Assembly (NCBI GenBank): GCA_013151635.1
Contig: JAADHV010000125.1
Location: 1 to 62,064 of the forward strand
Length of the DNA: 62,064 nucleotides
DNA from: Deltaproteobacteria bacterium
Lineage (GTDB): Bacteria > Desulfobacterota > Desulfobacteria > Desulfobacterales > Desulfobacteraceae
Direction: 5' to 3'
The stretch's first letter is position 1. Each line of letters starts with the position of its first letter. The notes under the pieces are model-generated. The model did no database searches. It saw nothing but the letters and a program-made list of their open reading frames with translations, and was not told where the DNA came from. This document shows positions 1-62,064 of this stretch, in pieces. Both the position numbers and the translations under genes were made by a program.

Positions 1-1
1 T

Positions 2-67
2 GTTACGGAATATGGAAATTCAATATACAGGCCAATTGCCAAGAGTAAAATTGATGCAATGAAGTGA
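2..67 (+). CDS. possible 3' end of an unidentified gene cut by the window edge
   Basis: Frame 2 is open from the first base and ends at a TGA, giving about 21 residues (ending KSKIDAMK). It stops just before the insertion element that begins near 86. I do not recognise the family and the piece is too short to judge. Its frame does not continue into the RTX-like fragment on the far side of the element, so it is not obviously the other half of that gene. It may be a chance open frame. Confidence 0.2.
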   Translation, partial: VTEYGNSIYRPIAKSKIDAMK

Positions 68-85
68 TAGAAACTTAAAAAGGCT

Positions 86-116
86 GCTAAGGGCTGACTC
101 AAAAATAACTTTACAT
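86..116 (+). repeat. left terminal inverted repeat of the ISAzo13-family element
   Basis: It starts GCTAAGGGCTGACTC and continues with an A-rich CTCAAAAATAACTTT core. It matches the reverse complement of 1992-2022 at 27 of 31 positions. The transposase stop codon lies inside it. Confidence 0.85.
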
Positions 117-1082
117 TTTTGATGGGGTCAACTTGTAACTCCAGTCAGAAAGAGTCTCATGCTTTACTAGTTGAAGTTCTTTCATTTGTTTATCAGATAT
201 CCTTTCACCTTTTTTATATTTTTTTCCAACATAGTGTGCTTTAACATTTAAACCGGTGGAGGTCTTTGTTGTCCGCAAATATTTTAAAACAGTTTCAAAG
301 GTTTCCAAAGGTCTACCTGCCCAATTTTTACTGATTTCACTGAAAAGCCTATGTTCTATTGGATTCCATTTTGATGAACCTGGCGGATAGTGACAAATAT
401 TTACCGACAACCCATGATAATCACAAAGTTGTTTTTGAAGTTTATATTTCCATACCCTTGATCGATAACTGTTGCTACCACCAGCATCCGCTAAAATCAA
501 TAAGCTATTGCTTTTGGGATAGTTCTTTTTTCCATAAGTTTTCCACCATTTTTCAATACACTCAACAGCAAAAGATGGCGTATCGCTGCTATGACCAACA
601 AAAACTGTGCCTGTATTTTTTTGGGTATCATAAATGCCATATGGAACTGCTTTGCCTACACCATATGTTGGAAAATCATGATCATAAACCTCTGTTGCCT
701 TTTGTTGCCAGGCTTGCCCATTGTTTTTGAAATTTCCTATTAATTCCTTTTTTTTGGTGTCAACGCTGATAACTGGAAGCCTTTGCCTGGCAAACTGCTC
801 TCTGAGGTGCCCTATAAACTCAAACTGTTGATCTCGTTTTATAGGGTCTGGAGGATTTCTTAATCCGGATTCGATTGTTTTACAATTAACTTTAAGGGAA
901 AAACCCATATTCTTCAAAAGGCGACAAACTGTATTGGAGCTGATATCAATGTCGATAGCTTGTAATTGTTGAGATATTTTTTCAGTGGTTTTCCGGGTCC
1001 ATTTAAGTCCACTGATAGGATGTCCAGCGGTTTCATACTTTAGGATTTCTTTGATTTTGTTGATAATTTTTGGAATTTTTTT
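111..1082 (-). CDS. ISAzo13-family transposase, catalytic part (downstream frame)
   Basis: This frame carries the DDE transposase core. Visible family signatures include WTRKTTEK, the short block LLKNMGFSLKVN, an ILADAGGSNSYR segment with a probable catalytic aspartate, and PPGSSKWNPIEHRLFS with the late catalytic region. The frame is open from the A8 tract at 1076-1083 to the stop at 111, about 323 residues. An internal ATG at 917 exists, but starting there would remove conserved sequence that lies in the same frame upstream. The natural product is therefore probably a fusion with the upstream frame, made by a -1 shift or by transcript slippage on the A8 tract. If no slippage occurs, the transposase is inactive. 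Confidence 0.8.
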   Translation of the reverse strand, partial: KKIPKIINKIKEILKYETAGHPISGLKWTRKTTEKISQQLQAIDIDISSNTVCRLLKNMGFSLKVNCKTIESGLRNPPDPIKRDQQFEFIGHLREQFARQRLPVISVDTKKKELIGNFKNNGQAWQQKATEVYDHDFPTYGVGKAVPYGIYDTQKNTGTVFVGHSSDTPSFAVECIEKWWKTYGKKNYPKSNSLLILADAGGSNSYRSRVWKYKLQKQLCDYHGLSVNICHYPPGSSKWNPIEHRLFSEISKNWAGRPLETFETVLKYLRTTKTSTGLNVKAHYVGKKYKKGERISDKQMKELQLVKHETLSDWSYKLTPSKM

Positions 1083-1825
1083 TCCACAGGTTTTCTGCCG
1101 CCGCCCTTTTTCCGAATCTCTTGTGTCTGAATATATCCACCCAATAATTCTGTGCGCCCCTTTGCTATGGTATGAGTACTTAAACCAAGAAGCCGGGCAA
1201 TTTTTTTATCACCACCATGACCCAGTTTGAATGATTCAAGCCCTGCATACATCCGGCGTTGTTTTTCATTTAACAGGCTGTAAAAAAGAATAATTGCCGC
1301 TTTGAGTTCTTCACGGAAAACATTAATTTCATATGAAGGATCAAATCCGGCATACAAGCCATTGTTTTCTCGCAGAATAATTTGCTGTTTTCTTTTTTCA
1401 GGGTGCAATGAAAAATAAATAAAATTACTTGAAATTTTTTCTCGATATAAACGGTTCTCTTTAAAAAGCTTTAATAATGGGTGTTTTACTTCCACATTTA
1501 GAATATGGACAAGCTCTTGAGCTGAAAAACCAGCCTTTGACTGATCTACCAATTCTTTGGTTGTCTCTATCAAATTTCCATATTTGGAGAACCATATTGA
1601 ATTGTAAGACCACAATCCGGTCTCATCAAATTTAGCAATAGAATTGAGTGTGTAATATTTTCCTCTATGAGAATAACTGCTAAGATATTCCAAAGATTTA
1701 AGCTTTCTGAAAACTGTCATGGTACTGTTAGTATTTAACTCGTTTTTCAACTGATCTATCGTGGCTATTTTATAGTGTTTCAGAAGATTTTTAACTAGTT
1801 TTAGATCTAAGTTTTTCGGTTTCAT
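1040..1825 (-). CDS. ISAzo13-family transposase, N-terminal part (upstream frame)
   Basis: The frame has 261 codons. Residues 1-170 form an extra N-terminal region that looks like a winged-helix DNA-binding domain: a TVFRKLKSL recognition-like helix followed by SYSHRGKYYTL. About residues 180-250 are the recognised ISAzo13 start, with EKQRRMYAGLES, GHGGDKKIARLLGLS and KKGGGRKPVEKK. After the last motif the frame meets eight A residues and runs on for only a few unrelated codons. The conserved sequence resumes in the -1 frame. Either the element uses frameshifting or it has lost one A. Confidence 0.75.
   Translation of the reverse strand: MKPKNLDLKLVKNLLKHYKIATIDQLKNELNTNSTMTVFRKLKSLEYLSSYSHRGKYYTLNSIAKFDETGLWSYNSIWFSKYGNLIETTKELVDQSKAGFSAQELVHILNVEVKHPLLKLFKENRLYREKISSNFIYFSLHPEKRKQQIILRENNGLYAGFDPSYEINVFREELKAAIILFYSLLNEKQRRMYAGLESFKLGHGGDKKIARLLGLSTHTIAKGRTELLGGYIQTQEIRKKGGGRKPVEKKFQKLSTKSKKS
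1076..1083 (-). other. A8 slippery tract joining the two transposase frames
   Basis: On the coding strand the sequence is GTGG followed by eight A and TTCC. Reading GAA AAA AAA and stepping back one base gives GAA AAA AAA ATT, which restores the conserved IPKIINKIKE frame. This is the geometry of a -1 slippage site. I see no clear downstream hairpin or upstream Shine-Dalgarno-like stimulator. Confidence 0.5.
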
Positions 1826-1991
1826 AATGTGGTATAGTTCTCCTAATATTTGGCATTATTGGGTTAACTATACCACTATAAAACATCCTTGTAAACCGTT
1901 GATTTTAATTTTATTTGTTTTAATTTTAATAAGATACAAGTAACAATTAAATTCTTTGCTACAAGTTAGTGTGATATATTTCTCCTTAATT

Positions 1992-2022
1992 ATGAAAAGT
2001 TATTTTTGAGCTGGCCCTTAGC
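1992..2022 (-). repeat. right terminal inverted repeat of the ISAzo13-family element
   Basis: Read on the minus strand it begins GCTAAGGGCCAGCTC and continues with the same CTCAAAAATAACTTT core as the left end. It differs from the left repeat at four positions. Confidence 0.85.
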
Positions 2023-2253
2023 GTGAACGAAGTTGACAAGGTCACGATTCGGAATCAATCTAATCCAAATAATGATATTGAAAAAGTTCAGTTATCCAAT
2101 GGCGATTATCTTACATCTTCTGACATTAATTTAATTATTCAGGAGATGACGACATTTTCTTCAGATAATGGAGTTGCACTTTCAAATATGGAAGATGTCA
2201 GAGCAAATCAAAATTTTATGACTATTATTGTAAATTCGTGGCAACCAGCCTAA
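2023..2253 (+). pseudogene. C-terminal fragment of an RTX-type secreted calcium-binding protein
   Basis: The fragment has 76 codons beginning at a GTG that touches the insertion element. The opening stretch DKVTIRNQSN followed by IEKVQLSNGDYLTSSDIN has the form of the domain that follows nonapeptide calcium-binding repeats (HCBP-related). The remainder, with VEDVR-like NMEDVRANQNFMT and a final NSWQ, resembles the extreme C-terminus of type I secreted RTX proteins, which holds the secretion signal. The rest of the gene is missing; the left flank of the element does not supply it in frame. A hairpin terminator follows directly, as expected at a real gene end. A TolC-like fragment lies next, supporting a former type I secretion locus. 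Confidence 0.6.
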
Positions 2254-2264
2254 TCACGAATCCT

Positions 2265-2316
2265 GACAGGCTCAGCCGTGTTAACTTATTTTCATGGCTG
2301 AGTCTGTCTGTTTTTT
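2265..2316 (+). terminator. rho-independent terminator after the RTX-like fragment
   Basis: Stem GACAGGCTCAGCC pairs with GGCTGAGTCTGTC (13 bp, one G-U pair) around an 18-nt loop and is followed by TGTTTTTT. Confidence 0.8.
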
Positions 2317-2354
2317 AAATTATTACTCTGCTAAGAAGGCAATATTCAAATTCC

Positions 2355-2585
2355 ATGAAAATTCAATTTTTAAGATTTGTCCCTTTTTTTCTCATTCTTT
2401 TAATTGGCAAACTATCTATAGCAAGTGAAATAGTTAATTTTGATCAGGTTCTAAACAAAGCAATTGAACATTCTTTTGATTTAAGGGCAGCAAATATAGA
2501 TTTTGAAATAAAGAACAATGATACAATACAGGCGTTTGTTTCGAGGTTCCCTGAGCTATCTTTTAATTTTACTTCAGGGTATACA
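2355..2585 (+). pseudogene. N-terminal fragment of a TolC-like outer-membrane efflux protein
   Basis: The first 77 codons begin with a signal peptide (MKIQFLRF, hydrophobic stretch to about residue 24). They continue with the form seen at the start of TolC-family channels: a VNFDQVLNKAIEHSFDLRAA helix, then SRFPELSFNFTSGYT. The similarity stops abruptly near 2585, where an IS66 tnpA begins in the same frame. The rest of the channel (normally over 400 residues) is absent. Its place after the RTX fragment fits an old type I secretion export locus. The family call rests on pattern only. Confidence 0.55.
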
Positions 2586-2855
2586 ATGTCGGACAGATCC
2601 AAAGCAGCAAATAAGAAGCGTGCTCAATTCTGGAGATACCATATCGACGTATGGTCCAGATCCGAGTTGGCTCAAAATGCCTACTGCAGGACAAACAATT
2701 TAAAACCCAACCTGACCTATTGGAAAAATAAATTTAAGAAACAAAATCTTCCTGTAGAATTTGTCCAAATTCCATAGGCACAAATTTCAGAGTCATGCCA
2801 GTCTAAACCCCGGCAGGGTCTCAGGTTAAATGTATGTGCATATCTATTATCTTAA
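2586..2855 (+). pseudogene. decayed IS66-family tnpA, fused in frame to the TolC-like fragment
   Basis: The ATG at 2586 opens a 63-codon frame with IS66 TnpA features: FWRYHIDVW, SELAQNAYCR and a YWKNKFKKQ block, ending LPVEFVQIP. The TAG at 2775-2777 looks like a nonsense mutation, since the next codons in the same frame read AQISESCQSKPRQGLRLNV, the expected continuation of TnpA, before a second stop at 2853. No tnpB, tnpC or left end is present. Because there is no stop or gap between the TolC part and this part, the two make one chimeric 140-codon open frame (2355-2777). Confidence 0.6.
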
Positions 2856-2899
2856 TAACAAACTCTTTTCTTTAAATTTTTCATCCCCATGAGTAACGC

Positions 2900-4267
2900 T
2901 TATGCGAGTCCCCATTCCTTTAGATTTCTATAAATCATTATTTTGTCGAGAAACCCGATTCTGCTTTTCCGCATGAATGTTTTAAAGGATTTTGAGCTCT
3001 CTGTATGTTTGTATCGTTCAATGAGTTGATCTAAACGCTCTAAATTCTCCATGGAGATCGCTTTCTGCGGGCATTTGAGGACACAGAGGTTGCATGCCCG
3101 GCATCTGGTTTGAATAATCTCTGCCTTTTTTTCATTTATTAAAACCGCTGCCTCTGTGCATACGCTTTCGCAAATGCCGCAGCCATTGCAGTCTTTGCTT
3201 GAAACAACGGCATGCATAGTCCCGAAAAGTGTATCCCGTTCCAGCATGAATCTGCCGAGAAGAAGGGACGGTATATATTGCCTGCTGCCAATACCGATGA
3301 TGTTGTTGATACTGGTTATGCCTTTTGAGTCAAGGTGAGCGTCAAGTTTATCAAGAATTTTAGAAATAACTTTCGGGCCTTTATCCAGAATGACAGTCTG
3401 AAATTGCACTGTTGTTGCGCCAAGTGCCATGGATTGTATTACCCCTTCATAGTCCCGTATCCCCCCGGATGCTGAAAGAGTTGGCGTTCTGATGCCAAGG
3501 GCGCTGCTGAATGTTGCCAGAGCCGAATACGTCAATCCAGATAGAGTTCCCTGCCATCCGAATGTGGGTATGTGGGGTATCAGGGGCTCTAAGGTTTCCA
3601 TGCTTACGCCCGGATTCTGGTCCAGTTGCCCCACCAGAGTTATGAAATCCGGCAGACTGTTTTTTAGTTTTGCCCTTATCAACCCTTCAAATATTTTTCC
3701 GTACATATATAATGACACTGTCGACTTCGCACCAACCGGTATGGAGACGCTGTCTTTGACTGCCGCAATGAGGTGAGCGTATTTTTTTGGATAAAAATTT
3801 ACGTTCTGGCCAGCATATTTGTATGTTGTTGTGAATTCAGGCATGGTACAGCAAAGATCAAGCTCAATAGCGTCTGCTCCTGATTCGGCAAGTATTTTTG
3901 CGCTTTCCTGATATCCTCCGGGCGACAGGCCCATAATGCTTCCGATTACCGGTATGTTTAATTTTTTCATCTTTTCCACCCGCTTGGCCATTTCTTTAAC
4001 AGGTATATCGGAAAGCGCAGGCAGAGACAGGAGTCTTCCACTTTCAAGGCTTTGATATTTAAATACTGGTTTATATGGAAAAATGTTCTTTCTGCCGACC
4101 CATTTTTCATATTCCTTTTTTATAAAACCTGTTTTCGTGACAATGGCGGCAATGCCCGAATCAATTAATCTCTCCACAGATTCAACATTTGTGGTAATGG
4201 GACCCGCTGAGGCGATTAGAGGGTTCTTCAGTTCCAAACCCGCGAAATTGACACTTAAGTTTGACAT
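2900..4267 (-). CDS. dihydroorotate dehydrogenase-like flavoprotein with C-terminal 2x[4Fe-4S] ferredoxin domain
   Basis: This is a 455-residue cytoplasmic oxidoreductase. Residues 1-330 have the FMN-binding TIM barrel of the dihydroorotate/dihydropyrimidine dehydrogenase (PreA-like) group: start VNFAGLELKNPLIASAGP, VTKTGFI near 45, and the phosphate-loop stretch SASGGIRDYEGVIQSMALGA. About residues 355-410 hold two ferredoxin clusters, CNGCGICESVC and CRACNLCVLKC. The usual Asn-x-Ser-Cys-Pro active-site stretch is replaced by ELDLCCTMPEF, so the substrate is probably not orotate or uracil. No pyrimidine genes are nearby. The gene follows a MarR-type regulator with a palindrome in the 55-bp gap. 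The physiological substrate is unknown. Confidence 0.8.
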   Translation of the reverse strand: MSNLSVNFAGLELKNPLIASAGPITTNVESVERLIDSGIAAIVTKTGFIKKEYEKWVGRKNIFPYKPVFKYQSLESGRLLSLPALSDIPVKEMAKRVEKMKKLNIPVIGSIMGLSPGGYQESAKILAESGADAIELDLCCTMPEFTTTYKYAGQNVNFYPKKYAHLIAAVKDSVSIPVGAKSTVSLYMYGKIFEGLIRAKLKNSLPDFITLVGQLDQNPGVSMETLEPLIPHIPTFGWQGTLSGLTYSALATFSSALGIRTPTLSASGGIRDYEGVIQSMALGATTVQFQTVILDKGPKVISKILDKLDAHLDSKGITSINNIIGIGSRQYIPSLLLGRFMLERDTLFGTMHAVVSSKDCNGCGICESVCTEAAVLINEKKAEIIQTRCRACNLCVLKCPQKAISMENLERLDQLIERYKHTESSKSFKTFMRKSRIGFLDKIMIYRNLKEWGLA

Positions 4268-4290
4268 TTTCTTTTCTCTTTCATATTTTA

Positions 4291-4303
4291 TTTAGTTACT
4301 AAA
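4291..4303 (-). promoter_or_regulatory. palindromic operator candidate upstream of the DHOD-like gene
   Basis: TTTAGTTACTAAA is a perfect 6+1+6 palindrome 24 bp upstream of the start codon at 4267. On the minus strand a TATATT sequence, a possible -10, lies just before it. This is the size and AT-rich form of a MarR-family site, and a MarR gene ends 20 bp away. Confidence 0.5.
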
Positions 4304-4322
4304 CAATATAAATAAAAAAATT

Positions 4323-4784
4323 TTAAGCGCGATACTGATCTATATAGAACTCCGCCTTGTTAAATGCTGTTTTTACCCAATCAATCTGTTCTTTTTTAAT
4401 ATTGCTTAAATAATCAGCTAAGTCGACATACATGGCATTGTGAAATCGTTCATGTCCGTCAAAAGCTTTTTTCCCTTTGTCTGTAAGGATGAGAAGCACT
4501 TCCTTATCATTATCCATACTCCGGACCTTATTGACAAAGCCGCGCTTTTTGAGTTTGGCGATCATCTGAGAAGCAGCTCCTTTTGTAATATACAGCGCCT
4601 TTGCCAGTTCGGTGACATTTATTCCGCTGTTTTTCCCGATCGCTTCTATTGTATGGATCTCCGAGGGATACATCGTCTCTCCAACGTCAAAATCGCAGGG
4701 CCTCTTTTCCAGGTCATTGAATTTATTCATCAGCCGGTAAAACTTCTCAATGAGTTCTCTTGCAATTGACATTTTATCGTTCAT
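4323..4784 (-). CDS. MarR-family transcriptional regulator
   Basis: The protein has 153 residues from the ATG at 4784. The open frame can be extended to a TTG at 4823, but that would run through the likely promoter and operator, so the ATG is preferred. A winged-helix core is visible: SEIHTIEAIGKNSGINVTELA, then the recognition helix ITKGAASQMIAKLKKRGFV, then a wing with DNDKEVLLILTDKGK. Helices at both ends would form the dimer interface. It is transcribed in the same direction as, and just upstream of, the flavo-iron-sulfur gene, so it most likely represses that gene and itself. The ligand is unknown. Confidence 0.85.
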   Translation of the reverse strand: MNDKMSIARELIEKFYRLMNKFNDLEKRPCDFDVGETMYPSEIHTIEAIGKNSGINVTELAKALYITKGAASQMIAKLKKRGFVNKVRSMDNDKEVLLILTDKGKKAFDGHERFHNAMYVDLADYLSNIKKEQIDWVKTAFNKAEFYIDQYRA

Positions 4785-4785
4785 G

Positions 4786-4804
4786 GATACTTTTGTATAG
4801 TATC
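4786..4804 (-). promoter_or_regulatory. inverted repeat at the marR promoter, probable autoregulatory operator
   Basis: GATACT and AGTATC are separated by 7 nt, immediately upstream of the ATG. A -10-like TATACA lies inside it on the minus strand, with TTGACT/TTGTTG -35 candidates at 4815-4823. Binding here would block the promoter. Confidence 0.4.
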
Positions 4805-4892
4805 TTAACAATAAAGTCAACAATAATTTTATTTTTCAAAACTACTCAAAAAATTTTATTTAATTGTTGAGCTGTTTTTTTCAATACTTTTC

Positions 4893-4922
4893 TTGACAAG
4901 AAGCGAGTTTCTGTCCTATATT
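4893..4922 (+). promoter_or_regulatory. sigma-70-type promoter of the hybrid-kinase operon
   Basis: TTGACA at 4893-4898 and TATATT at 4917-4922 are separated by 18 bp. Transcription would start near 4929, leaving a leader of about 100 nt before the ATG at 5032. Confidence 0.65.
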
Positions 4923-5031
4923 TTACGTATTATCATAACCTAAATATCTTCCTGTAAGTCTGATAATGAACGAAAACAAATAGCAAATCAAACATAAAGG
5001 CGACTGTTTCGAAATCGGCAAAGTGTGACTT

Positions 5032-8000
5032 ATGAGCGAATCCATTTCAAGTTTAAAAAATTTAGAAATTTCAGCGCCAAATAAAAAGTCAAAATTTTCG
5101 CTTGCCGGGGAAAAAGGGCTTTTGCTTGTTGCTGCTCTTTTAGTGTTTGTTTCCTTATTGTCCTGGGGTGCTTTAAACAGAATTGAAAAACAGATCAGGT
5201 TCGATATTCGGGAGACCTTACAAAGAGTTCTTGATACGACCTATGAGATTATACACAGGTGGGTTGATGAGCGGATTGATGATTCCCTGCTGGTTGTTGA
5301 CAGGCCGGACGTGAAACAATTGGTCAAGAAACTGCTTGTCTTGCCAAGGGACAGAGAGATACTGGCCAATAGCGCTTATCAGCAACAATTACGCATCATC
5401 ATCAAGCCTTTGTTAGAAAAACATTCCGATTTGGGAATGCTCGTTATCGCACCTGACGGTATCAACATTGCCTCTATGCAGGATACAAATCTTGGCCGGG
5501 GAAATTTTTTTTCTCACTACCATAACTATATGGAAAATATGCTTAAGGGGAAGCCTCAACTTGTCATGCCCATGCGGCTGGATATCACCCCGCCCGGTTT
5601 GGCCGGCAGGCCTGTTCAGGAGGAGCCGACCATGTTTATCGGAGTGCCGGTAAAAGATGATGACGGGTCGATCATAGCCGTGTTCATCATCCGTATTAAC
5701 CCGTCTTTTGATTTCACCAAGATCGTTCAACTGGCCAGAACCGGCCAGACCGGTGACTCTTACACATTTGATAAAGACGGAAACCTGATTTCAGAAAGCC
5801 GCTTTGATGATCAACTCCGAACCATCGGGCTTATCAAAGAACATGAACGGGCTATTTTGAACCTGAAACTGCTGGACCCGGGTGGCAACCTGGTTGAAGG
5901 CTTTCAGCCCACCAGACCCCGCAAAGATCTTCCCCTGACTTTTATGGCTCAAAAAGCAACTGCCGGGGAATCAGGGTTTAACCTGGATGGTTACAGGAAT
6001 GACCGGGGGATACCGGTTGTGGGTGCTTGGCGCTGGCATGAAAAGTATCATTTTGGCCAGGCATTTGAAATTAATGCGGCTGAGGCCTATAGATCCTATT
6101 TTGCCATACGGCGGACAGTCATTGGTCTTTTATCAATTACAGTTTTTCTTTTTCTCGGCTTTGCTGTCAGACTGGCTGAGCAAAAGCGGAAAGCCGATAA
6201 GATGAACATACAATTGGTAAAAGAAGTTGTTGAACGGCAAAAAAGTGAAGATAAATTCCGGGTGCTGATAGAATCCTCACCAGACGGGATGATTATTACC
6301 GGCAAAGCAGGCAATATCATCCTGGTTAACCATCAGGTTGAAAAATTATTCGGGTATGCCAATGAGGAATTACTGGGCCGGAAAATAGAGCTGCTTATTC
6401 CCGAACGGTTTGCCGGAAACCACCCCCGGTATAGAGAACTGTTTTTTAAAAACCCGCAGGTGCGGTCCATGGGTATTGGAGTGGCCTTATGGGGAAGCCG
6501 TAAAGATGGAAGTGAATTCCCTTTGGAAGTTGGCTTAAGCCCTGTCGGGACAGGTGGGGAAATAGCTGTTATTGCTTCAATCCGTGATATTACTATACGA
6601 AGAAAGGCGGAAAAAGAAGTTCGATCACGGTCCGAACGGCTTTTTCGCCATAATATAGCTTTACAGAAACTTGCCCGGATCAAATTCTCTGAATTTGACA
6701 TAGCCATCCGGGCTGCAACCGAAAAAGCGGCAATCGCCCTGAATGTTGAGCGGGCCAGTGTCTGGCTGTTTAATCGGGATTTCTCCAAACTGATCTGCAA
6801 GGACCTGTTTATTTTGAGCAAAAATTTGCATAAAAAAGAATCATGTCTGGAAAAGGCTGATTTTCTCAATTACTTCAAGACTGTTGAGGATAAAAGGATA
6901 ATAGTTGCAGATGATGTGCATAATGATCCAGCCACTTGTAAACTTGCAAAAGCATATTTAACCCCCCTGGGTATTACCTCTATGCTGGATGCAGGGATAT
7001 TTTCGCATTCAAAACTGACAGGGGTGATATGTGCTGAACATGTGGGCCTTAAAAGAGAGTGGAAACCGGAAGAACAAACCTTTATCCGTTCCATTGCGGA
7101 TATCGTTACCCTGGCAATGGAATCCACTGAGAGACGCCGTGCTGAAAAGGAATTAAAAAAGCACAAGGAACATCTTGAGGACCTTGTTATAGAGCGTACA
7201 TCTGAACTGCGTGACAGGGAAGAGATCCTCAGCCAAATTACTTCATCCGCCCAGAATGCAATAATTATGATTGATAATGATGGTAATGTTTCTTTTTGGA
7301 ATAAAGCGGCACAGAGAATTTTCGGGTGGAGGACAAAAGAGGTGATGGGCAAAAATTTACACAAACTTATTGTCCCGAAAAGATATCATGCAGATCATTT
7401 TGGAGCCTTCCATCATTTTCGGGAAACAGGGGAAGGCGGTTGTATCGGTGAAGTCCGGGAGCTCTTCGGGCTGAGAAAAAACGGTGAAGAATTCCCTGTT
7501 GAACTGGCCCTTTCAGGAGTTAAAATAAAAGGCAAATGGAATGCGATTGGCCTTGTCAGCGATATTACCGAACGGAAAGAAGCTGAAGCAAAACTGCACA
7601 AAAACATGAAAGACCTGGAAAGTGCACGCCATGCAGCAGAAAAAGCCACCAGGGCCAAAAGCGATTTTCTGGCCAATATGAGCCATGAGATCCGCACCCC
7701 GATGAACGCTGTCATCGGCATGAGTCATCTGGTCCTGCAGACCGATCTCAGTCTTAAACAACAGGATTATATCGGCAAAATACTATCATCTGCCAATGCC
7801 CTTCTGGGGGTTATTAATGATATTCTTGATTTTTCCAAAATTGAAGCTGGAAAACTCTTCATTGAATCAATTAATTTCCAGTTGGAGGATGTGCTGAACA
7901 CTGTCTCCAATCTGATCTTGCATAAAGCGGATGAAAAGGGATTAAAGATCATTTTTTCAATCCCTGAAAATATTCCTTTTTCATTGGTTGGCGATCCTTT

Positions 8001-9504
8001 GCGTCTCGGGCAGGTGCTCATCAACCTGGTAAATAATGCGGTCAAATTCACAGACCAGGGTAAAATCGTCATTTCAGCGGAGCTTGTGAAAAAAGGCATT
8101 GATAAGGCAATACTCCGGTTTTTTGTCCGCGATACCGGAATCGGCATGACTGAAAAACAGAGTGCGAAATTATTTCAGGCTTTCAGCCAGGCTGACACCT
8201 CTACCACCCGCAAATACGGTGGCACCGGTCTGGGACTTTCCATCTCCAAAAAGATTGTACAGATAATGGGAGGTGAAATGTTTGTTGACAGTACAGCAGG
8301 AAAGGGAAGTACTTTCGGTTTTACAGCCGTCTTTGGGATGCAACCCATGCAAAAACAAAATACGATGGCTGCCGGGGCAGAAAAAGGAGAAGCGCAAAAG
8401 ACCCTGGCTGGTTCGGTATTTGACCGGCTGCACCAGATTTACGGGGCAAAAATTTTATTGGTGGAGGACAATGACATCAACCAGCAGGTTGCCAAAGAAA
8501 TTTTAGAACAGGGTGGCCTGGTGGTAGAACTGGCCAATGACGGCAAAGAAGCTGTAGCACTGAATAAGAAAAATCAATATGATGCTATCCTCATGGATAT
8601 CCAGATGCCGGTGATGGACGGTATTGAGGCCACAAAAAGAATACGGGCGCAGGAAAAAAGGGACCTGGCAGATCAGATGCCGATCATCGCCATGACAGCC
8701 CATGCCATGGCAATGGATCGTGAAAAAAGTATTAAAGCCGGCATGAACGATCATGTGACTAAACCGATTAATATTGACCAGTTGTCTGCTGCGCTGCTAA
8801 AATGGATTAAACCGGGCAAAAGAGGGGAGCTGAAACTTTTGGCCGGGAAGAAAACATCATTTGACAATCAGTCCCTGCCGGATATACCGGGCATTGATAT
8901 CAAGAGCGCTCTTTCCCGGGTTGGCGGTAATGAGGAATTATACAAAAGTCTTCTGGTTAAATTTTACAGAGAGTATCAGGACGCGACCCGGCAAATTAAA
9001 GAAGCACTTGCAAAAAAAGATATAAAAACGGGTTCCCGGCTGGCCCATAGTATGAAAGGTGTGGCCGGTAACATAGGAGCAAAGGATTTACAGGTTGCTG
9101 CGGCCAGGGTTGAAGCTGCAATCCAACAGGAAAATAAAAAAAATACAGATCAGTTCCTGGAAGCATTTGACCATAACATCAAAGCAATAATGAGCAGCCT
9201 TAAAGAATTTATAACCACAGAAGAACCTACGGGCAAAGGCATACCCCTAAAAATGGAGAACGGGAATATTACTGTCCTTTTAAAACTGCTGCAAGAGCTT
9301 GAACCACACCTGAAAAGGAAAACACCCAAGCCCTGCAAAAAGATAATGGAAAAGATCAACACCTATGCATGGCAGGTTGGGTATAGTGATGAAATCGGGC
9401 ATCTTAACAGGCTGATCAATAAATATAAATTTACGGATGCCCAAGTGATGATAGACCGTCTTATTTTAAGAACAGATCATTGTAAAGGAGAAGAAAATGG
9501 CTGA
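5032..9504 (+). CDS. hybrid sensor histidine kinase (Cache-PAS-GAF-PAS-HisKA-HATPase-REC-HPt)
   Basis: This is a 1490-residue membrane sensor. A first membrane helix lies at about 27-48. It is followed by a periplasmic Cache-type ligand domain to about 355, and a second helix at about 362-380. The cytoplasm then carries PAS (about 410-520, [15 protein letters not shown]), GAF (about 545-700) and PAS (about 735-850). The H-box is [15 protein letters not shown] with phospho-acceptor His885, followed by an ATPase domain with [11 protein letters not shown] and [10 protein letters not shown] receiver has Asp1189 in [12 protein letters not shown], and an HPt domain has His1339 in [10 protein letters not shown]. 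Internal phosphorelay is therefore complete. The next gene overlaps by 8 bp, so the HD-GYP protein is the likely output partner. The ligand is unknown. Confidence 0.9.
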
Positions 9505-10609
9505 TCTGGCAAACTGCAGGATACTGGTTGTGGATGATACTGAATCAAATATAGATATTCTTTTGGATGCTCTTGGGCCTGACTATGAGGTAAGCGTTGC
9601 CATGGACGGCGAAACCGCATTACAGACGATCATCCAAGAGACACCGGACCTGGTCCTGCTGGATATCATGATGCCCGGTATGGATGGCTATGAAGTTTGC
9701 AAACGCTTAAAAGCGGATGAGAATACCCAAAAGATTCCCATTATTTTTTTAACTGCCATGACCGAAGAACGAGACGAGGCCAGGGGGCTTGCACTTGGAG
9801 TGGCAGATTATGTTACCAAACCGTTCAGCCCTGCGCTGATTCGCGCCAGGATTCGCAACCAGCTTGAGCTGAAGCTCTACCGGGACCACTTAGAGGAGCT
9901 TGTTATGGAACGGACAAGGGAACTTGCGCTGACCCAGGAGGTGACCATCGACGGCCTGGCTGTCCTGGCTGAATACCGGGACCCGGAAACAGGCGGCCAT
10001 ATCCAGCGAACCAAAAACTATGTACGACTTCTGGCCGAGCATCTGAAAACCCACCCAAAATACAGTGATTTTCTGGATGATATAACCATTGAGCTTCTTT
10101 ACAAATCCGCCCCGCTCCATGATATCGGTAAAGTAGGGGTGTGCGACAGCATCCTTCTCAAACCAGGCAGGCTGACCAAAGAAGAATTCGAGGAAATGAA
10201 AATGCACGTGATATATGGCCATAATGCTATCCAGGCAGCAGAGCGAAAACTGGGTGAAAATTCTTTTTTACGGTTTGCCAAGGAGATCACCATTTCCCAT
10301 CACGAAAAATGGGATGGTTCAGGCTATCCTTATGGCCTCAAGGCAGAGGCAATACCCTTTGTGGGCAGGCTCATGGCCATGGCGGATGTCTATGATGCCT
10401 TGATCAGCAAACGGGTGTATAAACCGCCGTTTCCGCACAAAAAGGCTGTGGACATCATTGTCAATGGTGACAAAAGGACAGAGCCTTGTCATTTTGACCC
10501 TGATGTGCTACAGGCTTTTATAGAGTTGGCAGAAGATTTTCGGCAGATAGCCATAGGATTTGCTGATTTTGATGAAGAAAGAAAAGCCCTATCGAAAAAT
10601 TGCAGTTAA
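9497..10609 (+). CDS. response regulator with HD-GYP c-di-GMP phosphodiesterase domain
   Basis: The protein has 370 residues. A receiver domain covers about 1-125, with phospho-acceptor Asp56 in [13 protein letters not shown] short coiled linker leads to an HD-GYP domain with the metal-binding HD pair at 208-209 ([10 protein letters not shown]), then KPGRLTKEE and [11 protein letters not shown] at 268-278. HD-GYP proteins hydrolyse cyclic di-GMP, so this gene links the upstream kinase to second-messenger levels. A good ribosome site (AAAGGAG) precedes the ATG, and the start overlaps the kinase stop by 8 bp, indicating translational coupling. The GYP signature reads GSGYP, as in active members. 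Confidence 0.9.
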
Positions 10610-10633
10610 TTTCGCCCTGGAAACAGCCATCTT

Positions 10634-11842
10634 ATGAGCGATTATTTTCAGGATGAGGATAGGCCTGCAAACAGGGGGTACCAGACTATGAGCGAACAAA
10701 TCAGACATTTGATTCTAATTGTTGATGATATTGAAAGCAATATCGATATACTGGTTGATATTCTTGGTGCTAAATGGGATGTGGCAGTGGCCATGGATGG
10801 CGAATCCGCTCTTGGAGCAGCACAGGAAAATCCACCGGACCTGATCCTGCTGGATATCATGATGCCTGGTATGGATGGTTATGAAGTTTGCCGAAGATTA
10901 AAACAAAATAAGGCTTTAAAAGGCATCCCGGTTATATTTGTGACAGCCATGAGTGAAATTGAAGATGAGAAAACAGGCCTGGATATCGGTGCTGTTGACT
11001 ATTTGATTAAGCCTGTCAGCCCTCCGATTGTGCTTGCACGGGTAAAAAATCATTTAAAGCTCTATGAAAGAGAAAAACAATTGGAAAAATTGGTTGAAAA
11101 AAGAACCCGCGCATTGAATCTGGCAAAGATACAGGCAGAGCTTGCCAATAAATCAAAAAGCAATTTTTTATTAAACATGAGCCATGAATTAAGGACTCCT
11201 ATGAATGCGATCATGGGTCTTGGGGAACTGCTCCTTGACAGTGATCTTGATGAGGAGCAAGAAGAGTTTCTTAAAGACCAGCTTAATGCCTCAAATCTTT
11301 TGCTGGAGCTGATTGAAGAGTTGCTGGTGCTTGCAAGCCTTGAAACCAACCGGGTAACAATAAAAAAATCAGACACCAATATCCGTGAAGCATTATCGCC
11401 GGTGGTTAAATTATTTTCCAGGCACTCGGAAAAAGCCAACCTTAAATTTTCATTTTTTGTGGCAGATGATGTCCCGGAAATTATTAAAACCGATCCCAAA
11501 CTGATCCGTCATGTATTAATGAATATACTGAATAATGCTCTCCGGTACACCCGGCAGGGACAAATTAATTTATCCATAGACTCTGGCTCCAGGGACAGCT
11601 TGGAAAAAGATCGTTTTATTCAATTTACCGTTGCAGACACCGGCATGGGTATACCGGAAGATAAAATACACACGGTTTTTAAAAATTTTGAAATCGGTGA
11701 GGAAATATCGACCAAGCAATATGGCGGTGCAGGCCTGGGACTTGCCATATCAAAAAAAATCATAGACCTTCTTCAAGGGGATATATGGATTGACAGCAAA
11801 GAACACCAAGGGACAGAAGTTGGGTTTAAGATCCTTATTTAA
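10634..11842 (+). CDS. receiver-histidine kinase (REC-HisKA-HATPase)
   Basis: This is a soluble 402-residue protein. The receiver has Asp74 in [12 protein letters not shown]; its sequence closely resembles the receiver of the preceding HD-GYP gene, suggesting duplication. A coiled linker leads to the H-box [15 protein letters not shown] with His184. The ATPase domain has [12 protein letters not shown], a DTGMGIP N-box region and [10 protein letters not shown]. An alternative ATG at codon 19 (10688) would give a start that aligns better with the receiver of the previous gene. It is the third gene of the operon that starts near 4929 and could act as a phosphorelay branch. Confidence 0.85.
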
Positions 11843-11865
11843 TACATTAAAGGTCACTTACCCGG

Positions 11866-13554
11866 TTATAATCCAAGGCCTCCCGGATTCATGATATTAT
11901 TGGGATCAAAATGCTTTTTTATTGCCCTTAAAATATCCATCTGGTTTTTTCCCAGGTGCTTTTCCATCCAGGGGGCCATCATTCTTCCAACCCCGTGATG
12001 GTGGCTCAAGGACCCATGGTTTTCTTCAATTTTATCTATGATTCCACGCTGGAATGATATGAATTCATCGCTGTTCTGCATTTTTGTGATAAAAATAAAA
12101 TACAAGTTTGTTCCCTGGGCATAAAAGTGGGATGCATGGGTCATGCAGATGGTATTCGGGTGCTGTTTGATATAACTTCTTACAGCATGATAAAGGGCAT
12201 GGATATTATCCCATGTAACAGATGTTTCAAGGGTATCTATAAGCACGCCAAAATCATTCAGGGCATCGCGCATGTAAGGGTCTGAAAACCTGCCTTTCAG
12301 CCATTTTTTCATGGGGAACCCTGTAAGATAAAACCCTTTGTTTTTCTTGCAGATTTTTTTAATCTCCTTAAAAAGGCTTATTGAAAAAGATTTTTCACCG
12401 TCTGTCTGGCCCATTAAAAGGCATCGTGAGCCGGGGATCAGGCCCTTAAACCTCATAAACTTATCTAAAAAATTTTCATTTAAGCCATACATTTTCATTG
12501 CAATATCAGTTTCTTCAGGATCAGACAGTCTCAAAACAGAGGGCATGCCTGCCCCGGCCTGGCTGATCCTTTGCACTGCATTAACGGCAATTTCAAAGTC
12601 CGGAAACATAAAGGTAAACTTTTTCGCGTTTTCAGGTTGATAAGGAAAAATCTTCATGGTTACGGCAACCAGTATGCCAAAGCATCCTTCAGACCCTTTC
12701 ATGATATCATTTATTTTCGGTCCTGTGGCAGCAGCAGGAAAATCACTGGTTTTAAAGACCCCGGCGGGAGTCACATATTCCCCGCTGACAACAAGATCAT
12801 AAGCATCTCCATAATAAGAGGATGCCTGGCCGGAACCCAGGGTGACAACCCAGCCGCCAACTGAAGAAAACTCAAAGCTCTGGGGGAAATGCCCGCCTGT
12901 ATAGCTTTTTTTTGCATTCAATTTTTCAGGAGCCTGGTTTAACAGGTTTTCATACTCAGGGCCCATCATACCTGGTTCAACCGTAATGGTATGGTTGATT
13001 TCACTAAAACAGATTACTTTATTCATATGGGTGTTCAAAACCAGGGTGACACCGCCTTTTGGACATGCAAGCCCCTTTGTGACGGAACTTCCGCCCCCAT
13101 ATACATGCAGTGCAATCTTCTTTTTATGACAAAGGGACACAATTTTTTCAATATCTGCCCTGCCCCGGGGATGCAGGACGATATCACAAATATCTTCAAT
13201 TTTTTCCTGTCTTAAATTAAAAATATCTTCCATTGATTTGCCGGTGGAGTATTTCAGGCGGGAATAGGTATCAAAACAAATGTTTTCCCGGCCCACAAGG
13301 TTTTCAAACTCCTGTAAATCTTTAAGTGCGATCCTTGTTTTGTGTAAATTTTCAACAATATTGCAGCCTGTGTTAAAAGGGGTTTGAAAATCAGTATCTG
13401 AAAGTCTAAGCTCCTGTTTTATAACAGAATAAAATCCTGAACTGGGGTTCTTATACAGGTTTTCAGCTCCCCATTTAAATATGGACCTGAACGTTTTTTC
13501 ACCCGGTTCTTTTTCCAGCCAGGACGGTGTATAATCTTTTTTATTTTTTTTCAT
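11866..13554 (-). CDS. FAD-linked oxidase related to alkylglycerone-phosphate synthase
   Basis: The protein has 562 residues. The FAD-binding (PCMH/VAO) domain shows PRGRADIEKIVSLC, the pyrophosphate loop YGGGSSVTKGL, and FEFSSVGGWVVTLGSGQASS. This last block, followed by YGDAYDLVV and MKGSEGCFG, is closer to alkyldihydroxyacetone-phosphate synthases than to glycolate oxidase GlcD. Near residue 516 the motif SHHHGVGRMMAPW preserves the triple histidine that is essential in the eukaryotic synthase. The C-terminus DPNNIMNPGGLGL is typical of the superfamily. It is the last gene of a run with a kinase, a GlpD-like dehydrogenase and a regulator, one base after the kinase stop. Expected chemistry is on glycerone-phosphate ethers or a related hydroxy acid; this is inference. 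Confidence 0.75.
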   Translation of the reverse strand: MKKNKKDYTPSWLEKEPGEKTFRSIFKWGAENLYKNPSSGFYSVIKQELRLSDTDFQTPFNTGCNIVENLHKTRIALKDLQEFENLVGRENICFDTYSRLKYSTGKSMEDIFNLRQEKIEDICDIVLHPRGRADIEKIVSLCHKKKIALHVYGGGSSVTKGLACPKGGVTLVLNTHMNKVICFSEINHTITVEPGMMGPEYENLLNQAPEKLNAKKSYTGGHFPQSFEFSSVGGWVVTLGSGQASSYYGDAYDLVVSGEYVTPAGVFKTSDFPAAATGPKINDIMKGSEGCFGILVAVTMKIFPYQPENAKKFTFMFPDFEIAVNAVQRISQAGAGMPSVLRLSDPEETDIAMKMYGLNENFLDKFMRFKGLIPGSRCLLMGQTDGEKSFSISLFKEIKKICKKNKGFYLTGFPMKKWLKGRFSDPYMRDALNDFGVLIDTLETSVTWDNIHALYHAVRSYIKQHPNTICMTHASHFYAQGTNLYFIFITKMQNSDEFISFQRGIIDKIEENHGSLSHHHGVGRMMAPWMEKHLGKNQMDILRAIKKHFDPNNIMNPGGLGL

Positions 13555-13555
13555 T

Positions 13556-15106
13556 TTATTCCGGGTATCCTGTTATTTTCCTGATTTGTGAATACAATGG
13601 TTCCAGTGCCGAATACATTTTTTTATAAACCTTTGAATATAATGCATGATAAATTTTTACATGTTCCTGATCCGGCTCAAATATTTTTTTGACATGGACC
13701 ATATTGCCAACTGCCTCATCAAGGCTTGAGAACCATCCAAGACCCTTTGCCACAAGAATGGCCGCCCCCAGGCCGGATGTCTCATGGGTCTTACCCTTTA
13801 CCATGGGAAGATTAAAAATATCCGCCGTTATCCTGCATATTTCATCGCTTTGAGACGCACCGCCCGATACAGCGGCTTTTTCTATTTTTTCTGCGGTTTT
13901 CTTTTGAATTTTTTCCATGCCCTCCCAAAGAGCAAACCCCAGTCCTTCAATGACCGCCCTGTACACATGATCTTTTGTATGTACGTCTCCGAAACCTATC
14001 ATGGCACCTTTTGCATCAGGGTGGTCAAGTCCTGCCCCCCAGTATGGCTGGACAATAAGCCCCATGGCACCGGGCCTGGTCCTTTTAAGACATTTATTTA
14101 AAACCTCTTCTGCCGGAATACCCATTTTCAATGCTTTTTCAACTTCTTTCCAGGCAAATTGTTTTTTAAACCATGAGATCATCCAGAATCCCCTGAAAAT
14201 CTCAACTTCGGGGTTATAAAAGCCTGGAGCGGAAGCAGGATAGGACGGCAGGTATTTTATGGGCTCTATATATTTTTCAGACATGGTCTGGACTGTTGCT
14301 GTCGTACCAAAGCTTAAACTTGCCATTTTAGAGTTGACAACACCTGCTCCAAGGGTTTCACATCCCTTGTCCGACCCGCAGGCAATCACAGGGACACCTT
14401 TTTTTATCCCGGTTAGCTGTTCTGCCTCCAAGGTAATTATACCAAGCTTTTCACCGGGTTGCACAAGAAAAGGAAGTTTTTCTTTTTCCACAGGGAACAG
14501 TTTTTTGGACAATTGAAGGTTTTTCGCCCAGGCCTGTTTTTTATAATCAAAGGGCAGATGGCCTATCTGTGAGGCAATAGAATCTGTAAAATTTTTTGTC
14601 AGCCTGTGGTTTAAAAACCCTGAAATCTGGAGATACTTATACGTTTTCCCCCAGATCTCAGGCTGATTCTGCATGATCCAATTACATTTTCCCTGGACTT
14701 GAATATCCTCAATCTTTTTTTTATGGCCTGAAATATTAAGGGCTGTGCTCAACAGACCTTTCTGCCCCCAGAAAGGCTTTGATTTTCTCTGATCCATCCA
14801 AAGGATTGCAGGCCGGAGAGGCATGCCTTTCTCATCCACATTCACCATGCTGGCCCGCTGGGTTGTCACCCCGACCCCGGCAATGGATTCAAACAATTTA
14901 AGGTTGGACTTTTTCAATTTCCTGCAAACCGAAACAAGGCTGTCCCAATAGAGTTCAGGGGCCTGTTCAGCCCACCCCGGATATTTACAAAAATATGGTT
15001 CGTATTCTACCCTGGCCCGGGAGAGGATTTCACCTTCCCTGGAAAAAAGAATACCCCGGAGACTTTGAGTTCCGCAGTCAATGGCAAGAATTGTTTTCCT
15101 TTTCAT
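13556..15106 (-). CDS. FGGY-family carbohydrate/polyol kinase
   Basis: The protein has 516 residues with the two-domain ASKHA fold. The N-terminal phosphate loop is LAIDCGTQSLRGILF. The substrate-side PGWAEQAPELYWDSL corresponds to the conserved W-E block of glycerol and xylulose kinases. The second ATP segment is LSFGTTATVQ, and the adenosine motif is AVSGGASQSDEICRITADIF. It phosphorylates a sugar or polyol. Sequence alone does not separate glycerol kinase from other FGGY members, though the GlpD-like neighbour 12 bp upstream makes a three-carbon polyol plausible. It is followed one base later by the synthase-like flavoprotein. Confidence 0.8.
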   Translation of the reverse strand: MKRKTILAIDCGTQSLRGILFSREGEILSRARVEYEPYFCKYPGWAEQAPELYWDSLVSVCRKLKKSNLKLFESIAGVGVTTQRASMVNVDEKGMPLRPAILWMDQRKSKPFWGQKGLLSTALNISGHKKKIEDIQVQGKCNWIMQNQPEIWGKTYKYLQISGFLNHRLTKNFTDSIASQIGHLPFDYKKQAWAKNLQLSKKLFPVEKEKLPFLVQPGEKLGIITLEAEQLTGIKKGVPVIACGSDKGCETLGAGVVNSKMASLSFGTTATVQTMSEKYIEPIKYLPSYPASAPGFYNPEVEIFRGFWMISWFKKQFAWKEVEKALKMGIPAEEVLNKCLKRTRPGAMGLIVQPYWGAGLDHPDAKGAMIGFGDVHTKDHVYRAVIEGLGFALWEGMEKIQKKTAEKIEKAAVSGGASQSDEICRITADIFNLPMVKGKTHETSGLGAAILVAKGLGWFSSLDEAVGNMVHVKKIFEPDQEHVKIYHALYSKVYKKMYSALEPLYSQIRKITGYPE

Positions 15107-15118
15107 ATCAAGGCTCCT

Positions 15119-16675
15119 TTAAGTTTTAAGGGGTGGAGAATAATATTTGGTCCATAGTTCCATGTAGGATTTTTTTTCTGTATCCCACCTTTTTTCGTCC
15201 CATGGAAGATAAGGTTTGCAAAGGGCTTCAATCCTGTTAAGCAAATGGTCTCCACCCCGGGGGAGAAGCAGGCCGATCCTGGTTCTCCTCAATAACAGGT
15301 CGGAAAGGTGGCAGATGTTTTCATGCTCAGCCGCATGACAAAGCTCAACCCAGAGGCTTTTTGCATCCTCTATCTGGGTGAATAGTTTCTTATCATATTG
15401 GCTGATCATTTGCCCCGCCAGTCTCCCGTACCGCCCGGAAAGCCTTTCCAGGGCCTTTTCCGGCACATCACGGCTTATTTCATCTGAAAAAATTTGACCT
15501 TTCATTTTTTGCACATAATTTTCCTGCCTTTGCTTTGAAAGATAGGGCCCGGCTGCCTTTAAGGCATCATCGGCAAGCATTCTAAAAGTCGTGAGTTTCC
15601 CGCCCGTGACCGTTATAAGCCCCTTGTCCTTCCATACTGCATGCTCTCTTGATTCCCTGGACGGGTCTTTCTTTTTTTTGCTTAATACCGGCCTTACACC
15701 TGCAATTGAAGATATGCAGCCAGCTAAAGATATATCAAGGCCCGGCAGGACATGATTTATTCCTTCAAGCAGATAAGCTGCTTCCTTTTTTGTCACAAAC
15801 GGTTCTGTTTCCATGTCCTGATCATGATCAACATCTGTTGTACCAAGAAAAAGCGCACCTTCCCAGGGAAACAAGAATACCGGCCTTAAATCCCTGGGAT
15901 GGATAAAACTTAAAACACGGGTTATGGGGAACAACTCTAGAGGGAAAACAAGGTGGCTCCCTCTTAAAGGGCGGATATGAAACCCTTTAACAGGAGATGG
16001 ATGAAGTTTTTCCGCAAACACGCCGGTTGCATTGACAAGCACCTTTGTCCTGATTTCAGCTTTGGCAAGGGATGTCTCATCCATGACATCAAGGGCTGCA
16101 ACATTACCTTTTCCATCCCTTTCAACCCCCATAACTTTTGTATAATTAAGCGCAGTCCCGCCCATAAGGCAGGCATCAAAAATCAGCCTCAGTACAAGTC
16201 TTGCATCGTCAACCTGGGCATCCTTGAATCCAACCGCTGACACAAGATTTTGCCTTCTGATCCCGGGAATTTTCTCCAGGGTCCTGCCTTTTGTATAGAT
16301 TTTGTGCTGCTTTTCCTTTGCCATGAGACTATAGATTAAAAGACCGGTTTTCATGGCTGACATGGAAGGGCCGTAATTGTCAAACACCGGCATTATGAAT
16401 TTTAAGGGGGTAACAAGCCCCGGATACTGGTTTAACAGCCTTTCTCTTTCTTTTACAGCAGTTTTTGTCAATAAAAACTTTCCCTGTTTAAGATACCTTA
16501 AACCACCGTGGACCATTTTCGAAGACCTGCTTGATGTACCCCACGCAAAATCCTTTGCTTCCAGGAGAAGCACGCGGTATCCTGATTTAACCGCCTCATG
16601 GAAAACACCGGCACCGGTGATCCCGCCCCCTGCCACAACAAGGTCATATTCTTTTTTAATATCAGAAAACTTCAT
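15119..16675 (-). CDS. glpD: FAD-dependent glycerol-3-phosphate dehydrogenase-like protein
   Basis: The protein has 518 residues from the ATG at 16675, which overlaps the upstream regulator stop as ATGA and has TTAGGA as ribosome site; an in-frame ATG at 16690 is less likely. The N-terminus YDLVVAGGGITGAGVFHEA is the FAD dinucleotide fold, followed by AWGTSSRSSKMVHGGLRYL, the hallmark of aerobic-type GlpD. FLGTTDVDHD and VTGGKLTTFRMLADDAL are also conserved. The enzyme would oxidise sn-glycerol-3-phosphate, or a related phospho-polyol, to the ketone and pass electrons to the quinone pool. Its place between an FGGY kinase and a FadR-like regulator supports a catabolic unit. Confidence 0.8.
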   Translation of the reverse strand: MKFSDIKKEYDLVVAGGGITGAGVFHEAVKSGYRVLLLEAKDFAWGTSSRSSKMVHGGLRYLKQGKFLLTKTAVKERERLLNQYPGLVTPLKFIMPVFDNYGPSMSAMKTGLLIYSLMAKEKQHKIYTKGRTLEKIPGIRRQNLVSAVGFKDAQVDDARLVLRLIFDACLMGGTALNYTKVMGVERDGKGNVAALDVMDETSLAKAEIRTKVLVNATGVFAEKLHPSPVKGFHIRPLRGSHLVFPLELFPITRVLSFIHPRDLRPVFLFPWEGALFLGTTDVDHDQDMETEPFVTKKEAAYLLEGINHVLPGLDISLAGCISSIAGVRPVLSKKKKDPSRESREHAVWKDKGLITVTGGKLTTFRMLADDALKAAGPYLSKQRQENYVQKMKGQIFSDEISRDVPEKALERLSGRYGRLAGQMISQYDKKLFTQIEDAKSLWVELCHAAEHENICHLSDLLLRRTRIGLLLPRGGDHLLNRIEALCKPYLPWDEKRWDTEKKSYMELWTKYYSPPLKT

Positions 16676-17349
16676 TTTAATCCTAACCATATCTTCCGGG
16701 TTTGTATCATGGTCTTTTCTACAATTTTTTTCACGTTGGTATTATTTTGCTCTATTGCCCCTGTCAAATCCCTGTAATATGCAAGAGACACAAGCCGCAC
16801 TTCCTTATTTTTAAAATAATTCTCACCCAGGATCTCGTAAAGCGGTGCAAAATCATTAAAAATCATATTAAAAACCGGGTTATTTGCCGCATTAACCATG
16901 AGCATCTGCAATTCCCAGTCATACCTGGCGTATTCATCAGGGCTGTCTTTTAAAGTCCGGGATAGTTCAAGAACTCTTAAAATCCTCTCAGGGCTGCAGG
17001 ATATGGCTTTTTGGGCAATACCGGGAAAAATTATTGCCCTTGCTTCCAGCAAGTTTGACACCATATCAGTGGGCAGGGTCCTTCCATGTCCTGCAAGGGA
17101 GTGTAAGATCCCAAGCCCTCCTTTTTTCAGGTAATCATTTACTTTTGTCGGTTTGCCATGCCGGATCGTGATCCATCCTTCCTTTGAAAGCCGCTGAAGG
17201 GTCTCTCTTAATGTAGGCCGTGTCACACCGACCATACCTGCAAGAACACGCTCTGCCGGAAGGGATTCGCCAGGCCGGTAGGTAGAATCCAATATGGCCT
17301 CCACTATTTTCTTTTCAGCAAATTGTGCCGGTTTCAAAGGTTTATCCAT
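16672..17349 (-). CDS. GntR/FadR-family transcriptional regulator
   Basis: The protein has 225 residues from the ATG at 17349 (AAGGGA ribosome site); TTG and GTG codons at 17385 and 17382 extend the frame by 11-12 residues. The N-terminal winged helix is typical of GntR: YRPGESLPAERVLAGMVGVTRPTLRETLQRLSKEGWI. The C-terminal all-helical part (about 85-225) has the FCD/FadR-like look. It is first in the operon with the GlpD-like, kinase and synthase-like genes, and its promoter is overlapped by a CTGGTA/TACCAG inverted repeat, so autorepression relieved by a pathway metabolite is likely. Confidence 0.85.
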   Translation of the reverse strand: MDKPLKPAQFAEKKIVEAILDSTYRPGESLPAERVLAGMVGVTRPTLRETLQRLSKEGWITIRHGKPTKVNDYLKKGGLGILHSLAGHGRTLPTDMVSNLLEARAIIFPGIAQKAISCSPERILRVLELSRTLKDSPDEYARYDWELQMLMVNAANNPVFNMIFNDFAPLYEILGENYFKNKEVRLVSLAYYRDLTGAIEQNNTNVKKIVEKTMIQTRKIWLGLK

Positions 17350-17389
17350 AAAGGGTTCCCTTTTATCTTTCTTGTTATTCACCAAACAT

Positions 17390-17409
17390 CTGGTAAGAGG
17401 TCATACCAG
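17390..17409 (-). promoter_or_regulatory. FadR/GntR-type operator overlapping the promoter -10
   Basis: CTGGTA and TACCAG are separated by 8 bp as a perfect inverted repeat. Within it GGTCATACCA also resembles the compact TNGTNNNACNA site of FadR-subfamily regulators. It covers the -10 hexamer at 17400-17405. Confidence 0.6.
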
Positions 17410-17428
17410 TTTATTTGAATAATGTCAA
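17400..17428 (-). promoter_or_regulatory. promoter of the regulator-glpD-kinase-synthase operon
   Basis: On the minus strand TTGACA (17428-17423) and TATGAC (17405-17400) are 17 bp apart. This separates the four downstream genes from the ynjBCDF-like transcript, although read-through is possible since the gap is only about 120 bp and I see no terminator. Confidence 0.55.
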
Positions 17429-17470
17429 AAAAAATCTTATTTCTTAAATTGTTGAAATCTCACCTGCAAC

Positions 17471-18139
17471 TTAAGGGTTATGATAAATATCAGTATTCGT
17501 GCCGGCCATCGCATTTTCTTTATTTTCTGCAATTTCTTTCAAGGTATTATACCCTGACCAAACTCTTGTAACGGTTGTAACAAGACAGAGAAAAGAAAAA
17601 AAGAAAGCCAGGAAAGGAAAAGAATCAGGAAACATACACATGAGTGAAAAAAAAAGAATGGTTTCCGTACCCTCTGTCAGCCCCCCGATATAATACATGG
17701 ATTTATTGGGACAGGTAAGATTTTTCAGATCATTTTTCTGGGCCATGACAGCAAAGGTAAGAAAACTTGTCCCTGTTCCCACAAAACTTAGCATTAAGAA
17801 TACGGCAGGAATTGCGTTCTTCTGGGGATCTGCCAGTGCAAAGCCTGCGATGGCACCGGAATAAAAAATAAAATCAAGGCAGATATCCAGGAACCCGCCG
17901 GCATCTGTTTTTTTTGTCAGTCTTGCAAGGCTTCCGTCCAGCCCGTCCATGATCCTGTTAAGGAGAATAAACAACAATGCAATTTTATATTTGTTCATCC
18001 AGACCAAAAAAAAAGCAAGCACTCCCAGGGCAAAACCTGCTATAGTTACCTGGTCCGGTTTGATGTTGCCCTTTTTAAGGAAACCGGCACATGCATTCAA
18101 CGGTCTATTCACAAGTTTTCTAGCAAAGGGATCAAGCAT
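17471..18139 (-). CDS. ynjF: CDP-alcohol phosphatidyltransferase (YnjF-like)
   Basis: The protein has 222 residues and is an integral membrane protein with about six hydrophobic helices. The family catalytic motif is intact in MDGLDGSLARLTKKTDAGG plus FLDICLD: D-x2-D-G-x2-A-R, then G-x3-D-x3-D. Such enzymes transfer a phospho-alcohol group from a CDP-alcohol to an acceptor alcohol. The start overlaps the ynjD-like stop by 8 bp. E. coli carries a ynjF gene of the same family beside ynjBCD, so the linkage is conserved. The true substrates of YnjF-type proteins are unknown to me. Confidence 0.8.
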   Translation of the reverse strand: MLDPFARKLVNRPLNACAGFLKKGNIKPDQVTIAGFALGVLAFFLVWMNKYKIALLFILLNRIMDGLDGSLARLTKKTDAGGFLDICLDFIFYSGAIAGFALADPQKNAIPAVFLMLSFVGTGTSFLTFAVMAQKNDLKNLTCPNKSMYYIGGLTEGTETILFFSLMCMFPDSFPFLAFFFSFLCLVTTVTRVWSGYNTLKEIAENKENAMAGTNTDIYHNP

Positions 18140-18779
18140 AAAGATTATCCTCTTTATTCAGGTTTATGACCACCCCGCCCTCGGGACAGTCTTTCGGATC
18201 ATGGGTGACCAGAAGGGCCGGAATGTTCATTTTTTTTATCTGTGAAAAAACAAAAGACCTGATTTTCTTTTTCAGGGTTTGATCAAGGCTTGAAAAGGGC
18301 TCATCCAAGAGCAGTGCACGAGGCTTTGCCAAAAGACTTCTTAAAAGGCTGATCCTTGCTTTCTGGCCTCCTGAAAGGCTTGAAGGATCACGATTTGCAA
18401 ACCCTTCAAGCCCTGCTGTTTTAAGAGCCGTGTTAATAATTTGATTTTTCTTGACACGGGATTTTTGGGGGGGGATGGCAAAAGCAAGATTTTTGCCGAT
18501 ATCCATGTGGGGGAAAAGAAGGTCATCCTGGAACAGGATGCCGATATTCCGCTCTTCCATGGGTAAAGATAACATATCCTGCCCATCTAACCTGATGGAC
18601 CCCTTAAGGGTAAAAACCTTGTCAAGACTCCCTGACACGGCAGACAAAAGTGTAGACTTTCCACACCCGCTCGGGCCCATGACAGTTGCGACCTCACCTG
18701 GACCGATCACAAGGGTCAAAGGGTCGAACAGGCTCGATTCCTGCTTTAATATGCTGATATTTTCCAGTTCAAGGGGCAT
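18132..18779 (-). CDS. ynjD: ABC transporter ATP-binding protein (YnjD-like)
   Basis: The protein has 215 residues from the ATG at 18779, which has an AGGAAAAG ribosome site. Longer versions reading upstream to 18851 overlap the permease and are unlikely. Walker A is GPSGCGKSTLL, the signature is LSGGQKAR, and Walker B is ALLLDEPFSSLD, with the switch histidine in LVTHDPKDCP. The length matches E. coli YnjD (about 217). It begins 10 bp after the permease gene and overlaps the ynjF-like gene, so the importer and the phosphotransferase are translated together. Confidence 0.88.
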   Translation of the reverse strand: MPLELENISILKQESSLFDPLTLVIGPGEVATVMGPSGCGKSTLLSAVSGSLDKVFTLKGSIRLDGQDMLSLPMEERNIGILFQDDLLFPHMDIGKNLAFAIPPQKSRVKKNQIINTALKTAGLEGFANRDPSSLSGGQKARISLLRSLLAKPRALLLDEPFSSLDQTLKKKIRSFVFSQIKKMNIPALLVTHDPKDCPEGGVVINLNKEDNLYA

Positions 18780-18789
18780 TATCTTTTCC

Positions 18790-20502
18790 TTATACCTGCA
18801 TTCCTTTTTTATTATAATACAAAATTTTGGGGGAAATAACAGCCACGGCATAAATTATCATGGCTAAAGACTGCTGGATCAATGCATAAACCGCAATTGC
18901 CCTTCGGTCCGAACCTGAAGCAAGGTTAACCACCTGGGTTGTTATGGTTGAAAACCTTCCTGCGCCCACAAGCATAGTTGGAATATATTGTGCCACACTC
19001 ACACAAAATCCTATGGCAAAGGAAAAAAGTACAGGTTTCAGCAGCATGGGTAATTTGACCCTGAAAAGAACGGACGGATAGGATCTTTTCAAGAGCATGG
19101 CCTGGTCTGTAAACCGAGTATCATACGCACGATATGTGGCGCTTAAGGAAATAAACATATATGGCAGGACAAACAACAGGTGGGACCACACCAGGGTGAT
19201 CCAGTAGCCATCCATCCCCAGGATCACCAGGGAAAGCTGGATTCCGGCCATAAACGTGATCTGGGGAATCAGAAGGGGAAGGTATAAAAAATAATGGATA
19301 TAAGTATTATAATTCAAGGTTTGATTTTTCTTTGAATCCGCATCATGCTCCAGGCAGCCGATTGTGAGAACCAGCCCGATAAAAGCCGATGCCATTCCCG
19401 TGATCACGGTTGTCATCACAGGATCAAAAGACGAAGCAAGACCCTTTGCCCACAGCTTTAATGTCCATACTATAGGGAAAACATCAGGGAACTGCCACCG
19501 CCATGTCACGGACCATATCACAAGGACTACAGATGCAGCACCGGTGAAAAAGATAATACCTGCGACCATAAAAAAAACAATAGATTTAAACCGGGCCGGA
19601 AAAGAACGGCGTTTTCCGTTTGTGATCCGGAACCTTAAAAAAAAACAGACTGCTCTTTCCATGAAAAAAACAAATAAAATACTTAACCCCACCATGGAAA
19701 AGAGGAATAACGACCCGGCGGCAGCCATCAGTTTAAAGTTAACATCCGGGTCATTGAACCACTTTAATATTAATACGGCAAGAGTCGGGGGGGAGCTTGG
19801 ACCTAAAATAATGGCCATATCCACCACGGAAAGGGAATATGCAATAATGGCAAAAATTGAGAGCCTTAAATGGGGATACAATCTAGGGATCAAAATTTTC
19901 AGCCAGACCTGCTCTTTTTGATACCCGAGAGCTTTTCCGGCCAGTATTGTTTTTTCAATCTCAAGCTGGCCCAGGGCTCCCATGGCAACCATGATCAGGA
20001 AAGGGAATTCCTTGATCACAAGACCAATGGCAAGGCTTACTCCCTCAGGATCATTAAGGAAAACCCAGTCCGGCGGATAGACAAAACCTGTCATGCCGGG
20101 AGATACCATCCTGACCAGCCACCCTGAAGGTGCGATCAAAAAGCCGAACCCGATTGCAAATGCAGCATGGGGAATGGAAAGGACCGGGGAAAGAATTTTT
20201 TCAAAAAACTTCCATAATGCATTCCCGTAAAAAAAAGAAATAAACAAAAACGCAAGGCTTACAACACCAAAAGAGGTTGCAAGACCCGAAAAAAGCGTCA
20301 CACGAATGGATGTTTTAATCCCGGGGTAGGAAAAAAAATCAAGCCATGGTTTCAAGGAAATCTGTGTATGACCGATAACAGGCAGGTAATTCAAGGAGGG
20401 CAAAAGTGTTCCGAGAAGACCTGCCAGAATGGTTATGCAAAATGAACCCATGATAAAAACAGGGAAAATAAAAGTCTTTCCCTGCCCTTTCAAGTGTGCC
20501 AT
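18790..20502 (-). CDS. ynjC: ABC transporter permease with two fused membrane domains (YnjC-like)
   Basis: The protein has 570 residues and about twelve hydrophobic segments arranged as two similar halves, as in thiamine/iron/YnjC-type importers. Each half shows a coupling (EAA-like) loop: ALGYQKEQVWLKILIPRLYP near residue 195, and LLKRSYPSVLFRVKLPMLL near 480. A single polypeptide thus supplies both permease domains. It starts 12 bp after the binding-protein gene. The E. coli relative is about 510 residues; the extra length lies mainly in the linker region. The substrate is unknown. Confidence 0.85.
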   Translation of the reverse strand: MAHLKGQGKTFIFPVFIMGSFCITILAGLLGTLLPSLNYLPVIGHTQISLKPWLDFFSYPGIKTSIRVTLFSGLATSFGVVSLAFLFISFFYGNALWKFFEKILSPVLSIPHAAFAIGFGFLIAPSGWLVRMVSPGMTGFVYPPDWVFLNDPEGVSLAIGLVIKEFPFLIMVAMGALGQLEIEKTILAGKALGYQKEQVWLKILIPRLYPHLRLSIFAIIAYSLSVVDMAIILGPSSPPTLAVLILKWFNDPDVNFKLMAAAGSLFLFSMVGLSILFVFFMERAVCFFLRFRITNGKRRSFPARFKSIVFFMVAGIIFFTGAASVVLVIWSVTWRWQFPDVFPIVWTLKLWAKGLASSFDPVMTTVITGMASAFIGLVLTIGCLEHDADSKKNQTLNYNTYIHYFLYLPLLIPQITFMAGIQLSLVILGMDGYWITLVWSHLLFVLPYMFISLSATYRAYDTRFTDQAMLLKRSYPSVLFRVKLPMLLKPVLFSFAIGFCVSVAQYIPTMLVGAGRFSTITTQVVNLASGSDRRAIAVYALIQQSLAMIIYAVAVISPKILYYNKKGMQV

Positions 20503-20513
20503 TGTGCCCGCTT

Positions 20514-21710
20514 TTACTTGCTGTATCTTTTAAGCCATTCTTTTTCCAGGGCATCAACCCAGGAAACATGGGGTTCGGGCAGCACCCTGCCCAGTTCTTT
20601 GGGAGTAAGGGTGGCAATGCCTTTTGGGACAGCATCAAATAAGGCCTTATCCCGGCCTTTTAGTTTCCGTGTATCAAGAACGGTCGGATCGCCCCAGATC
20701 TTTGGATCGGCTTTTCTTGCCTGGGCCATGGGACTTAAAAGAAAATTTGCAAATACCATGGCTCCCTCTCTTGCCGACGAATTAAAGGGGATGGCTACAA
20801 AATGAGAATTTCCAATGGTGCCCGTGGTATGGATATAAGTTCTGATCGTGTCGGGAAGTTCACCGTTTTCAATGGCATTGGAAGCAGAGTTTGGGTTAAA
20901 ACTCAAAGAAATAAAAATTTCATTATCATTTAACAAGCTTAACATCTGAGAGCCGCTTGCAGGAAAGGTTTTTCCTTTTCGCCACAAAAAAGGATGCAGC
21001 TTGTCCAGAAAATCCCACAATGGCCGGGTGTTTTTTTCAAAATCCGGCAAAACCACCGGGTGATCCAGAACCCGCGGGTCTTTAATCAATTCATAAAGTG
21101 CCTGCTTAATAAATGTGGTGCCGTGAAACGCGGGAATGGCAGGATAAGTAAATCGGCCGGGATGGTTCCTTGCAAACAAAAGAAGGTCTGACATACTTTC
21201 CGGATGGGTTGCCATATTTTTTGTATTGTATAAGAATACCAGCTGGGCCATTCCCCACGGGGATTCCATATTATCAACCGGTACTGTAAAATCATAAAGC
21301 ACTGTTTTTTTGTTTTCCGTATCCACCAGGCGGTAATTGGGCAGTTCTTGAGAAAACGGTCCGTACAAAAGCTTGTTTTCCTTCATAGCCTTGAAATTTT
21401 CACCATTGATCCACATCAGGTCCACACTGCCGTTTTTATTTTTTTTTGCTGCTTTCTCCACAAGAATACGGGAAACCACATCACCGATATCGGTTGCTTT
21501 CACATGTATAACACGGACCTTGTATTTTTTTTGCACCTGTTCACCAGCCCAACGGATATACTCATTGATTGGTTGCGACCCGCCCCAGGCATTAAAATAA
21601 ACGGTCTGCCCTTTGGCCTTTTTTACAATCTTATCCCAATCCTGCGCAAAGGCTTGTGAAAAACCTGATAAAAAAATCATGCCCAGTAAAATTAAAAATA
21701 AGCGTTTCAT
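20514..21710 (-). CDS. ynjB: ABC transporter substrate-binding protein (YnjB-like)
   Basis: The protein has 398 residues, with a signal peptide ending near residue 22 (SGFSQAFAQD). The mature start DWDKIVKKAKGQTVYFNAWGG and the later blocks GSVDLMWINGENFKAMKEN, ESPWGMAQLVF and DPKIWGDPTVLD recall E. coli YnjB closely. It is a periplasmic binding protein and the first gene of the importer operon. Upstream, 208 bp separate it from the DUF3786 gene. On the minus strand a TTGACA occurs near 21860, but no convincing -10 is placed 16-18 bp after it. The ligand is unknown; the neighbours point to a glycerol-type compound. Confidence 0.85.
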   Translation of the reverse strand: MKRLFLILLGMIFLSGFSQAFAQDWDKIVKKAKGQTVYFNAWGGSQPINEYIRWAGEQVQKKYKVRVIHVKATDIGDVVSRILVEKAAKKNKNGSVDLMWINGENFKAMKENKLLYGPFSQELPNYRLVDTENKKTVLYDFTVPVDNMESPWGMAQLVFLYNTKNMATHPESMSDLLLFARNHPGRFTYPAIPAFHGTTFIKQALYELIKDPRVLDHPVVLPDFEKNTRPLWDFLDKLHPFLWRKGKTFPASGSQMLSLLNDNEIFISLSFNPNSASNAIENGELPDTIRTYIHTTGTIGNSHFVAIPFNSSAREGAMVFANFLLSPMAQARKADPKIWGDPTVLDTRKLKGRDKALFDAVPKGIATLTPKELGRVLPEPHVSWVDALEKEWLKRYSK

Positions 21711-21918
21711 TATATGTCCTTTTTCAGATTAAGCTTTTTGTGTATTTTTATCTGCCGGCAATTTATTAATGCCGCCCACATAATTGGGGGCAATTTTATT
21801 CACAAACCAACACATATCATGATTCTGGCATGACAGGAAGGCACTTTTTGTCAAAAAAAGATTATTGAAAATCATAAACCATAATACAACCCTTTAGCGG
21901 ATTCGGGCTGAATTACAG

Positions 21919-22490
21919 TCAGGATGCAAGGCCTGCGCCGTGTTTCATGGAAATTTTTTCAAACATGCTGACAATACCGGCAGCAACCCCATAAACAATA
22001 TTTAAATTGGCGTTCATGTCGGCTGATGAATCAAAAAACAAGTGAAGATCGGACTCCATCCCGTCTTCAGGTTTCCAGTAACATATCAGTACGGGAAGCT
22101 TTGGCAGGGGGTAGAGAACCAGTAATATATCTGATTCATAATGGTTTTCTACCCTTTTGCCGTTAAAAATCAAAATTAAGTCTTCAAACAGGTGAGGATA
22201 TTTATCCGCGAGCTGCTTTAATGGTTTTTCCGATCGCTGGACAAACAGACCGTTCATTTCATGACCGCCTTTAAGCTCCCTGAAGGGTATCCATTTTCCT
22301 GTCAGGGCACGCCTTTGCAATTGCAGATATAACCAAGGACAGGTCCTGCCACAAAAGGGCATAGCTCCAATGGTTTTGTTCCTAAAAAAACCTTTGAAGC
22401 AAAGGCAAGGCAGGTTTTTTCATTACATTTTCTGCAATTGGATTTATCCAGAAGCTTAAACACTTCCATGGCATTGGCAAATTCAGACAT
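21919..22490 (-). pseudogene. DUF3786-type iron-sulfur protein gene with a frameshift
   Basis: Codons from the ATG at 22490 (AGGAG ribosome site) read AMEVFKLLDKSNCRKCNEKTC then CLAFASKVFLG and LELCPF, an N-terminal cysteine-rich [4Fe-4S] region. The frame ends at codon 62 near 22302. The next frame carries the rest of a DUF3786-like domain: LTGKWIPFRELKGG, PLPKLPVLICYWKPEDG, LFFDSSADMNANL, ending at 21919. Adding one C to the CCC run at the junction (VP then LTGKW) makes a single frame of about 190 residues. Either the gene is a recent pseudogene or the base is a sequence error. Function of the family is not established. Confidence 0.6.
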
Positions 22491-22511
22491 ATGAACTCCT
22501 AAATTATGATA

Positions 22512-22533
22512 AAACTATTTTCTATAATAGTTT
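22512..22533. promoter_or_regulatory. inverted repeat between divergent DUF3786 and rdgB genes
   Basis: AAACTATT and AATAGTTT are separated by 6 nt as a perfect 8-bp inverted repeat. It sits about 20 bp before the DUF3786 ATG and just upstream of the rdgB promoter. It could be an operator; no regulator is linked. Confidence 0.3.
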
Positions 22534-22550
22534 ACACCAGAAAAACAGGG

Positions 22551-22579
22551 TTTACAAAGACTTTGCTTGATCTTATATT
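22551..22579 (+). promoter_or_regulatory. promoter of the rdgB operon
   Basis: TTTACA at 22551-22556 and TATATT at 22574-22579 are separated by 17 bp. Transcription would begin near 22586, which excludes the upstream TTG at 22567 as start of rdgB. Confidence 0.6.
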
Positions 22580-22623
22580 ATCCTGGCAGAGACCCGAACC
22601 TGAAATTAAAATGGAGAAAACCA

Positions 22624-23274
22624 TTGAAACAGATAATAGTTCTTGCAACAACAAACAAAGGGAAAACAAGGGAAATTAAAAAACTTTTAAAAGGCTTTCC
22701 CATTGATATTAAAAATCTTGATGATTTCGGCCCCATCCCTGAAGCGATTGAGGACGGAGAAACCTTTGATGACAATGCCTATAAAAAAGCCTCATTTACG
22801 GCAAAAATATTAGGGTATCCTGCAATGGCAGATGACTCAGGCCTGTGTGTCAAAGCCCTTGACAACGCGCCGGGAATCTATTCTGCCAGATATGCGGGAA
22901 AAAATGCTTCTGACGAAGACAATGTTAATAAAATGCTGGCCGAGCTGAAAGATAAAGATAACAGGAACGCGGCCTTTAAGTGTGTGATTTCCATTGCAGT
23001 CCCCACAGGCGCGGCATTAACCTATGAAGGGGAGTGTAAAGGTGTTATAACAAAAAAACCCTTTGGCCACAACGGGTTTGGATATGACCCGCTCTTTTTC
23101 TATCCTGAATTAAATAAAACCTTTGCCCAGTTGACTATTGAAGAAAAAGGGAAGGTCAGCCACCGTGGCCTGGCCCTGCAGCAGGTTGCAGATGAAATGG
23201 ATAAAATCCTGAAGTGGATTGATATTAATATGCCAAAATTCCAACGCGTGGAATGTAAGGAAAAAAAATCATGA
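22624..23274 (+). CDS. rdgB: XTP/dITP diphosphatase (RdgB/HAM1 family)
   Basis: This is a 216-residue house-cleaning enzyme that hydrolyses non-canonical purine nucleoside triphosphates to monophosphates. The start at TTG 22624 gives the expected N-terminus KQIIVLATTNKGKTREIKKLL, has GGAG about 10 bp upstream, and lies after the predicted promoter. Conserved blocks are GETFDDNAYKKA, MADDSGLCVKALDNAPGIYSAR, KPFGHNGFGYDPLFF and VSHRGLAL. The stop overlaps the next start as ATGA. It heads an operon with the nitroreductase, radical SAM and DUF6178 genes; the link looks like shared transcription rather than shared pathway. Confidence 0.92.
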   Translation: MKQIIVLATTNKGKTREIKKLLKGFPIDIKNLDDFGPIPEAIEDGETFDDNAYKKASFTAKILGYPAMADDSGLCVKALDNAPGIYSARYAGKNASDEDNVNKMLAELKDKDNRNAAFKCVISIAVPTGAALTYEGECKGVITKKPFGHNGFGYDPLFFYPELNKTFAQLTIEEKGKVSHRGLALQQVADEMDKILKWIDINMPKFQRVECKEKKS

Positions 23275-23858
23275 CTCCATCCTTTTTTAAAGACCTTGTA
23301 AGACGAAACAGATCCTGCCGGCGATTTGACAACTCCCATAAAATTGACGAAAAAACTTTAAAAGAACTGGTTGAAAATGCCAGGAACTGCGCGTCAGCCG
23401 CCAATATGCAGCCTTTGAAATATATAATTTGCTGTGATGAACAAAAAAATGAAGACATATTTTCATGCCTTGGCTGGGCCGCATATCTCAAGGACTGGAA
23501 AGGGCCTGTAAAAGAAGAAAGACCTTCTGCTTATATTATCATCCTGGGTGATCACAATATTTCCGATAAATTCTGGTGCGACCACGGCATTGCAGCCCAG
23601 ACCATACTTCTGGGCGCAAGAGTCATGGGACTTGGAGGGTGCATGTTCGGTGCCATAAATATCAAGAAGCTTAGAGCATGCCTTGATATCGCCGATCACC
23701 TGGAGCCCAAACTGGTCGTGGCTTTAGGAAAGCCTGTTGAAAAAATCAGGATTGATGACCTTGAAGAAGGCGGGGACATCAAATACTGGAGGGATGAACA
23801 AAAGGTTCACCATGTTCCCAAAAGAAAACTTAACGATATTATTATTGGTTCATGGTAA
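23271..23858 (+). CDS. nitroreductase-family flavoprotein
   Basis: The protein has 195 residues. Near the start, RRNRSCRRFDNS is the FMN phosphate-binding arginine motif, followed by a helix LKELVENARNCASAANMQPLK that lines the flavin. The C-terminal part LGARVMGLGGCMFGAIN and LVVALGKPVEKIRID is also typical. Members reduce nitro compounds, quinones or flavins with NAD(P)H, but many anaerobe members have no assigned substrate. It overlaps rdgB by 4 bp and the radical SAM gene by 7 bp, so all are on one message. Confidence 0.85.
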   Translation: MTPSFFKDLVRRNRSCRRFDNSHKIDEKTLKELVENARNCASAANMQPLKYIICCDEQKNEDIFSCLGWAAYLKDWKGPVKEERPSAYIIILGDHNISDKFWCDHGIAAQTILLGARVMGLGGCMFGAINIKKLRACLDIADHLEPKLVVALGKPVEKIRIDDLEEGGDIKYWRDEQKVHHVPKRKLNDIIIGSW

Positions 23859-25555
23859 GGCAAAAAAAAATCCTGCTTGTAAACCCGGCCTGCCTTGATA
23901 AAGGAATAAACAGGGAAGATGCAGGTATTGTTCCCATAGGGCTTTACTATATCGGTGCCCTTTTGATTGAAAACGGGTTTAATGTAAAAATCATTAACCT
24001 TGCCGGCATGGAAGATGATCCTCTTGGCACGTTCAAAAAAGTTATTGCAAAAGAACAGGCTCATGTTATCGGGTTTTCCGTGACTAACCCGAACCGGTGG
24101 AACGCGATGGAGTGTACAAAAGCTGTAAAAAACGCTCTTCCTGAAACCACTATTGTTTTTGGAGGGCCTGCCCCGACATTTCTTTCAGACCATCTTTTTG
24201 CCACCTGCCCTGAAATTGATTTTATTGTCAAAGGAGAGGGTGAAATAACTTTTCTTGAACTTATAAAACAACTTGACAGCAGCAATGACAATGCATTTGA
24301 AAAAATAAACGGCCTTGCCTTTAAAAAAAACAAGACCGTTTTTGCGACACCGCCAAGACCTGGTTTAAAAACACTTGATTTGCTTGCCCACCCTTCAAAA
24401 TATTTTAAGTACCAGCACCTTGCCATGTCAAGGGGGTGCCCGGGCAAATGCACCTTTTGCGGTTCACCAGGCTTCTGGGGAAATTCAAATTTAAGGTTTC
24501 ATTCCCCTAAATGGTTTGCAAATGAAATCCAGGCCCTTGTAAAAAAAGGCATAAATCATTTTTATATTTCAGATGATACTTTTACAATGGATAAAAAAAG
24601 GGTGATTGAGTTTTGCAATCTTATTATTAAAAAAACCCCCGGTATTACCTGGAATGCCATATCAAGGGTGGATTATATTGATGAAGACCTTCTTTTTCAT
24701 ATGAGAAAGGCAGGATGCATACAGATTAGTTTCGGGGTTGAGTCAGGGTCTGAAAAAATCCGTAAAGTCCTTGGAAAACCCATTAAACAGGAAAAAATCA
24801 TATCTGCATTTTCTAAAACCGTATCCCATGGCATACTGCCCCGTGCATACTTTATTTACGGATCACCCGGAGAAACAGATAAAACCATAAAAGAAAGCAT
24901 TGACCTTTTGAATGCCATCAGGCCCTTGAGTACCATTTTTTACCTGCTTGTCATCTTCCCTGGCACATATCTATATCAAAAAGCCGTCACCCGCTGTTTG
25001 ATATCAGATGATATATGGAGCCGGAAAATAGAAGACCTGCCCTGGTTTGAAGTGGACAGCCTTCTTGACTTTAAAAAAGTCAAAATATTCGGAGATGCTT
25101 TAAGAAGCGAATTTTACAACAAACTTGATACCTTTGCGCAAAACCTGGAACTTGTAGACAAAAAGGAATTATACCCTTTCCATGCTGATTTTTTATCAAG
25201 GCTTGCCATGACATTTTCCCATGGTGAGTATGCCGCAGACAACAGGGTAAAAAACCAGGATAAGACTGCTAAACTGCTCTATGACATGGCCTTGTCATAT
25301 GCCCCGGACCCAAGAGCTTTTTTAGGGCTTGCCATGCTGCACCAGAAACAAAAAGATTTCAAGGCTGCCATGCTTGTACTTGAAAAAGGCCTTGAATTCC
25401 GGCCTTGTAACAAAGACTTAAACGTATGCATGGGAATCAGCCTGATGAATACAGGGCGGTTTAAAAAAGCATTGGAATTCTTTGATAAATTCAAAGAATT
25501 TCCTGAAATAAACCACTACATCAATATCTGCCATAAAAATACACAGGGGAATTAA
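23852..25555 (+). CDS. cobalamin-binding radical SAM protein with TPR-like C-terminus
   Basis: The protein has 567 residues. The N-terminal 140 residues form a B12-binding fold (KKILLVNPACLDKG, VIGFSVTNPNRWNAM, GGPAPTFLSDHL). The radical SAM cluster motif is CPGKCTFC near residue 197, with GVESGSEKIRKVLGKP downstream, placing it in the B12-binding class-B-like group. About residues 440-560 contain tetratricopeptide-like helices (ALSYAPDPRAFLGLAMLHQ, ALEFFDKF). Such proteins carry out methylations or rearrangements; the substrate cannot be told. The DUF6178 gene begins right after its stop. Confidence 0.85.
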   Translation: MVRQKKILLVNPACLDKGINREDAGIVPIGLYYIGALLIENGFNVKIINLAGMEDDPLGTFKKVIAKEQAHVIGFSVTNPNRWNAMECTKAVKNALPETTIVFGGPAPTFLSDHLFATCPEIDFIVKGEGEITFLELIKQLDSSNDNAFEKINGLAFKKNKTVFATPPRPGLKTLDLLAHPSKYFKYQHLAMSRGCPGKCTFCGSPGFWGNSNLRFHSPKWFANEIQALVKKGINHFYISDDTFTMDKKRVIEFCNLIIKKTPGITWNAISRVDYIDEDLLFHMRKAGCIQISFGVESGSEKIRKVLGKPIKQEKIISAFSKTVSHGILPRAYFIYGSPGETDKTIKESIDLLNAIRPLSTIFYLLVIFPGTYLYQKAVTRCLISDDIWSRKIEDLPWFEVDSLLDFKKVKIFGDALRSEFYNKLDTFAQNLELVDKKELYPFHADFLSRLAMTFSHGEYAADNRVKNQDKTAKLLYDMALSYAPDPRAFLGLAMLHQKQKDFKAAMLVLEKGLEFRPCNKDLNVCMGISLMNTGRFKKALEFFDKFKEFPEINHYINICHKNTQGN

Positions 25556-25556
25556 C

Positions 25557-27281
25557 ATGAACGAGAAAACAAATTACAGGCTTGCCAATATTCAAAAAAA
25601 AGAGATGAAACTCCGGGCAGCACGCCATGAAATCCTTGCCAGCGAATCTGAAAGAGCCCTTGACCTGATCCTTGATGCCAGGGCACCGGTATCACTTGTA
25701 CAATCCTTTCCTGACCAGGATCTTTATTATCTTATGCACAAAATCGGACCGGATGATTTTATCCCTGTCCTGTCCATGGCCAGGTCAGAACAATGGGAAT
25801 ATATCCTTGATGTGGAAGTATGGGACAACGACCGGCTTGACCTTGAATATATGACAAAAACTTTTGACCTGCTGTTCCAGGCTGACCCTGAAAGATTTTT
25901 GCGCTGGGTAATCAAGGAAAAACCTGATTTTTTTGAATTTTACCTGTTTAAAAACATGGAAATCAAAATAAGGGAACATGATGAGTTTCCGCCGGATAAT
26001 TTTGATGATTACATCACCATTGATGATAAATTCTATTTCAGGTTTCCGGATAAACCCAAAATCATTGAACAAGACGTGGAAGCACCAAAGAACAACCAGG
26101 AAGCATGGGAACTCATTGAAAAAATGCTCAAAGCCCTGGCCGGGATGGATCTTTCGGTTTTTCACGGGCTTTTGCTTGAAACCTGTGCCGTACTGACGGC
26201 TGAAACAGAAGAAGAGCAATTCCGCCTTAAAAACCTGAGGCTTGCCGAAAAAGGATTTTTACCCACCCATGAAGCCATTGGCATTTACCAGCCGGTCCGG
26301 ATTTCTTCTCTTCGAAAACGGCCGGAAACCACCAGACTTGAACCCTTTGACCCCGATATCCCTTTGCCCCCCCAGTTTTTCTTTAAATTTATTGAAGGGG
26401 ATGACCTGTTTGTAAAAACCCTTAAATTGTTTGATCATAATTTTATCCTTTGCCTTGAATCCGAACTTGCAGCATTGATAAATAAGGTCATATCCGCGGA
26501 CAAGATCAAACTTAGAAGCAAAGAGGACCTTGAAAAAGCAATCCTGAAAACCTGTGCATATCTGAATCTAGGCCTTGAAGTAATTCTTGAAGGCAGGCAA
26601 ACGCCTTTTCTTGCCCAAGATGTGATACAAAAATATTTCCTTGAAGATATCTTCAGGACAGGTTCAAGGGCTGGCATCAACCTGAAAACAAAAGCGGAAA
26701 ACTGGTTTGAAAAAAGTTTCATAAACAAAAGCCGCCTGCCCTTAAGTTTTCTCGGGGAAAATTTTTTAGGGGTAATAGGGGGGCTTATGCTTGAAAGGCC
26801 ATTGTATTATGACAATTATGCTTCAGGTGAATTGTACACAAATTTCAAATCTCTTTCCAACATCGACAAGACCGGCAGTATCCTGGATCAGATCATCGCC
26901 CTGGATACGGTTTTAGGCAAACTTTCTTTTGATATTAAATCTTTTAAAGAAGGTATTTTAACCTATAAAACATTAATTTTGACCCTGTGGGCAAAAGACC
27001 GGCTGAATCTTGCACCGGATCTTGAGCCTATTGATGTGAAAGTATTTAAAGATTTTTTTACGGTCCTGTTTTCAAAACAAGAAGAAGAAAAACCCGGGAG
27101 CATCCAGTTAAACGACCTTTTTCTCTGGACACGGGAAGCAACCGGCATGACTGAGGCTAATTTAAAAAAAGGTTTTTATAAAATTCTGGCAAACTTGATC
27201 AAAGAGATTGAAGATGAGTACGCCACGGTTGATCCCAAGGATATTGACCCTAAGTTTATCCCCCATTTTTTATTAAAATAG
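25557..27281 (+). CDS. DUF6178 family protein
   Basis: The protein has 574 residues, predicted cytoplasmic and acidic, with no signal or membrane segments. It is recognised as the DUF6178 type that is common in Desulfobacterota, by an N-terminal RHEILASESERALDLILDA and DLYYLMHKIGPDD pattern and by many short helical repeats. No catalytic motif is visible. It starts one base after the radical SAM stop and ends the operon. Function is unknown; constant linkage to a radical SAM gene, if found elsewhere, would suggest a partner role. Confidence 0.75.
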   Translation: MNEKTNYRLANIQKKEMKLRAARHEILASESERALDLILDARAPVSLVQSFPDQDLYYLMHKIGPDDFIPVLSMARSEQWEYILDVEVWDNDRLDLEYMTKTFDLLFQADPERFLRWVIKEKPDFFEFYLFKNMEIKIREHDEFPPDNFDDYITIDDKFYFRFPDKPKIIEQDVEAPKNNQEAWELIEKMLKALAGMDLSVFHGLLLETCAVLTAETEEEQFRLKNLRLAEKGFLPTHEAIGIYQPVRISSLRKRPETTRLEPFDPDIPLPPQFFFKFIEGDDLFVKTLKLFDHNFILCLESELAALINKVISADKIKLRSKEDLEKAILKTCAYLNLGLEVILEGRQTPFLAQDVIQKYFLEDIFRTGSRAGINLKTKAENWFEKSFINKSRLPLSFLGENFLGVIGGLMLERPLYYDNYASGELYTNFKSLSNIDKTGSILDQIIALDTVLGKLSFDIKSFKEGILTYKTLILTLWAKDRLNLAPDLEPIDVKVFKDFFTVLFSKQEEEKPGSIQLNDLFLWTREATGMTEANLKKGFYKILANLIKEIEDEYATVDPKDIDPKFIPHFLLK

Positions 27282-27305
27282 CAAAGGAAAGTTTATTTAA
27301 CCTTA

Positions 27306-28577
27306 TTAATAAAAGTAAAGGCTCAATAAGAAACTTATCACAATAAGAGTGGAAAACCCTGCAATCACTTTTTTCTTGAGTGCAGGGCTTCCCAGGCTGA
27401 CCGCATAAACCATTTTAATCAAATTATTACTTGCCGTTGCAATAATGGTTGCCTTGACAATGTTTTCAACACTGATAATGGTGCCTGTCCCCTGGAAAAG
27501 ATTCAGGATATAAGGATCAATATCTGTCACGCCAACAATGAATGATAAAAAATTCACCCCTGAATTTCCATAATTCCGGACCACAACCTGGGTGAGGATA
27601 CCGAAAAATGCAAACAGCAGGCCGAAAACAATGGCTGTTTTAAGCTCAAGCGGATTTTTGCTTTTATGCTGATACTGGTTTTCAGTCCCTGCCGGGCTCC
27701 GGGCCTGGCGCCAGAAATACCAGGAAAACGGAACACTTGCAACAACAAGAACAAAGAAACCCGGCAATAGCTTCACAGCAATTTTTATATTGAACATGAA
27801 AGCCAGAATAAGCAGCCTTAAATACATCATTGCAGTGGCCGATATAATCCCGGCGGCAATCTGCCCTGTGGCCCCGCCTTCTTTACTCTTCCTTGCCAGG
27901 ATAATGGTGGTTGCAGTACTGCTGTACATGCCTCCAAGCAAGGCTGTTAAAAAAATTCCCGAATCAGGGAACAAAAATTTCTTTATTAAATAGCTTAAAT
28001 AAGAAATCCCTGATACTGCCACAATGGTCAGCCATAATTGATAAGGGGAAATATTGAAATACCTGGAAATAGGATCATGGGGCAATAAGGGAAGCACAAT
28101 CCCCGCAATAATGATGAATTTTGCCAGGGTCAAAAACTCATACCGGCCGATTTTCTGTGAAAAATTAAACAAATCTTCTTTTACTTCAGTCAGGATTAAA
28201 ACGCTCACACCGATCAAAAGCGACATCCATAAGGGTTGCAAATAAATTAAAGGAGCAAGGCAATAAGTGATTAATGCAATTATAATGGATGTGATGCCAA
28301 GGCTTTTTTTTATCTTGATCCTGTGATGGTAATATATGGAAAGAAACAGGGTGATACAAAAGCCACCTGCAAAAAAAGCATACATGTTCTCCGGCGAAAT
28401 AATATAAAGGATAAAGCCTAATATTCCAATCAGGGTAAAGGTTCTATCAGTGCCGAACAAGCTGTTATCTGCCGCATCCGCATGATGTTTGCGCTGTTCA
28501 AGGCCAATTAATAATGAAAACAGGGTAACAAATAAAAAATGGGCCAAATCCGGTGGTATTTCAGGAATCCAGTTCAT
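27306..28577 (-). CDS. MgtC/DUF4010-type polytopic membrane protein
   Basis: The protein has 423 residues and about eleven to twelve hydrophobic helices. The N-terminal third resembles the MgtC/SapB fold (FSLLIGLEQRKHH, RTFTLIGILGF). The rest is the DUF4010 domain, with LTALLGGMYSSTATTIILARKS. The C-terminal half has a GVTDIDPYILNLFQ segment, also typical. The role of this family is unsettled; ion or metabolite transport is often assumed. It converges with DUF6178 and shares a short gap with the lipoprotein-like gene upstream of it, so those two may be co-transcribed. Confidence 0.75.
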   Translation of the reverse strand: MNWIPEIPPDLAHFLFVTLFSLLIGLEQRKHHADAADNSLFGTDRTFTLIGILGFILYIISPENMYAFFAGGFCITLFLSIYYHHRIKIKKSLGITSIIIALITYCLAPLIYLQPLWMSLLIGVSVLILTEVKEDLFNFSQKIGRYEFLTLAKFIIIAGIVLPLLPHDPISRYFNISPYQLWLTIVAVSGISYLSYLIKKFLFPDSGIFLTALLGGMYSSTATTIILARKSKEGGATGQIAAGIISATAMMYLRLLILAFMFNIKIAVKLLPGFFVLVVASVPFSWYFWRQARSPAGTENQYQHKSKNPLELKTAIVFGLLFAFFGILTQVVVRNYGNSGVNFLSFIVGVTDIDPYILNLFQGTGTIISVENIVKATIIATASNNLIKMVYAVSLGSPALKKKVIAGFSTLIVISFLLSLYFY

Positions 28578-28578
28578 A

Positions 28579-29157
28579 TTACTTTATCCCGTCCATGGTT
28601 TCATCTCCCCCTGAAAGGATAAGTTCTCCTTTAAGAAGCATAAGGTTTGCCTCTGCCCCGGCAGCTTCAAGTCTTGCGGCAGCTTGTTTATACGGGCCGT
28701 CGATTTCAAGCATGGCCTCCTTAACCAGATTATCAAGCTTGCCTATTGATTTTTTTAATCCCGTGTTTCCGTTTAAGCTTTCTATACGGGCCAGGCGGTT
28801 ACCGGCCTTTGCAAGGTTATTTTTTGCATTCAGGGTCTGGTTAAGGGAAAGCCACCGGTCTGCGTCAAAAATTAATTGTCTTACTTCCGTTACAGGAAGG
28901 TAATAGTATTCAAGCTTTAACAAAAGGTTCATTGTATGGTTAAGTGTTTTATCCAGTTTCCCCTTTTGATTATTATTAAGCTCTGCTTCAGCCTCCCGGA
29001 TTCCTTTTATAATATCTTCAACAGAATAATCAAGATATTGAAAACTTGTTTTTTCAATAACAGGCTTCCAAAATGTCTTATTATTATTCACCAGCACAGA
29101 ATGAATCAACGCACCGACCAGGATTCCAAGACACAGGCAAATAAGATATTTTTTCAT
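28579..29157 (-). CDS. hypothetical exported or membrane-anchored helical protein
   Basis: The protein has 192 residues. A hydrophobic N-terminus (ICLCLGILVGALIHSVLV) acts as signal or anchor, so the rest is probably periplasmic. The remainder is almost wholly helical and charged, with heptad-like stretches around 45-80 and 100-175, suggesting a coiled coil or three-helix bundle. I recognise no family; similar helical-bundle proteins in sulfate reducers carry the tag YfdX, but I cannot support that here. Its stop is one base before the DUF4010 start, so the two are on one message. Confidence 0.6.
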   Translation of the reverse strand: MKKYLICLCLGILVGALIHSVLVNNNKTFWKPVIEKTSFQYLDYSVEDIIKGIREAEAELNNNQKGKLDKTLNHTMNLLLKLEYYYLPVTEVRQLIFDADRWLSLNQTLNAKNNLAKAGNRLARIESLNGNTGLKKSIGKLDNLVKEAMLEIDGPYKQAAARLEAAGAEANLMLLKGELILSGGDETMDGIK

Positions 29158-29290
29158 CTTAACCCTCTTAATAGTTTTTAACCTTTTAACGAATAAATAT
29201 TGTATGTATTATAAATTTTTATTAACGTATTAAAGCTTTATAAAAATGTCCACAAATTTTAATATAAAATCAGGACGAATATAATTTAAA

Positions 29291-30181
29291 ATGAAATTTA
29301 AGACAGGCAGCTTCAGGACAAAATTTTTTTTTGCATGTACTGCCTTTGCTGTCATTATTGTAATTTTTTTATTTTCAGGAACTTTTGTGAATAATTATTA
29401 TCAAATATTAACACCGGGAAAAGGTCATGTCATTGAATCAAACCAAAACTTTTCACAAAAAACCGTTGATTCCGAATCCATAAAAATTCTAAACTGGAAT
29501 GTATACAAACAAAAAAGACCCGGGTTTTCAGACGATTTCATAAAACTTTCAAAAAACAAAGACATCATCCTGATCCAGGAGGCTTGTTTTAAAAAAAACC
29601 TGTGGCAAGCCTTCCGTGTAAGTGGTATGGGCTGGTACTTTGCCCAGAGTTTTTCATACTGCAAAAAATCTTTATATGCCACAGGGGTTATGACACTTTC
29701 AAAAGCCTCACCCATTTTTTCAGGGTATATTCGAACAAAGTTCAAAGAACCTTTAACTCATACCCCGAAAATATCACTTGTTACTAAATATTCTTTAACC
29801 GGAACAAAAAAAAAACTGCTTGTGGTTAATACCCACGGCATTAATTTTGTTAAGTCAAAAGCCTTTGAATCTCAAATGGCTGACCTTGGGAAAAAGATCA
29901 AAAAACACCGCGGCCCTGCTATTTTTGCCGGTGATTTTAACACGTGGAATAAAAAAAGAATTGCTATCCTTACAAGAATAGTTACCCGTTCAGGCTTGAA
30001 AGAAGCCCGTTTCCATCCCGACACCAGGACAAAAAGGTTCAGGTACCCCCTGGATCATATTTTTTATAAAGGCCTGAAGATAAAAAAGACAAAAATTTTT
30101 AACAAAATTCGGTCATCAGACCATAAGGCTGTGGGTGTTGAATTTTGTTTTACAGGCCCTGGCAGGGGCAAAAAATTTTAG
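29291..30181 (+). CDS. endonuclease/exonuclease/phosphatase-family protein, membrane-anchored
   Basis: The protein has 296 residues. A hydrophobic segment at about 12-32 is an uncleaved anchor or signal. The EEP fold follows: ILNWNVYKQKR (first metal/Asn site), IILIQEACF (catalytic glutamate), LVVNTHGINF, FAGDFNTWNKKR (Asp-x-Asn), and SSDHKAVGVEF (Asp-His at the end). All key residues are present. Since it is predicted to face the periplasm, a phosphodiesterase or lipase-like role is as likely as a nuclease one. The upstream 133-bp gap separates it from the divergent helical protein. Confidence 0.8.
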   Translation: MKFKTGSFRTKFFFACTAFAVIIVIFLFSGTFVNNYYQILTPGKGHVIESNQNFSQKTVDSESIKILNWNVYKQKRPGFSDDFIKLSKNKDIILIQEACFKKNLWQAFRVSGMGWYFAQSFSYCKKSLYATGVMTLSKASPIFSGYIRTKFKEPLTHTPKISLVTKYSLTGTKKKLLVVNTHGINFVKSKAFESQMADLGKKIKKHRGPAIFAGDFNTWNKKRIAILTRIVTRSGLKEARFHPDTRTKRFRYPLDHIFYKGLKIKKTKIFNKIRSSDHKAVGVEFCFTGPGRGKKF

Positions 30182-30258
30182 ACTGACAAATAACAGAGTA
30201 TGTATGCTTAAAAAAAAATTTCAGAAAAAAGACCAAGGTAAAAAACCGCAGAGTGCAT

Positions 30259-30369
30259 ATGGAGGATAGCTATCAACCAAGTATTGTCAGTGATATCCTG
30301 GTGGGAATTTTACTGGTTTTCATCGGGATGCTTCTGGTCGTCTATTTACTGCATATGATGTCACTTTAG
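30259..30369 (+). CDS. possible 36-residue single-span membrane protein
   Basis: The short frame from ATG 30259 reads MEDSYQPSIVSDILV and then a 20-residue hydrophobic helix ending LLHMMSL. It lies 27 bp before the APC permease. Just upstream an A9 tract (30210-30218) follows ATGCTT. With one A fewer, the frame would extend to a 50-odd-residue protein with a lysine/arginine-rich N-tail followed by this helix. It may be a small regulator subunit of the permease, or chance. Confidence 0.35.
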   Translation: MEDSYQPSIVSDILVGILLVFIGMLLVVYLLHMMSL

Positions 30370-30396
30370 AACTTGGGTAACAGCTTGAAATAATAA

Positions 30397-31698
30397 ATGA
30401 ATCAACAAACAAACAAAAATGAAAAACTTGGCCTGAAGGAACTCATCGCAATGGGAGTTGGAGGTATGGTGGGAGGGGGTATCTTTTCCGTTCTGGGACT
30501 GTCTGTATCACTTTCCGGCCACGCTGCACCCATTGCATTTGCCATAGGGGGTTTCATTGCCCTTTTAACCGGTTTTTCATACACAAAGCTTGGACTTTCC
30601 TTTCACTCTGACGGCGGCAGTTTTACCTATCTTGAGAGGGCATTTAAACACAGGAATCTTTCAGGTATCGGTGGGTGGTTGCTGCTTGCAGGCTACATCG
30701 GGACATTGGCGCTCTATGCATATACTTTTGGTGTATATGGAGCGGCCATGCTCGGCCAGGCAGGGCATTACACCGCAACATCCCACCTGTTGGAATCATT
30801 TGTCCTTTTTTTGTTCCTTGGAATCAATCTTTATGGAGTCAAAGCGGCTGGCAAAAGTGAGGACGTGATTGTCATTGTCAAAGTCCTGATTCTTTCAGTC
30901 TTTGCAGTAGCAGGACTCTTTTATATAAAACCTGATCATTTTCTGCCCGTCTTTAATCTGGGCAAAAAAGGCGTTTTAATGGGAGCTGCCCTTATCTTTG
31001 TAGCCTATGAGGGTTTTGAGTTAATTCCTAACGCTGTAAAAGAAATGGACAACCCTTCCAGGGATCTTGGAAGGGCCATTATGGCTTCCATACTCATCTC
31101 GACTGTTATCTATATCCTTGTTTCCTTTGTTGCGGTGGGAAATCTTCTTACTTCCGACATAATCAAGTATAAGGAATATGCCCTTGCGGTGGCGGCAAAA
31201 CCATTTTTGGGCAAATTCGGCTTTGTACTTATCGGGCTGGGCGCCCTGCTGTCCACAGCATCTGCTATTAACGCGACCCTGTTCGGAACCGCGCGCCTTG
31301 GAATGGTCATGGCCCAGGACTCCGAACTTCCTGAAGTTTTTTCACATTTAGAAAGGACAAAGGATATCCCTTATATAAGCCTTATTGTTATAACAGCCAT
31401 CGCTCTCCTGTTTGTAAACACAACCGATCTAACCATTATATCATCGTTTGCCAGCTCTACCTTCCTTTTGATTTTTGGGGCCGTTAACCTGGCAGCCATC
31501 AGGCTTAGAGCCCAAATTGGCATACATATCGCAATGCCATTAGCAGGATTGCTGCTCTCCCTTGCTTCCTGGGCAGTACTGATTTTGTATCTCTTCAGAA
31601 CAGACCTGAGATGCCTGGTATGGATAGGAGCAGTTTATCTTAGTGTAATAGTATCAGAATTGTGTTTCAGCCAAAGGAAGCGGTTCTTTAAAGTGTAA
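30397..31698 (+). CDS. APC-superfamily amino acid permease
   Basis: The protein has 433 residues and about twelve membrane helices. The first helix carries the family's substrate-backbone motif, MGVGGMVGGGIFSVLGLS, with the unwound glycine stretch. FVAYEGFELIPNAVKEMDNP corresponds to the conserved helix 6 region with its acidic-rich following loop. It would import, or exchange, an amino acid or related compound; the specificity is not readable. It stands alone on the plus strand between the small frame and the convergent cardiolipin synthase. Confidence 0.85.
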   Translation: MNQQTNKNEKLGLKELIAMGVGGMVGGGIFSVLGLSVSLSGHAAPIAFAIGGFIALLTGFSYTKLGLSFHSDGGSFTYLERAFKHRNLSGIGGWLLLAGYIGTLALYAYTFGVYGAAMLGQAGHYTATSHLLESFVLFLFLGINLYGVKAAGKSEDVIVIVKVLILSVFAVAGLFYIKPDHFLPVFNLGKKGVLMGAALIFVAYEGFELIPNAVKEMDNPSRDLGRAIMASILISTVIYILVSFVAVGNLLTSDIIKYKEYALAVAAKPFLGKFGFVLIGLGALLSTASAINATLFGTARLGMVMAQDSELPEVFSHLERTKDIPYISLIVITAIALLFVNTTDLTIISSFASSTFLLIFGAVNLAAIRLRAQIGIHIAMPLAGLLLSLASWAVLILYLFRTDLRCLVWIGAVYLSVIVSELCFSQRKRFFKV

Positions 31699-31736
31699 AA
31701 ACCATAGGATAAAGTGAATAAATGGCAGGCCATAAT

Positions 31737-33167
31737 TCAAATGACAGGAGCAAAAAGGTGGGAAAGGCGGACTCCAAGCTTGAAAACCCAGCTTTTACTT
31801 TCATAATCCCTTATGCCTGATTCCCGGCATTTTAAAAAATCGGCTTTAAGCATTTTTTCCACATCGCATGCAAAATCAGCATCATGGACAAGAATTCCCA
31901 CTTCAAAATTCAGGTAAAAGGAACGGTTATCAGCATTTGCCGTTCCGACAAGGGAAAGATCATCGTCAACAAGTACCACTTTCTGATGCATAAATCCGTC
32001 TTCATACCTGAAAAACCGGATATTGGAATGCGACATCTGGTATAAAAAAGAATACGAGGCAAGGTACACAAGGAGATGGTCGGGTTTTAAAGGGAGCATT
32101 ATACGGATTTTAACCCCGCGGAGTGCTGCCAGCTGCAATGCAACAACAACAGCCTGGTTAGGGACAAAATAAGGGCTTGCAATCCAGAGGCGTTTCTTTG
32201 CAAGGTTGATGAGCTGTACAAACATGAGAGAGCAGACTTCCAGCTTGGAAGCAGGCCCTGACGGCAATACAATGGCATCCATATTTCCATCCCTGGCAGG
32301 CTCTGACCTCAAGTCCACATCAGGTCTGCTCCGGGCAGACCAGTACCAGTCTTCTGTAAATATTAACTGCACCGACTGCACTGCCGGGCCCTTTATCTTT
32401 ACATGGGTATCCCGCCAATGGCCAAACTTCCGGCTGAGCCCCAGGTATTCGTCCCCGACATTATGTCCCCCGATAAACGCGATACTGCCATCTACAACTA
32501 CAATTTTTCTATGGTTCCTGAAATTTATCTGGAACCTGTTCCCTATACCCTGTGTTGTCCAGAAAGGCAGGATATTTATACCGGCCCTGCGCATTTGTAA
32601 AATATACTGGTGATCAAGTTTTCTGGAACCTACTTCATCATATAAAAAAAATATTTTAACACCTGTTTCTGCTCTTGCAATAAGATGATCTTTTAACCTG
32701 TTTCCTGTTTCATCATCGCGGACAATGAAAAATTCGATCAGGATGTATTTTTCTGCCCTGTCAATGGCATTAAAGATTGCATTGAATGTTTCAGTGCCAT
32801 CAATAAGCAGATCAACGGAATTGTTCCTGGAAGCAGGAAGCTTTGTCAGGCTGTCAAAATATTCCAGTTTTGTTTCTTTTGAACTGATCTTATACCTTGA
32901 TATAGGGGCCAATAATTTAATCAAGGAATTTTTATTCCCGGCATTTATTTTTCTAAGCGTCTCAATATATCCCTTGAATTTTTTCCTGCCAAAAGCAAGG
33001 TACAGGGGCAGCGCTACAGGAGGGAAGGCCACAAGCGACACGGTCCAGGCAACGGCGCCCTGGGATGTCCTGACTGTTAAGCCTGCATGTATGGCTGCAA
33101 TCAAAGAAAAAAAATGAAAGACTGTATATAATTCCGGGAGTAATTTTATGGTCAGTTCATACGTCAT
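31737..33167 (-). CDS. cls: cardiolipin synthase (phospholipase D family)
   Basis: The protein has 476 residues. Two N-terminal membrane helices (about 12-30 and 36-58, SLVAFPPVALPLYLAFGRKKF) are followed by two PLD catalytic domains: HRKIVVVDGSIAFIGG and HQKVVLVDDDLSLVGTAN, both H-x-K-x4-D. This is the standard ClsA-like layout. The enzyme joins two phosphatidylglycerol molecules to cardiolipin and glycerol at the inner membrane. It begins 13 bp after cheB and could be carried on the same transcript, though no functional link to chemotaxis is evident. Confidence 0.9.
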   Translation of the reverse strand: MTYELTIKLLPELYTVFHFFSLIAAIHAGLTVRTSQGAVAWTVSLVAFPPVALPLYLAFGRKKFKGYIETLRKINAGNKNSLIKLLAPISRYKISSKETKLEYFDSLTKLPASRNNSVDLLIDGTETFNAIFNAIDRAEKYILIEFFIVRDDETGNRLKDHLIARAETGVKIFFLYDEVGSRKLDHQYILQMRRAGINILPFWTTQGIGNRFQINFRNHRKIVVVDGSIAFIGGHNVGDEYLGLSRKFGHWRDTHVKIKGPAVQSVQLIFTEDWYWSARSRPDVDLRSEPARDGNMDAIVLPSGPASKLEVCSLMFVQLINLAKKRLWIASPYFVPNQAVVVALQLAALRGVKIRIMLPLKPDHLLVYLASYSFLYQMSHSNIRFFRYEDGFMHQKVVLVDDDLSLVGTANADNRSFYLNFEVGILVHDADFACDVEKMLKADFLKCRESGIRDYESKSWVFKLGVRLSHLFAPVI

Positions 33168-33180
33168 CTGTCATCCGGTC

Positions 33181-34257
33181 TTAATGAGCTGCCATAACAA
33201 TTTTTTGTGTAATGCTTAAAGGATCAAGGCTTTCATCGGACAGCCCGGCGTCATCCACTGCTCTTGGCATCCCGTACACCACACAGGTTTCTGCGTTCTG
33301 GGTGATACAGGTACATCCTTTAGCTTTCATCTTAGCCACTCCTTTTTTACCATCTTCCCCCATACCGGTTAAGACTATCGCAAGGATATTCCCCTTATAA
33401 GACCCGGCAACGGACTCAAACAGCACATCCGCAGATGGCCTGACACTGTTCACCGGCGGTCTTGTATCAAGCTGCATAACCCTCTTTCCCTGGTCATCCG
33501 GCTTTGAAACGGTCATGTGCTGCCCGCCCGGTGCTACATAAACTTTTGACGGCATGATAATATCACCATGACCTGCCTGGCAGATATCAAGCTCGGATTT
33601 ATCATCCAGGCTTTTTGCAAAATATTGTGTCATTGCAGCCGGGATATGCTGGACCAGCAGGATAGGCACTTTAAGATTACCGGGCAATATAGAAAAAATC
33701 CGGCTTAAAATTTCAGGCCCGCCGGTTGAAGATGCCATGACTATAATATCAATTTTCCCCGTGAAGAGCGCAGGTCTTACCGGCTTGCCAGGTGTTTCAA
33801 GGGGCATAAAAAACTTATTCTTATACTTGAATTTCGGTCTTTTTGAAAATCTTTTCCTTGTTCTTAAAAGTCCTGTAATGGTTAAAAGATGGAGGCGGAA
33901 TTCATTATACTGCCTTGAATTTTTATCTAAAGGTTTTTCCATGCATTCATAAACACCTGCCTCAAGTGCGCTGACAAGGACATCGGAATTATGATCAAAA
34001 GGCTTGTAAGTGATGATCACATTAATGTCGTGATTCATGTTTTTTATGGTATCAATAATTTTAATCCCGCCCGTATCCGAGGCAAGATCAAGAAGGATCA
34101 AGTCCGGGTTCCAGGAATTTATTTTAGCCACAAGCATTCTATTGGAGCGTGCGATCCCCTGGACATTGATTCCGTTCAGCGACTTGCATAATTCTTTTAA
34201 AAGATGAATAAAGACAGGGTCTTCATCTGCAATAATTATATTAAGGTTGTCAACCAT
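33181..34257 (-). CDS. cheB: chemotaxis response regulator protein-glutamate methylesterase CheB
   Basis: The protein has 358 residues. The N-terminal receiver (about 1-125, NIIIADEDPVFIHLL, LILLDLASD) controls a C-terminal esterase domain. The catalytic triad is visible as ASSTGGPE (serine), VQHIPAAM (histidine) and LTGMGEDGKKG (aspartate). CheB removes methyl groups from receptor glutamates. No cheR methyltransferase is in this cluster, so methylation must come from elsewhere in the genome. It follows cheY by 14 bp and is the last che gene of the operon. Confidence 0.9.
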   Translation of the reverse strand: MVDNLNIIIADEDPVFIHLLKELCKSLNGINVQGIARSNRMLVAKINSWNPDLILLDLASDTGGIKIIDTIKNMNHDINVIITYKPFDHNSDVLVSALEAGVYECMEKPLDKNSRQYNEFRLHLLTITGLLRTRKRFSKRPKFKYKNKFFMPLETPGKPVRPALFTGKIDIIVMASSTGGPEILSRIFSILPGNLKVPILLVQHIPAAMTQYFAKSLDDKSELDICQAGHGDIIMPSKVYVAPGGQHMTVSKPDDQGKRVMQLDTRPPVNSVRPSADVLFESVAGSYKGNILAIVLTGMGEDGKKGVAKMKAKGCTCITQNAETCVVYGMPRAVDDAGLSDESLDPLSITQKIVMAAH

Positions 34258-34271
34258 ATTAAATTTGCTTC

Positions 34272-34658
34272 CTATAGTATACCGGCCTGTTTCAGCTTAA
34301 GCTCAACCATTGGTGCATCAAAGGGTTTGATAATATATGCCTGGACACCCAGTCGCATGGTTTCCAGAATAATTGCTTTTGCCGTGACAGTTGTCGCCAT
34401 AATAAACGCCGTGTCTTTTAAATCCCTGTTGGTCCTTACGGCCCGAAGCAGTTCAAGACCTGACATATTCGGCATCTCCATATCGGATACAATCAAGTCA
34501 AAGGTTTGTATCCCGGTTTTCCTGAACTCATTGTTTATTTTGTACCAGGCTTCCTCACCATCAACCGCCTGTGTTATATCATTAAAGCCAAGGTCTGCCA
34601 GAATGTTTTTCATTGCCGACCGGATGGATGCTTTATCATCAACTATCAGTATTTTCAT
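34272..34658 (-). CDS. cheY: CheY-like single-domain response regulator
   Basis: The protein has 128 residues, receiver domain only. The acidic pocket is MKILIVDDKASIRSAM, the phospho-acceptor lies in LIVSDMEMPNMSG, the switch threonine region is FIMATTVTAKA, and the lysine is in AYIIKPFDAP. It lies between cheA and cheB, 8 bp after cheA, and so is the likely phosphate acceptor from that kinase. It would bind the flagellar switch or another output; this window has no flagellar genes to decide. Confidence 0.88.
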   Translation of the reverse strand: MKILIVDDKASIRSAMKNILADLGFNDITQAVDGEEAWYKINNEFRKTGIQTFDLIVSDMEMPNMSGLELLRAVRTNRDLKDTAFIMATTVTAKAIILETMRLGVQAYIIKPFDAPMVELKLKQAGIL

Positions 34659-34666
34659 AACCCGCC

Positions 34667-37390
34667 TTAAACAAGATCCTTTGCTGTTGCAGCTTTATGT
34701 TCAATAAGGCTGGTAAATTTTTCATGGTCTAAAACCTGCACCATCATATCTTCAATAAATATTTTCCCAAGGACATGTTCAGGGCTTGTGGCATCTTTAT
34801 TTATTATTTCATTTGTTTCAATTGTATCAATTATTTTTGATGCAATGATTCCAGCCTTAGTTGAGATATGTTTTGGAAAAATTGCAAAAAACTCTTCATC
34901 ACCCATGCTGTATTTACTTGCTAAGAGAAATTCATCCATTGAAAAGAGTAAAACTGCCTGGCTGTTATGCTCAAGATATTTAAGACTGCCTGTATAATGG
35001 ATATCGGACGGTTTAACAGGTTCAAGCCTTAAGATACTTTTAAGTTCCAGGGCAAAATACTCATTATCCCCGCTGCTGAACACAATAAGATTTTTCTTTT
35101 CCCCTTTTTCTTCAGTATTTTTATTTTTTATCCTGCTGCGTTTTAATTCTTCAGTTTTAATGGTATCGAAACTTAAGCGTGAAAAAGAGGCAATCCCCGG
35201 TATATCCAGGATCATGATAACATCGCCGCTTCCAAGTATGCTTGCACCGGCAAAGCACTTCAAGTGCTTTATATATTCCGGCAGGGGTTCTATCACAACC
35301 TCTTCAATGTCATAAAGTTCATCCACGCAAAGACCGAAAAAATTCACCCCCAGCTTTAAAATAATGACATAGTTGGTGTCCCACAGGGCATTGCGGCGGT
35401 CATTTCCCGGCTCTCTTTTTTCAAATTTGTCACAGGCATTGGTTTTCTGCCGCCTGTCTGCAATAACCTTTCTTTTCTCTTCCTCTTTCTGCCCTGTCCT
35501 GAAGTTTTGAATATAGGTTTTAATTCCCAGGATATTGCGCAGTCTTAAAACAGGAAACAATTGTTCCCTTAACCTCAAAACCTCTGAGCCGGCTATGTTT
35601 TCAACCTGTTTATGGATCTTTCCGGGTTCAAGAAAGATGACCTCTTTTATATTCACCTGGGGAATAGCAAATTTTGAATCCCCGGAACTTACAATTAAAG
35701 AAGGTACAATAGCAAGGGTCAGGGGAATAATCAGGTGGACTTTTGTTCCCTCACCCTTCACAGAATCAATCTCGATCTGTCCCCTCAACCTTGATATGTT
35801 GGTCTTGACGACATCCATGCCAACCCCGCGGCCTGATATATCTGTAATTTCTTCAGATGTTGAAAATCCAGGTAAAAAAATCAAATCAATCTTTTGCCTG
35901 TCCGTCAGCGTATCAAGCTGGTCTTCGGGGACAAGCCCTTTTTCAAAAGCTTTTGATAATACCAGCTGGGGATCTATGCCGGCTCCATCATCTGAAATTA
36001 TAATATGGACATGCCCTCCCTGGTGAAAGGCCTTTATACTTATCGTTCCGGTTTCGGGTTTGGATAATTTTTGCCTCTCTTCCGTGGTTTCTATCCCGTG
36101 ATCAATGCAATTTCTGATCAGATGAGTCACGGGGTTGGCCAATTTTTCCAGTACATTCCTGTCGACCTCGACATCAGCACCTTCAAGGATAAAATCAACT
36201 TTTTTTGAGATTCTCCTTGCAATATCCCTTACAACCCGTTTGTATTTTCCCATAAGGTCAATAATCGGTTGCATCCTCATCCGCATAATGGTTTCCTGGA
36301 TATCTGTTGTCACAATATCCAGGTTCTGCATCATGTGGGTGGCTTTGCTGTTTCCCCGGGCATATTTATCCATGAAGGGGCGCAGTTGGTTTCTTGAAAG
36401 AACAAGTTCTCCTGCCCGGTTCATCAGTTTTGAAACAAGATCCACATTGATCCTGATCGTCTGGGCGGGTACAGGAGGCTCAAGTTTCTTTTCAACTACC
36501 TTCTTGGCCGGTTCCGGGTCATCAAACCCGGGTTTAGGTAAAAAACCCTTCAGGATCGTCTCGGAATCGGTGAACTGGCGATCAACCAGGGCCATCTGTG
36601 TTTTGCTGATTTCAAGGACCTGGGAAAGCAGCGGCAGGTCAAGTATGGTTGCGATCACACAAAAAAAACCTTTCTTATCCTCTGTTGCGTCCGGGCCTTC
36701 AAGCTCGGAAAACAGGATATCCCCAATGCTTTTAATGTCTTCAACAATTGCATCCACATCCTTTTGTTTGGCCGCAAGATCATTTTCAAATCTTATATGA
36801 ACAGCATATACAAATTTCTGGTTGTTCAAGGCATTTTCAAGCCTGTTTTTATCCACCAGGAACTCTTTTCCATAAAAAACTGCATTGCCTCCGATAGGTT
36901 TTACGGCCTGCAGGGTCTTGTCTGTTTCTATGGCTTGTTTCTTTTGCTCTTTTACCCTTTTTTTTATCTCGCCTTTTACAATTTCAGGAATTCCAAGCTT
37001 TAGTATTTTCTGGAGGGACTCTTTCTCATCCTCATAATCACAGGTCTTTCCTGTGCCCATTAAATCAACCATAAGCTTCATTTTATCAAATCCTGAAAGA
37101 AGCGCATCAACTACTTCAGAAGTAATGACAAGTTTTTTCTCCCTTACCCTCATCAACACATTTTCCATGCCATGGCTCAGACCGGAAAGCTCTTTGAAAT
37201 TGATGAACCCGGCACCACCTTTAATACTGTGAATGGATCTGAATGCATGATTAACCAGATCATCATCAACATTGGCACCCTTTTCTTCCATTACCAGAAG
37301 ATCCGGTTCCAGGCTGGCAAGGTCATCTTTTATTTCAGCAATAAATTCCGATGACATTGCATCTAAAGAGTCATGGTCTTCGCTGTTCAT
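34667..37390 (-). CDS. cheA: chemotaxis histidine kinase CheA with two CheW-like domains
   Basis: The protein has 907 residues. The HPt domain at the N-terminus has His54 in AFRSIHSIKGGAGF. A mid-region (about 180-280) may bind the response regulators. Next are the dimerisation helices (NRAGELVLSRNQL), the ATPase domain with VTHLIRNCIDHGIE, DDGAGIDP and SGRGVGMDVVK, then a CheW-like coupling domain interrupted by a charged insertion (KRKVIADRRQKTN). The C-terminal 150 residues read as a second CheW-like domain (LIVFSSGDNEYFALEL). A doubled coupling domain is larger than the standard 650-residue CheA. It overlaps cheW by 4 bp. Confidence 0.9.
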   Translation of the reverse strand: MNSEDHDSLDAMSSEFIAEIKDDLASLEPDLLVMEEKGANVDDDLVNHAFRSIHSIKGGAGFINFKELSGLSHGMENVLMRVREKKLVITSEVVDALLSGFDKMKLMVDLMGTGKTCDYEDEKESLQKILKLGIPEIVKGEIKKRVKEQKKQAIETDKTLQAVKPIGGNAVFYGKEFLVDKNRLENALNNQKFVYAVHIRFENDLAAKQKDVDAIVEDIKSIGDILFSELEGPDATEDKKGFFCVIATILDLPLLSQVLEISKTQMALVDRQFTDSETILKGFLPKPGFDDPEPAKKVVEKKLEPPVPAQTIRINVDLVSKLMNRAGELVLSRNQLRPFMDKYARGNSKATHMMQNLDIVTTDIQETIMRMRMQPIIDLMGKYKRVVRDIARRISKKVDFILEGADVEVDRNVLEKLANPVTHLIRNCIDHGIETTEERQKLSKPETGTISIKAFHQGGHVHIIISDDGAGIDPQLVLSKAFEKGLVPEDQLDTLTDRQKIDLIFLPGFSTSEEITDISGRGVGMDVVKTNISRLRGQIEIDSVKGEGTKVHLIIPLTLAIVPSLIVSSGDSKFAIPQVNIKEVIFLEPGKIHKQVENIAGSEVLRLREQLFPVLRLRNILGIKTYIQNFRTGQKEEEKRKVIADRRQKTNACDKFEKREPGNDRRNALWDTNYVIILKLGVNFFGLCVDELYDIEEVVIEPLPEYIKHLKCFAGASILGSGDVIMILDIPGIASFSRLSFDTIKTEELKRSRIKNKNTEEKGEKKNLIVFSSGDNEYFALELKSILRLEPVKPSDIHYTGSLKYLEHNSQAVLLFSMDEFLLASKYSMGDEEFFAIFPKHISTKAGIIASKIIDTIETNEIINKDATSPEHVLGKIFIEDMMVQVLDHEKFTSLIEHKAATAKDLV

Positions 37391-37857
37391 GGGGATTCCT
37401 TGGCAGTTTCATCATGGGTTTCAGTATATGACAATACTTTTTCAGCATTTAATATCATTAAAGCCTCTTCGGGCAGGTTAATGATATTCTCCATATATTT
37501 CTGGATATCATGGTTAATATTGGCCGGGATGGATTCAATATATTTTTGATCGACACCAATCACATCACCAATTTGATCAACAATAAATCCGGCATCCTTG
37601 TGCTTGAAAATAATAATGTGGGTCCCGGAATGGACGATGCGGCTTTCAAGCCCCAGCATAACACCGATATCTATAATAGTCAGTATCTGCCCTCTCAGGC
37701 TTATAAGCCCCAACACGAATTCCGGGGCCTGTTGAACCTTTGTAATCTTTATATCGGGAATGATTTCCCTGATATCCAGGATATTAATCCCGATCAGGTT
37801 ATCTGCCAGCCTGAACGTAATATACCGGGATTTATTATTGGATTTTGAAAGATCCAT
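37387..37857 (-). CDS. cheW: chemotaxis coupling protein CheW
   Basis: The protein has 156 residues. The double beta-barrel pattern is visible as [42 protein letters not shown], and [21 protein letters not shown]. It bridges receptor and CheA at the membrane arrays. It begins 3 bp after the receptor gene and overlaps cheA by 4 bp, so receptor, coupler and kinase are made together. Confidence 0.9.
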
Positions 37858-37860
37858 GCT

Positions 37861-39660
37861 TTATATTCTGAACGCTTTTGTCAAATGTTTGAGTTTAACT
37901 GCAATCCCGGCCAGTTTGTCCGTCTTTTCTTTTTGTGACATGGAGCCTTCCAATATCTCATTGACCACCTTGGAAAGCCTCGTGGAATTCTGGGACACCA
38001 TTTCCGCTCTCTGGGATGAGAGTGTAACGTCTTTTGCAATCTCACCCACTGCTATTGCTGTCTGCTCAAGGTTATCGGAAACACTCATTTCAAAATCCAT
38101 CACCTGCTTCATGCTCCTGGCCACTTCTTGTGTTTTATCTGCTGCAAGATTAATATTTTTTGCAACAGAATCGGCAGAATCAGCTGATTCTGCAACATTT
38201 CTTGTTACCTCGTTAGTTGTAGCGGTCTGCTCTTCAACCGAGGATGCAATGGCCCCCATGATCGTATCGACCTCGGTTATTACCTTTGTAATGGCACCTA
38301 TGGCCTCAATGGCTTCTCCTGTATTTTCCTGCATGCCCTCTATTTTTCTTCTTATGTCACGAGTTGCAGAAGATGTCTGTTTTGCAAGCTCTTTTACTTC
38401 ATTTGCAACAACTGCAAACCCTTTTCCCGCCTCACCTGCTCCTGCCGCCTCAATGGCAGCATTGAGTGCCAGGAGATTTGTTTTACCCGCTATCCCGGTT
38501 ATCAAATCAATAATATCACCTATCTGGGAAGCTGCCTCACCAAGTTTATTGACCACCTCAAAAGTCCTGGAAGCTTCTTTGGAGGCACCGCTTGTTATGG
38601 CAGCACACCTGGAAGAACTTTTCGTGATTTCACTCTGGCTTGCATACATCTGTTCCATGGCCGTTGCCACGGTATTAACTGCAAATGACATTTGCTCGGC
38701 TGCCGCTGCAACAGAACCGATATTGGAAGATGCTTCCGATATGTTCAGGTTTGAAGTTTTAATTTCCTGTGACACCTTTGCCGAGTTCTTATTAACATCA
38801 TTGATCTGTGAATTGACTTCTTCGGCTGCCGATGCAATGCAGGTTATACGCTCTGAAATTTCCATTGCAGCTTCTGATGCCAGGGCTGCCATTTTATTCC
38901 CCTGTCCTGCACTTGTATCAATCTGGTTTGAAATCTGCCTTACCTGTTGGGAAAACCCTGCCACAGAATCGCTGGTATCCTTGATTTCATCAACGGTGAT
39001 ATTCAGCTTTGACACCATTCTGGAAAAAATAGTCCAGACAAGGGAAATAACAATAACCATGCCGAATATACCCACGAGAATGCTTAAGTTACGTGCCTTT
39101 TCCATTGATTTTACTGCATTGGAATTATCAACCAGGACTGCAATGCCGCCTATGATACTCCTTGAAGAGCCATGGCAGTGATAGCAGGTTTTTTCATTCC
39201 GGCTTGGCATGAGTGATCCAAAATACAATTGATCCCTGACCTTTTTTTTAATAAGCTTGCCTATGTCTCCTGTTTTAAGCATATTATCATTTTGCGCAAC
39301 CATATCAGGGTTATCTAAAAAATTGTTAAAAGATTTTCCTACCATATCAGGATTTGTCGCAAAACTGATGTTTGACTTATAATCATAGACAAACACTTCT
39401 ATCTCAGGCAAAAGCTTATGAAGCCTCTTGAACTGGCCCCGTACAAGCTCATTATCACCTGTGGACAAAGCATCCGTCATTCCCCCGACAATGGAGGCTG
39501 AAATCTCTTTGCAGCGATTTTCCATGGCTTCTGAATGTATGTCTTTATGGTAAAAATAACCGATACAGATCACAGCCACTAAAATGCATAAAACAACCAT
39601 TGAAATGGTCATGGCGGATCTAATCCAGCCATGGCGTTTATAATAACTGAAAAGATCCAT
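37861..39660 (-). CDS. methyl-accepting chemotaxis protein with periplasmic CxxCH haem motif
   Basis: The protein has 599 residues. Membrane helix 1 lies at about 16-36, helix 2 at about 192-212, and the sensor between them is periplasmic. Within it C159-Y-H-C162-H163 is a covalent haem-attachment motif, set in [16 protein letters not shown]. The cytoplasmic part has the classic signalling hairpin tip [20 protein letters not shown]. c-type haem in a receptor suggests sensing of oxygen or redox potential, as in DcrA of Desulfovibrio. No second CxxCH is present. It heads the che operon and is therefore probably its dedicated input. Confidence 0.88.
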
Positions 39661-39697
39661 AACTCCCCCTTAAAAGATTGTAAAACCAAGGTGCTTG

Positions 39698-40435
39698 ATG
39701 TATAAGCCTGATATGACTTCAAGTTCCATGAACAAAATCAGCATAACCACCCTGTCTCCAAAACCGGGCGTAACCATATGGTATTCCAAAATACCGGAAA
39801 TTGTCCGCTCGATTTTTTGTAAAACTACGTACCATAATTACAGGCCGATGGTAAATGAAATATTTCAAAAAACAGATTTTATCAAACCCTTTCTCAGTGA
39901 TGGGGAAATCAAGACCATAAATAGTTTCAAAGCATTAAAAAAACAAATAGAATGGATAAGCGGCAGGTACCTGATCAAAAAAATGATTCAAAACATCTTT
40001 TTAAAAACCATTGCCCTTGATCAGATTACATTTTCCTACCTTGACAAAGGGGCACCTTTTTTAACAAATTATCCTGACATTCCTGTATCACTTTCCCACA
40101 GCAACGACTATACAGCAGTGGCATGCTGTGAGAACAAAGAACAAACCATTGGAATAGATATTGAAAAAATCGTAAAAAAACCGGATGCCGGCTTTTTGAA
40201 AACAGCATTTACAAAAAATGAAATATTGAATCTAAAAGATGATGCCTGTGAAATTTTCAAACACTGGACCATCAAAGAAGCCTATTTAAAATATATAAAA
40301 AAAGGATTTAATGAAAGTCTTCACAACGTGGAGGTCATTAACAACGAAATCTTTCACAACAAGAAAAAAATAAATATAGACGTGATTTCAACATCCATTG
40401 ATGATGATTATGTTTTATCCCTTGTTTTTGACTGA
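39698..40435 (+). CDS. 4'-phosphopantetheinyl transferase (Sfp type)
   Basis: The protein has 245 residues from ATG 39698, chosen for its AAGGTG ribosome site; a TTG one codon earlier and an ATG at about 39728 are alternatives. Family motifs are PVSLSHSNDYTAVAC, IGIDIEKI (metal-binding aspartate and glutamate) and FKHWTIKEAYLKYIKKGF. The enzyme transfers the phosphopantetheine arm of CoA to carrier proteins. No acyl carrier, polyketide or peptide synthase gene is close, so its target is elsewhere. It is divergent from the che operon, with only 37 bp between them. Confidence 0.85.
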   Translation: MYKPDMTSSSMNKISITTLSPKPGVTIWYSKIPEIVRSIFCKTTYHNYRPMVNEIFQKTDFIKPFLSDGEIKTINSFKALKKQIEWISGRYLIKKMIQNIFLKTIALDQITFSYLDKGAPFLTNYPDIPVSLSHSNDYTAVACCENKEQTIGIDIEKIVKKPDAGFLKTAFTKNEILNLKDDACEIFKHWTIKEAYLKYIKKGFNESLHNVEVINNEIFHNKKKINIDVISTSIDDDYVLSLVFD

Positions 40436-40442
40436 CTTTTTT

Positions 40443-41177
40443 TTAATCATGGTCAAAAATATATCCTACAGACCGGCGGCTGATGAAATATACGGGCTTT
40501 TTGGGCTCGTTCTCAAAATATTTTCTAAACCTTACAATAAAATTGTCCACTGTCCTTGTTGAGGTGTCCCTTGAATATCCCCACCCCGCAGCCAGCAGCA
40601 TTTCCCTTGACAGGGGTTTGCCTTTATTTGCTATAAAAAGTTTTAATAAAACAATTTCCTGCTCTGTCAAAACAATTTCGCCGGCAACACAAAAAGCTTT
40701 AAAGGAAACAAAATCAATATGGTTATCGCCAAAATCGTAATGACTGCCGTCAAACATTTCACACACAGGTTTTTTATCCTTTCCTGCCTCTTTGTACCAG
40801 TCCTTTTTTTTGACTAATCTTTCAACCCTTAAAAGGAACTCTTCCAGGTCAAAAGGTTTTGACAGATAATCATCTACACCGTATCGAAGCCCTTTGATTT
40901 TATCCTTTGTATCCCCCCTGGCAGAAAGGATAAGAACAGGTATTTTTTCATCTTCCTGCCGGATGGTTTTTAAAATGGAAAACCCGTCAATCATGGGCAG
41001 CATGATATCAAGAACAATCAGGTCAGGTTCCCAGGACCGCCACTGCTCAAGGCCGTCAATACCATCTATGGCGACTTTCACCTGATACCCCTTAATGGAA
41101 AGATTCAAACGGATCCCGTCTGCAATATGAATCTCATCTTCTATGACAAGGATACGCTTTTTTTCAGCCGCTTCCAT
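40443..41177 (-). CDS. OmpR/PhoB-family response regulator
   Basis: The protein has 244 residues from the ATG at 41177 (GGGAGAAG ribosome site); a longer frame to 41276 lies inside the kinase gene. The receiver has RILVIEDEIHIADGIRLNL and the phospho-acceptor in LIVLDIMLPMIDG. The DNA-binding domain shows LTEQEIVLLKLFIANKGKPLS, REMLLAAGWGYSRDTSTRTVD and RSVGYIFD. It overlaps the upstream sensor kinase by 37 bp, forming a cognate pair. Targets are unknown. Confidence 0.88.
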   Translation of the reverse strand: MEAAEKKRILVIEDEIHIADGIRLNLSIKGYQVKVAIDGIDGLEQWRSWEPDLIVLDIMLPMIDGFSILKTIRQEDEKIPVLILSARGDTKDKIKGLRYGVDDYLSKPFDLEEFLLRVERLVKKKDWYKEAGKDKKPVCEMFDGSHYDFGDNHIDFVSFKAFCVAGEIVLTEQEIVLLKLFIANKGKPLSREMLLAAGWGYSRDTSTRTVDNFIVRFRKYFENEPKKPVYFISRRSVGYIFDHD

Positions 41178-42163
41178 AATTTCTTCTCCCTGACATTGGC
41201 AATGCTTGCCCTTGGAATGGTAATTGTAAAGGTTGTCCCTTTCCCTTTTCCCCTGCTTGATGCCGATGCCTTCCACCCATGGATGATAGCTATGCTGGAG
41301 ACAAGGTAAAGCCCGAGTCCTGATCCTGAGACATCATTTTCATGCTTCCGCCCGGATTGATAAAATTTCCTGAAAATTTTTTTCACTTCTTTTTTGCTTA
41401 CGCCGATCCCGTTATCTGCAAATTCAATTGTCACTTTTTGTATATAGCTTTTAAACCGGATAGCGAGCTTTGGTTCATCTGATTCATTATACTTTATTGC
41501 ATTGGAAATAATGTTCATTAAAAGCATTTCAAACAGGAACAGGTTCACAGGGTAAATCATCTCACTTGCAGACTGGTTCTCGATTTCAATATCCAGGTCC
41601 CGAAACAGGGAAGCATTTTTTTTGCAGAAATTTTCAACCAGCTTTACAAGATTGTTCCTTGTAACTTCGGAACCGAAATTTTGACTTTCAATCCTGGCAA
41701 GGTTAAGAATACTATTAATATTTTCCGTAAGCCTGCTGATATCTTCCAGCATGTTTTCACTGTATTTTTTTATATCGCAGGAATCCAGGGGGTACCGGAT
41801 AAAGGTCTCAATATAAATCTTTAAAGAAGTCACAGGGGTCTTTAGTTCATGTGTGAAATTATAGATAAAATTATGCTGAAGCCTGAAAAGGTTGACGGTT
41901 TTCTGGTAATATATAAACGCAAGCAGAATACCAATCAGAACCACTGCAATTAATGCACTTAAGACCAATATGGTCATCCCGGTCTTTGAAGGAAAAATTA
42001 ATTTGGGGTCAATATGGAACTTTAAAATAATCACTTCCAAGGCAGAAGTGATTTCCATGTACCAATTGATAGTCAGCACAAGGAATGTGGCAAGGGCAAA
42101 AATGGAACAGGTAAAAATAAAAACAGGGTGAAGATACCACCTGGATGGGTTTAAAAACTGCAT
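41141..42163 (-). CDS. membrane sensor histidine kinase
   Basis: The protein has 340 residues from the ATG at 42163, three bases after the upstream gene stops; longer readings overlap that gene. Two membrane helices (about 15-35 and 66-88) enclose a very short periplasmic loop of about 30 residues. There is no HAMP or PAS domain, so the signal may be sensed within the membrane. The H-box is FTHELKTPVTSLKIY. The ATPase domain has MNIISNAIKYNESDEP, DNGIGVSKKEV and GSGLGLYLVSSI. It is paired with the downstream OmpR-type regulator. Confidence 0.88.
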   Translation of the reverse strand: MQFLNPSRWYLHPVFIFTCSIFALATFLVLTINWYMEITSALEVIILKFHIDPKLIFPSKTGMTILVLSALIAVVLIGILLAFIYYQKTVNLFRLQHNFIYNFTHELKTPVTSLKIYIETFIRYPLDSCDIKKYSENMLEDISRLTENINSILNLARIESQNFGSEVTRNNLVKLVENFCKKNASLFRDLDIEIENQSASEMIYPVNLFLFEMLLMNIISNAIKYNESDEPKLAIRFKSYIQKVTIEFADNGIGVSKKEVKKIFRKFYQSGRKHENDVSGSGLGLYLVSSIAIIHGWKASASSRGKGKGTTFTITIPRASIANVREKKLWKRLKKSVSLS

Positions 42164-42165
42164 AT

Positions 42166-43395
42166 TTAACTGTCTTCCCAGTGCTCCGGGAATTTCATGG
42201 TAAAACAAACCCCGTTGCCGGGAGAGCTGTCACACTCAATACTGCCTTTGAGTGTCTGCGTGATAAGATTAAATACAATGGACATGCCAAGTCCTGTACC
42301 GCCTTTGCCGCGCATGGTGGTATAAAAAGGGTCAAAGGCTTTTTCTTTCTGCTCTTTATTCATTCCTTTTCCATCATCCTTATAAATGAACAGGATGGAA
42401 TCACCCTTTCGCGTAATATCAATTTGAATGATGCCCTTGTCAACATTTTCAAATCCATGAATCAAAGAATTCATGATCAGGTTATTAAGGACTTGTGAAA
42501 ATGCGCCCGGAAAAGAATTGAGTTCTATTTGTTCATCACACTTGACCTTAATTTCATGGCCGGTCTTCTTATACCGTGGCCTCAGGCTTAAAAGTATTTC
42601 ATTAATATATTCCTTGAGGTTGAACCTGCGCCTGCTTTCGCTGGACTGGTCCACTGCTACCTGTTTAAAGCTGGAAATCAATTCTGCTGCCCTTTCCATA
42701 TTAATCAGGATTGAGTTGGATACCTCTTGAACGGTCTTGAGATAATTTTCCAGGTCACTTCTTTTTATGTCCCCTGAAGAATAAATCTTTTTAAACTCGC
42801 TCGTTTTGGCGTCCAGAAAGGAAGCTGCTGTAACACCGACCCCCACAGGTGTATTGATTTCATGGGCCACCCCTGCAACAAGTTCCCCAAGCGCTGCCAT
42901 TTTTTCAGACTGCACCAGTTGGTCCCGTGCCCTTTCAAGGGTTTCAAGGGAAACCTTTAATTCCTTATTGGCTTTTTCAAGATCTTTTTGATACTGGTGT
43001 TTTTCCCTTATTAATTGCGCCCTTTCAAATGCCTTGCTCACTGCATGGTATAAAACATTCATGTCCTGGATCGGTTTTATGATATAATCCCATGCCCCGA
43101 GCCTTAATGCTTCCACAGTATCTGAAATATTTCCCGCACCTGAAACAATTATAATAGGGGTCTTGGGATTATTTTTTGCAACTTCTGCAAGCACCTCCAG
43201 GCCATCCATCTCGGGCATCCTGAGATCGCATAACACAAGGTCGGGGTTTTCCTTTTCAAACCGTTCCAGACCGGTCCTGCCGTTTTCAGCATCAATGACT
43301 TCAAACCCGAAATCTTCAAGAAACCCTATCACGCTGTCCCGGATATATATCTCATCATCAATAACAAGAATTTTTTTTGTAAAATTATCATCCAT
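42166..43395 (-). CDS. receiver-histidine kinase (REC-coiled coil-HisKA-HATPase)
   Basis: The protein is soluble and has 409 residues from the ATG at 43395; an upstream start at 43443 would overlap the previous gene. The receiver starts KKILVIDDEIYIRDSV and has the phospho-acceptor in LVLCDLRMPEMDG. A coiled linker leads to the H-box LVAGVAHEINTPVGVG, of the HEINxP type. The ATPase part has NNLIMNSLIHGFENV, DDGKGMNKEQ and GGTGLGMSIV. It belongs to a five-gene block of signalling proteins, and its receiver closely resembles that of the gene at 43823. Confidence 0.87.
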   Translation of the reverse strand: MDDNFTKKILVIDDEIYIRDSVIGFLEDFGFEVIDAENGRTGLERFEKENPDLVLCDLRMPEMDGLEVLAEVAKNNPKTPIIIVSGAGNISDTVEALRLGAWDYIIKPIQDMNVLYHAVSKAFERAQLIREKHQYQKDLEKANKELKVSLETLERARDQLVQSEKMAALGELVAGVAHEINTPVGVGVTAASFLDAKTSEFKKIYSSGDIKRSDLENYLKTVQEVSNSILINMERAAELISSFKQVAVDQSSESRRRFNLKEYINEILLSLRPRYKKTGHEIKVKCDEQIELNSFPGAFSQVLNNLIMNSLIHGFENVDKGIIQIDITRKGDSILFIYKDDGKGMNKEQKEKAFDPFYTTMRGKGGTGLGMSIVFNLITQTLKGSIECDSSPGNGVCFTMKFPEHWEDS

Positions 43396-43415
43396 GATTG
43401 ATATCTTTGGTGTCC

Positions 43416-43790
43416 TTAATATTGGTCTTTCAGTGCCTGGCACAATACCTTAAGATCGCTTGCAGGCTTAATCAGAACCTTGTCAGATGTTACCCCCAGG
43501 GCTTTGACTGCATCCGGCGGCATATAATCTGCCGAGCCTGTATGAACTACAAATTTTATGTCGGGAAGGATCTTTCTGGCTTCAATCATAAACGCATTCC
43601 CATCAATTCCGGGAAGACGGATATCAACGACTGCTTCATCAATACGGGTATTTCTTACTATTTCAAGGGCTTCTTCTCCGCTTGCCGCCTGGAAAACAAT
43701 ATAGCCGTCATCCTCCATGTAAGCTGCAATACTTTGTCGAATGCTTTCTTCATCGTCAAGGATTAAAAAATGTTTGGGTCCGGCCGTCAT
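43416..43790 (-). CDS. single-domain response regulator
   Basis: The protein has 124 residues, receiver only: FLILDDEESIRQSIAAYMEDD at the start, the phospho-acceptor in AVVDIRLPGIDG, and KVLIKPASDLKVL at the end. No output domain is present. It lies between two kinases and could act as a phosphate shuttle or sink between them. Confidence 0.85.
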   Translation of the reverse strand: MTAGPKHFLILDDEESIRQSIAAYMEDDGYIVFQAASGEEALEIVRNTRIDEAVVDIRLPGIDGNAFMIEARKILPDIKFVVHTGSADYMPPDAVKALGVTSDKVLIKPASDLKVLCQALKDQY

Positions 43791-43822
43791 CTTGTCCTCC
43801 CTTATAAAAAAGCCAAAAAATT

Positions 43823-45823
43823 TTATTTTCTCAAAAGCTGCTGGATCTGTTTTGAAAGGCCCTCCACCGTTACAGGTTTCATAACAAAACTTTTTATACC
43901 GGCCTCTTCTATTTTTATCTTATTGACTGCTCCTGCATATCCTGAACAAAGGATAACCGGAATATCCTTTTTAATGGCCACCATATCTTTTGCAAGTTCA
44001 ATCCCTGTTTTCCCCGGCATGGTCTGGTCTGTTACCACAAGGTCTATAGTATGATAATTTTCTTTAAAAAAATCAAGTGCTTCCAGGCTTGAAAAAAATA
44101 ATTCCACTTTATACCCGAGTAACTCAAACCCTTCTTTACACATAAGTGCGATATCTTTATCATCATCAACCACAAGAAGCCTTTCACCGAAACCGGCCCT
44201 GGTGGTGCTGCTTGCTGTTGTATCCTGGCTTTCCGTATTGTTTTTTGTATCAACAACAGGTAGAAGGATGGTAAAAACCGTTCCTTTTGCGGGCTTGCTT
44301 TTTACCCTGATATCCCCTTTACATGATTTTACAATGCTATAGGCTGTGGAAAGCCCAAGACCTGTACCTTTACCCTCTTCTTTTGTTGTAAAATACGGAT
44401 CAAAAATCCTTTCCATGACATCTTCGGTCATGCCGCAACCTGTATCCGATACCTCTATGACAAGATAAGATCCCTCACCATCAATCAGGTTCGGATATTC
44501 CACCATATCAGCAGCCTTTAAGCAAAACTGCCTTAACCCAACTTTTAATGTACCCCCTGTTTCCTCCATTGCATGGTATGCATTGGTGCAAAGGTTCATA
44601 ATGACCTGGTGAATCTGTGTAGGGTCGGCTTCCACAGACCCGCAATTCCTGTCAATATCATCAACAATGCTTATAGTTGAAGGGATTGACCCTTTGAGCA
44701 GTTTTAATACCTCTTTTGAGACGGGATGAATTTTTATCAGGCGCTTTTCTTCTTCACCCTGGCGGTTAAAGGATAAAACCTGGCTTACAAGATCAGCTGC
44801 CCTTAAAGCGGCTTTCTGAATTTTTTCACTGCGTTGATAAACATCTGCCAAAGGCTCGGAAGACCGCATGATCATATCGGCATATCCAAGGACAGGACTT
44901 AAAATATTATTTAAATCATGGGCAATCCCCCCGGCCAGGGTGCCGATGGCTTCCATTTTCTGAGATTTTCTAAGTTGTTTTTCAAGACTGTGCCATCTTT
45001 GTTCCGCCTTTCTCTTTTCCGTCACATCCAATAACGAGACAACCGTCCTGTCAGTTCCCGGGATAATACCAAGACTTACATAAACATATTTTTCCTGTCC
45101 GTCATTGGCGATAAATTTAATTTCATAGTGTATGGGAGCATGGTTGTCTGTCCTGGAATTTATCTTTGCATCAATATAATTCTGCATGACTTCCCTGTCT
45201 TCATCTGCCACGAAATCATACCATTTTTTCCGGTCTGCAATATCCCGGTTTTCCATTCCGGCAAACTCGCAAAATTTTGAATTCGCCATTGATATGGTGT
45301 CATCCGCCTCAATAATGATGGCTGCTGTTCCTGTATACTCGAAAATGGCCTTATACCGCTGTTCGCTTTGCTGGAGTTCAAAGGTCCTTTCCATTACAAG
45401 TTCTTCCAGTCGTTCCTGGTATTCCTTGTTTTCTTTTTTAAGCTGGCTTTCTTTTAAACACTTCTTAACAGAGTGGTAAAGCACATTCATATCCTCAATG
45501 GGCTTTAGAATATAATCCCATGCCCCCAGGTGAAGCGCTTCCACAACAGCAGTAATATTCCCTGTCCCAGAGGCAATGACAAGCGGGATATCAGGAGCTT
45601 TTTCCTTTAATATTTCAAGGACCTGAAGCCCGTCCATTTCAGGCATTCGCAAGTCCAGCAAAACCAGGTCAGGGCTCTCCCGGTCAAATACTTCAAGGCC
45701 TTTTTTACCGTTTTCTGCCTCAAAAACGGTAAATCCATAATCTTCAAGATAAGATTTTATACTCTGCCTGATATAAGACTCATCATCTATTGTAAGAATC
45801 TTAAATTCACTGTTGTCTTCCAA
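43823..45823 (-). CDS. hybrid histidine kinase (REC-PAS-HisKA-HATPase-REC)
   Basis: The protein is soluble and has 666 residues. The first receiver has FKILTIDDESYIRQSI and LVLLDLRMPEMDG. A PAS domain (about 155-275) is followed by the H-box GGIAHDLNNILSPVLGYA, then an ATPase with MNLCTNAYHAMEETGG, DTGCGMTEDV and GKGTGLGLSTAYSIV. The C-terminal receiver has LLVVDDDKDIALMC and LVVTDQTMPGKTG. Receivers at both ends suggest a relay hub. It is the first gene of the minus-strand block, so a promoter should lie in 45824-45900; a TATAAT is present there (about 45867-45872) but lacks a good -35. Confidence 0.88.
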   Translation of the reverse strand: MEDNSEFKILTIDDESYIRQSIKSYLEDYGFTVFEAENGKKGLEVFDRESPDLVLLDLRMPEMDGLQVLEILKEKAPDIPLVIASGTGNITAVVEALHLGAWDYILKPIEDMNVLYHSVKKCLKESQLKKENKEYQERLEELVMERTFELQQSEQRYKAIFEYTGTAAIIIEADDTISMANSKFCEFAGMENRDIADRKKWYDFVADEDREVMQNYIDAKINSRTDNHAPIHYEIKFIANDGQEKYVYVSLGIIPGTDRTVVSLLDVTEKRKAEQRWHSLEKQLRKSQKMEAIGTLAGGIAHDLNNILSPVLGYADMIMRSSEPLADVYQRSEKIQKAALRAADLVSQVLSFNRQGEEEKRLIKIHPVSKEVLKLLKGSIPSTISIVDDIDRNCGSVEADPTQIHQVIMNLCTNAYHAMEETGGTLKVGLRQFCLKAADMVEYPNLIDGEGSYLVIEVSDTGCGMTEDVMERIFDPYFTTKEEGKGTGLGLSTAYSIVKSCKGDIRVKSKPAKGTVFTILLPVVDTKNNTESQDTTASSTTRAGFGERLLVVDDDKDIALMCKEGFELLGYKVELFFSSLEALDFFKENYHTIDLVVTDQTMPGKTGIELAKDMVAIKKDIPVILCSGYAGAVNKIKIEEAGIKSFVMKPVTVEGLSKQIQQLLRK

Positions 45824-45989
45824 GTTAACCGCCTGTACTGCACATTACTGCCACCTGCATGGCAATTATTATAAATAATCATACAACCTGATATGATTTT
45901 CATAAGATGTTATTCTTGGAAAGGTTTGTATGTCAAGTATTAATCATTCAAATATGTGAAAAATGTAACAAAATTCTTTTTTTTCAGCA

Positions 45990-46019
45990 TTGACACTGCA
46001 GGCGTGGATATAGTATCAG
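45990..46019 (+). promoter_or_regulatory. possible promoter of the znu operon
   Basis: TTGACA at 45990-45995 and TATCAG at 46014-46019 are 18 bp apart, about 45 bp before the znuA ATG. The -10 match is modest. I see no clear Zur box. Confidence 0.35.
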
Positions 46020-46064
46020 ATAGCGATATCAAGTCGATCTTTTTTTCAGATTTAAAAGGAAAAA

Positions 46065-46964
46065 ATGAATCTTTCAATAAATAATTTTGTACTTGCGGCA
46101 GCAGTCATCCTTTTGCTGCTGCCGGCTAACCTTTTTGCCGGACCTGTCATAAAAGCCCAAGTCAGTATTCTTCCGCAAAAATATTTTGTTGAAAGAATCG
46201 GCAGGGACAACGTTAATGTTGATGTACTTGTAAAACCCGGCAAAAGCCCTGCAACCTATTCCCCCTCACCCGGCCAGATGAAAAAACTTGCCTCATCTGA
46301 TGTATATTTCAGGATCGGAGTACCCTTTGAAAACGGTATTTTATATAAAATCAAATCCATTGCCGGCATAACGATTGTGGATACCCGTAAAGGCATTGTC
46401 TTAAGGAATATGGATGAACACCACCATGACAAAGATGCCATAAACGACAGCACCGGGGGACACAGCCGTTATATAGGAAAAGATCCACATATCTGGATGA
46501 GCCCTGCACTTGTAAAAATACAGGCAATGACAATTTTCCAGGCACTTTCAAACTTAGACCCTGACAGCCGGGACAAGTATGAAAAAAATTATAAACTATT
46601 TATCAAAGACTTAGATGAGCTTGACAATAACCTTAAAACCACACTCAGAGGATTAAAAGGCCGGAACCTGTTTGTATTCCACCCCTTTTTCGGTTATTTT
46701 ACAGATGCTTACGGCTTGAAACAGGTTGCAATTGAAACCATGGGAAAAAGCCCTAAAGGCAAAACGCTTTCCAATATCATCAAACTTGCAAAAAACCAGA
46801 AAGTACGGGTGATTTTCGTGCAGCCCCAGTTTGATCGTAATGCCGCTCAAAAAATTGCATCAGCTATAAAAGGCGCAGTGGTATCAATTGATCCCCTTGC
46901 CTATGATTACCTGGCCAACATGAAAAATATTGCAAAAACCATTGCCGGAACATTAAAAAAATAA
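46065..46964 (+). CDS. znuA: zinc (or manganese) ABC transporter substrate-binding protein
   Basis: The protein has 299 residues, with a signal peptide to about residue 26 (LLLPANLFAGP). Cluster A-I binding protein features: VSILPQKYFVERIG, GKSPATYSPSPGQMKKL, and a histidine-rich acidic loop MDEHHHDKDA as in zinc-type members. DPHIWMSP carries a metal-binding histidine, and VFHPFFGYFTDAYGL another. It captures the metal in the periplasm for the ATPase and permease encoded next. The ribosome site is AAGGAAAA. Metal choice between Zn and Mn is inferred from the His-rich loop. Confidence 0.85.
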   Translation: MNLSINNFVLAAAVILLLLPANLFAGPVIKAQVSILPQKYFVERIGRDNVNVDVLVKPGKSPATYSPSPGQMKKLASSDVYFRIGVPFENGILYKIKSIAGITIVDTRKGIVLRNMDEHHHDKDAINDSTGGHSRYIGKDPHIWMSPALVKIQAMTIFQALSNLDPDSRDKYEKNYKLFIKDLDELDNNLKTTLRGLKGRNLFVFHPFFGYFTDAYGLKQVAIETMGKSPKGKTLSNIIKLAKNQKVRVIFVQPQFDRNAAQKIASAIKGAVVSIDPLAYDYLANMKNIAKTIAGTLKK

Positions 46965-46970
46965 GCCCTT

Positions 46971-47726
46971 ATGCACAACAGCCATGAAATCATACTGGCA
47001 AAGGTCTCTTTTGCCTACAAACAACGCAGGATCTTAAAGGATGTGGATCTTGTGGTTAAAAAAGGGGAATTCGCAAGCATTGTCGGACCCAATGGGGGTG
47101 GTAAAACCACCCTCCTCAAGTTGATCCTGGGCCTGATCAAACCGGACAAAGGCAAAATTCTCATATTTGGAAAAGCCCCTGACAAGGCAAGGCATAATAT
47201 CGGATATATGCCCCAGTATGCCCACCTTGACATGGCTTTTCCAGCCAATGTCATGGATGTGGTTTTAATGGGAAGGCTTGCAAGGAAAACCCTGTGGTTT
47301 TCAAAAAAAGACCGGGCCAGGGCACTTGATGCCATTGATGAAGTGGGAATGTCAGACTTTGTAAATACCGGGTTTAACGAACTTTCCGGCGGCCAGAAAC
47401 AGCGCATCCTTATCGCCAGGGCTCTTTGCAGCGATCCTGCCATCCTTTTGCTGGACGAGCCCACCGCCAATGTGGATCATCAGACAGAAGAAAACCTGTT
47501 TTCCATTTTGAAAAAGCTGAACTCAAAAATGACCATTCTCCTTGTGTCCCACGACATAGGCTTTGTTTCAAAATATGTAAAAAGCGTAATCTGTGTAAAC
47601 CGCCAGGTCGTTATACACCCCACAACAATAATGAACGGGGCATTGATAAAGGATATTTACCATGGAGACTTAAAAATGGTACGGCATGACCATCGGTGCG
47701 CCAAAGAGGGGCATATTAATGATTGA
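46971..47726 (+). CDS. znuC: zinc ABC transporter ATP-binding protein
   Basis: The protein has 251 residues. Walker A is GPNGGGKTTLLKLILGL, the Q-loop region is IGYMPQYAHLD, the signature is LSGGQKQRILIARAL, Walker B is ILLLDEPTANVD, and the switch is LLVSHDIGFVSKYV. It begins 6 bp after znuA and overlaps znuB by 8 bp. The family is that of Zn/Mn/Fe importers (ZnuC/MntB type). Confidence 0.88.
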   Translation: MHNSHEIILAKVSFAYKQRRILKDVDLVVKKGEFASIVGPNGGGKTTLLKLILGLIKPDKGKILIFGKAPDKARHNIGYMPQYAHLDMAFPANVMDVVLMGRLARKTLWFSKKDRARALDAIDEVGMSDFVNTGFNELSGGQKQRILIARALCSDPAILLLDEPTANVDHQTEENLFSILKKLNSKMTILLVSHDIGFVSKYVKSVICVNRQVVIHPTTIMNGALIKDIYHGDLKMVRHDHRCAKEGHIND

Positions 47727-48564
47727 TGTTTTTCATGCGGTCATCGACCCTGACAACCTGTTCTTAAGATATGCATTTATAATGGGCGGGTTAGCCTCGA
47801 TATCCTTTGGCATTATCGGTACGTTTGTCACCACAAAAAGGATCGGATACCTTGCAGGGGCCATTTCCCATTCCGTATTCGGCGGTATCGGCCTTGCCCT
47901 TTTTCTCCAGGTAAAAGCCAATCTTGCATGGTTTGATCCGATTTTAGGGGCAATCCTTGCCGCAATCATTGCCGCCGTTACCGTCGGGCTTGTCAGCCTC
48001 CATGCAAAAGAACGCGAGGACACCATTATCGGTACGATCTGGGCTCTTGGCATGGCATCCGGAATCCTGCTCATTGACAAGACCCCGGGCTATTTTAATC
48101 TCAGCTCGTATCTATTTGGAGACATCCTTTTGATTTCAAGTAAAGATCTTCTGTACGTAGGGTGCCTTGACGCGCTGATCCTGGGTGTTTGCGTTCTTTT
48201 TTTCAACCGGTTTTTCAGTGTTTGCTTTGACAGCGAATTTATGTCCTTAAGGGGGATAAACACGACTTTTTTCTACCTTTTGCTACTCATCCTCACTGCT
48301 CTTACCATAGTTCTCCTGGTCAGGATTGTGGGAATCGTGCTGGTGATTGCATTGCTGACAATCCCCCCCGCCATTGCCTCTTTTTATGCAAAACGCCTGT
48401 GGCAGATGATGCTTTATTCGATCTTGTTATGCACTTTATTTACATGGGCAGGCCTTGGGGTGAGCTATTCATTCAGCCTTTCCAGCGGCCCGACCATCAT
48501 TGTCTTAAGCGGTGCTGCCTACCTTACTCTGCTGTTCATTCATTACTTTTTTAAAAAAAAATAA
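47719..48564 (+). CDS. znuB: zinc ABC transporter permease
   Basis: The protein has 281 residues from the ATG at 47719, which overlaps the znuC stop and follows AGAGGGG; an earlier ATG at 47686 lies within znuC. About eight to nine membrane helices are present. ABC-3 family signs include GGLASISFGIIGTFVTTKRI, GAISHSVFGGIGLALFL, the coupling region and VGIVLVIALLTIPPAIASFYAKRL. It forms a homodimeric channel for the metal. A 147-bp gap with no gene follows. Confidence 0.88.
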   Translation: MIDVFHAVIDPDNLFLRYAFIMGGLASISFGIIGTFVTTKRIGYLAGAISHSVFGGIGLALFLQVKANLAWFDPILGAILAAIIAAVTVGLVSLHAKEREDTIIGTIWALGMASGILLIDKTPGYFNLSSYLFGDILLISSKDLLYVGCLDALILGVCVLFFNRFFSVCFDSEFMSLRGINTTFFYLLLLILTALTIVLLVRIVGIVLVIALLTIPPAIASFYAKRLWQMMLYSILLCTLFTWAGLGVSYSFSLSSGPTIIVLSGAAYLTLLFIHYFFKKK

Positions 48565-48711
48565 CTGCTGGTACAAACCATTGCCTCCCGGGTTTTTGTG
48601 TTTTAACAGCTTGTTTTTTAAATGTTTTTTTAGTATTAACTTTAGAAAGAAGGCAAAGACGGCAGGGCAATGGGCTGTTAAATATTTTTTTAAAAAAAAG
48701 GATATGGGGAA

Positions 48712-49836
48712 ATGCGTCGATTTTCCGGACAACAATTGATATGGGTTGTTTTATTTTTGCTGATTTTTTCCAGTATCGGTTCAGCTGCACCAATAAAGTT
48801 AGGAATCATTCTTGCCCGGACCGGGAATGCATCTCTTGACAGTGCCAACGGGTTTGAAGCGGCCAGGTATGCCGTAAAAATAATTAATAAAAAAGGCGGG
48901 ATCCTGAACCGCCGTGTTCAATTGGTTGAGCTGGATAACAAAAGTACTCCCATTGGTTCAAAAAAGGCGGCACTTGAAGCTGTACAAAAAGGGGTCAGCG
49001 GTGTTATAGGAGCAGTGTGGAGTTCCCACTCCATTGCCATTGCCAGGGTTTTACAAAAAAACAAAATTCCCATGATTTCACCTTCTTCTACAAATCCTTT
49101 GGTCACCCTGACCGGCAATTATATTTTCAGAATCTGCTTTAATGATAATTTCCAGGGCAAAGTCATGGCAGATTTTGCCATGACTGACCTGAATGCTAAG
49201 AAAGCGGTTGTCATGACAAATACCAGCAGTAAATACAGTATTGGCCTTTCAGATTCGTTCACCCGTGAATTCAATGAAAAAGGCAGGGTAATCTGGCATA
49301 CGGATTATATTGAGGGTGCCACGGATTTTTCCGGCCAGCTTAAAAAAATCAAGACCCTGAATCCTGATGTTGCATTTATCCCGGACCATTTCAGGGAATC
49401 AGGATTCATTATAAAGCAGGCAAGGTCCATGGGGCTTGCCATCATTTTCCTGGGCGGGGACGGCTGGCTTAACCAGATGTACAGGTTCGGAGGAGATGCA
49501 ATTGAAGGCAATTATTATTCCGCCCAATGGCATCATCTGGTAGATGATGCCACAAGCAGGCAGTTTGTCAAAAACTATTCCAAAACACACAAAACAGCCA
49601 ATCACCCTGTCATTGCACTTGTATACGATTCAGTCATGGTGATGACCAGCGCCATAGAAAAGGCAGGCTCCACAAACCACCAGGCCATAAGAGATGCCAT
49701 TGCCGCCACAGATCATTTTCAAGGGGTTACAGGAATCATTACATTTGATCAAAACGGTGATCCTGTCAACAAGTCTGCTGTTATTTTAAAATTTAAAAAC
49801 CATGATTCAGTGTATTTTAAACAGGTAAAACCCTGA
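48712..49836 (+). CDS. type 1 periplasmic binding protein (branched-chain-amino-acid-receptor fold)
   Basis: The protein has 374 residues, with a signal peptide to about residue 25 (FSSIGSAAP). The fold is that of LivJ-type binding proteins: KLGIILARTGNASLDSANGFE, GVIGAVWSSHSIAIARVL, PMISPSSTNPLVTL, and FLGGDGWLNQMYRFGGDAIEG. No permease or ATPase gene of the Liv type is present nearby. A paralogue follows, then a sensor kinase, which suggests a ligand receptor for signalling rather than transport. The ligand is unknown. Confidence 0.82.
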   Translation: MRRFSGQQLIWVVLFLLIFSSIGSAAPIKLGIILARTGNASLDSANGFEAARYAVKIINKKGGILNRRVQLVELDNKSTPIGSKKAALEAVQKGVSGVIGAVWSSHSIAIARVLQKNKIPMISPSSTNPLVTLTGNYIFRICFNDNFQGKVMADFAMTDLNAKKAVVMTNTSSKYSIGLSDSFTREFNEKGRVIWHTDYIEGATDFSGQLKKIKTLNPDVAFIPDHFRESGFIIKQARSMGLAIIFLGGDGWLNQMYRFGGDAIEGNYYSAQWHHLVDDATSRQFVKNYSKTHKTANHPVIALVYDSVMVMTSAIEKAGSTNHQAIRDAIAATDHFQGVTGIITFDQNGDPVNKSAVILKFKNHDSVYFKQVKP

Positions 49837-49857
49837 AAAAACGGAGCATAAAAAATA

Positions 49858-50982
49858 TTGAAACCCGCTAAAATAACCGGCATTATTTTTTTAATGCTGA
49901 TGGTGGTTTTGCCCTATGCTGTCAAAGCTGCCGATACGATTAAAATCGGTGCATTAATGGGTTTTACAGGGGCATATAGAAGCAGCCATATTCATACTTT
50001 CCGGGCAATTCAAATGGCAGTTGACGAGTTGAATGAAAAAGGCGGGGTATTAAAACATAGAATTGAACTGGTCAAACTGGACAATAAAAGTTCACTTTTA
50101 GGCTCCAGGCAGGCTGCAAAAACTGCTGTAAAAAAAAATATCCTTGCCGTCATCGGCGCCGTCAGAAGCTCAAATTCTATTGCTGCGGCCCCGATTTTCC
50201 AGGCAGCCGGGATAATCATGATCACCCCTACTTCCACCAATCCCAGGGTTACCCTGCTGGGTGATTATATTTTCAGAACCTGCTATACTGACCTTACCCA
50301 GGGCCGGGTGCTTGCCAATTTTGCTTTTGATGAACTTTCTTTAAAAACCGCTGTTGTACTGACCAATGCAGGGAATAAATACAGTATGGATCTTGCAGGA
50401 TATTTTATTGACCGGTTCAGGGCCAGAGGCGGAAGACTGCTGTGGGAAGGGGACTACCTTGACAGGGTCAGTGATTTTGACCTGCTGATAGAAAAAACAA
50501 AAAGAATGAACCCTGAAGTAATTTTTGTCCCCGGCTACAGCCAGGATGCAGGCCAGATCGTGAAAAAGGGACGTGAACTTGGAATCACTGCAACATTCAT
50601 CGGCGGGGACGGATGGGATGAACTGATTTACCGTTACGCCGGGAATGCTATTAACAATTGTTTCCATTCTGCCTTCTGGCATCCTGACCTGCCTTCTAAA
50701 AAAAACCGGGTCTTTGTAAATCATTACCGGGAAAAATATGGAAAAATCAAACGTTTTGACATCGCAGGTGCCTATGATGCAGTCATGGTTTTTTCCCGGG
50801 CTGTTAAAAAAGCAGGCTGTCTTGAGCCTTTCAAAATCAAACTGGCAATGTATTCAATGGACAACTATAAAGGTGCAAGCGGAAATATTAAATTCGATAA
50901 AAACGGGGATACCACAAAGCCTGTTGTCATTATCAAATATATTAACAACCAATCTTTTTACCTTAAAAGCATTTTACCCTGA
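49858..50982 (+). CDS. second type 1 periplasmic binding protein, paralogue of the preceding gene
   Basis: The protein has 374 residues from a TTG start at 49858 (GGAG 11 bp upstream). A signal peptide is present (LMVVLPYAVKAAD). It aligns along its whole length with the preceding protein: the same KIGALMGFTGAY opening, VIGAVRSSNSIAAAPIF, TPTSTNPRVTLLGDYIFR and FIGGDGWDELIYRYAGNAI. The pair therefore arose by tandem duplication. Differences in the pocket segments suggest a different or narrower ligand. It ends 11 bp before the kinase gene. Confidence 0.82.
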   Translation: MKPAKITGIIFLMLMVVLPYAVKAADTIKIGALMGFTGAYRSSHIHTFRAIQMAVDELNEKGGVLKHRIELVKLDNKSSLLGSRQAAKTAVKKNILAVIGAVRSSNSIAAAPIFQAAGIIMITPTSTNPRVTLLGDYIFRTCYTDLTQGRVLANFAFDELSLKTAVVLTNAGNKYSMDLAGYFIDRFRARGGRLLWEGDYLDRVSDFDLLIEKTKRMNPEVIFVPGYSQDAGQIVKKGRELGITATFIGGDGWDELIYRYAGNAINNCFHSAFWHPDLPSKKNRVFVNHYREKYGKIKRFDIAGAYDAVMVFSRAVKKAGCLEPFKIKLAMYSMDNYKGASGNIKFDKNGDTTKPVVIIKYINNQSFYLKSILP

Positions 50983-50993
50983 GACGATCCCTT

Positions 50994-52916
50994 ATGAAGC
51001 TTTCCTTAAGATATAAAACCAGTCTTGCCCTCCTGATCTCATTTCTGGTTATTTCCATCATTGTAGGCAAAATTGAGTTCCGTCTTCAAAACCGCAGGTT
51101 CCAGGTCATGCTTGAAAAAAACCAACTGCTGCTGAAAACCCTGATGGAGCGGGATCAGGAATCTTTTGCAAATGAAATATTCGAACAAAGCATCCGGGCT
51201 CTTAAAATCAGGATTAATGCCATAATAAAAATTGCAGGTGTGGCGCATGTCAGAGTCTATGACAGGAACGGCGAATTGATCGCTTCTGACTCAGGGCCTT
51301 TTAAAAAAGGGGAAAAAACAACAAATAATTTAAACCGGGAAAAAAGAAAAACAATGTTTTCTTTCTCCCCCGGACCTTTTGGGGACTTTTTAACTTATAC
51401 AAGGCAAATTCAGGCTATTGGGGAAACCATTGGATTTGTGACCATTGATTATTCACTTAAAGGCATACGGGTTGAAAAACGGAAATCATGGCTTTTGATC
51501 AGCGGAATACTTCTGGTTATTTTTATCATGATGATGCTTGTTTTAAACCTGGTTCTTTCAAGGATGATCATAAAGCCCATTACCTCCTTACGGGATACAA
51601 TGGATAAAATCAGGTCCCTGAAGGCAAACGAGCAGGTCCCCATCCACACAGAGGATGAAATAGCCGATCTGTCCCGGACATTCAACCAGATGTCAAATGA
51701 GCTGTTTTACTCTTATAATGCGCTTGAGGACCAGAACCGGTCGCTTAAAGAAAAAGAAAAAAAAATCAATGAAATCAAACTTTACCTTAGCAGCATTATT
51801 GACTCCATGCCGTCTGCCATTATCGGTATTGACAACAATGGAATTGTAACCCAGTGGAACAGGGAAGCTGAAAACATGACCCGGATCAATACAAAAGCTG
51901 CATTGAACACCCATATCATGTCCTATGCTCCCATGATCGGTCTTACAAAAAAAGATATTACAAAAACGCTTGTTCAAAAAACAATCCATACCGTAAAAAA
52001 AAAATTGCAGATTACTGACAGCCCTGCAAAAACCCTGCAGACAACTTTATACCCGCTCACCGGCAGCGGTCTTGAAGGTGCTGTTATTCGAGTTGACGAT
52101 ATTACAAAACAGGTATTGTTACAGGAGGCAATGATCCATTCTGAAAAAATGGAATCTGTTGGCGGGCTTGCTGCCGGGATGGCCCATGAAATTAATAACC
52201 CCCTGGCCGGGATACTGCAAAATGCCCAGGTAATTGAACAGAGGCTGGAAAAAGACATGCCTGCAAATCAAAAAGCGGCCGAAAATGCAGGCACAAGCAT
52301 GGCCAGGATAAATGCATACATGAAAGAAAGAAAAATCAATGCAATGCTTTTAAACATCAAAACGGCCGGGAAGCGTGCGGCTGGTATTGTAAAGGACATG
52401 CTCAGTTTTATCCGCAAGGAATCCGGGCATCTTGCTCCCCATTCAATGAACCGGCTGCTGGATGAGACCATAAATATTGCCAGGGCTGATTATGACCTTA
52501 AAAAAAGATATGATTTCAAAAAAATACTGATCAAAAAAGAATACCTGTCCGATTTGCCGGCGACCGCGTGTGAAAGGACAAAAATACAACAGGTGTTTTT
52601 CAACATACTCAAAAACGGGGCCTATGCCATGAGTCAAATCAAGGATGCCGGTTATAGTCCGAGGTTTATCTTAAAAACCCTGGAAACAGGAGATATGGTC
52701 CGGGTAGAAATTGAGGATAACGGCCCTGGCATGGATGAAAAGACAAGAAAAAGGATCTTTGAACCTTTTTTTACCACCAAACCTGTGGATATGGGGACAG
52801 GGCTCGGGCTTTCCATATCTTATTTTATTATAACCGACATCCACAAAGGGAAAATGAAGACAGAACCTGTAACAAACCGGGGAACCCGGTTCATTATCGA
52901 GCTTCCCATCATCTGA
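50994..52916 (+). CDS. membrane sensor histidine kinase with HAMP and PAS domains
   Basis: The protein has 640 residues. Helix 1 lies at about 8-25, a periplasmic sensor at about 26-160, helix 2 at about 164-185, and HAMP to about 240 (PITSLRDTMDKIRSL). A PAS domain (about 260-370, DSMPSAIIGIDNNG) follows. The H-box is GLAAGMAHEINNPLAGIL. The ATPase has VFFNILKNGAYAMSQ, DNGPGMDEKTRKRIFEPF and [11 protein letters not shown]. It is co-transcribed with two binding proteins, which probably present ligand to its periplasmic domain. No response regulator is adjacent. Confidence 0.87.
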   Translation: MKLSLRYKTSLALLISFLVISIIVGKIEFRLQNRRFQVMLEKNQLLLKTLMERDQESFANEIFEQSIRALKIRINAIIKIAGVAHVRVYDRNGELIASDSGPFKKGEKTTNNLNREKRKTMFSFSPGPFGDFLTYTRQIQAIGETIGFVTIDYSLKGIRVEKRKSWLLISGILLVIFIMMMLVLNLVLSRMIIKPITSLRDTMDKIRSLKANEQVPIHTEDEIADLSRTFNQMSNELFYSYNALEDQNRSLKEKEKKINEIKLYLSSIIDSMPSAIIGIDNNGIVTQWNREAENMTRINTKAALNTHIMSYAPMIGLTKKDITKTLVQKTIHTVKKKLQITDSPAKTLQTTLYPLTGSGLEGAVIRVDDITKQVLLQEAMIHSEKMESVGGLAAGMAHEINNPLAGILQNAQVIEQRLEKDMPANQKAAENAGTSMARINAYMKERKINAMLLNIKTAGKRAAGIVKDMLSFIRKESGHLAPHSMNRLLDETINIARADYDLKKRYDFKKILIKKEYLSDLPATACERTKIQQVFFNILKNGAYAMSQIKDAGYSPRFILKTLETGDMVRVEIEDNGPGMDEKTRKRIFEPFFTTKPVDMGTGLGLSISYFIITDIHKGKMKTEPVTNRGTRFIIELPII

Positions 52917-52945
52917 AAAAAAACCCCTGAAAAAATTCAGAGGTT
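52916..52945 (-). terminator. terminator of tRNA-Asn (minus strand)
   Basis: On the minus strand AACCTCTGAA and TTCAGGGGTT form a 10-bp stem (one U-G pair) with a 4-nt loop, followed by eight T. On the plus strand the same bases contain a C-A mismatch and poor T-tail, so it serves the kinase gene only weakly. Confidence 0.7.
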
Positions 52946-52958
52946 ATTTATTATAAAT

Positions 52959-53034
52959 TGGCTCCCCAGCACGGACTTGAACCGCGGACCCATTGGTTAA
53001 CAGCCAATTGCTCTGCCAACTGAGCTACTGGGGA
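52959..53034 (-). tRNA. tRNA-Asn (anticodon GTT)
   Basis: The gene is 76 nt including an encoded CCA. The acceptor stem TCCCCAG pairs with CTGGGGA. The D arm is TAGCTCAGTTGGCAGAGCA. The anticodon stem ATTGG/CCAAT surrounds loop CTGTTAA with anticodon GTT. The T arm contains GGTTCAAGTCC. All arms fold. Confidence 0.96.
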
Positions 53035-53062
53035 GCAGTGCCTTTCGACAAGACTCGGGAAG

Positions 53063-53089
53063 ATTATACCAGTGTAATTTTTTTGTCAA
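53063..53089 (-). promoter_or_regulatory. promoter of tRNA-Asn
   Basis: On the minus strand TTGACA (53089-53084) and TATAAT (53068-53063) are both perfect consensus, with a short 15-bp spacer. They lie about 30 bp before the tRNA 5' end. Confidence 0.6.
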
Positions 53090-53172
53090 GAAAAAATGAT
53101 AAAAAATTTGACATCCTTCCATATCAGGTTTATTCTCTTAAAAGGAAAAGAAAAAATCAAGGAGGGAAAATC

Positions 53173-53475
53173 ATGGATATTAACAGTTTACAAGGGGCCA
53201 GCGCATACGCAAACACCCCTAATACCACTTTCCCGGTTAATAACACACTTCAAGATCAGAACCTTGAAGCATCCAAAACCGATCTTAATACTCAAAGCAC
53301 CAATGCTGCCCAAAAAGCTTTTGAAGTAAGCATTACCAGGGAAGCACAGGACCGGCTGGCCACAGAGACCTCTGAAAAACCCGCTGAAACACAGGCCAGC
53401 GCACCAGAAAACCAGACAGAGCAGAATATTGCTTCTGCCCAGAAACAAAGCCAGATTGTTAATATTGTTGCCTGA
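53173..53475 (+). CDS. hypothetical small protein, alanine/glutamine-rich
   Basis: The protein has 100 residues from the ATG at 53173, which has a strong GGAGGG ribosome site; an open frame reaching back to 52993 would cross the tRNA region and is rejected. No signal peptide or membrane segment is present. The sequence is rich in Ala, Gln, Asn, Thr and Glu and looks partly disordered: MDINSLQGASAYANTPN, then AAQKAFEVSITREAQDRLA, ending QSQIVNIVA. It resembles short proteins of unknown role in related bacteria that have an NxLQGASAY-type start. I recognise no function. Confidence 0.65.
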   Translation: MDINSLQGASAYANTPNTTFPVNNTLQDQNLEASKTDLNTQSTNAAQKAFEVSITREAQDRLATETSEKPAETQASAPENQTEQNIASAQKQSQIVNIVA

Positions 53476-53490
53476 TGAAAAAAACAAACC

Positions 53491-53952
53491 ATGATCACTG
53501 AAACCGGAATTGTAACCGATGTTAATCCATCTTTTGCCTGGGTAAAAACGACCAGATCCAGTGCCTGCAAGTCCTGCTCATCCAGGGAAAGCTGCGACAC
53601 AGCCGGTGATCAACAGGAAATGACCGTTATGGTCAAAAACACACTCAATGTTGAAAAAGGCGATACTGTGCTCATTGGGCTTGAATCCAGGCATGTGCTT
53701 TATTTAACTTTTCTTCTATATGTGTTTCCCATTATTTTACTCGTCACAGGTGCTTTGATCGGCAATAGCCTTGCCCCTTTTTTTAATATGAACCCATCCC
53801 TTATATCAATGTTCTCAGGATCATTATTTTTCGGGCTGGCCTTTTATATAATCAGAAGAAAAAATAACTCACTTTCAAAGAAAGAAGAGTATAAACCCTT
53901 TCTTGTCAAAAAGAAATCCCAAGTTATTCCAGCCAGTTGTTCAATGCTTTAA
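53491..53952 (+). CDS. RseC/MucC-family (SoxR-reducing) integral membrane protein
   Basis: The protein has 153 residues. The N-terminal cytoplasmic domain holds the conserved cysteine cluster CKSCSSRESC, followed by two membrane helices (about 72-95 and 105-122) and a lysine-rich tail. In E. coli the related RseC lies by the sigma-E genes and, with Rnf/Rsx, keeps SoxR reduced. Here the gene lies 106 bp upstream of the cytochrome-rnf cluster on the same strand, consistent with a role in Rnf assembly or electron transfer. Confidence 0.8.
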   Translation: MITETGIVTDVNPSFAWVKTTRSSACKSCSSRESCDTAGDQQEMTVMVKNTLNVEKGDTVLIGLESRHVLYLTFLLYVFPIILLVTGALIGNSLAPFFNMNPSLISMFSGSLFFGLAFYIIRRKNNSLSKKEEYKPFLVKKKSQVIPASCSML

Positions 53953-53968
53953 AATTATATTTTTTTCC

Positions 53969-53997
53969 TTGCCAATATAGCTGCAATATAATATAAC
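53969..53997 (+). promoter_or_regulatory. promoter of the cytochrome-rnf operon
   Basis: TTGCCA at 53969-53974 and TATAAC at 53992-53997 are 17 bp apart. The cytochrome ATG follows about 60 bp later with an AAGAGAGAAG ribosome site. Confidence 0.5.
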
Positions 53998-54058
53998 GCC
54001 AGGCTAGTTGTGGGTTTGTCGCATGAACTCTAAACCCTATAGATAAGAGAGAAGTATT

Positions 54059-54424
54059 ATGACATCACAACGAGACCTAAAAGTAGCTATATTAATTATG
54101 ACCATATTTTTGGTCACAGGAATTATATGCTATGCCTCTTTTACCCCCCCTGCACCTGAAAATCCGGTACGATTGATGTTTCAGACCAAAGCCGGCAAAG
54201 TTTTATTCACCCATTCGGTACACGCAGGCGATTATACGGATGATTGCCAGGACTGCCATCATAACATTGAAGATGATGAAACCTACAACTGCAGTGAGTG
54301 CCATGAAGACAAAGGTGATGAAGACTTGCCATCCAGAGCTGATGCATTTCATGCCAAGTGCAAGGGATGCCATGAAGATGTTGGCGCAGGTCCGGTAGAA
54401 TGTAATTCGTGTCATACATTATAG
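54059..54424 (+). CDS. tetraheme c-type cytochrome (class III/c7-like), Rnf-associated
   Basis: The protein has 121 residues. A hydrophobic N-terminus (about 9-26) serves as signal or anchor; the rest is periplasmic. Four CxxCH haem sites are present: CQDCH, CSECH, CKGCH and CNSCH. Histidines in FTHSVHAGDY and CHH are probable distal ligands. It lies directly before rnfC, so it is the likely periplasmic electron partner of the Rnf complex, as multiheme cytochromes are in other sulfate reducers and in Methanosarcina. Confidence 0.9.
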   Translation: MTSQRDLKVAILIMTIFLVTGIICYASFTPPAPENPVRLMFQTKAGKVLFTHSVHAGDYTDDCQDCHHNIEDDETYNCSECHEDKGDEDLPSRADAFHAKCKGCHEDVGAGPVECNSCHTL

Positions 54425-54494
54425 TTAATTGGATTCTTTTAAATTATTAGCAATATATGAATGACCAAAGCTTTTTACAAAACAAGGACTTATT

Positions 54495-55766
54495 ATGATT
54501 AGACGATCTTTTTTCACGTTAACCAAGCTAAGACTCGACTATGATCTTGTGGAACCGGATACTAAAGAGCCGGAGTCAATACCAATACCGTCCAACCTTA
54601 TTTTATTATTGAATGAACCAATTGACAGTACAAAAATAGCTATAATAAAAACAGGAGATACGGTTAAAAAAGGTGAGAAGCTGCGCCTTTACAATGAAAG
54701 TTATGAGTATACGATTTCTCCCGTATCAGGGACCATCAGCGAGATTGACACTTACTCGGATGATTTTGGCAACAATTCCACTTATTTTATCATTAAAAAT
54801 GATCTGAACCAGGCAGGTGGTGCAGATACTTTAAAATATGACTTAAAGGACGGCATTGCATCTGCTGATGAATTTCTAAGGACCCTGCCGGGGGCACCGC
54901 CTTTAAAAACCCTTGCCAGTGATGACATTAAAATTAAAACAATTGTCATTAACTGCGGAGACACGGATCTTTTATCCACAACCAGCCAGTACGTAACTTT
55001 AAATTTTCTGGATGAAATAAAACAAGGGGCAAAACTTTTAAAAAAAATCACTAATGTTCCCAAGCTTTGTATCACTATCCCTGAAAATTTAAATATCCAG
55101 GGGGAATTTGATTCTATCCAGGTATTCAAGACATCAATGAAATACCCTTCCAATTTACCGGCAATGGTTTTAAAAAAACATTTAAACCTGGTGCTCCCCC
55201 CAGGGCACACGCCTGAGGATTTAGGGGTTTGCTTTATCAGTGCTGAAGCTGTCGCCTCCCTGGCAAAAGCTTATAAAACAAAATCACCCTGTTTTGAAAA
55301 AATCCTGACAATTATTGACAAACAAGGTACACGATACAGGGTAAAAGCCACCATCGGAACCTCTTTACAAAAAATCTTCAAGACTTTCAGCATCCATGTA
55401 AATGAACAGGACAGAATCATTATCGGCGGTCCCATGAAAGGATTTGCAACATATACCCCTGTCCACCCTGTCCAGCCTGATATGGATACGGTAATAATTC
55501 AGGACAGGGACGTGATTCCGGAACTGTCCGACACTCCCTGTGTCAATTGCGGGAAATGTATCAGGATATGTCCTGCAAATATTCCTGTTAATGTTCTTGT
55601 GCGATACCTTGAGGCTGACCAGTATGAAGAGGCAGCCGACAGATATGATCTTGAGTCCTGTATCGAATGTGGTCTTTGTGCATACGTCTGTACGGCAAAG
55701 ATACCATTATTCCAATATATCAGACTTGGGAAACATGAGCTTTTAAAACTTAAAGCAGATGTCTAA
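54495..55766 (+). CDS. rnfC: Rnf complex subunit RnfC, lacking the usual NADH/FMN motif
   Basis: The protein has 423 residues. The N-terminal barrel-like domain (about 20-105) is followed by a Rossmann-type region and two ferredoxin clusters near 350-405: CVNCGKCIRICPANIPV and CIECGLCAYVC. The middle region differs from typical RnfC. Where most members have a glycine-rich GLGGAxFPT stretch for FMN/NADH and then NGAECEPY, this protein has FLRTLPGAPPLKTL and INCGDTDLLS. GVCFISAEAVASL and IIIGGPMKGFA keep the later landmarks. It therefore looks like an iron-sulfur RnfC without its own NADH site. Confidence 0.9.
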   Translation: MIRRSFFTLTKLRLDYDLVEPDTKEPESIPIPSNLILLLNEPIDSTKIAIIKTGDTVKKGEKLRLYNESYEYTISPVSGTISEIDTYSDDFGNNSTYFIIKNDLNQAGGADTLKYDLKDGIASADEFLRTLPGAPPLKTLASDDIKIKTIVINCGDTDLLSTTSQYVTLNFLDEIKQGAKLLKKITNVPKLCITIPENLNIQGEFDSIQVFKTSMKYPSNLPAMVLKKHLNLVLPPGHTPEDLGVCFISAEAVASLAKAYKTKSPCFEKILTIIDKQGTRYRVKATIGTSLQKIFKTFSIHVNEQDRIIIGGPMKGFATYTPVHPVQPDMDTVIIQDRDVIPELSDTPCVNCGKCIRICPANIPVNVLVRYLEADQYEEAADRYDLESCIECGLCAYVCTAKIPLFQYIRLGKHELLKLKADV

Positions 55767-55780
55767 AATGGAGACTGCCA

Positions 55781-56749
55781 ATGAATAAATATAAATTAAC
55801 CGTATCCCATGCCCCTTTCTGGCATGATGGAGACAGTCTTTTTAAGATGAACCTGAATATCATGATTGCAGCCCTTCCGGCTGTCATTTTCGGTGTTATT
55901 CAGTTCGGTGCACCCGCTGTTGGTGTACTTGCACTATCTCTTTCCAGTGCCATGGTATGGGAACTTATATTAAATGTTATATCCAGAAACAAGATCACCA
56001 TCGGTGATCTTGATTCTGCTGTCATAGGACTTCTTTTCGGCATGATGCTCCCTGCCACATCCCCATGGTGGCTTGTCATCACAGGAACCTTTGTTTCCGT
56101 GGTGATAGGAAAAATGATTTTCGGCGGTATCGGGGCAAACCCCTTTAACCCCGCCCTCATTGGAATGGCATTTCTAATACTTTCCTGGAAAATATTTTTT
56201 GATTTCGATGCTGCATATCTTAATTATGAATTCGGGTTTACGGCTCTTGCACCCCTGGCCGCACTTAAAGCTAAAGGGGCCCTGGCGGTTGCCGGCCTTT
56301 TCCCGGTAAAAGATCTTATAATGGGCAGGCAGGTGGGTGCCATCGGCTGCACATTCGGCCTTGGCCTTATCATAGGCGGTATCTACCTGATCTTACGGGG
56401 ATACATAAGATGGGAAATTACAATCTCATTTATTCTGGGCATCATAATTACTTCCTTTTGCTTCAACATTGCAAAGCCTGATGTTTATGCAGGCCCGATG
56501 CTTCATCTTTTTTCAGGGTATACACTGCTTGGTGCATTCTTTCTTGCAACGGAAAACTCATCTTCACCGGTCAACACGATTCCCATGTTCATCTACGGTT
56601 TTTTTGCCGCGGCCATGATCATCCTGATGAGGAACATTGGTGCTTATCCTGACGGTACCATACTGGCCATCCTGTTAGCAAACCTTGTGAACCCCCTGAT
56701 GGATAAAATAAGACCCAAAGCCTGGGGGAAGGGAGTCAACAATGCGTGA
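55781..56749 (+). CDS. rnfD: Rnf complex subunit RnfD
   Basis: The protein has 322 residues and about nine to ten membrane helices. Family features are VSHAPFWHDGDSLFKMNLNI, GKMIFGGIGANPFNPALIG, and LATENSSSPVNTIPM, the last containing the region where RnfD carries a covalent FMN on a threonine. It ends 8 bp inside rnfG. It is a core part of the sodium- or proton-pumping membrane arm. Confidence 0.92.
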   Translation: MNKYKLTVSHAPFWHDGDSLFKMNLNIMIAALPAVIFGVIQFGAPAVGVLALSLSSAMVWELILNVISRNKITIGDLDSAVIGLLFGMMLPATSPWWLVITGTFVSVVIGKMIFGGIGANPFNPALIGMAFLILSWKIFFDFDAAYLNYEFGFTALAPLAALKAKGALAVAGLFPVKDLIMGRQVGAIGCTFGLGLIIGGIYLILRGYIRWEITISFILGIIITSFCFNIAKPDVYAGPMLHLFSGYTLLGAFFLATENSSSPVNTIPMFIYGFFAAAMIILMRNIGAYPDGTILAILLANLVNPLMDKIRPKAWGKGVNNA

Positions 56750-57323
56750 AATGATTAGTATGATTGTAGTTTTAACCGTGTTGACGGCTGTTTCAGGCGG
56801 GCTGCTGGCTGCCGTCAAATCAGGGACCGAGGTTCGAATCGAAAATCAGGTTCTAAAATTTCAAAAAGCTCCCGCTATTAAAGAACTCTTTCCGAAAGCG
56901 ACCAATAATCCTTTAGCGGAAAGATTTACCGTAAAAGACGGAAAGACTGAGTGGCAAATTTTTCCGACTAAACTTCCAGACGGTTCAAAAGCAATTGCCT
57001 TTGAAACCCACGGGATCGGATTTGCAGGACCAGTGGGATTGATGGTCGGAATTAATCTTAAAACAGATCATATCGTTGGTGCAAGGGTAACTACTCACTC
57101 TGAAACTCCAGGCGTTGGTGCCAGGGCAAAAGATGACCCTACCTTTGTTTCCCAGTTTGCCGGCATGAGTCTTGATAAAAAATTTGCCATAAAAAGCGAC
57201 GGCGGTGACATTGATGGCATATCCGGTGCCACGTTTACCTCAAAAGGGGTCTGCGTTGCAGCCAGACAGGCAAAAGAAATATACCGGAAACTTAAACCTG
57301 AAATTCTGAAACAGATCAAATAG
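56742..57323 (+). CDS. rnfG: Rnf complex subunit RnfG
   Basis: The protein has 193 residues. One N-terminal membrane helix anchors a periplasmic FMN-binding domain. GARVTTHSETPGVGARAK and DIDGISGATFTSKGV are conserved; the threonine in SGATFTS is the site of covalent flavin attachment. The start overlaps rnfD by 8 bp. It would hand electrons between the cytochrome side and RnfD. Confidence 0.92.
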   Translation: MREMISMIVVLTVLTAVSGGLLAAVKSGTEVRIENQVLKFQKAPAIKELFPKATNNPLAERFTVKDGKTEWQIFPTKLPDGSKAIAFETHGIGFAGPVGLMVGINLKTDHIVGARVTTHSETPGVGARAKDDPTFVSQFAGMSLDKKFAIKSDGGDIDGISGATFTSKGVCVAARQAKEIYRKLKPEILKQIK

Positions 57324-57349
57324 GGCAACTATTTAGGAGAATATAAATC

Positions 57350-57958
57350 ATGGCACAATCCTTGGCAAAAGAATTTACAAAAGGACTCTGGGCTGAAATA
57401 CCTCCTTTCAGGCTGGTTTTAGGGCTTTGCCCGACCCTTGCAGTAACAAAAACCGTTGAAAACGGGATCGGGATGGGAGTTGCGACCGCATTTGTACTGG
57501 TCTTTTCCAATCTCCTGGTTTCAATGCTCAGGAATTTAATTCCTTCAAAAGTTAGAATTGCCTGCTATATTGTTATTATCGCCACATTTGTTACCATTGT
57601 GGAACTCTTGATGCAGGCTTTTACATATCCATTATATTTAAAACTGGGAATCTTTATTCCCTTGATTGTTGTAAACTGTATTCTTCTGGGAAGAGCAGAA
57701 GCCTTTGCCAGCAAGAATTCACCTATTCTCTCCCTTGCAGACGGCCTGGGGATGGGTATCGGATATACCCTTGCACTGGGTGCCTTAGGTGGGGTCAGGG
57801 AAATCATAGGCCATGGGACCCTTACCTTCTGGGGCGGAACGCCTGTTTTTGAAATGGGGGCATGGTTCCATCCGTTTGCCTTCATGATTCAGGCGCCGGG
57901 TGCATTTGTTGCACTTGGACTGATGCTCTGCTTCATGAATCTTATGGGGAAACAATAA
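57350..57958 (+). CDS. rnfE: Rnf complex subunit RnfE
   Basis: The protein has 202 residues and six membrane helices. LAKEFTKGLWAEIPPFRLVLGLCPTLAVT is the recognised start, followed by IPLIVVNCILLGRAEAFASK, which includes a conserved cysteine. With RnfA it forms the inverted-repeat channel pair. A 26-bp gap with GGAGAAT separates it from rnfG. Confidence 0.92.
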   Translation: MAQSLAKEFTKGLWAEIPPFRLVLGLCPTLAVTKTVENGIGMGVATAFVLVFSNLLVSMLRNLIPSKVRIACYIVIIATFVTIVELLMQAFTYPLYLKLGIFIPLIVVNCILLGRAEAFASKNSPILSLADGLGMGIGYTLALGALGGVREIIGHGTLTFWGGTPVFEMGAWFHPFAFMIQAPGAFVALGLMLCFMNLMGKQ

Positions 57959-57973
57959 AAAGGAGAAAATAAA

Positions 57974-58549
57974 ATGGAAGACCTGTTTGTTCTTGCTATA
58001 AGCTGTATTTTTATCAATAATATTCTCCTTGCCCAGTATCTTGGAAACTGTCCGTTCCTGGGCACATCCAAAAAAATGGAAACTGCAATTGGCATGGCCA
58101 TGGCTGTTATTTTCGTATTGGTCATGGCAGGAGGACTCACTTGGATTGTAAACGAATATCTGTTAAAAACCCTTGATGTGGAGTACCTGCAGACGGTTTC
58201 ATTTATCCTCGTGATTGCATCCCTGGTCCAGTTTGTTGAAATGTTTCTTAAAAAAAGCATTCCGGCCCTTTATTCAGGCCTGGGCATTTTTCTTCCCCTT
58301 ATTACCACAAATTGTGCGGTTATGGGTGTCGCCCTGATTAACATGAAGGAAGGATATTCATTTCTTGAAGCCATTGTTGCATCCTTTGCCTATGCGATCG
58401 GATATGGACTGGCTTTGATATTGTTTGCCGGAATCAGGGAGAGAATCCTTCTTGCCAGGGTTCCAAAGCCTTTACAGGACACATCCATAGGGCTTATAAC
58501 AGCAGGCATAATTGCAATAACCTTTATGTCATTTAAAGGAATGGTTTAA
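57974..58549 (+). CDS. rnfA: Rnf complex subunit RnfA
   Basis: The protein has 191 residues and six membrane helices. The start LAISCIFINNILLAQYLGNCPFLG and the segment GIFLPLITTNCAVMGVALIN contain the two conserved cysteines that coordinate an intramembrane iron-sulfur centre with RnfE. The ribosome site is AAAAGGAGA. It precedes rnfB by 70 bp. Confidence 0.93.
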   Translation: MEDLFVLAISCIFINNILLAQYLGNCPFLGTSKKMETAIGMAMAVIFVLVMAGGLTWIVNEYLLKTLDVEYLQTVSFILVIASLVQFVEMFLKKSIPALYSGLGIFLPLITTNCAVMGVALINMKEGYSFLEAIVASFAYAIGYGLALILFAGIRERILLARVPKPLQDTSIGLITAGIIAITFMSFKGMV

Positions 58550-58619
58550 AATAAATTGGAATAATCCCGGCTCTTTTTCGTTCATGAGGAGGAATATTTC
58601 AAACTTATAAGGTGATATT

Positions 58620-60710
58620 ATGATCCCAGCTTTATTGTTCATGTTAGGCATAGGCGCCGTATGCGGTATTATCTTAAGCCTTTCATCCAAGGTATTTTAT
58701 GTTTATGAAGACCCGAGAATCGCTAATGTGGAAAACAACCTGGCCGGTGCAAACTGCGGTGGCTGCGGTTATGCAGGATGCTCTGCCGCAGCGGAAGCAA
58801 TTGTAACAGGAAAGGAACTGCCAAGCCTCTGCATTATATCCGGCAAAGAAGGTGCAGAAAAAGTAGCGCAAATAATGGGGGTGGACGTATGTTCTGCAGA
58901 AAGTCCGCTGTCTTACAGCATGTGTGAAGGCGGATCCCGTGCTGCTGATAAATACCACTATATGGGAATTTCATCCTGCAGGGCAATGGCGGTTGTATTC
59001 GGAGGGAAAAGAGTCTGCAGCGTAGGATGTATCGGCCTTGGCGACTGTGTAAAGGCGTGTAAATTCGGTGCTCTCCAACTTGGCCCCAAAGGCTACCCTG
59101 TGGTTGATGATGACAAATGTGTAGGGTGCGGTGCCTGCCAGCAGGCTTGCCCAAAAGAGATTATAGAAGTAAAAACCCTTTCTGAAAAACTCATGAAATT
59201 TAACCAGAAACAGGATCCCCTGGCACCATGTGCCCAGACCTGCCCTGCTGAAATTAACATCCCAAGATATATCAACCAGATAAAGGAAGGCAGATATAAA
59301 GAAGCGGTTCAAACCATACGTATGAGAAACCCGCTGCCGCTGGCCTGTGGCAGGGTTTGCCCGCATCCATGTGAAAGTGAATGCAGGAGGGGAATTGAAG
59401 ATGAGCCGGTTTCCATAAACCAGCTCAAACGGTTTGCCTCGGATTATGAAATGGATTCAGGTTCCAGGATACCCATTAAATGCGCACCGGATACGGGCAA
59501 AAAAATTGCTGTGATCGGTGGCGGGCCTTCAGGGCTTTCGTGTGCATTCTTCCTTCGCAGGATCGGGCATCAGGTCGATATCTTTGAGGCCATGCCCAAA
59601 CTTGGCGGCATGCTCAGATACGGCATCCCTGAGTACCGTCTTCCAAAAAAAGTCCTGGACTGGGAAATCCAGGGAATTCTTGATCTTGGCATCAAGTCAT
59701 TCTGCCATGTTAAATTCGGCGCTGATTTCGGGCTCGGGTCTTTGATGGCATCAGGGTATAACGCAGTATTTCTCGGTGTAGGTGCCTGGAAAGACTATTC
59801 TCTTGGTATAGAAGGGGAAAACCTTGACGGTTGCTATACAGGAATTGATTTTTTGCAAAAAATGTCCAGTGGCAAGAAAGTAAACCTGGGGAAAAGAGCT
59901 GCCGTGGTTGGCGGGGGCAATACAGCTGTTGACTGTGCAAGAACCCTTTTAAGATCAGGGCTTGAAAAAGTCTACATGGTTTACAGGAGGACAAGAAAGG
60001 AAATGCCGGCCAATGAGGTTGAAATCGTGGCATCTGAAGAAGAAGGCATTGAGTTCGTTTTCCTGGCCGCACCCACGAGGGTAATTGGTGATGACAGTGA
60101 TAAAACCACCCATATTGAATACCTTAAAATGCAGCTTGGTGAACCTGATGCCAGTGGCAGACGCCGCCCCGAGCCGATTGAAGGCTCTGAGACCCTCCTT
60201 GAGGTGGACATGGTTATCTCCGCCATTGGACAGTCCCCTGATCCTTCCTTTAAAGAACAGGATCCCCATAAAAGGATGGTTGAACTCGAACTTACAAGGT
60301 GGAATACAATTGATAATGACCCCGCAACAATGCAGGCTTCCATCCCCTATATTTTTACGGCAGGGGATGCAGCTACAGGGCCATCGCTTGTTGTTGAAGC
60401 CATTGGCGGTGGGAGGCGTGCCGCAAGATCCATTGACTTGTTCCTGAAAGGCCGGCCTGTTGAACCGGTAAAAGATTCTCTACAGCAAAAAAGGATTCGC
60501 GAATCCATCTTCAAAAAAGTGGACGGCATTAAAAAGACACCAAGGGCAAAAATGCCGGAGATTCAAGTTGACGGAAGGCTTGATTCTTTTGTTGAAGTTG
60601 ATCTTGTTCTGCCGGAGGATACGGCCCATGAAGAAGCAAAAAGATGCCTGGACTGCTGCAGGATTTGCTACAACCCGGACACTGATTTCCCCATTGCAGG
60701 GAATAATTAA
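58620..60710 (+). CDS. rnfB: RnfB fused to a GltD/NfnB-like FAD-NAD(P) oxidoreductase
   Basis: The protein has 696 residues, more than twice a standard RnfB. Residues 1-190 are RnfB: a membrane helix, the CGGCGYAGC four-cysteine domain near 46-54, and ferredoxin clusters CIGLGDCVKAC and CVGCGACQQAC. Residues 200-650 are a full glutamate-synthase small-subunit-type module: CAQTCPAEINIPRYI and CGRVCPHPCESECRRG (iron-sulfur), AVIGGGPSGLSCAFFLRR near 297 (FAD), AAVVGGGNTAVDCARTLL near 427 (NAD(P)), and FTAGDAATGPSLVVEAIGGG (FAD). The C-terminus adds CLDCCRICYNPD. The module lets RnfB accept or donate NAD(P)H electrons beside ferredoxin. No stop or frame change separates the parts. Confidence 0.92.
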   Translation: MIPALLFMLGIGAVCGIILSLSSKVFYVYEDPRIANVENNLAGANCGGCGYAGCSAAAEAIVTGKELPSLCIISGKEGAEKVAQIMGVDVCSAESPLSYSMCEGGSRAADKYHYMGISSCRAMAVVFGGKRVCSVGCIGLGDCVKACKFGALQLGPKGYPVVDDDKCVGCGACQQACPKEIIEVKTLSEKLMKFNQKQDPLAPCAQTCPAEINIPRYINQIKEGRYKEAVQTIRMRNPLPLACGRVCPHPCESECRRGIEDEPVSINQLKRFASDYEMDSGSRIPIKCAPDTGKKIAVIGGGPSGLSCAFFLRRIGHQVDIFEAMPKLGGMLRYGIPEYRLPKKVLDWEIQGILDLGIKSFCHVKFGADFGLGSLMASGYNAVFLGVGAWKDYSLGIEGENLDGCYTGIDFLQKMSSGKKVNLGKRAAVVGGGNTAVDCARTLLRSGLEKVYMVYRRTRKEMPANEVEIVASEEEGIEFVFLAAPTRVIGDDSDKTTHIEYLKMQLGEPDASGRRRPEPIEGSETLLEVDMVISAIGQSPDPSFKEQDPHKRMVELELTRWNTIDNDPATMQASIPYIFTAGDAATGPSLVVEAIGGGRRAARSIDLFLKGRPVEPVKDSLQQKRIRESIFKKVDGIKKTPRAKMPEIQVDGRLDSFVEVDLVLPEDTAHEEAKRCLDCCRICYNPDTDFPIAGNN

Positions 60711-60745
60711 GTTTAATACTGCATTTTAAAAAAATCATGCCGTCT

Positions 60746-60780
60746 AAAGGGTATCTTGATCAAAGATACCCTTTTATTCT
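60746..60780 (+). terminator. rho-independent terminator of the rnf operon
   Basis: AAAGGGTATCTT pairs perfectly with AAGATACCCTTT (12 bp) around a GATCA loop, followed by a T-rich tail. Confidence 0.9.
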
Positions 60781-60800
60781 TTTGGATATCTTGTAATCAT

Positions 60801-61823
60801 ATGGCAAAAAACAAATTAAAAATCCCGGCGATTATACTTTCAGCAATTATTATCTTATTGTCTGCCAGTGGTATTTTCCTGTTTATTGAGATATCATCTT
60901 TTATTAAACAACCTTCCAATCCTGCTGCCGGTAAAAAAATCTTTATCATTAAACCCGGACAAAGCCTCGGGCTAATTGCCAAAAACCTTGAAAAAGAATC
61001 CATTATATCAAATAAAACATATTTTAAGTTATTTGCAAAAATCAAAAAAGCCGGCAAAAAACTTCAGGCCGGGGAATATATTCTCAGTGCATCAAAATCC
61101 CCGGAACAGATTCTTGAAATCCTTTTAAAAGGCAAAGTAAAATTATACAAGATGACCATACCCGAAGGGCTTAATATCAAAGAAATTGCAACGCTGACGG
61201 AAAAGGCGGGTTTTTGCAGCAAAACAACATTCATGTCCCTTTGCCATGACAGGGCATTTATTATCTCATTGTCGATCAAATCAGCAACACTGGAAGGCTA
61301 TCTTTTCCCTGACACCTACTTTTTCCCAAAACATGCTTCCTGCGAACATATCATTGCAACCATGGTTGATCATTTTAAAAAAGTCTTCACAGATGTCTGG
61401 AAAGCCCGGGCAAAAACTCTGAACTTTTCCATCCACGATATTGTGACCCTTGCATCCATCATTGAAAAAGAGACGGGCAATGCCACAGAAAGACCACTCA
61501 TCTCATCGGTTTTTCATAACCGCCTTAAAAAGAACATGCGGCTCCAAAGTGATCCTACCGTAATATACGGCATTAAAAATTTTGACGGCAACATTAAAAG
61601 AAAACACCTTAAAACAATTACCCCTTACAACACCTATCAAATCAAAGGGCTTCCCATAGGCCCCATTGCAAATCCAGGAGCCCTGTCTTTAAAGGCCGCC
61701 CTGTATCCTGCTCAAACAGACTACCTTTTTTTTGTTTCTAAAAAAGATTCAACCCATAAATTTTCAAGGACTGTCCAAGAACATAACAGGGCGGTTAAAA
61801 AATACCAGCTCAGGAAAAAATAA
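60801..61823 (+). CDS. mltG: endolytic murein transglycosylase MltG (YceG family)
   Basis: The protein has 340 residues from ATG 60801; an ATT/ATG-like start at 60756 falls inside the rnf terminator and is rejected. A membrane helix at about 9-30 anchors a periplasmic enzyme with a LysM-like subdomain (KPGQSLGLIAKNLEKESII). The catalytic domain has TLEGYLFPDTYFF, VTLASIIEKETGN with the catalytic glutamate, MRLQSDPTVIYG, and PYNTYQIKGLPIGPIANPG. It cleaves nascent glycan strands and so sets their length. Confidence 0.9.
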   Translation: MAKNKLKIPAIILSAIIILLSASGIFLFIEISSFIKQPSNPAAGKKIFIIKPGQSLGLIAKNLEKESIISNKTYFKLFAKIKKAGKKLQAGEYILSASKSPEQILEILLKGKVKLYKMTIPEGLNIKEIATLTEKAGFCSKTTFMSLCHDRAFIISLSIKSATLEGYLFPDTYFFPKHASCEHIIATMVDHFKKVFTDVWKARAKTLNFSIHDIVTLASIIEKETGNATERPLISSVFHNRLKKNMRLQSDPTVIYGIKNFDGNIKRKHLKTITPYNTYQIKGLPIGPIANPGALSLKAALYPAQTDYLFFVSKKDSTHKFSRTVQEHNRAVKKYQLRKK

Positions 61824-62064
61824 TCATTTAAAACCTTCAAATTGTTTAAGATAAACAATAACAGCCCCGCTTTTTGATTTTGTTTTTTTCTCCCATTTAT
61901 AAAAAATCACCTGGTTCTGGTTTTTCATTTCATTTAATACATCCTCCACAACATCTGGTAACACCGGCCCGAAATCAGAATGAAGGCCTTTCCCGACAAT
62001 AATCCTTATTGTGAAAAAGCCCTGCCGCCTGCAAGTCAGAATAAAAGATATGGCCCTTGCCTCG
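61824..62064 (-). CDS. Smr-domain protein, C-terminal part (gene runs off the window)
   Basis: The last 80 codons are on the minus strand, ending in TGA directly after the mltG stop and open to the window edge. FFTIRIIVGKGLHSDFGP is the signature of the Smr domain (I-I-x-G-K-G-x-H-S), followed by VLPDVVEDVLNEM and SKSGAVIVYLKQF. The Smr domain is found at the end of MutS2 and as stand-alone proteins, with endonuclease activity on branched DNA or RNA. The N-terminal part is not visible, so the two types cannot be told apart. The gene converges with mltG. Confidence 0.8.
   Translation of the reverse strand, partial: EARAISFILTCRRQGFFTIRIIVGKGLHSDFGPVLPDVVEDVLNEMKNQNQVIFYKWEKKTKSKSGAVIVYLKQFEGFK

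Follow-up and report, generated by a model that had tools for sequence, protein, structure and literature searches.

In the Rnf complex of A. woodii, electrons are described as passing from ferredoxin to RnfB, the [2Fe-2S] cluster of RnfA/E and the FMN of RnfG (T185), and onward from RnfG through the FMN of RnfD (T156), riboflavin (N123, D249) and the clusters of RnfC to an FMN and NAD+ (PMC11889175). A second kind, Rnf2 or 'D. toluolica-type', has an RnfB of ~700 residues that carries NAD-binding sites, whereas its RnfC is devoid of NADH and SLBB domains; its mode of action was stated to await verification (PMC5109826). Rnf2 has also been assigned to the core genome, found constitutively formed in six strains and placed between the NADH and ferredoxin pools (PMC11887813). 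The Rnf of M. acetivorans is cytochrome-linked and unreactive with NAD(P), with RnfG as the proposed exit and only 'SGTF' as a possible flavin motif in its RnfD (PMC4023990). In D. alaskensis, rnf is needed for growth on H2 or formate, dhcA, the cytochrome of the operon, was of no fitness importance bar one pyruvate fermentation experiment, and the authors regard the complex as a ferredoxin:NADH oxidoreductase (PMC4215793). The NQR/RNF-like systems, finally, lack a conserved flavinylation site in their RnfD-like part, and for them one-way export (PMC10979944, PMC8238504) as well as a non-covalent flavin have been proposed.

Here we analyse an rnf operon in a stretch of 62,064 nucleotides (contig JAADHV010000125.1, assembly GCA_013151635.1; hereafter the window) from a member of the Desulfobacteraceae. 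With an RnfB of about 700 residues, a cytochrome in the cluster and neither NADH nor SLBB domains in RnfC, the system is the Rnf2 of this family, as known from D. toluolica and D. multivorans, so that the fusion itself has been published before (PMC5109826, PMC11887813). The RnfD flavin site, a StnC-like lysine and a second RnfB-GltD type are unmentioned in the covered text of the Rnf2 papers. A search of the main texts of mostly open-access papers found no report of the RnfD loss, of the lysine or of the neighbourhood of the second type, and within the literature searched these and the clade-wide RnfC/RnfD motif loss seem to be new.

Organisation of the operon

All six Rnf subunits (A, B, C, D, E and G) are encoded in one operon, which runs from an rseC-like gene and a multihaem cytochrome c gene through rnfC, D, G, E and A to the rnfB fusion and is followed by an unrelated YceG gene (Table 1). 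The order from the cytochrome to the fusion recurs in many relatives, and the cytochrome frames of other clusters hold 4-10 CxxCH motifs in 49 out of 50 cases, the remaining one being a fragment of 69 residues (L067). The system shares with canonical Rnf (A. woodii, C. tetanomorphum) the subunits A-E and G, the flavin motif of RnfG, the cysteines of RnfA/E and the cluster motifs of RnfC, but differs in that its RnfC lacks the FMN/NADH motif, its RnfD lacks the covalent-FMN motif and its RnfB is fused to a GltD-type module. A check for Na+-NQR found no NqrF in place of RnfB in the window operon. Elsewhere in the same genome (95% complete) there is an Nqr-like cluster (L138, G000:C46) and no canonical Rnf was found; a search of this genome for the RnfD family matched only L138 and the window cluster. 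In two genomes of one genus (L199, L200), RnfE is divided between two adjacent reading frames.

Table 1. Features of the rnf region in the window.
Feature	Coordinates	Strand	Evidence
rseC-like gene, head of rnf region	53491..53952	+	Pfam RseC_MucC 2.9e-33; same position in many close relatives
Small multihaem cytochrome c (class III type)	54059..54424	+	4 CxxCH; N-terminal hydrophobic stretch; Pfam Cytochrom_CIII 4e-13
rnfC, 423 aa	54495..55766	+	Two CxxCxxxC motifs kept; GxGGAxFP and SLBB not found
rnfD, 322 aa	55781..56749	+	Ala157 (bases 56249-56251) at the place of A. woodii T156; aligned to 9eri_D, 7zc6_D
rnfG	56742..57323	+	SGAT FMN motif kept; RnfG_DVU2794 model 251.7 bits (cut-off 205)
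rnfE	57350..57958	+	Membrane [2Fe-2S] cysteines C27 and C110 both kept
rnfA	57974..58549	+	Membrane [2Fe-2S] cysteines C26 and C114 both kept
rnfB-GltD fusion, 696 aa	58620..60710	+	ATG start; frame open, no stop
RnfB part (residues 1-190)	58620..59189	+	Membrane helix, FeS domain, Fe-S dicluster; cysteines conserved
GltD/StnC-like module (about residues 196-686)	59205..60677	+	Pfam/NCBIfam matches; structure-chain alignment
CLDC, C-terminal in module	60645-60656	+	Family alignment

Extent and distribution of the fusion

Within the fusion, Pfam identifies the FeS domain of RnfB at residues 41-72 and a Fer4 dicluster at 137-181, followed by Fer4_20 at 202-280 and Pyr_redox_2 at 295-598, while among the NCBIfam models TIGR01944 (rnfB) scores above its cut-off over residues 4-198 and those of GltD type span about residues 195-684. 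Near-full-length matches, starting at residue 17 or before and ending at residue 687 or after, occur in 44 of 58 genomes, the window's own included, at 56-100% identity, and the frame is without an internal stop in 42 of these 44 (G023 has one stop and G035 two). A sequence-only reading of the window had described an RnfB joined to a GltD-type FAD/NAD(P) module, which the open frame, the domain matches and the relatives with the same two-part layout confirm; the stop codon near residue 195 that it feared might have been lost to a sequencing error is contradicted by the frame being open in 42 genomes, own included, and a pseudo-fusion is dismissed on the same ground. It had also given the module an N-terminal cluster of its own: the cluster domain is indeed there, but the first CxxC of the solved chain 4ylf_B, which lies ahead of that domain, is missing.

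Across a sample of the phylum, (nearly) full-length matches with at least 50% identity were found in at least 23 of 297 genomes, a lower bound because three candidates were scored per genome. Named carriers include Desulfobacter vibrioformis, Desulfospira joergensenii and several Desulfobacula records. One genome (G044), whose fusion is 65% identical to the window protein, has a canonical rnf at 3.10 Mb and the fused type at 3.11 Mb; for D. multivorans, the positions given for Rnf are 3.09 and 3.11 (PMC5109826). Relatives of the fusion were divided at 47% identity to the window protein into two types, A and P, with the 65 type A rows including L037 (47%, ruined NAD(P) motif) and L167-L171 (no membrane part). 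A C-terminal CxxC (C676/C679) is conserved in 63 of 65 close and in 20 of 20 distant relatives. Between residues 643-679 and the N-terminus of 4ylf_B there is a weak, non-significant stretch of similarity (3 bits), and a circular permutation of the module is only a guess. The AlphaFold model of the fusion, built from a shallow alignment of 18, has a mean pLDDT of 38.7, and no conclusion is drawn from it.

Nucleotide and cluster sites of the GltD module

Among solved structures, the GltD part is best matched by 9bov_A, 9n5u_A (a 963-residue chain titled NfnA) and 8oh5_C, and then by 4ylf_B, which we take to be NfnB, and 5jca_L (NfnI). From its length of 1172 and its residue numbers, we infer that 8oh5_C is StnC, an NADPH-binding protein that has lost bifurcation and in which the proximal cluster has K170 or C114 as its ligand where NfnB uses a glutamate (PMC10482914). 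K270 of the window protein (bases 59427-59429) aligns with K170 of 8oh5_C, where NfnB has Glu. All but one of the 65 type A proteins and all 20 type P proteins have this lysine, with Ile or Val at the place of C114. The module has the FAD motif GGGPSGL and the NAD(P) motif GGGNTA (59907-59933), with GGGNTA...YRRTRKEMPA retained, and NAD(P) and FAD motifs are complete in 64 of the 65 type A fusions. With StnC it has in common the GltD module, the NADPH site, two clusters and the Lys at the proximal cluster; StnC, however, has a NuoG domain after its GltD part and StnAB as its partners, whereas the window module sits on a membrane-bound RnfB, and neither the NuoG domain nor StnAB partners are present in the fusion and its neighbouring genes. 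With NfnB (NfnL) it shares, by sequence, the GltD fold with FAD and NAD(P) motifs, but has Lys270 in place of the Glu ligand.

NADPH, which the earlier reading had suggested as a possible substitute for NADH, would be the likelier nucleotide: the closest solved chains include NADPH-binding StnC, and GGGNTA...YRRTRKEMPA, with its double Arg, is kept. Flavin-based bifurcation, raised there as well, fares worse. A bifurcating RnfB-GltD would pass one electron from NADPH to ferredoxin and one to the membrane part, for which the bifurcating relative NfnB and the ferredoxin-type dicluster of RnfB offer some grounds; but NfnB's cluster-ligating Glu is replaced by Lys270, and in the relatives of the fusion by the same Lys with the single exception given above, StnC with this Lys has lost bifurcation (PMC10482914), and no nfnA is found among the genes adjoining the fusion in the window, which are rnfA and the YceG gene. 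We consider it highly improbable, and K270 removed it as the main reading. Given the StnC-like Lys at the proximal cluster and the intact motifs, the module is expected to oxidise NADPH simply, with one-electron delivery and no bifurcation.

Separate GltD-like genes (487-668 residues, 41-45% identity) were also observed within a few kb of canonical rnf (L218, L220, L222, L230, L233), and such a gene is a possible source of the fusion partner.

Motif losses in RnfC and RnfD

RnfC of the window aligns to solved RnfC chains and yet is without the GxGGAxFP FMN/NADH motif. It reaches 23.4 bits with Complex1_51K, below the cut-off of 31.2, and is below the cut-off of TIGR01945 as well, whereas three canonical RnfC used as controls score 164-184 bits and have SLBB. 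Other RnfC of the clade defined below give similar results (L032, 26.9 bits; L196, 28.2 bits; both without SLBB), although that of L160 exceeds the cut-off with 36.6 bits and keeps SLBB, with GxGGAxFP absent. In RnfD, the covalent-FMN Thr motif [ST]xAT is absent, while, in the structure-chain alignment, Asn is retained at the place of N123 and Glu stands at that of D249. As the FMN/NADH site of RnfC was not found, we do not claim a canonical ferredoxin:NAD+ Rnf; with the covalent-FMN motif of RnfD missing too, the fused module probably stands in for the former NADH site of RnfC rather than adding a second one.

The same losses recur in a survey of 127 clusters, each of which has an RnfD 200 residues long or longer. 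RnfD lacks [ST]xAT in 91 and has it in 36; RnfC lacks GxGGAxFP in all 88 assessable clusters of the RnfD-loss group and has it in 29 of 33 outside, the four exceptions being L137 and L138, Nqr-like in look, L226 and L231. A Thr occupies the RnfD column, outside the motif, in four fused clusters (L160, L162-L164). Other sites were retained: [ST]GAT of RnfG in 87/90 clusters of the loss group and 31/33 outside, the cysteines of RnfA and RnfE in 45/45 and 49/49 clade rows (checked on part), both CxxCxxxC motifs of RnfC in 88/88 clade clusters, and, in RnfD of the clade, the riboflavin Asn in 78/91 and an acid at the place of Asp (D249) in 91/91. Of the 88 assessable clade clusters, 71 have a frame with at least three CxxCH in the 2.5 kb upstream of rnfC, as against none of 33 outside; this count excludes the window's own row with its four CxxCH. 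The 17 without one include L160, L162-L165, L157 and L174-L176 and are partly due to contig ends; they weaken the case for the cytochrome as a strict partner.

With respect to RnfB, the loss group comprises 57 fused clusters, 13 with a small RnfB and 21 in which none or only a short piece was found, and it contains all fused clusters. The 13 small-RnfB clusters show the losses as well, for which reason we reject the fusion as their cause. Three of them (L195-L197), in which the order is cyt-CDGEAB and the cytochrome has ten haems, are taken as Desulfovibrio-like on the basis of the RnfG_DVU2794 model and the covered part of PMC4841214. A further fused cluster (L037, G050) shares a branch with the Desulfovibrio-like clusters; its cytochrome frame is of the ten-haem kind, and its NAD(P) motif is damaged.

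We mapped the fusion on a tree of Rnf clusters computed with IQ-TREE from RnfA and RnfE only, that is, from no trait genes (394 columns), for 70 of the 127 clusters, hand-picked to spread over families. A single branch, supported at 100/100, separates the 46 motif-loss rows from all others, and the carriers of the fusion fall within this one clade. A FastTree tree that included RnfD, and omitted 15 near-identical clusters as well as those without RnfA, RnfE or RnfD, recovered the same clade (support 0.924); the tree free of trait genes is used in its stead. The motif losses are thus one evolutionary event and the survey counts are not independent. The form of RnfB changed between fused and small at least four times over the 38 clade rows with an RnfB, and at least seven times if types A, P and small are separated.

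These data bear on the published view, in which Rnf2 remains a cytoplasmic ferredoxin/NAD(P) oxidoreductase that pumps Na+ and connects the NADH pool with the ferredoxin pool. With its polarity reversed, NAD(P)H would react at RnfB, ferredoxin or another protein at the RnfC clusters, and the RnfD arm would work with non-covalent flavins. The retained cluster motifs of RnfC and the riboflavin Asn and acid of RnfD agree with it, as do the placement of Rnf2 between the NADH and ferredoxin pools (PMC11887813) and the dispensability of dhcA in D. alaskensis (PMC4215793), each in the text covered; against these stand the loss of the covalent-FMN motif in every one of the 91 clusters and the cytochrome frames upstream of rnfC, common inside the clade and absent outside. 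On balance, we regard it as rather unlikely.

A second kind of RnfB-GltD protein

A second match to the fusion, at 36-46% identity and starting within the first three residues, occurs in at least 40 of the 58 genomes. The 20 type P proteins that were read are 34-42% identical over the whole alignment; all keep the Fe-S cysteines of the RnfB part and the cluster domain, and none has the full NAD(P)/FAD set. The type P protein of the window's own genome lies away from the window (L031, G000:C51), divergent from a formate dehydrogenase gene. That gene (L031:6833-9679) encodes an alpha subunit with a NuoG-like N-terminus, and a single in-frame TGA interrupts it behind HCARL, as would be anticipated for a selenocysteine enzyme.

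Within 5 kb of the type P gene, 15 of the 20 loci, from 9 of 10 families, have a relative of that formate dehydrogenase (10) or a NuoF gene (5), and within 3 kb 12 of the 16 assessable loci have one or the other; no such gene was found within 5 kb at L173, L174, L177, L178 and L180. As a control, none of the 12 type A loci with both flanks, mostly from one family, adjoins a formate dehydrogenase or NuoF gene, and in 20 other genomes with type A there was none downstream and one upstream, a 32% fragment (L068). This control omits five shortened type A proteins and matches below 33% identity. At one of the shortened proteins outside it (L168), a molybdopterin oxidoreductase gene (30% match) lies about 1.3 kb away, which counts against a clean split between A and P. 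The shortened proteins (L167-L171, four f66 genomes and one f96) are fusion relatives of ~600 residues without the membrane helix and the FeS domain, and in three of these f66 genomes an rnf cluster that belongs to the motif-loss clade includes a small RnfB as well (L202-L204). Genes of rseC type, too, adjoin several distant type P genes (L033, L036, L038, L181, L182).

Type P genes also occur in and around rnf clusters. The genes of L209 are arranged as cyt-CDGEA-rnfB(P)-fdhA, a short gap included, and those of L036 as nuoE-nuoF-rnfB(P)-rseC. One genome (G239) has type P inside its rnf cluster (L177) and a type A gene without rnf genes around it (L149), and two others (G001 and G017, 97 and 78% complete) have a cluster without rnfB and a best match of the type P kind. 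This arrangement suggests exchangeable heads.

The small RnfB in 13 of 91 members of the clade and the lack of an intact NAD(P) site in all 20 type P proteins might also mean that the GltD module is an accessory with a regulatory or structural role, outside the redox traffic of a pump that is fed by ferredoxin only, as in Methanosarcina. Such an accessory would hardly explain why FAD and NAD(P) motifs are strictly kept in all but one of the type A fusions, and we find it improbable.

A proposed variant Rnf facing the periplasm

The reading that we prefer, and to which we give about even chances, is a variant Rnf whose site for pyridine nucleotides has shifted from RnfC to RnfB and whose main partners in electron exchange are periplasmic cytochromes. 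NADPH, or less likely NADH, would reduce the FAD of the GltD module by hydride transfer; single electrons would then travel through the Fe-S clusters of the module and those of RnfB and, with ion export driven on the way, through the [2Fe-2S] cluster that RnfA and RnfE hold between them, to arrive at the covalent FMN of RnfG on the outer side. There, RnfG would exchange them mainly with periplasmic multihaem cytochromes, either the operon's own or the general c3 pool or both. In reverse, electrons that cytochromes receive from H2 or formate, together with the ion gradient, could reduce NADP+. With the NADH/FMN motif of RnfC and the covalent-FMN motif of RnfD gone, the usual cytoplasmic return route would be cut or weakened. 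RnfC probably still carries electrons, as its CxxCxxxC motifs are kept throughout, and the riboflavin residues of RnfD and the clusters of RnfC mean that the inward arm may work with a non-covalent flavin. In favour of this reading are the joint motif losses in RnfC and RnfD, the retained sites of RnfG, RnfA and RnfE, the cytochrome frames upstream of rnfC, the complete NAD(P) and FAD motifs of type A and the M. acetivorans parallel; against it count the kept RnfC clusters and RnfD riboflavin residues, the Thr at the RnfD column in four fused clusters, the SLBB domain and Complex1_51K score of L160, the clusters without an upstream cytochrome and the dispensability of dhcA.

Among described systems, M. 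acetivorans Rnf, compared through its published description, shares a cytochrome in the operon, but is archaeal and fed by ferredoxin. The NQR/RNF-like systems have in common an NAD(P)H module joined to part of Rnf; they consist, however, of RnfD-like and RnfG-like parts only, with a PF00175 domain, whereas the window system keeps the RnfA/E/B arm. D. alaskensis Rnf is presumably a member of the motif-loss clade. If it has cytochromes as partners, a cytochrome other than the dispensable dhcA must serve.

More broadly, and only tentatively, the clade may represent one pump with exchangeable heads: a small ferredoxin-type RnfB, type A with its NAD(P)H site, or type P. The latter could, on an equally tentative footing, be an adaptor for formate dehydrogenase or a NuoEF module, and no more firmly would we propose that the NADH exit has been given up in the cytochrome-linked Rnf of the phylum. 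If true, the heads would make a family of periplasmic cytochrome c reductases driven by NAD(P)H, NADH, formate or ferredoxin, one that takes in the Desulfovibrio-like Rnf so far assumed to be ferredoxin:NAD+ oxidoreductases. In the literature, Rnf2 and D. alaskensis Rnf both figure as ferredoxin:NAD+ pumps. Should RnfC indeed have lost its contact with NADH, and RnfD its bound FMN, the energy balances of sulfate reducers that include a ferredoxin:NAD+ Rnf would have to be revised.
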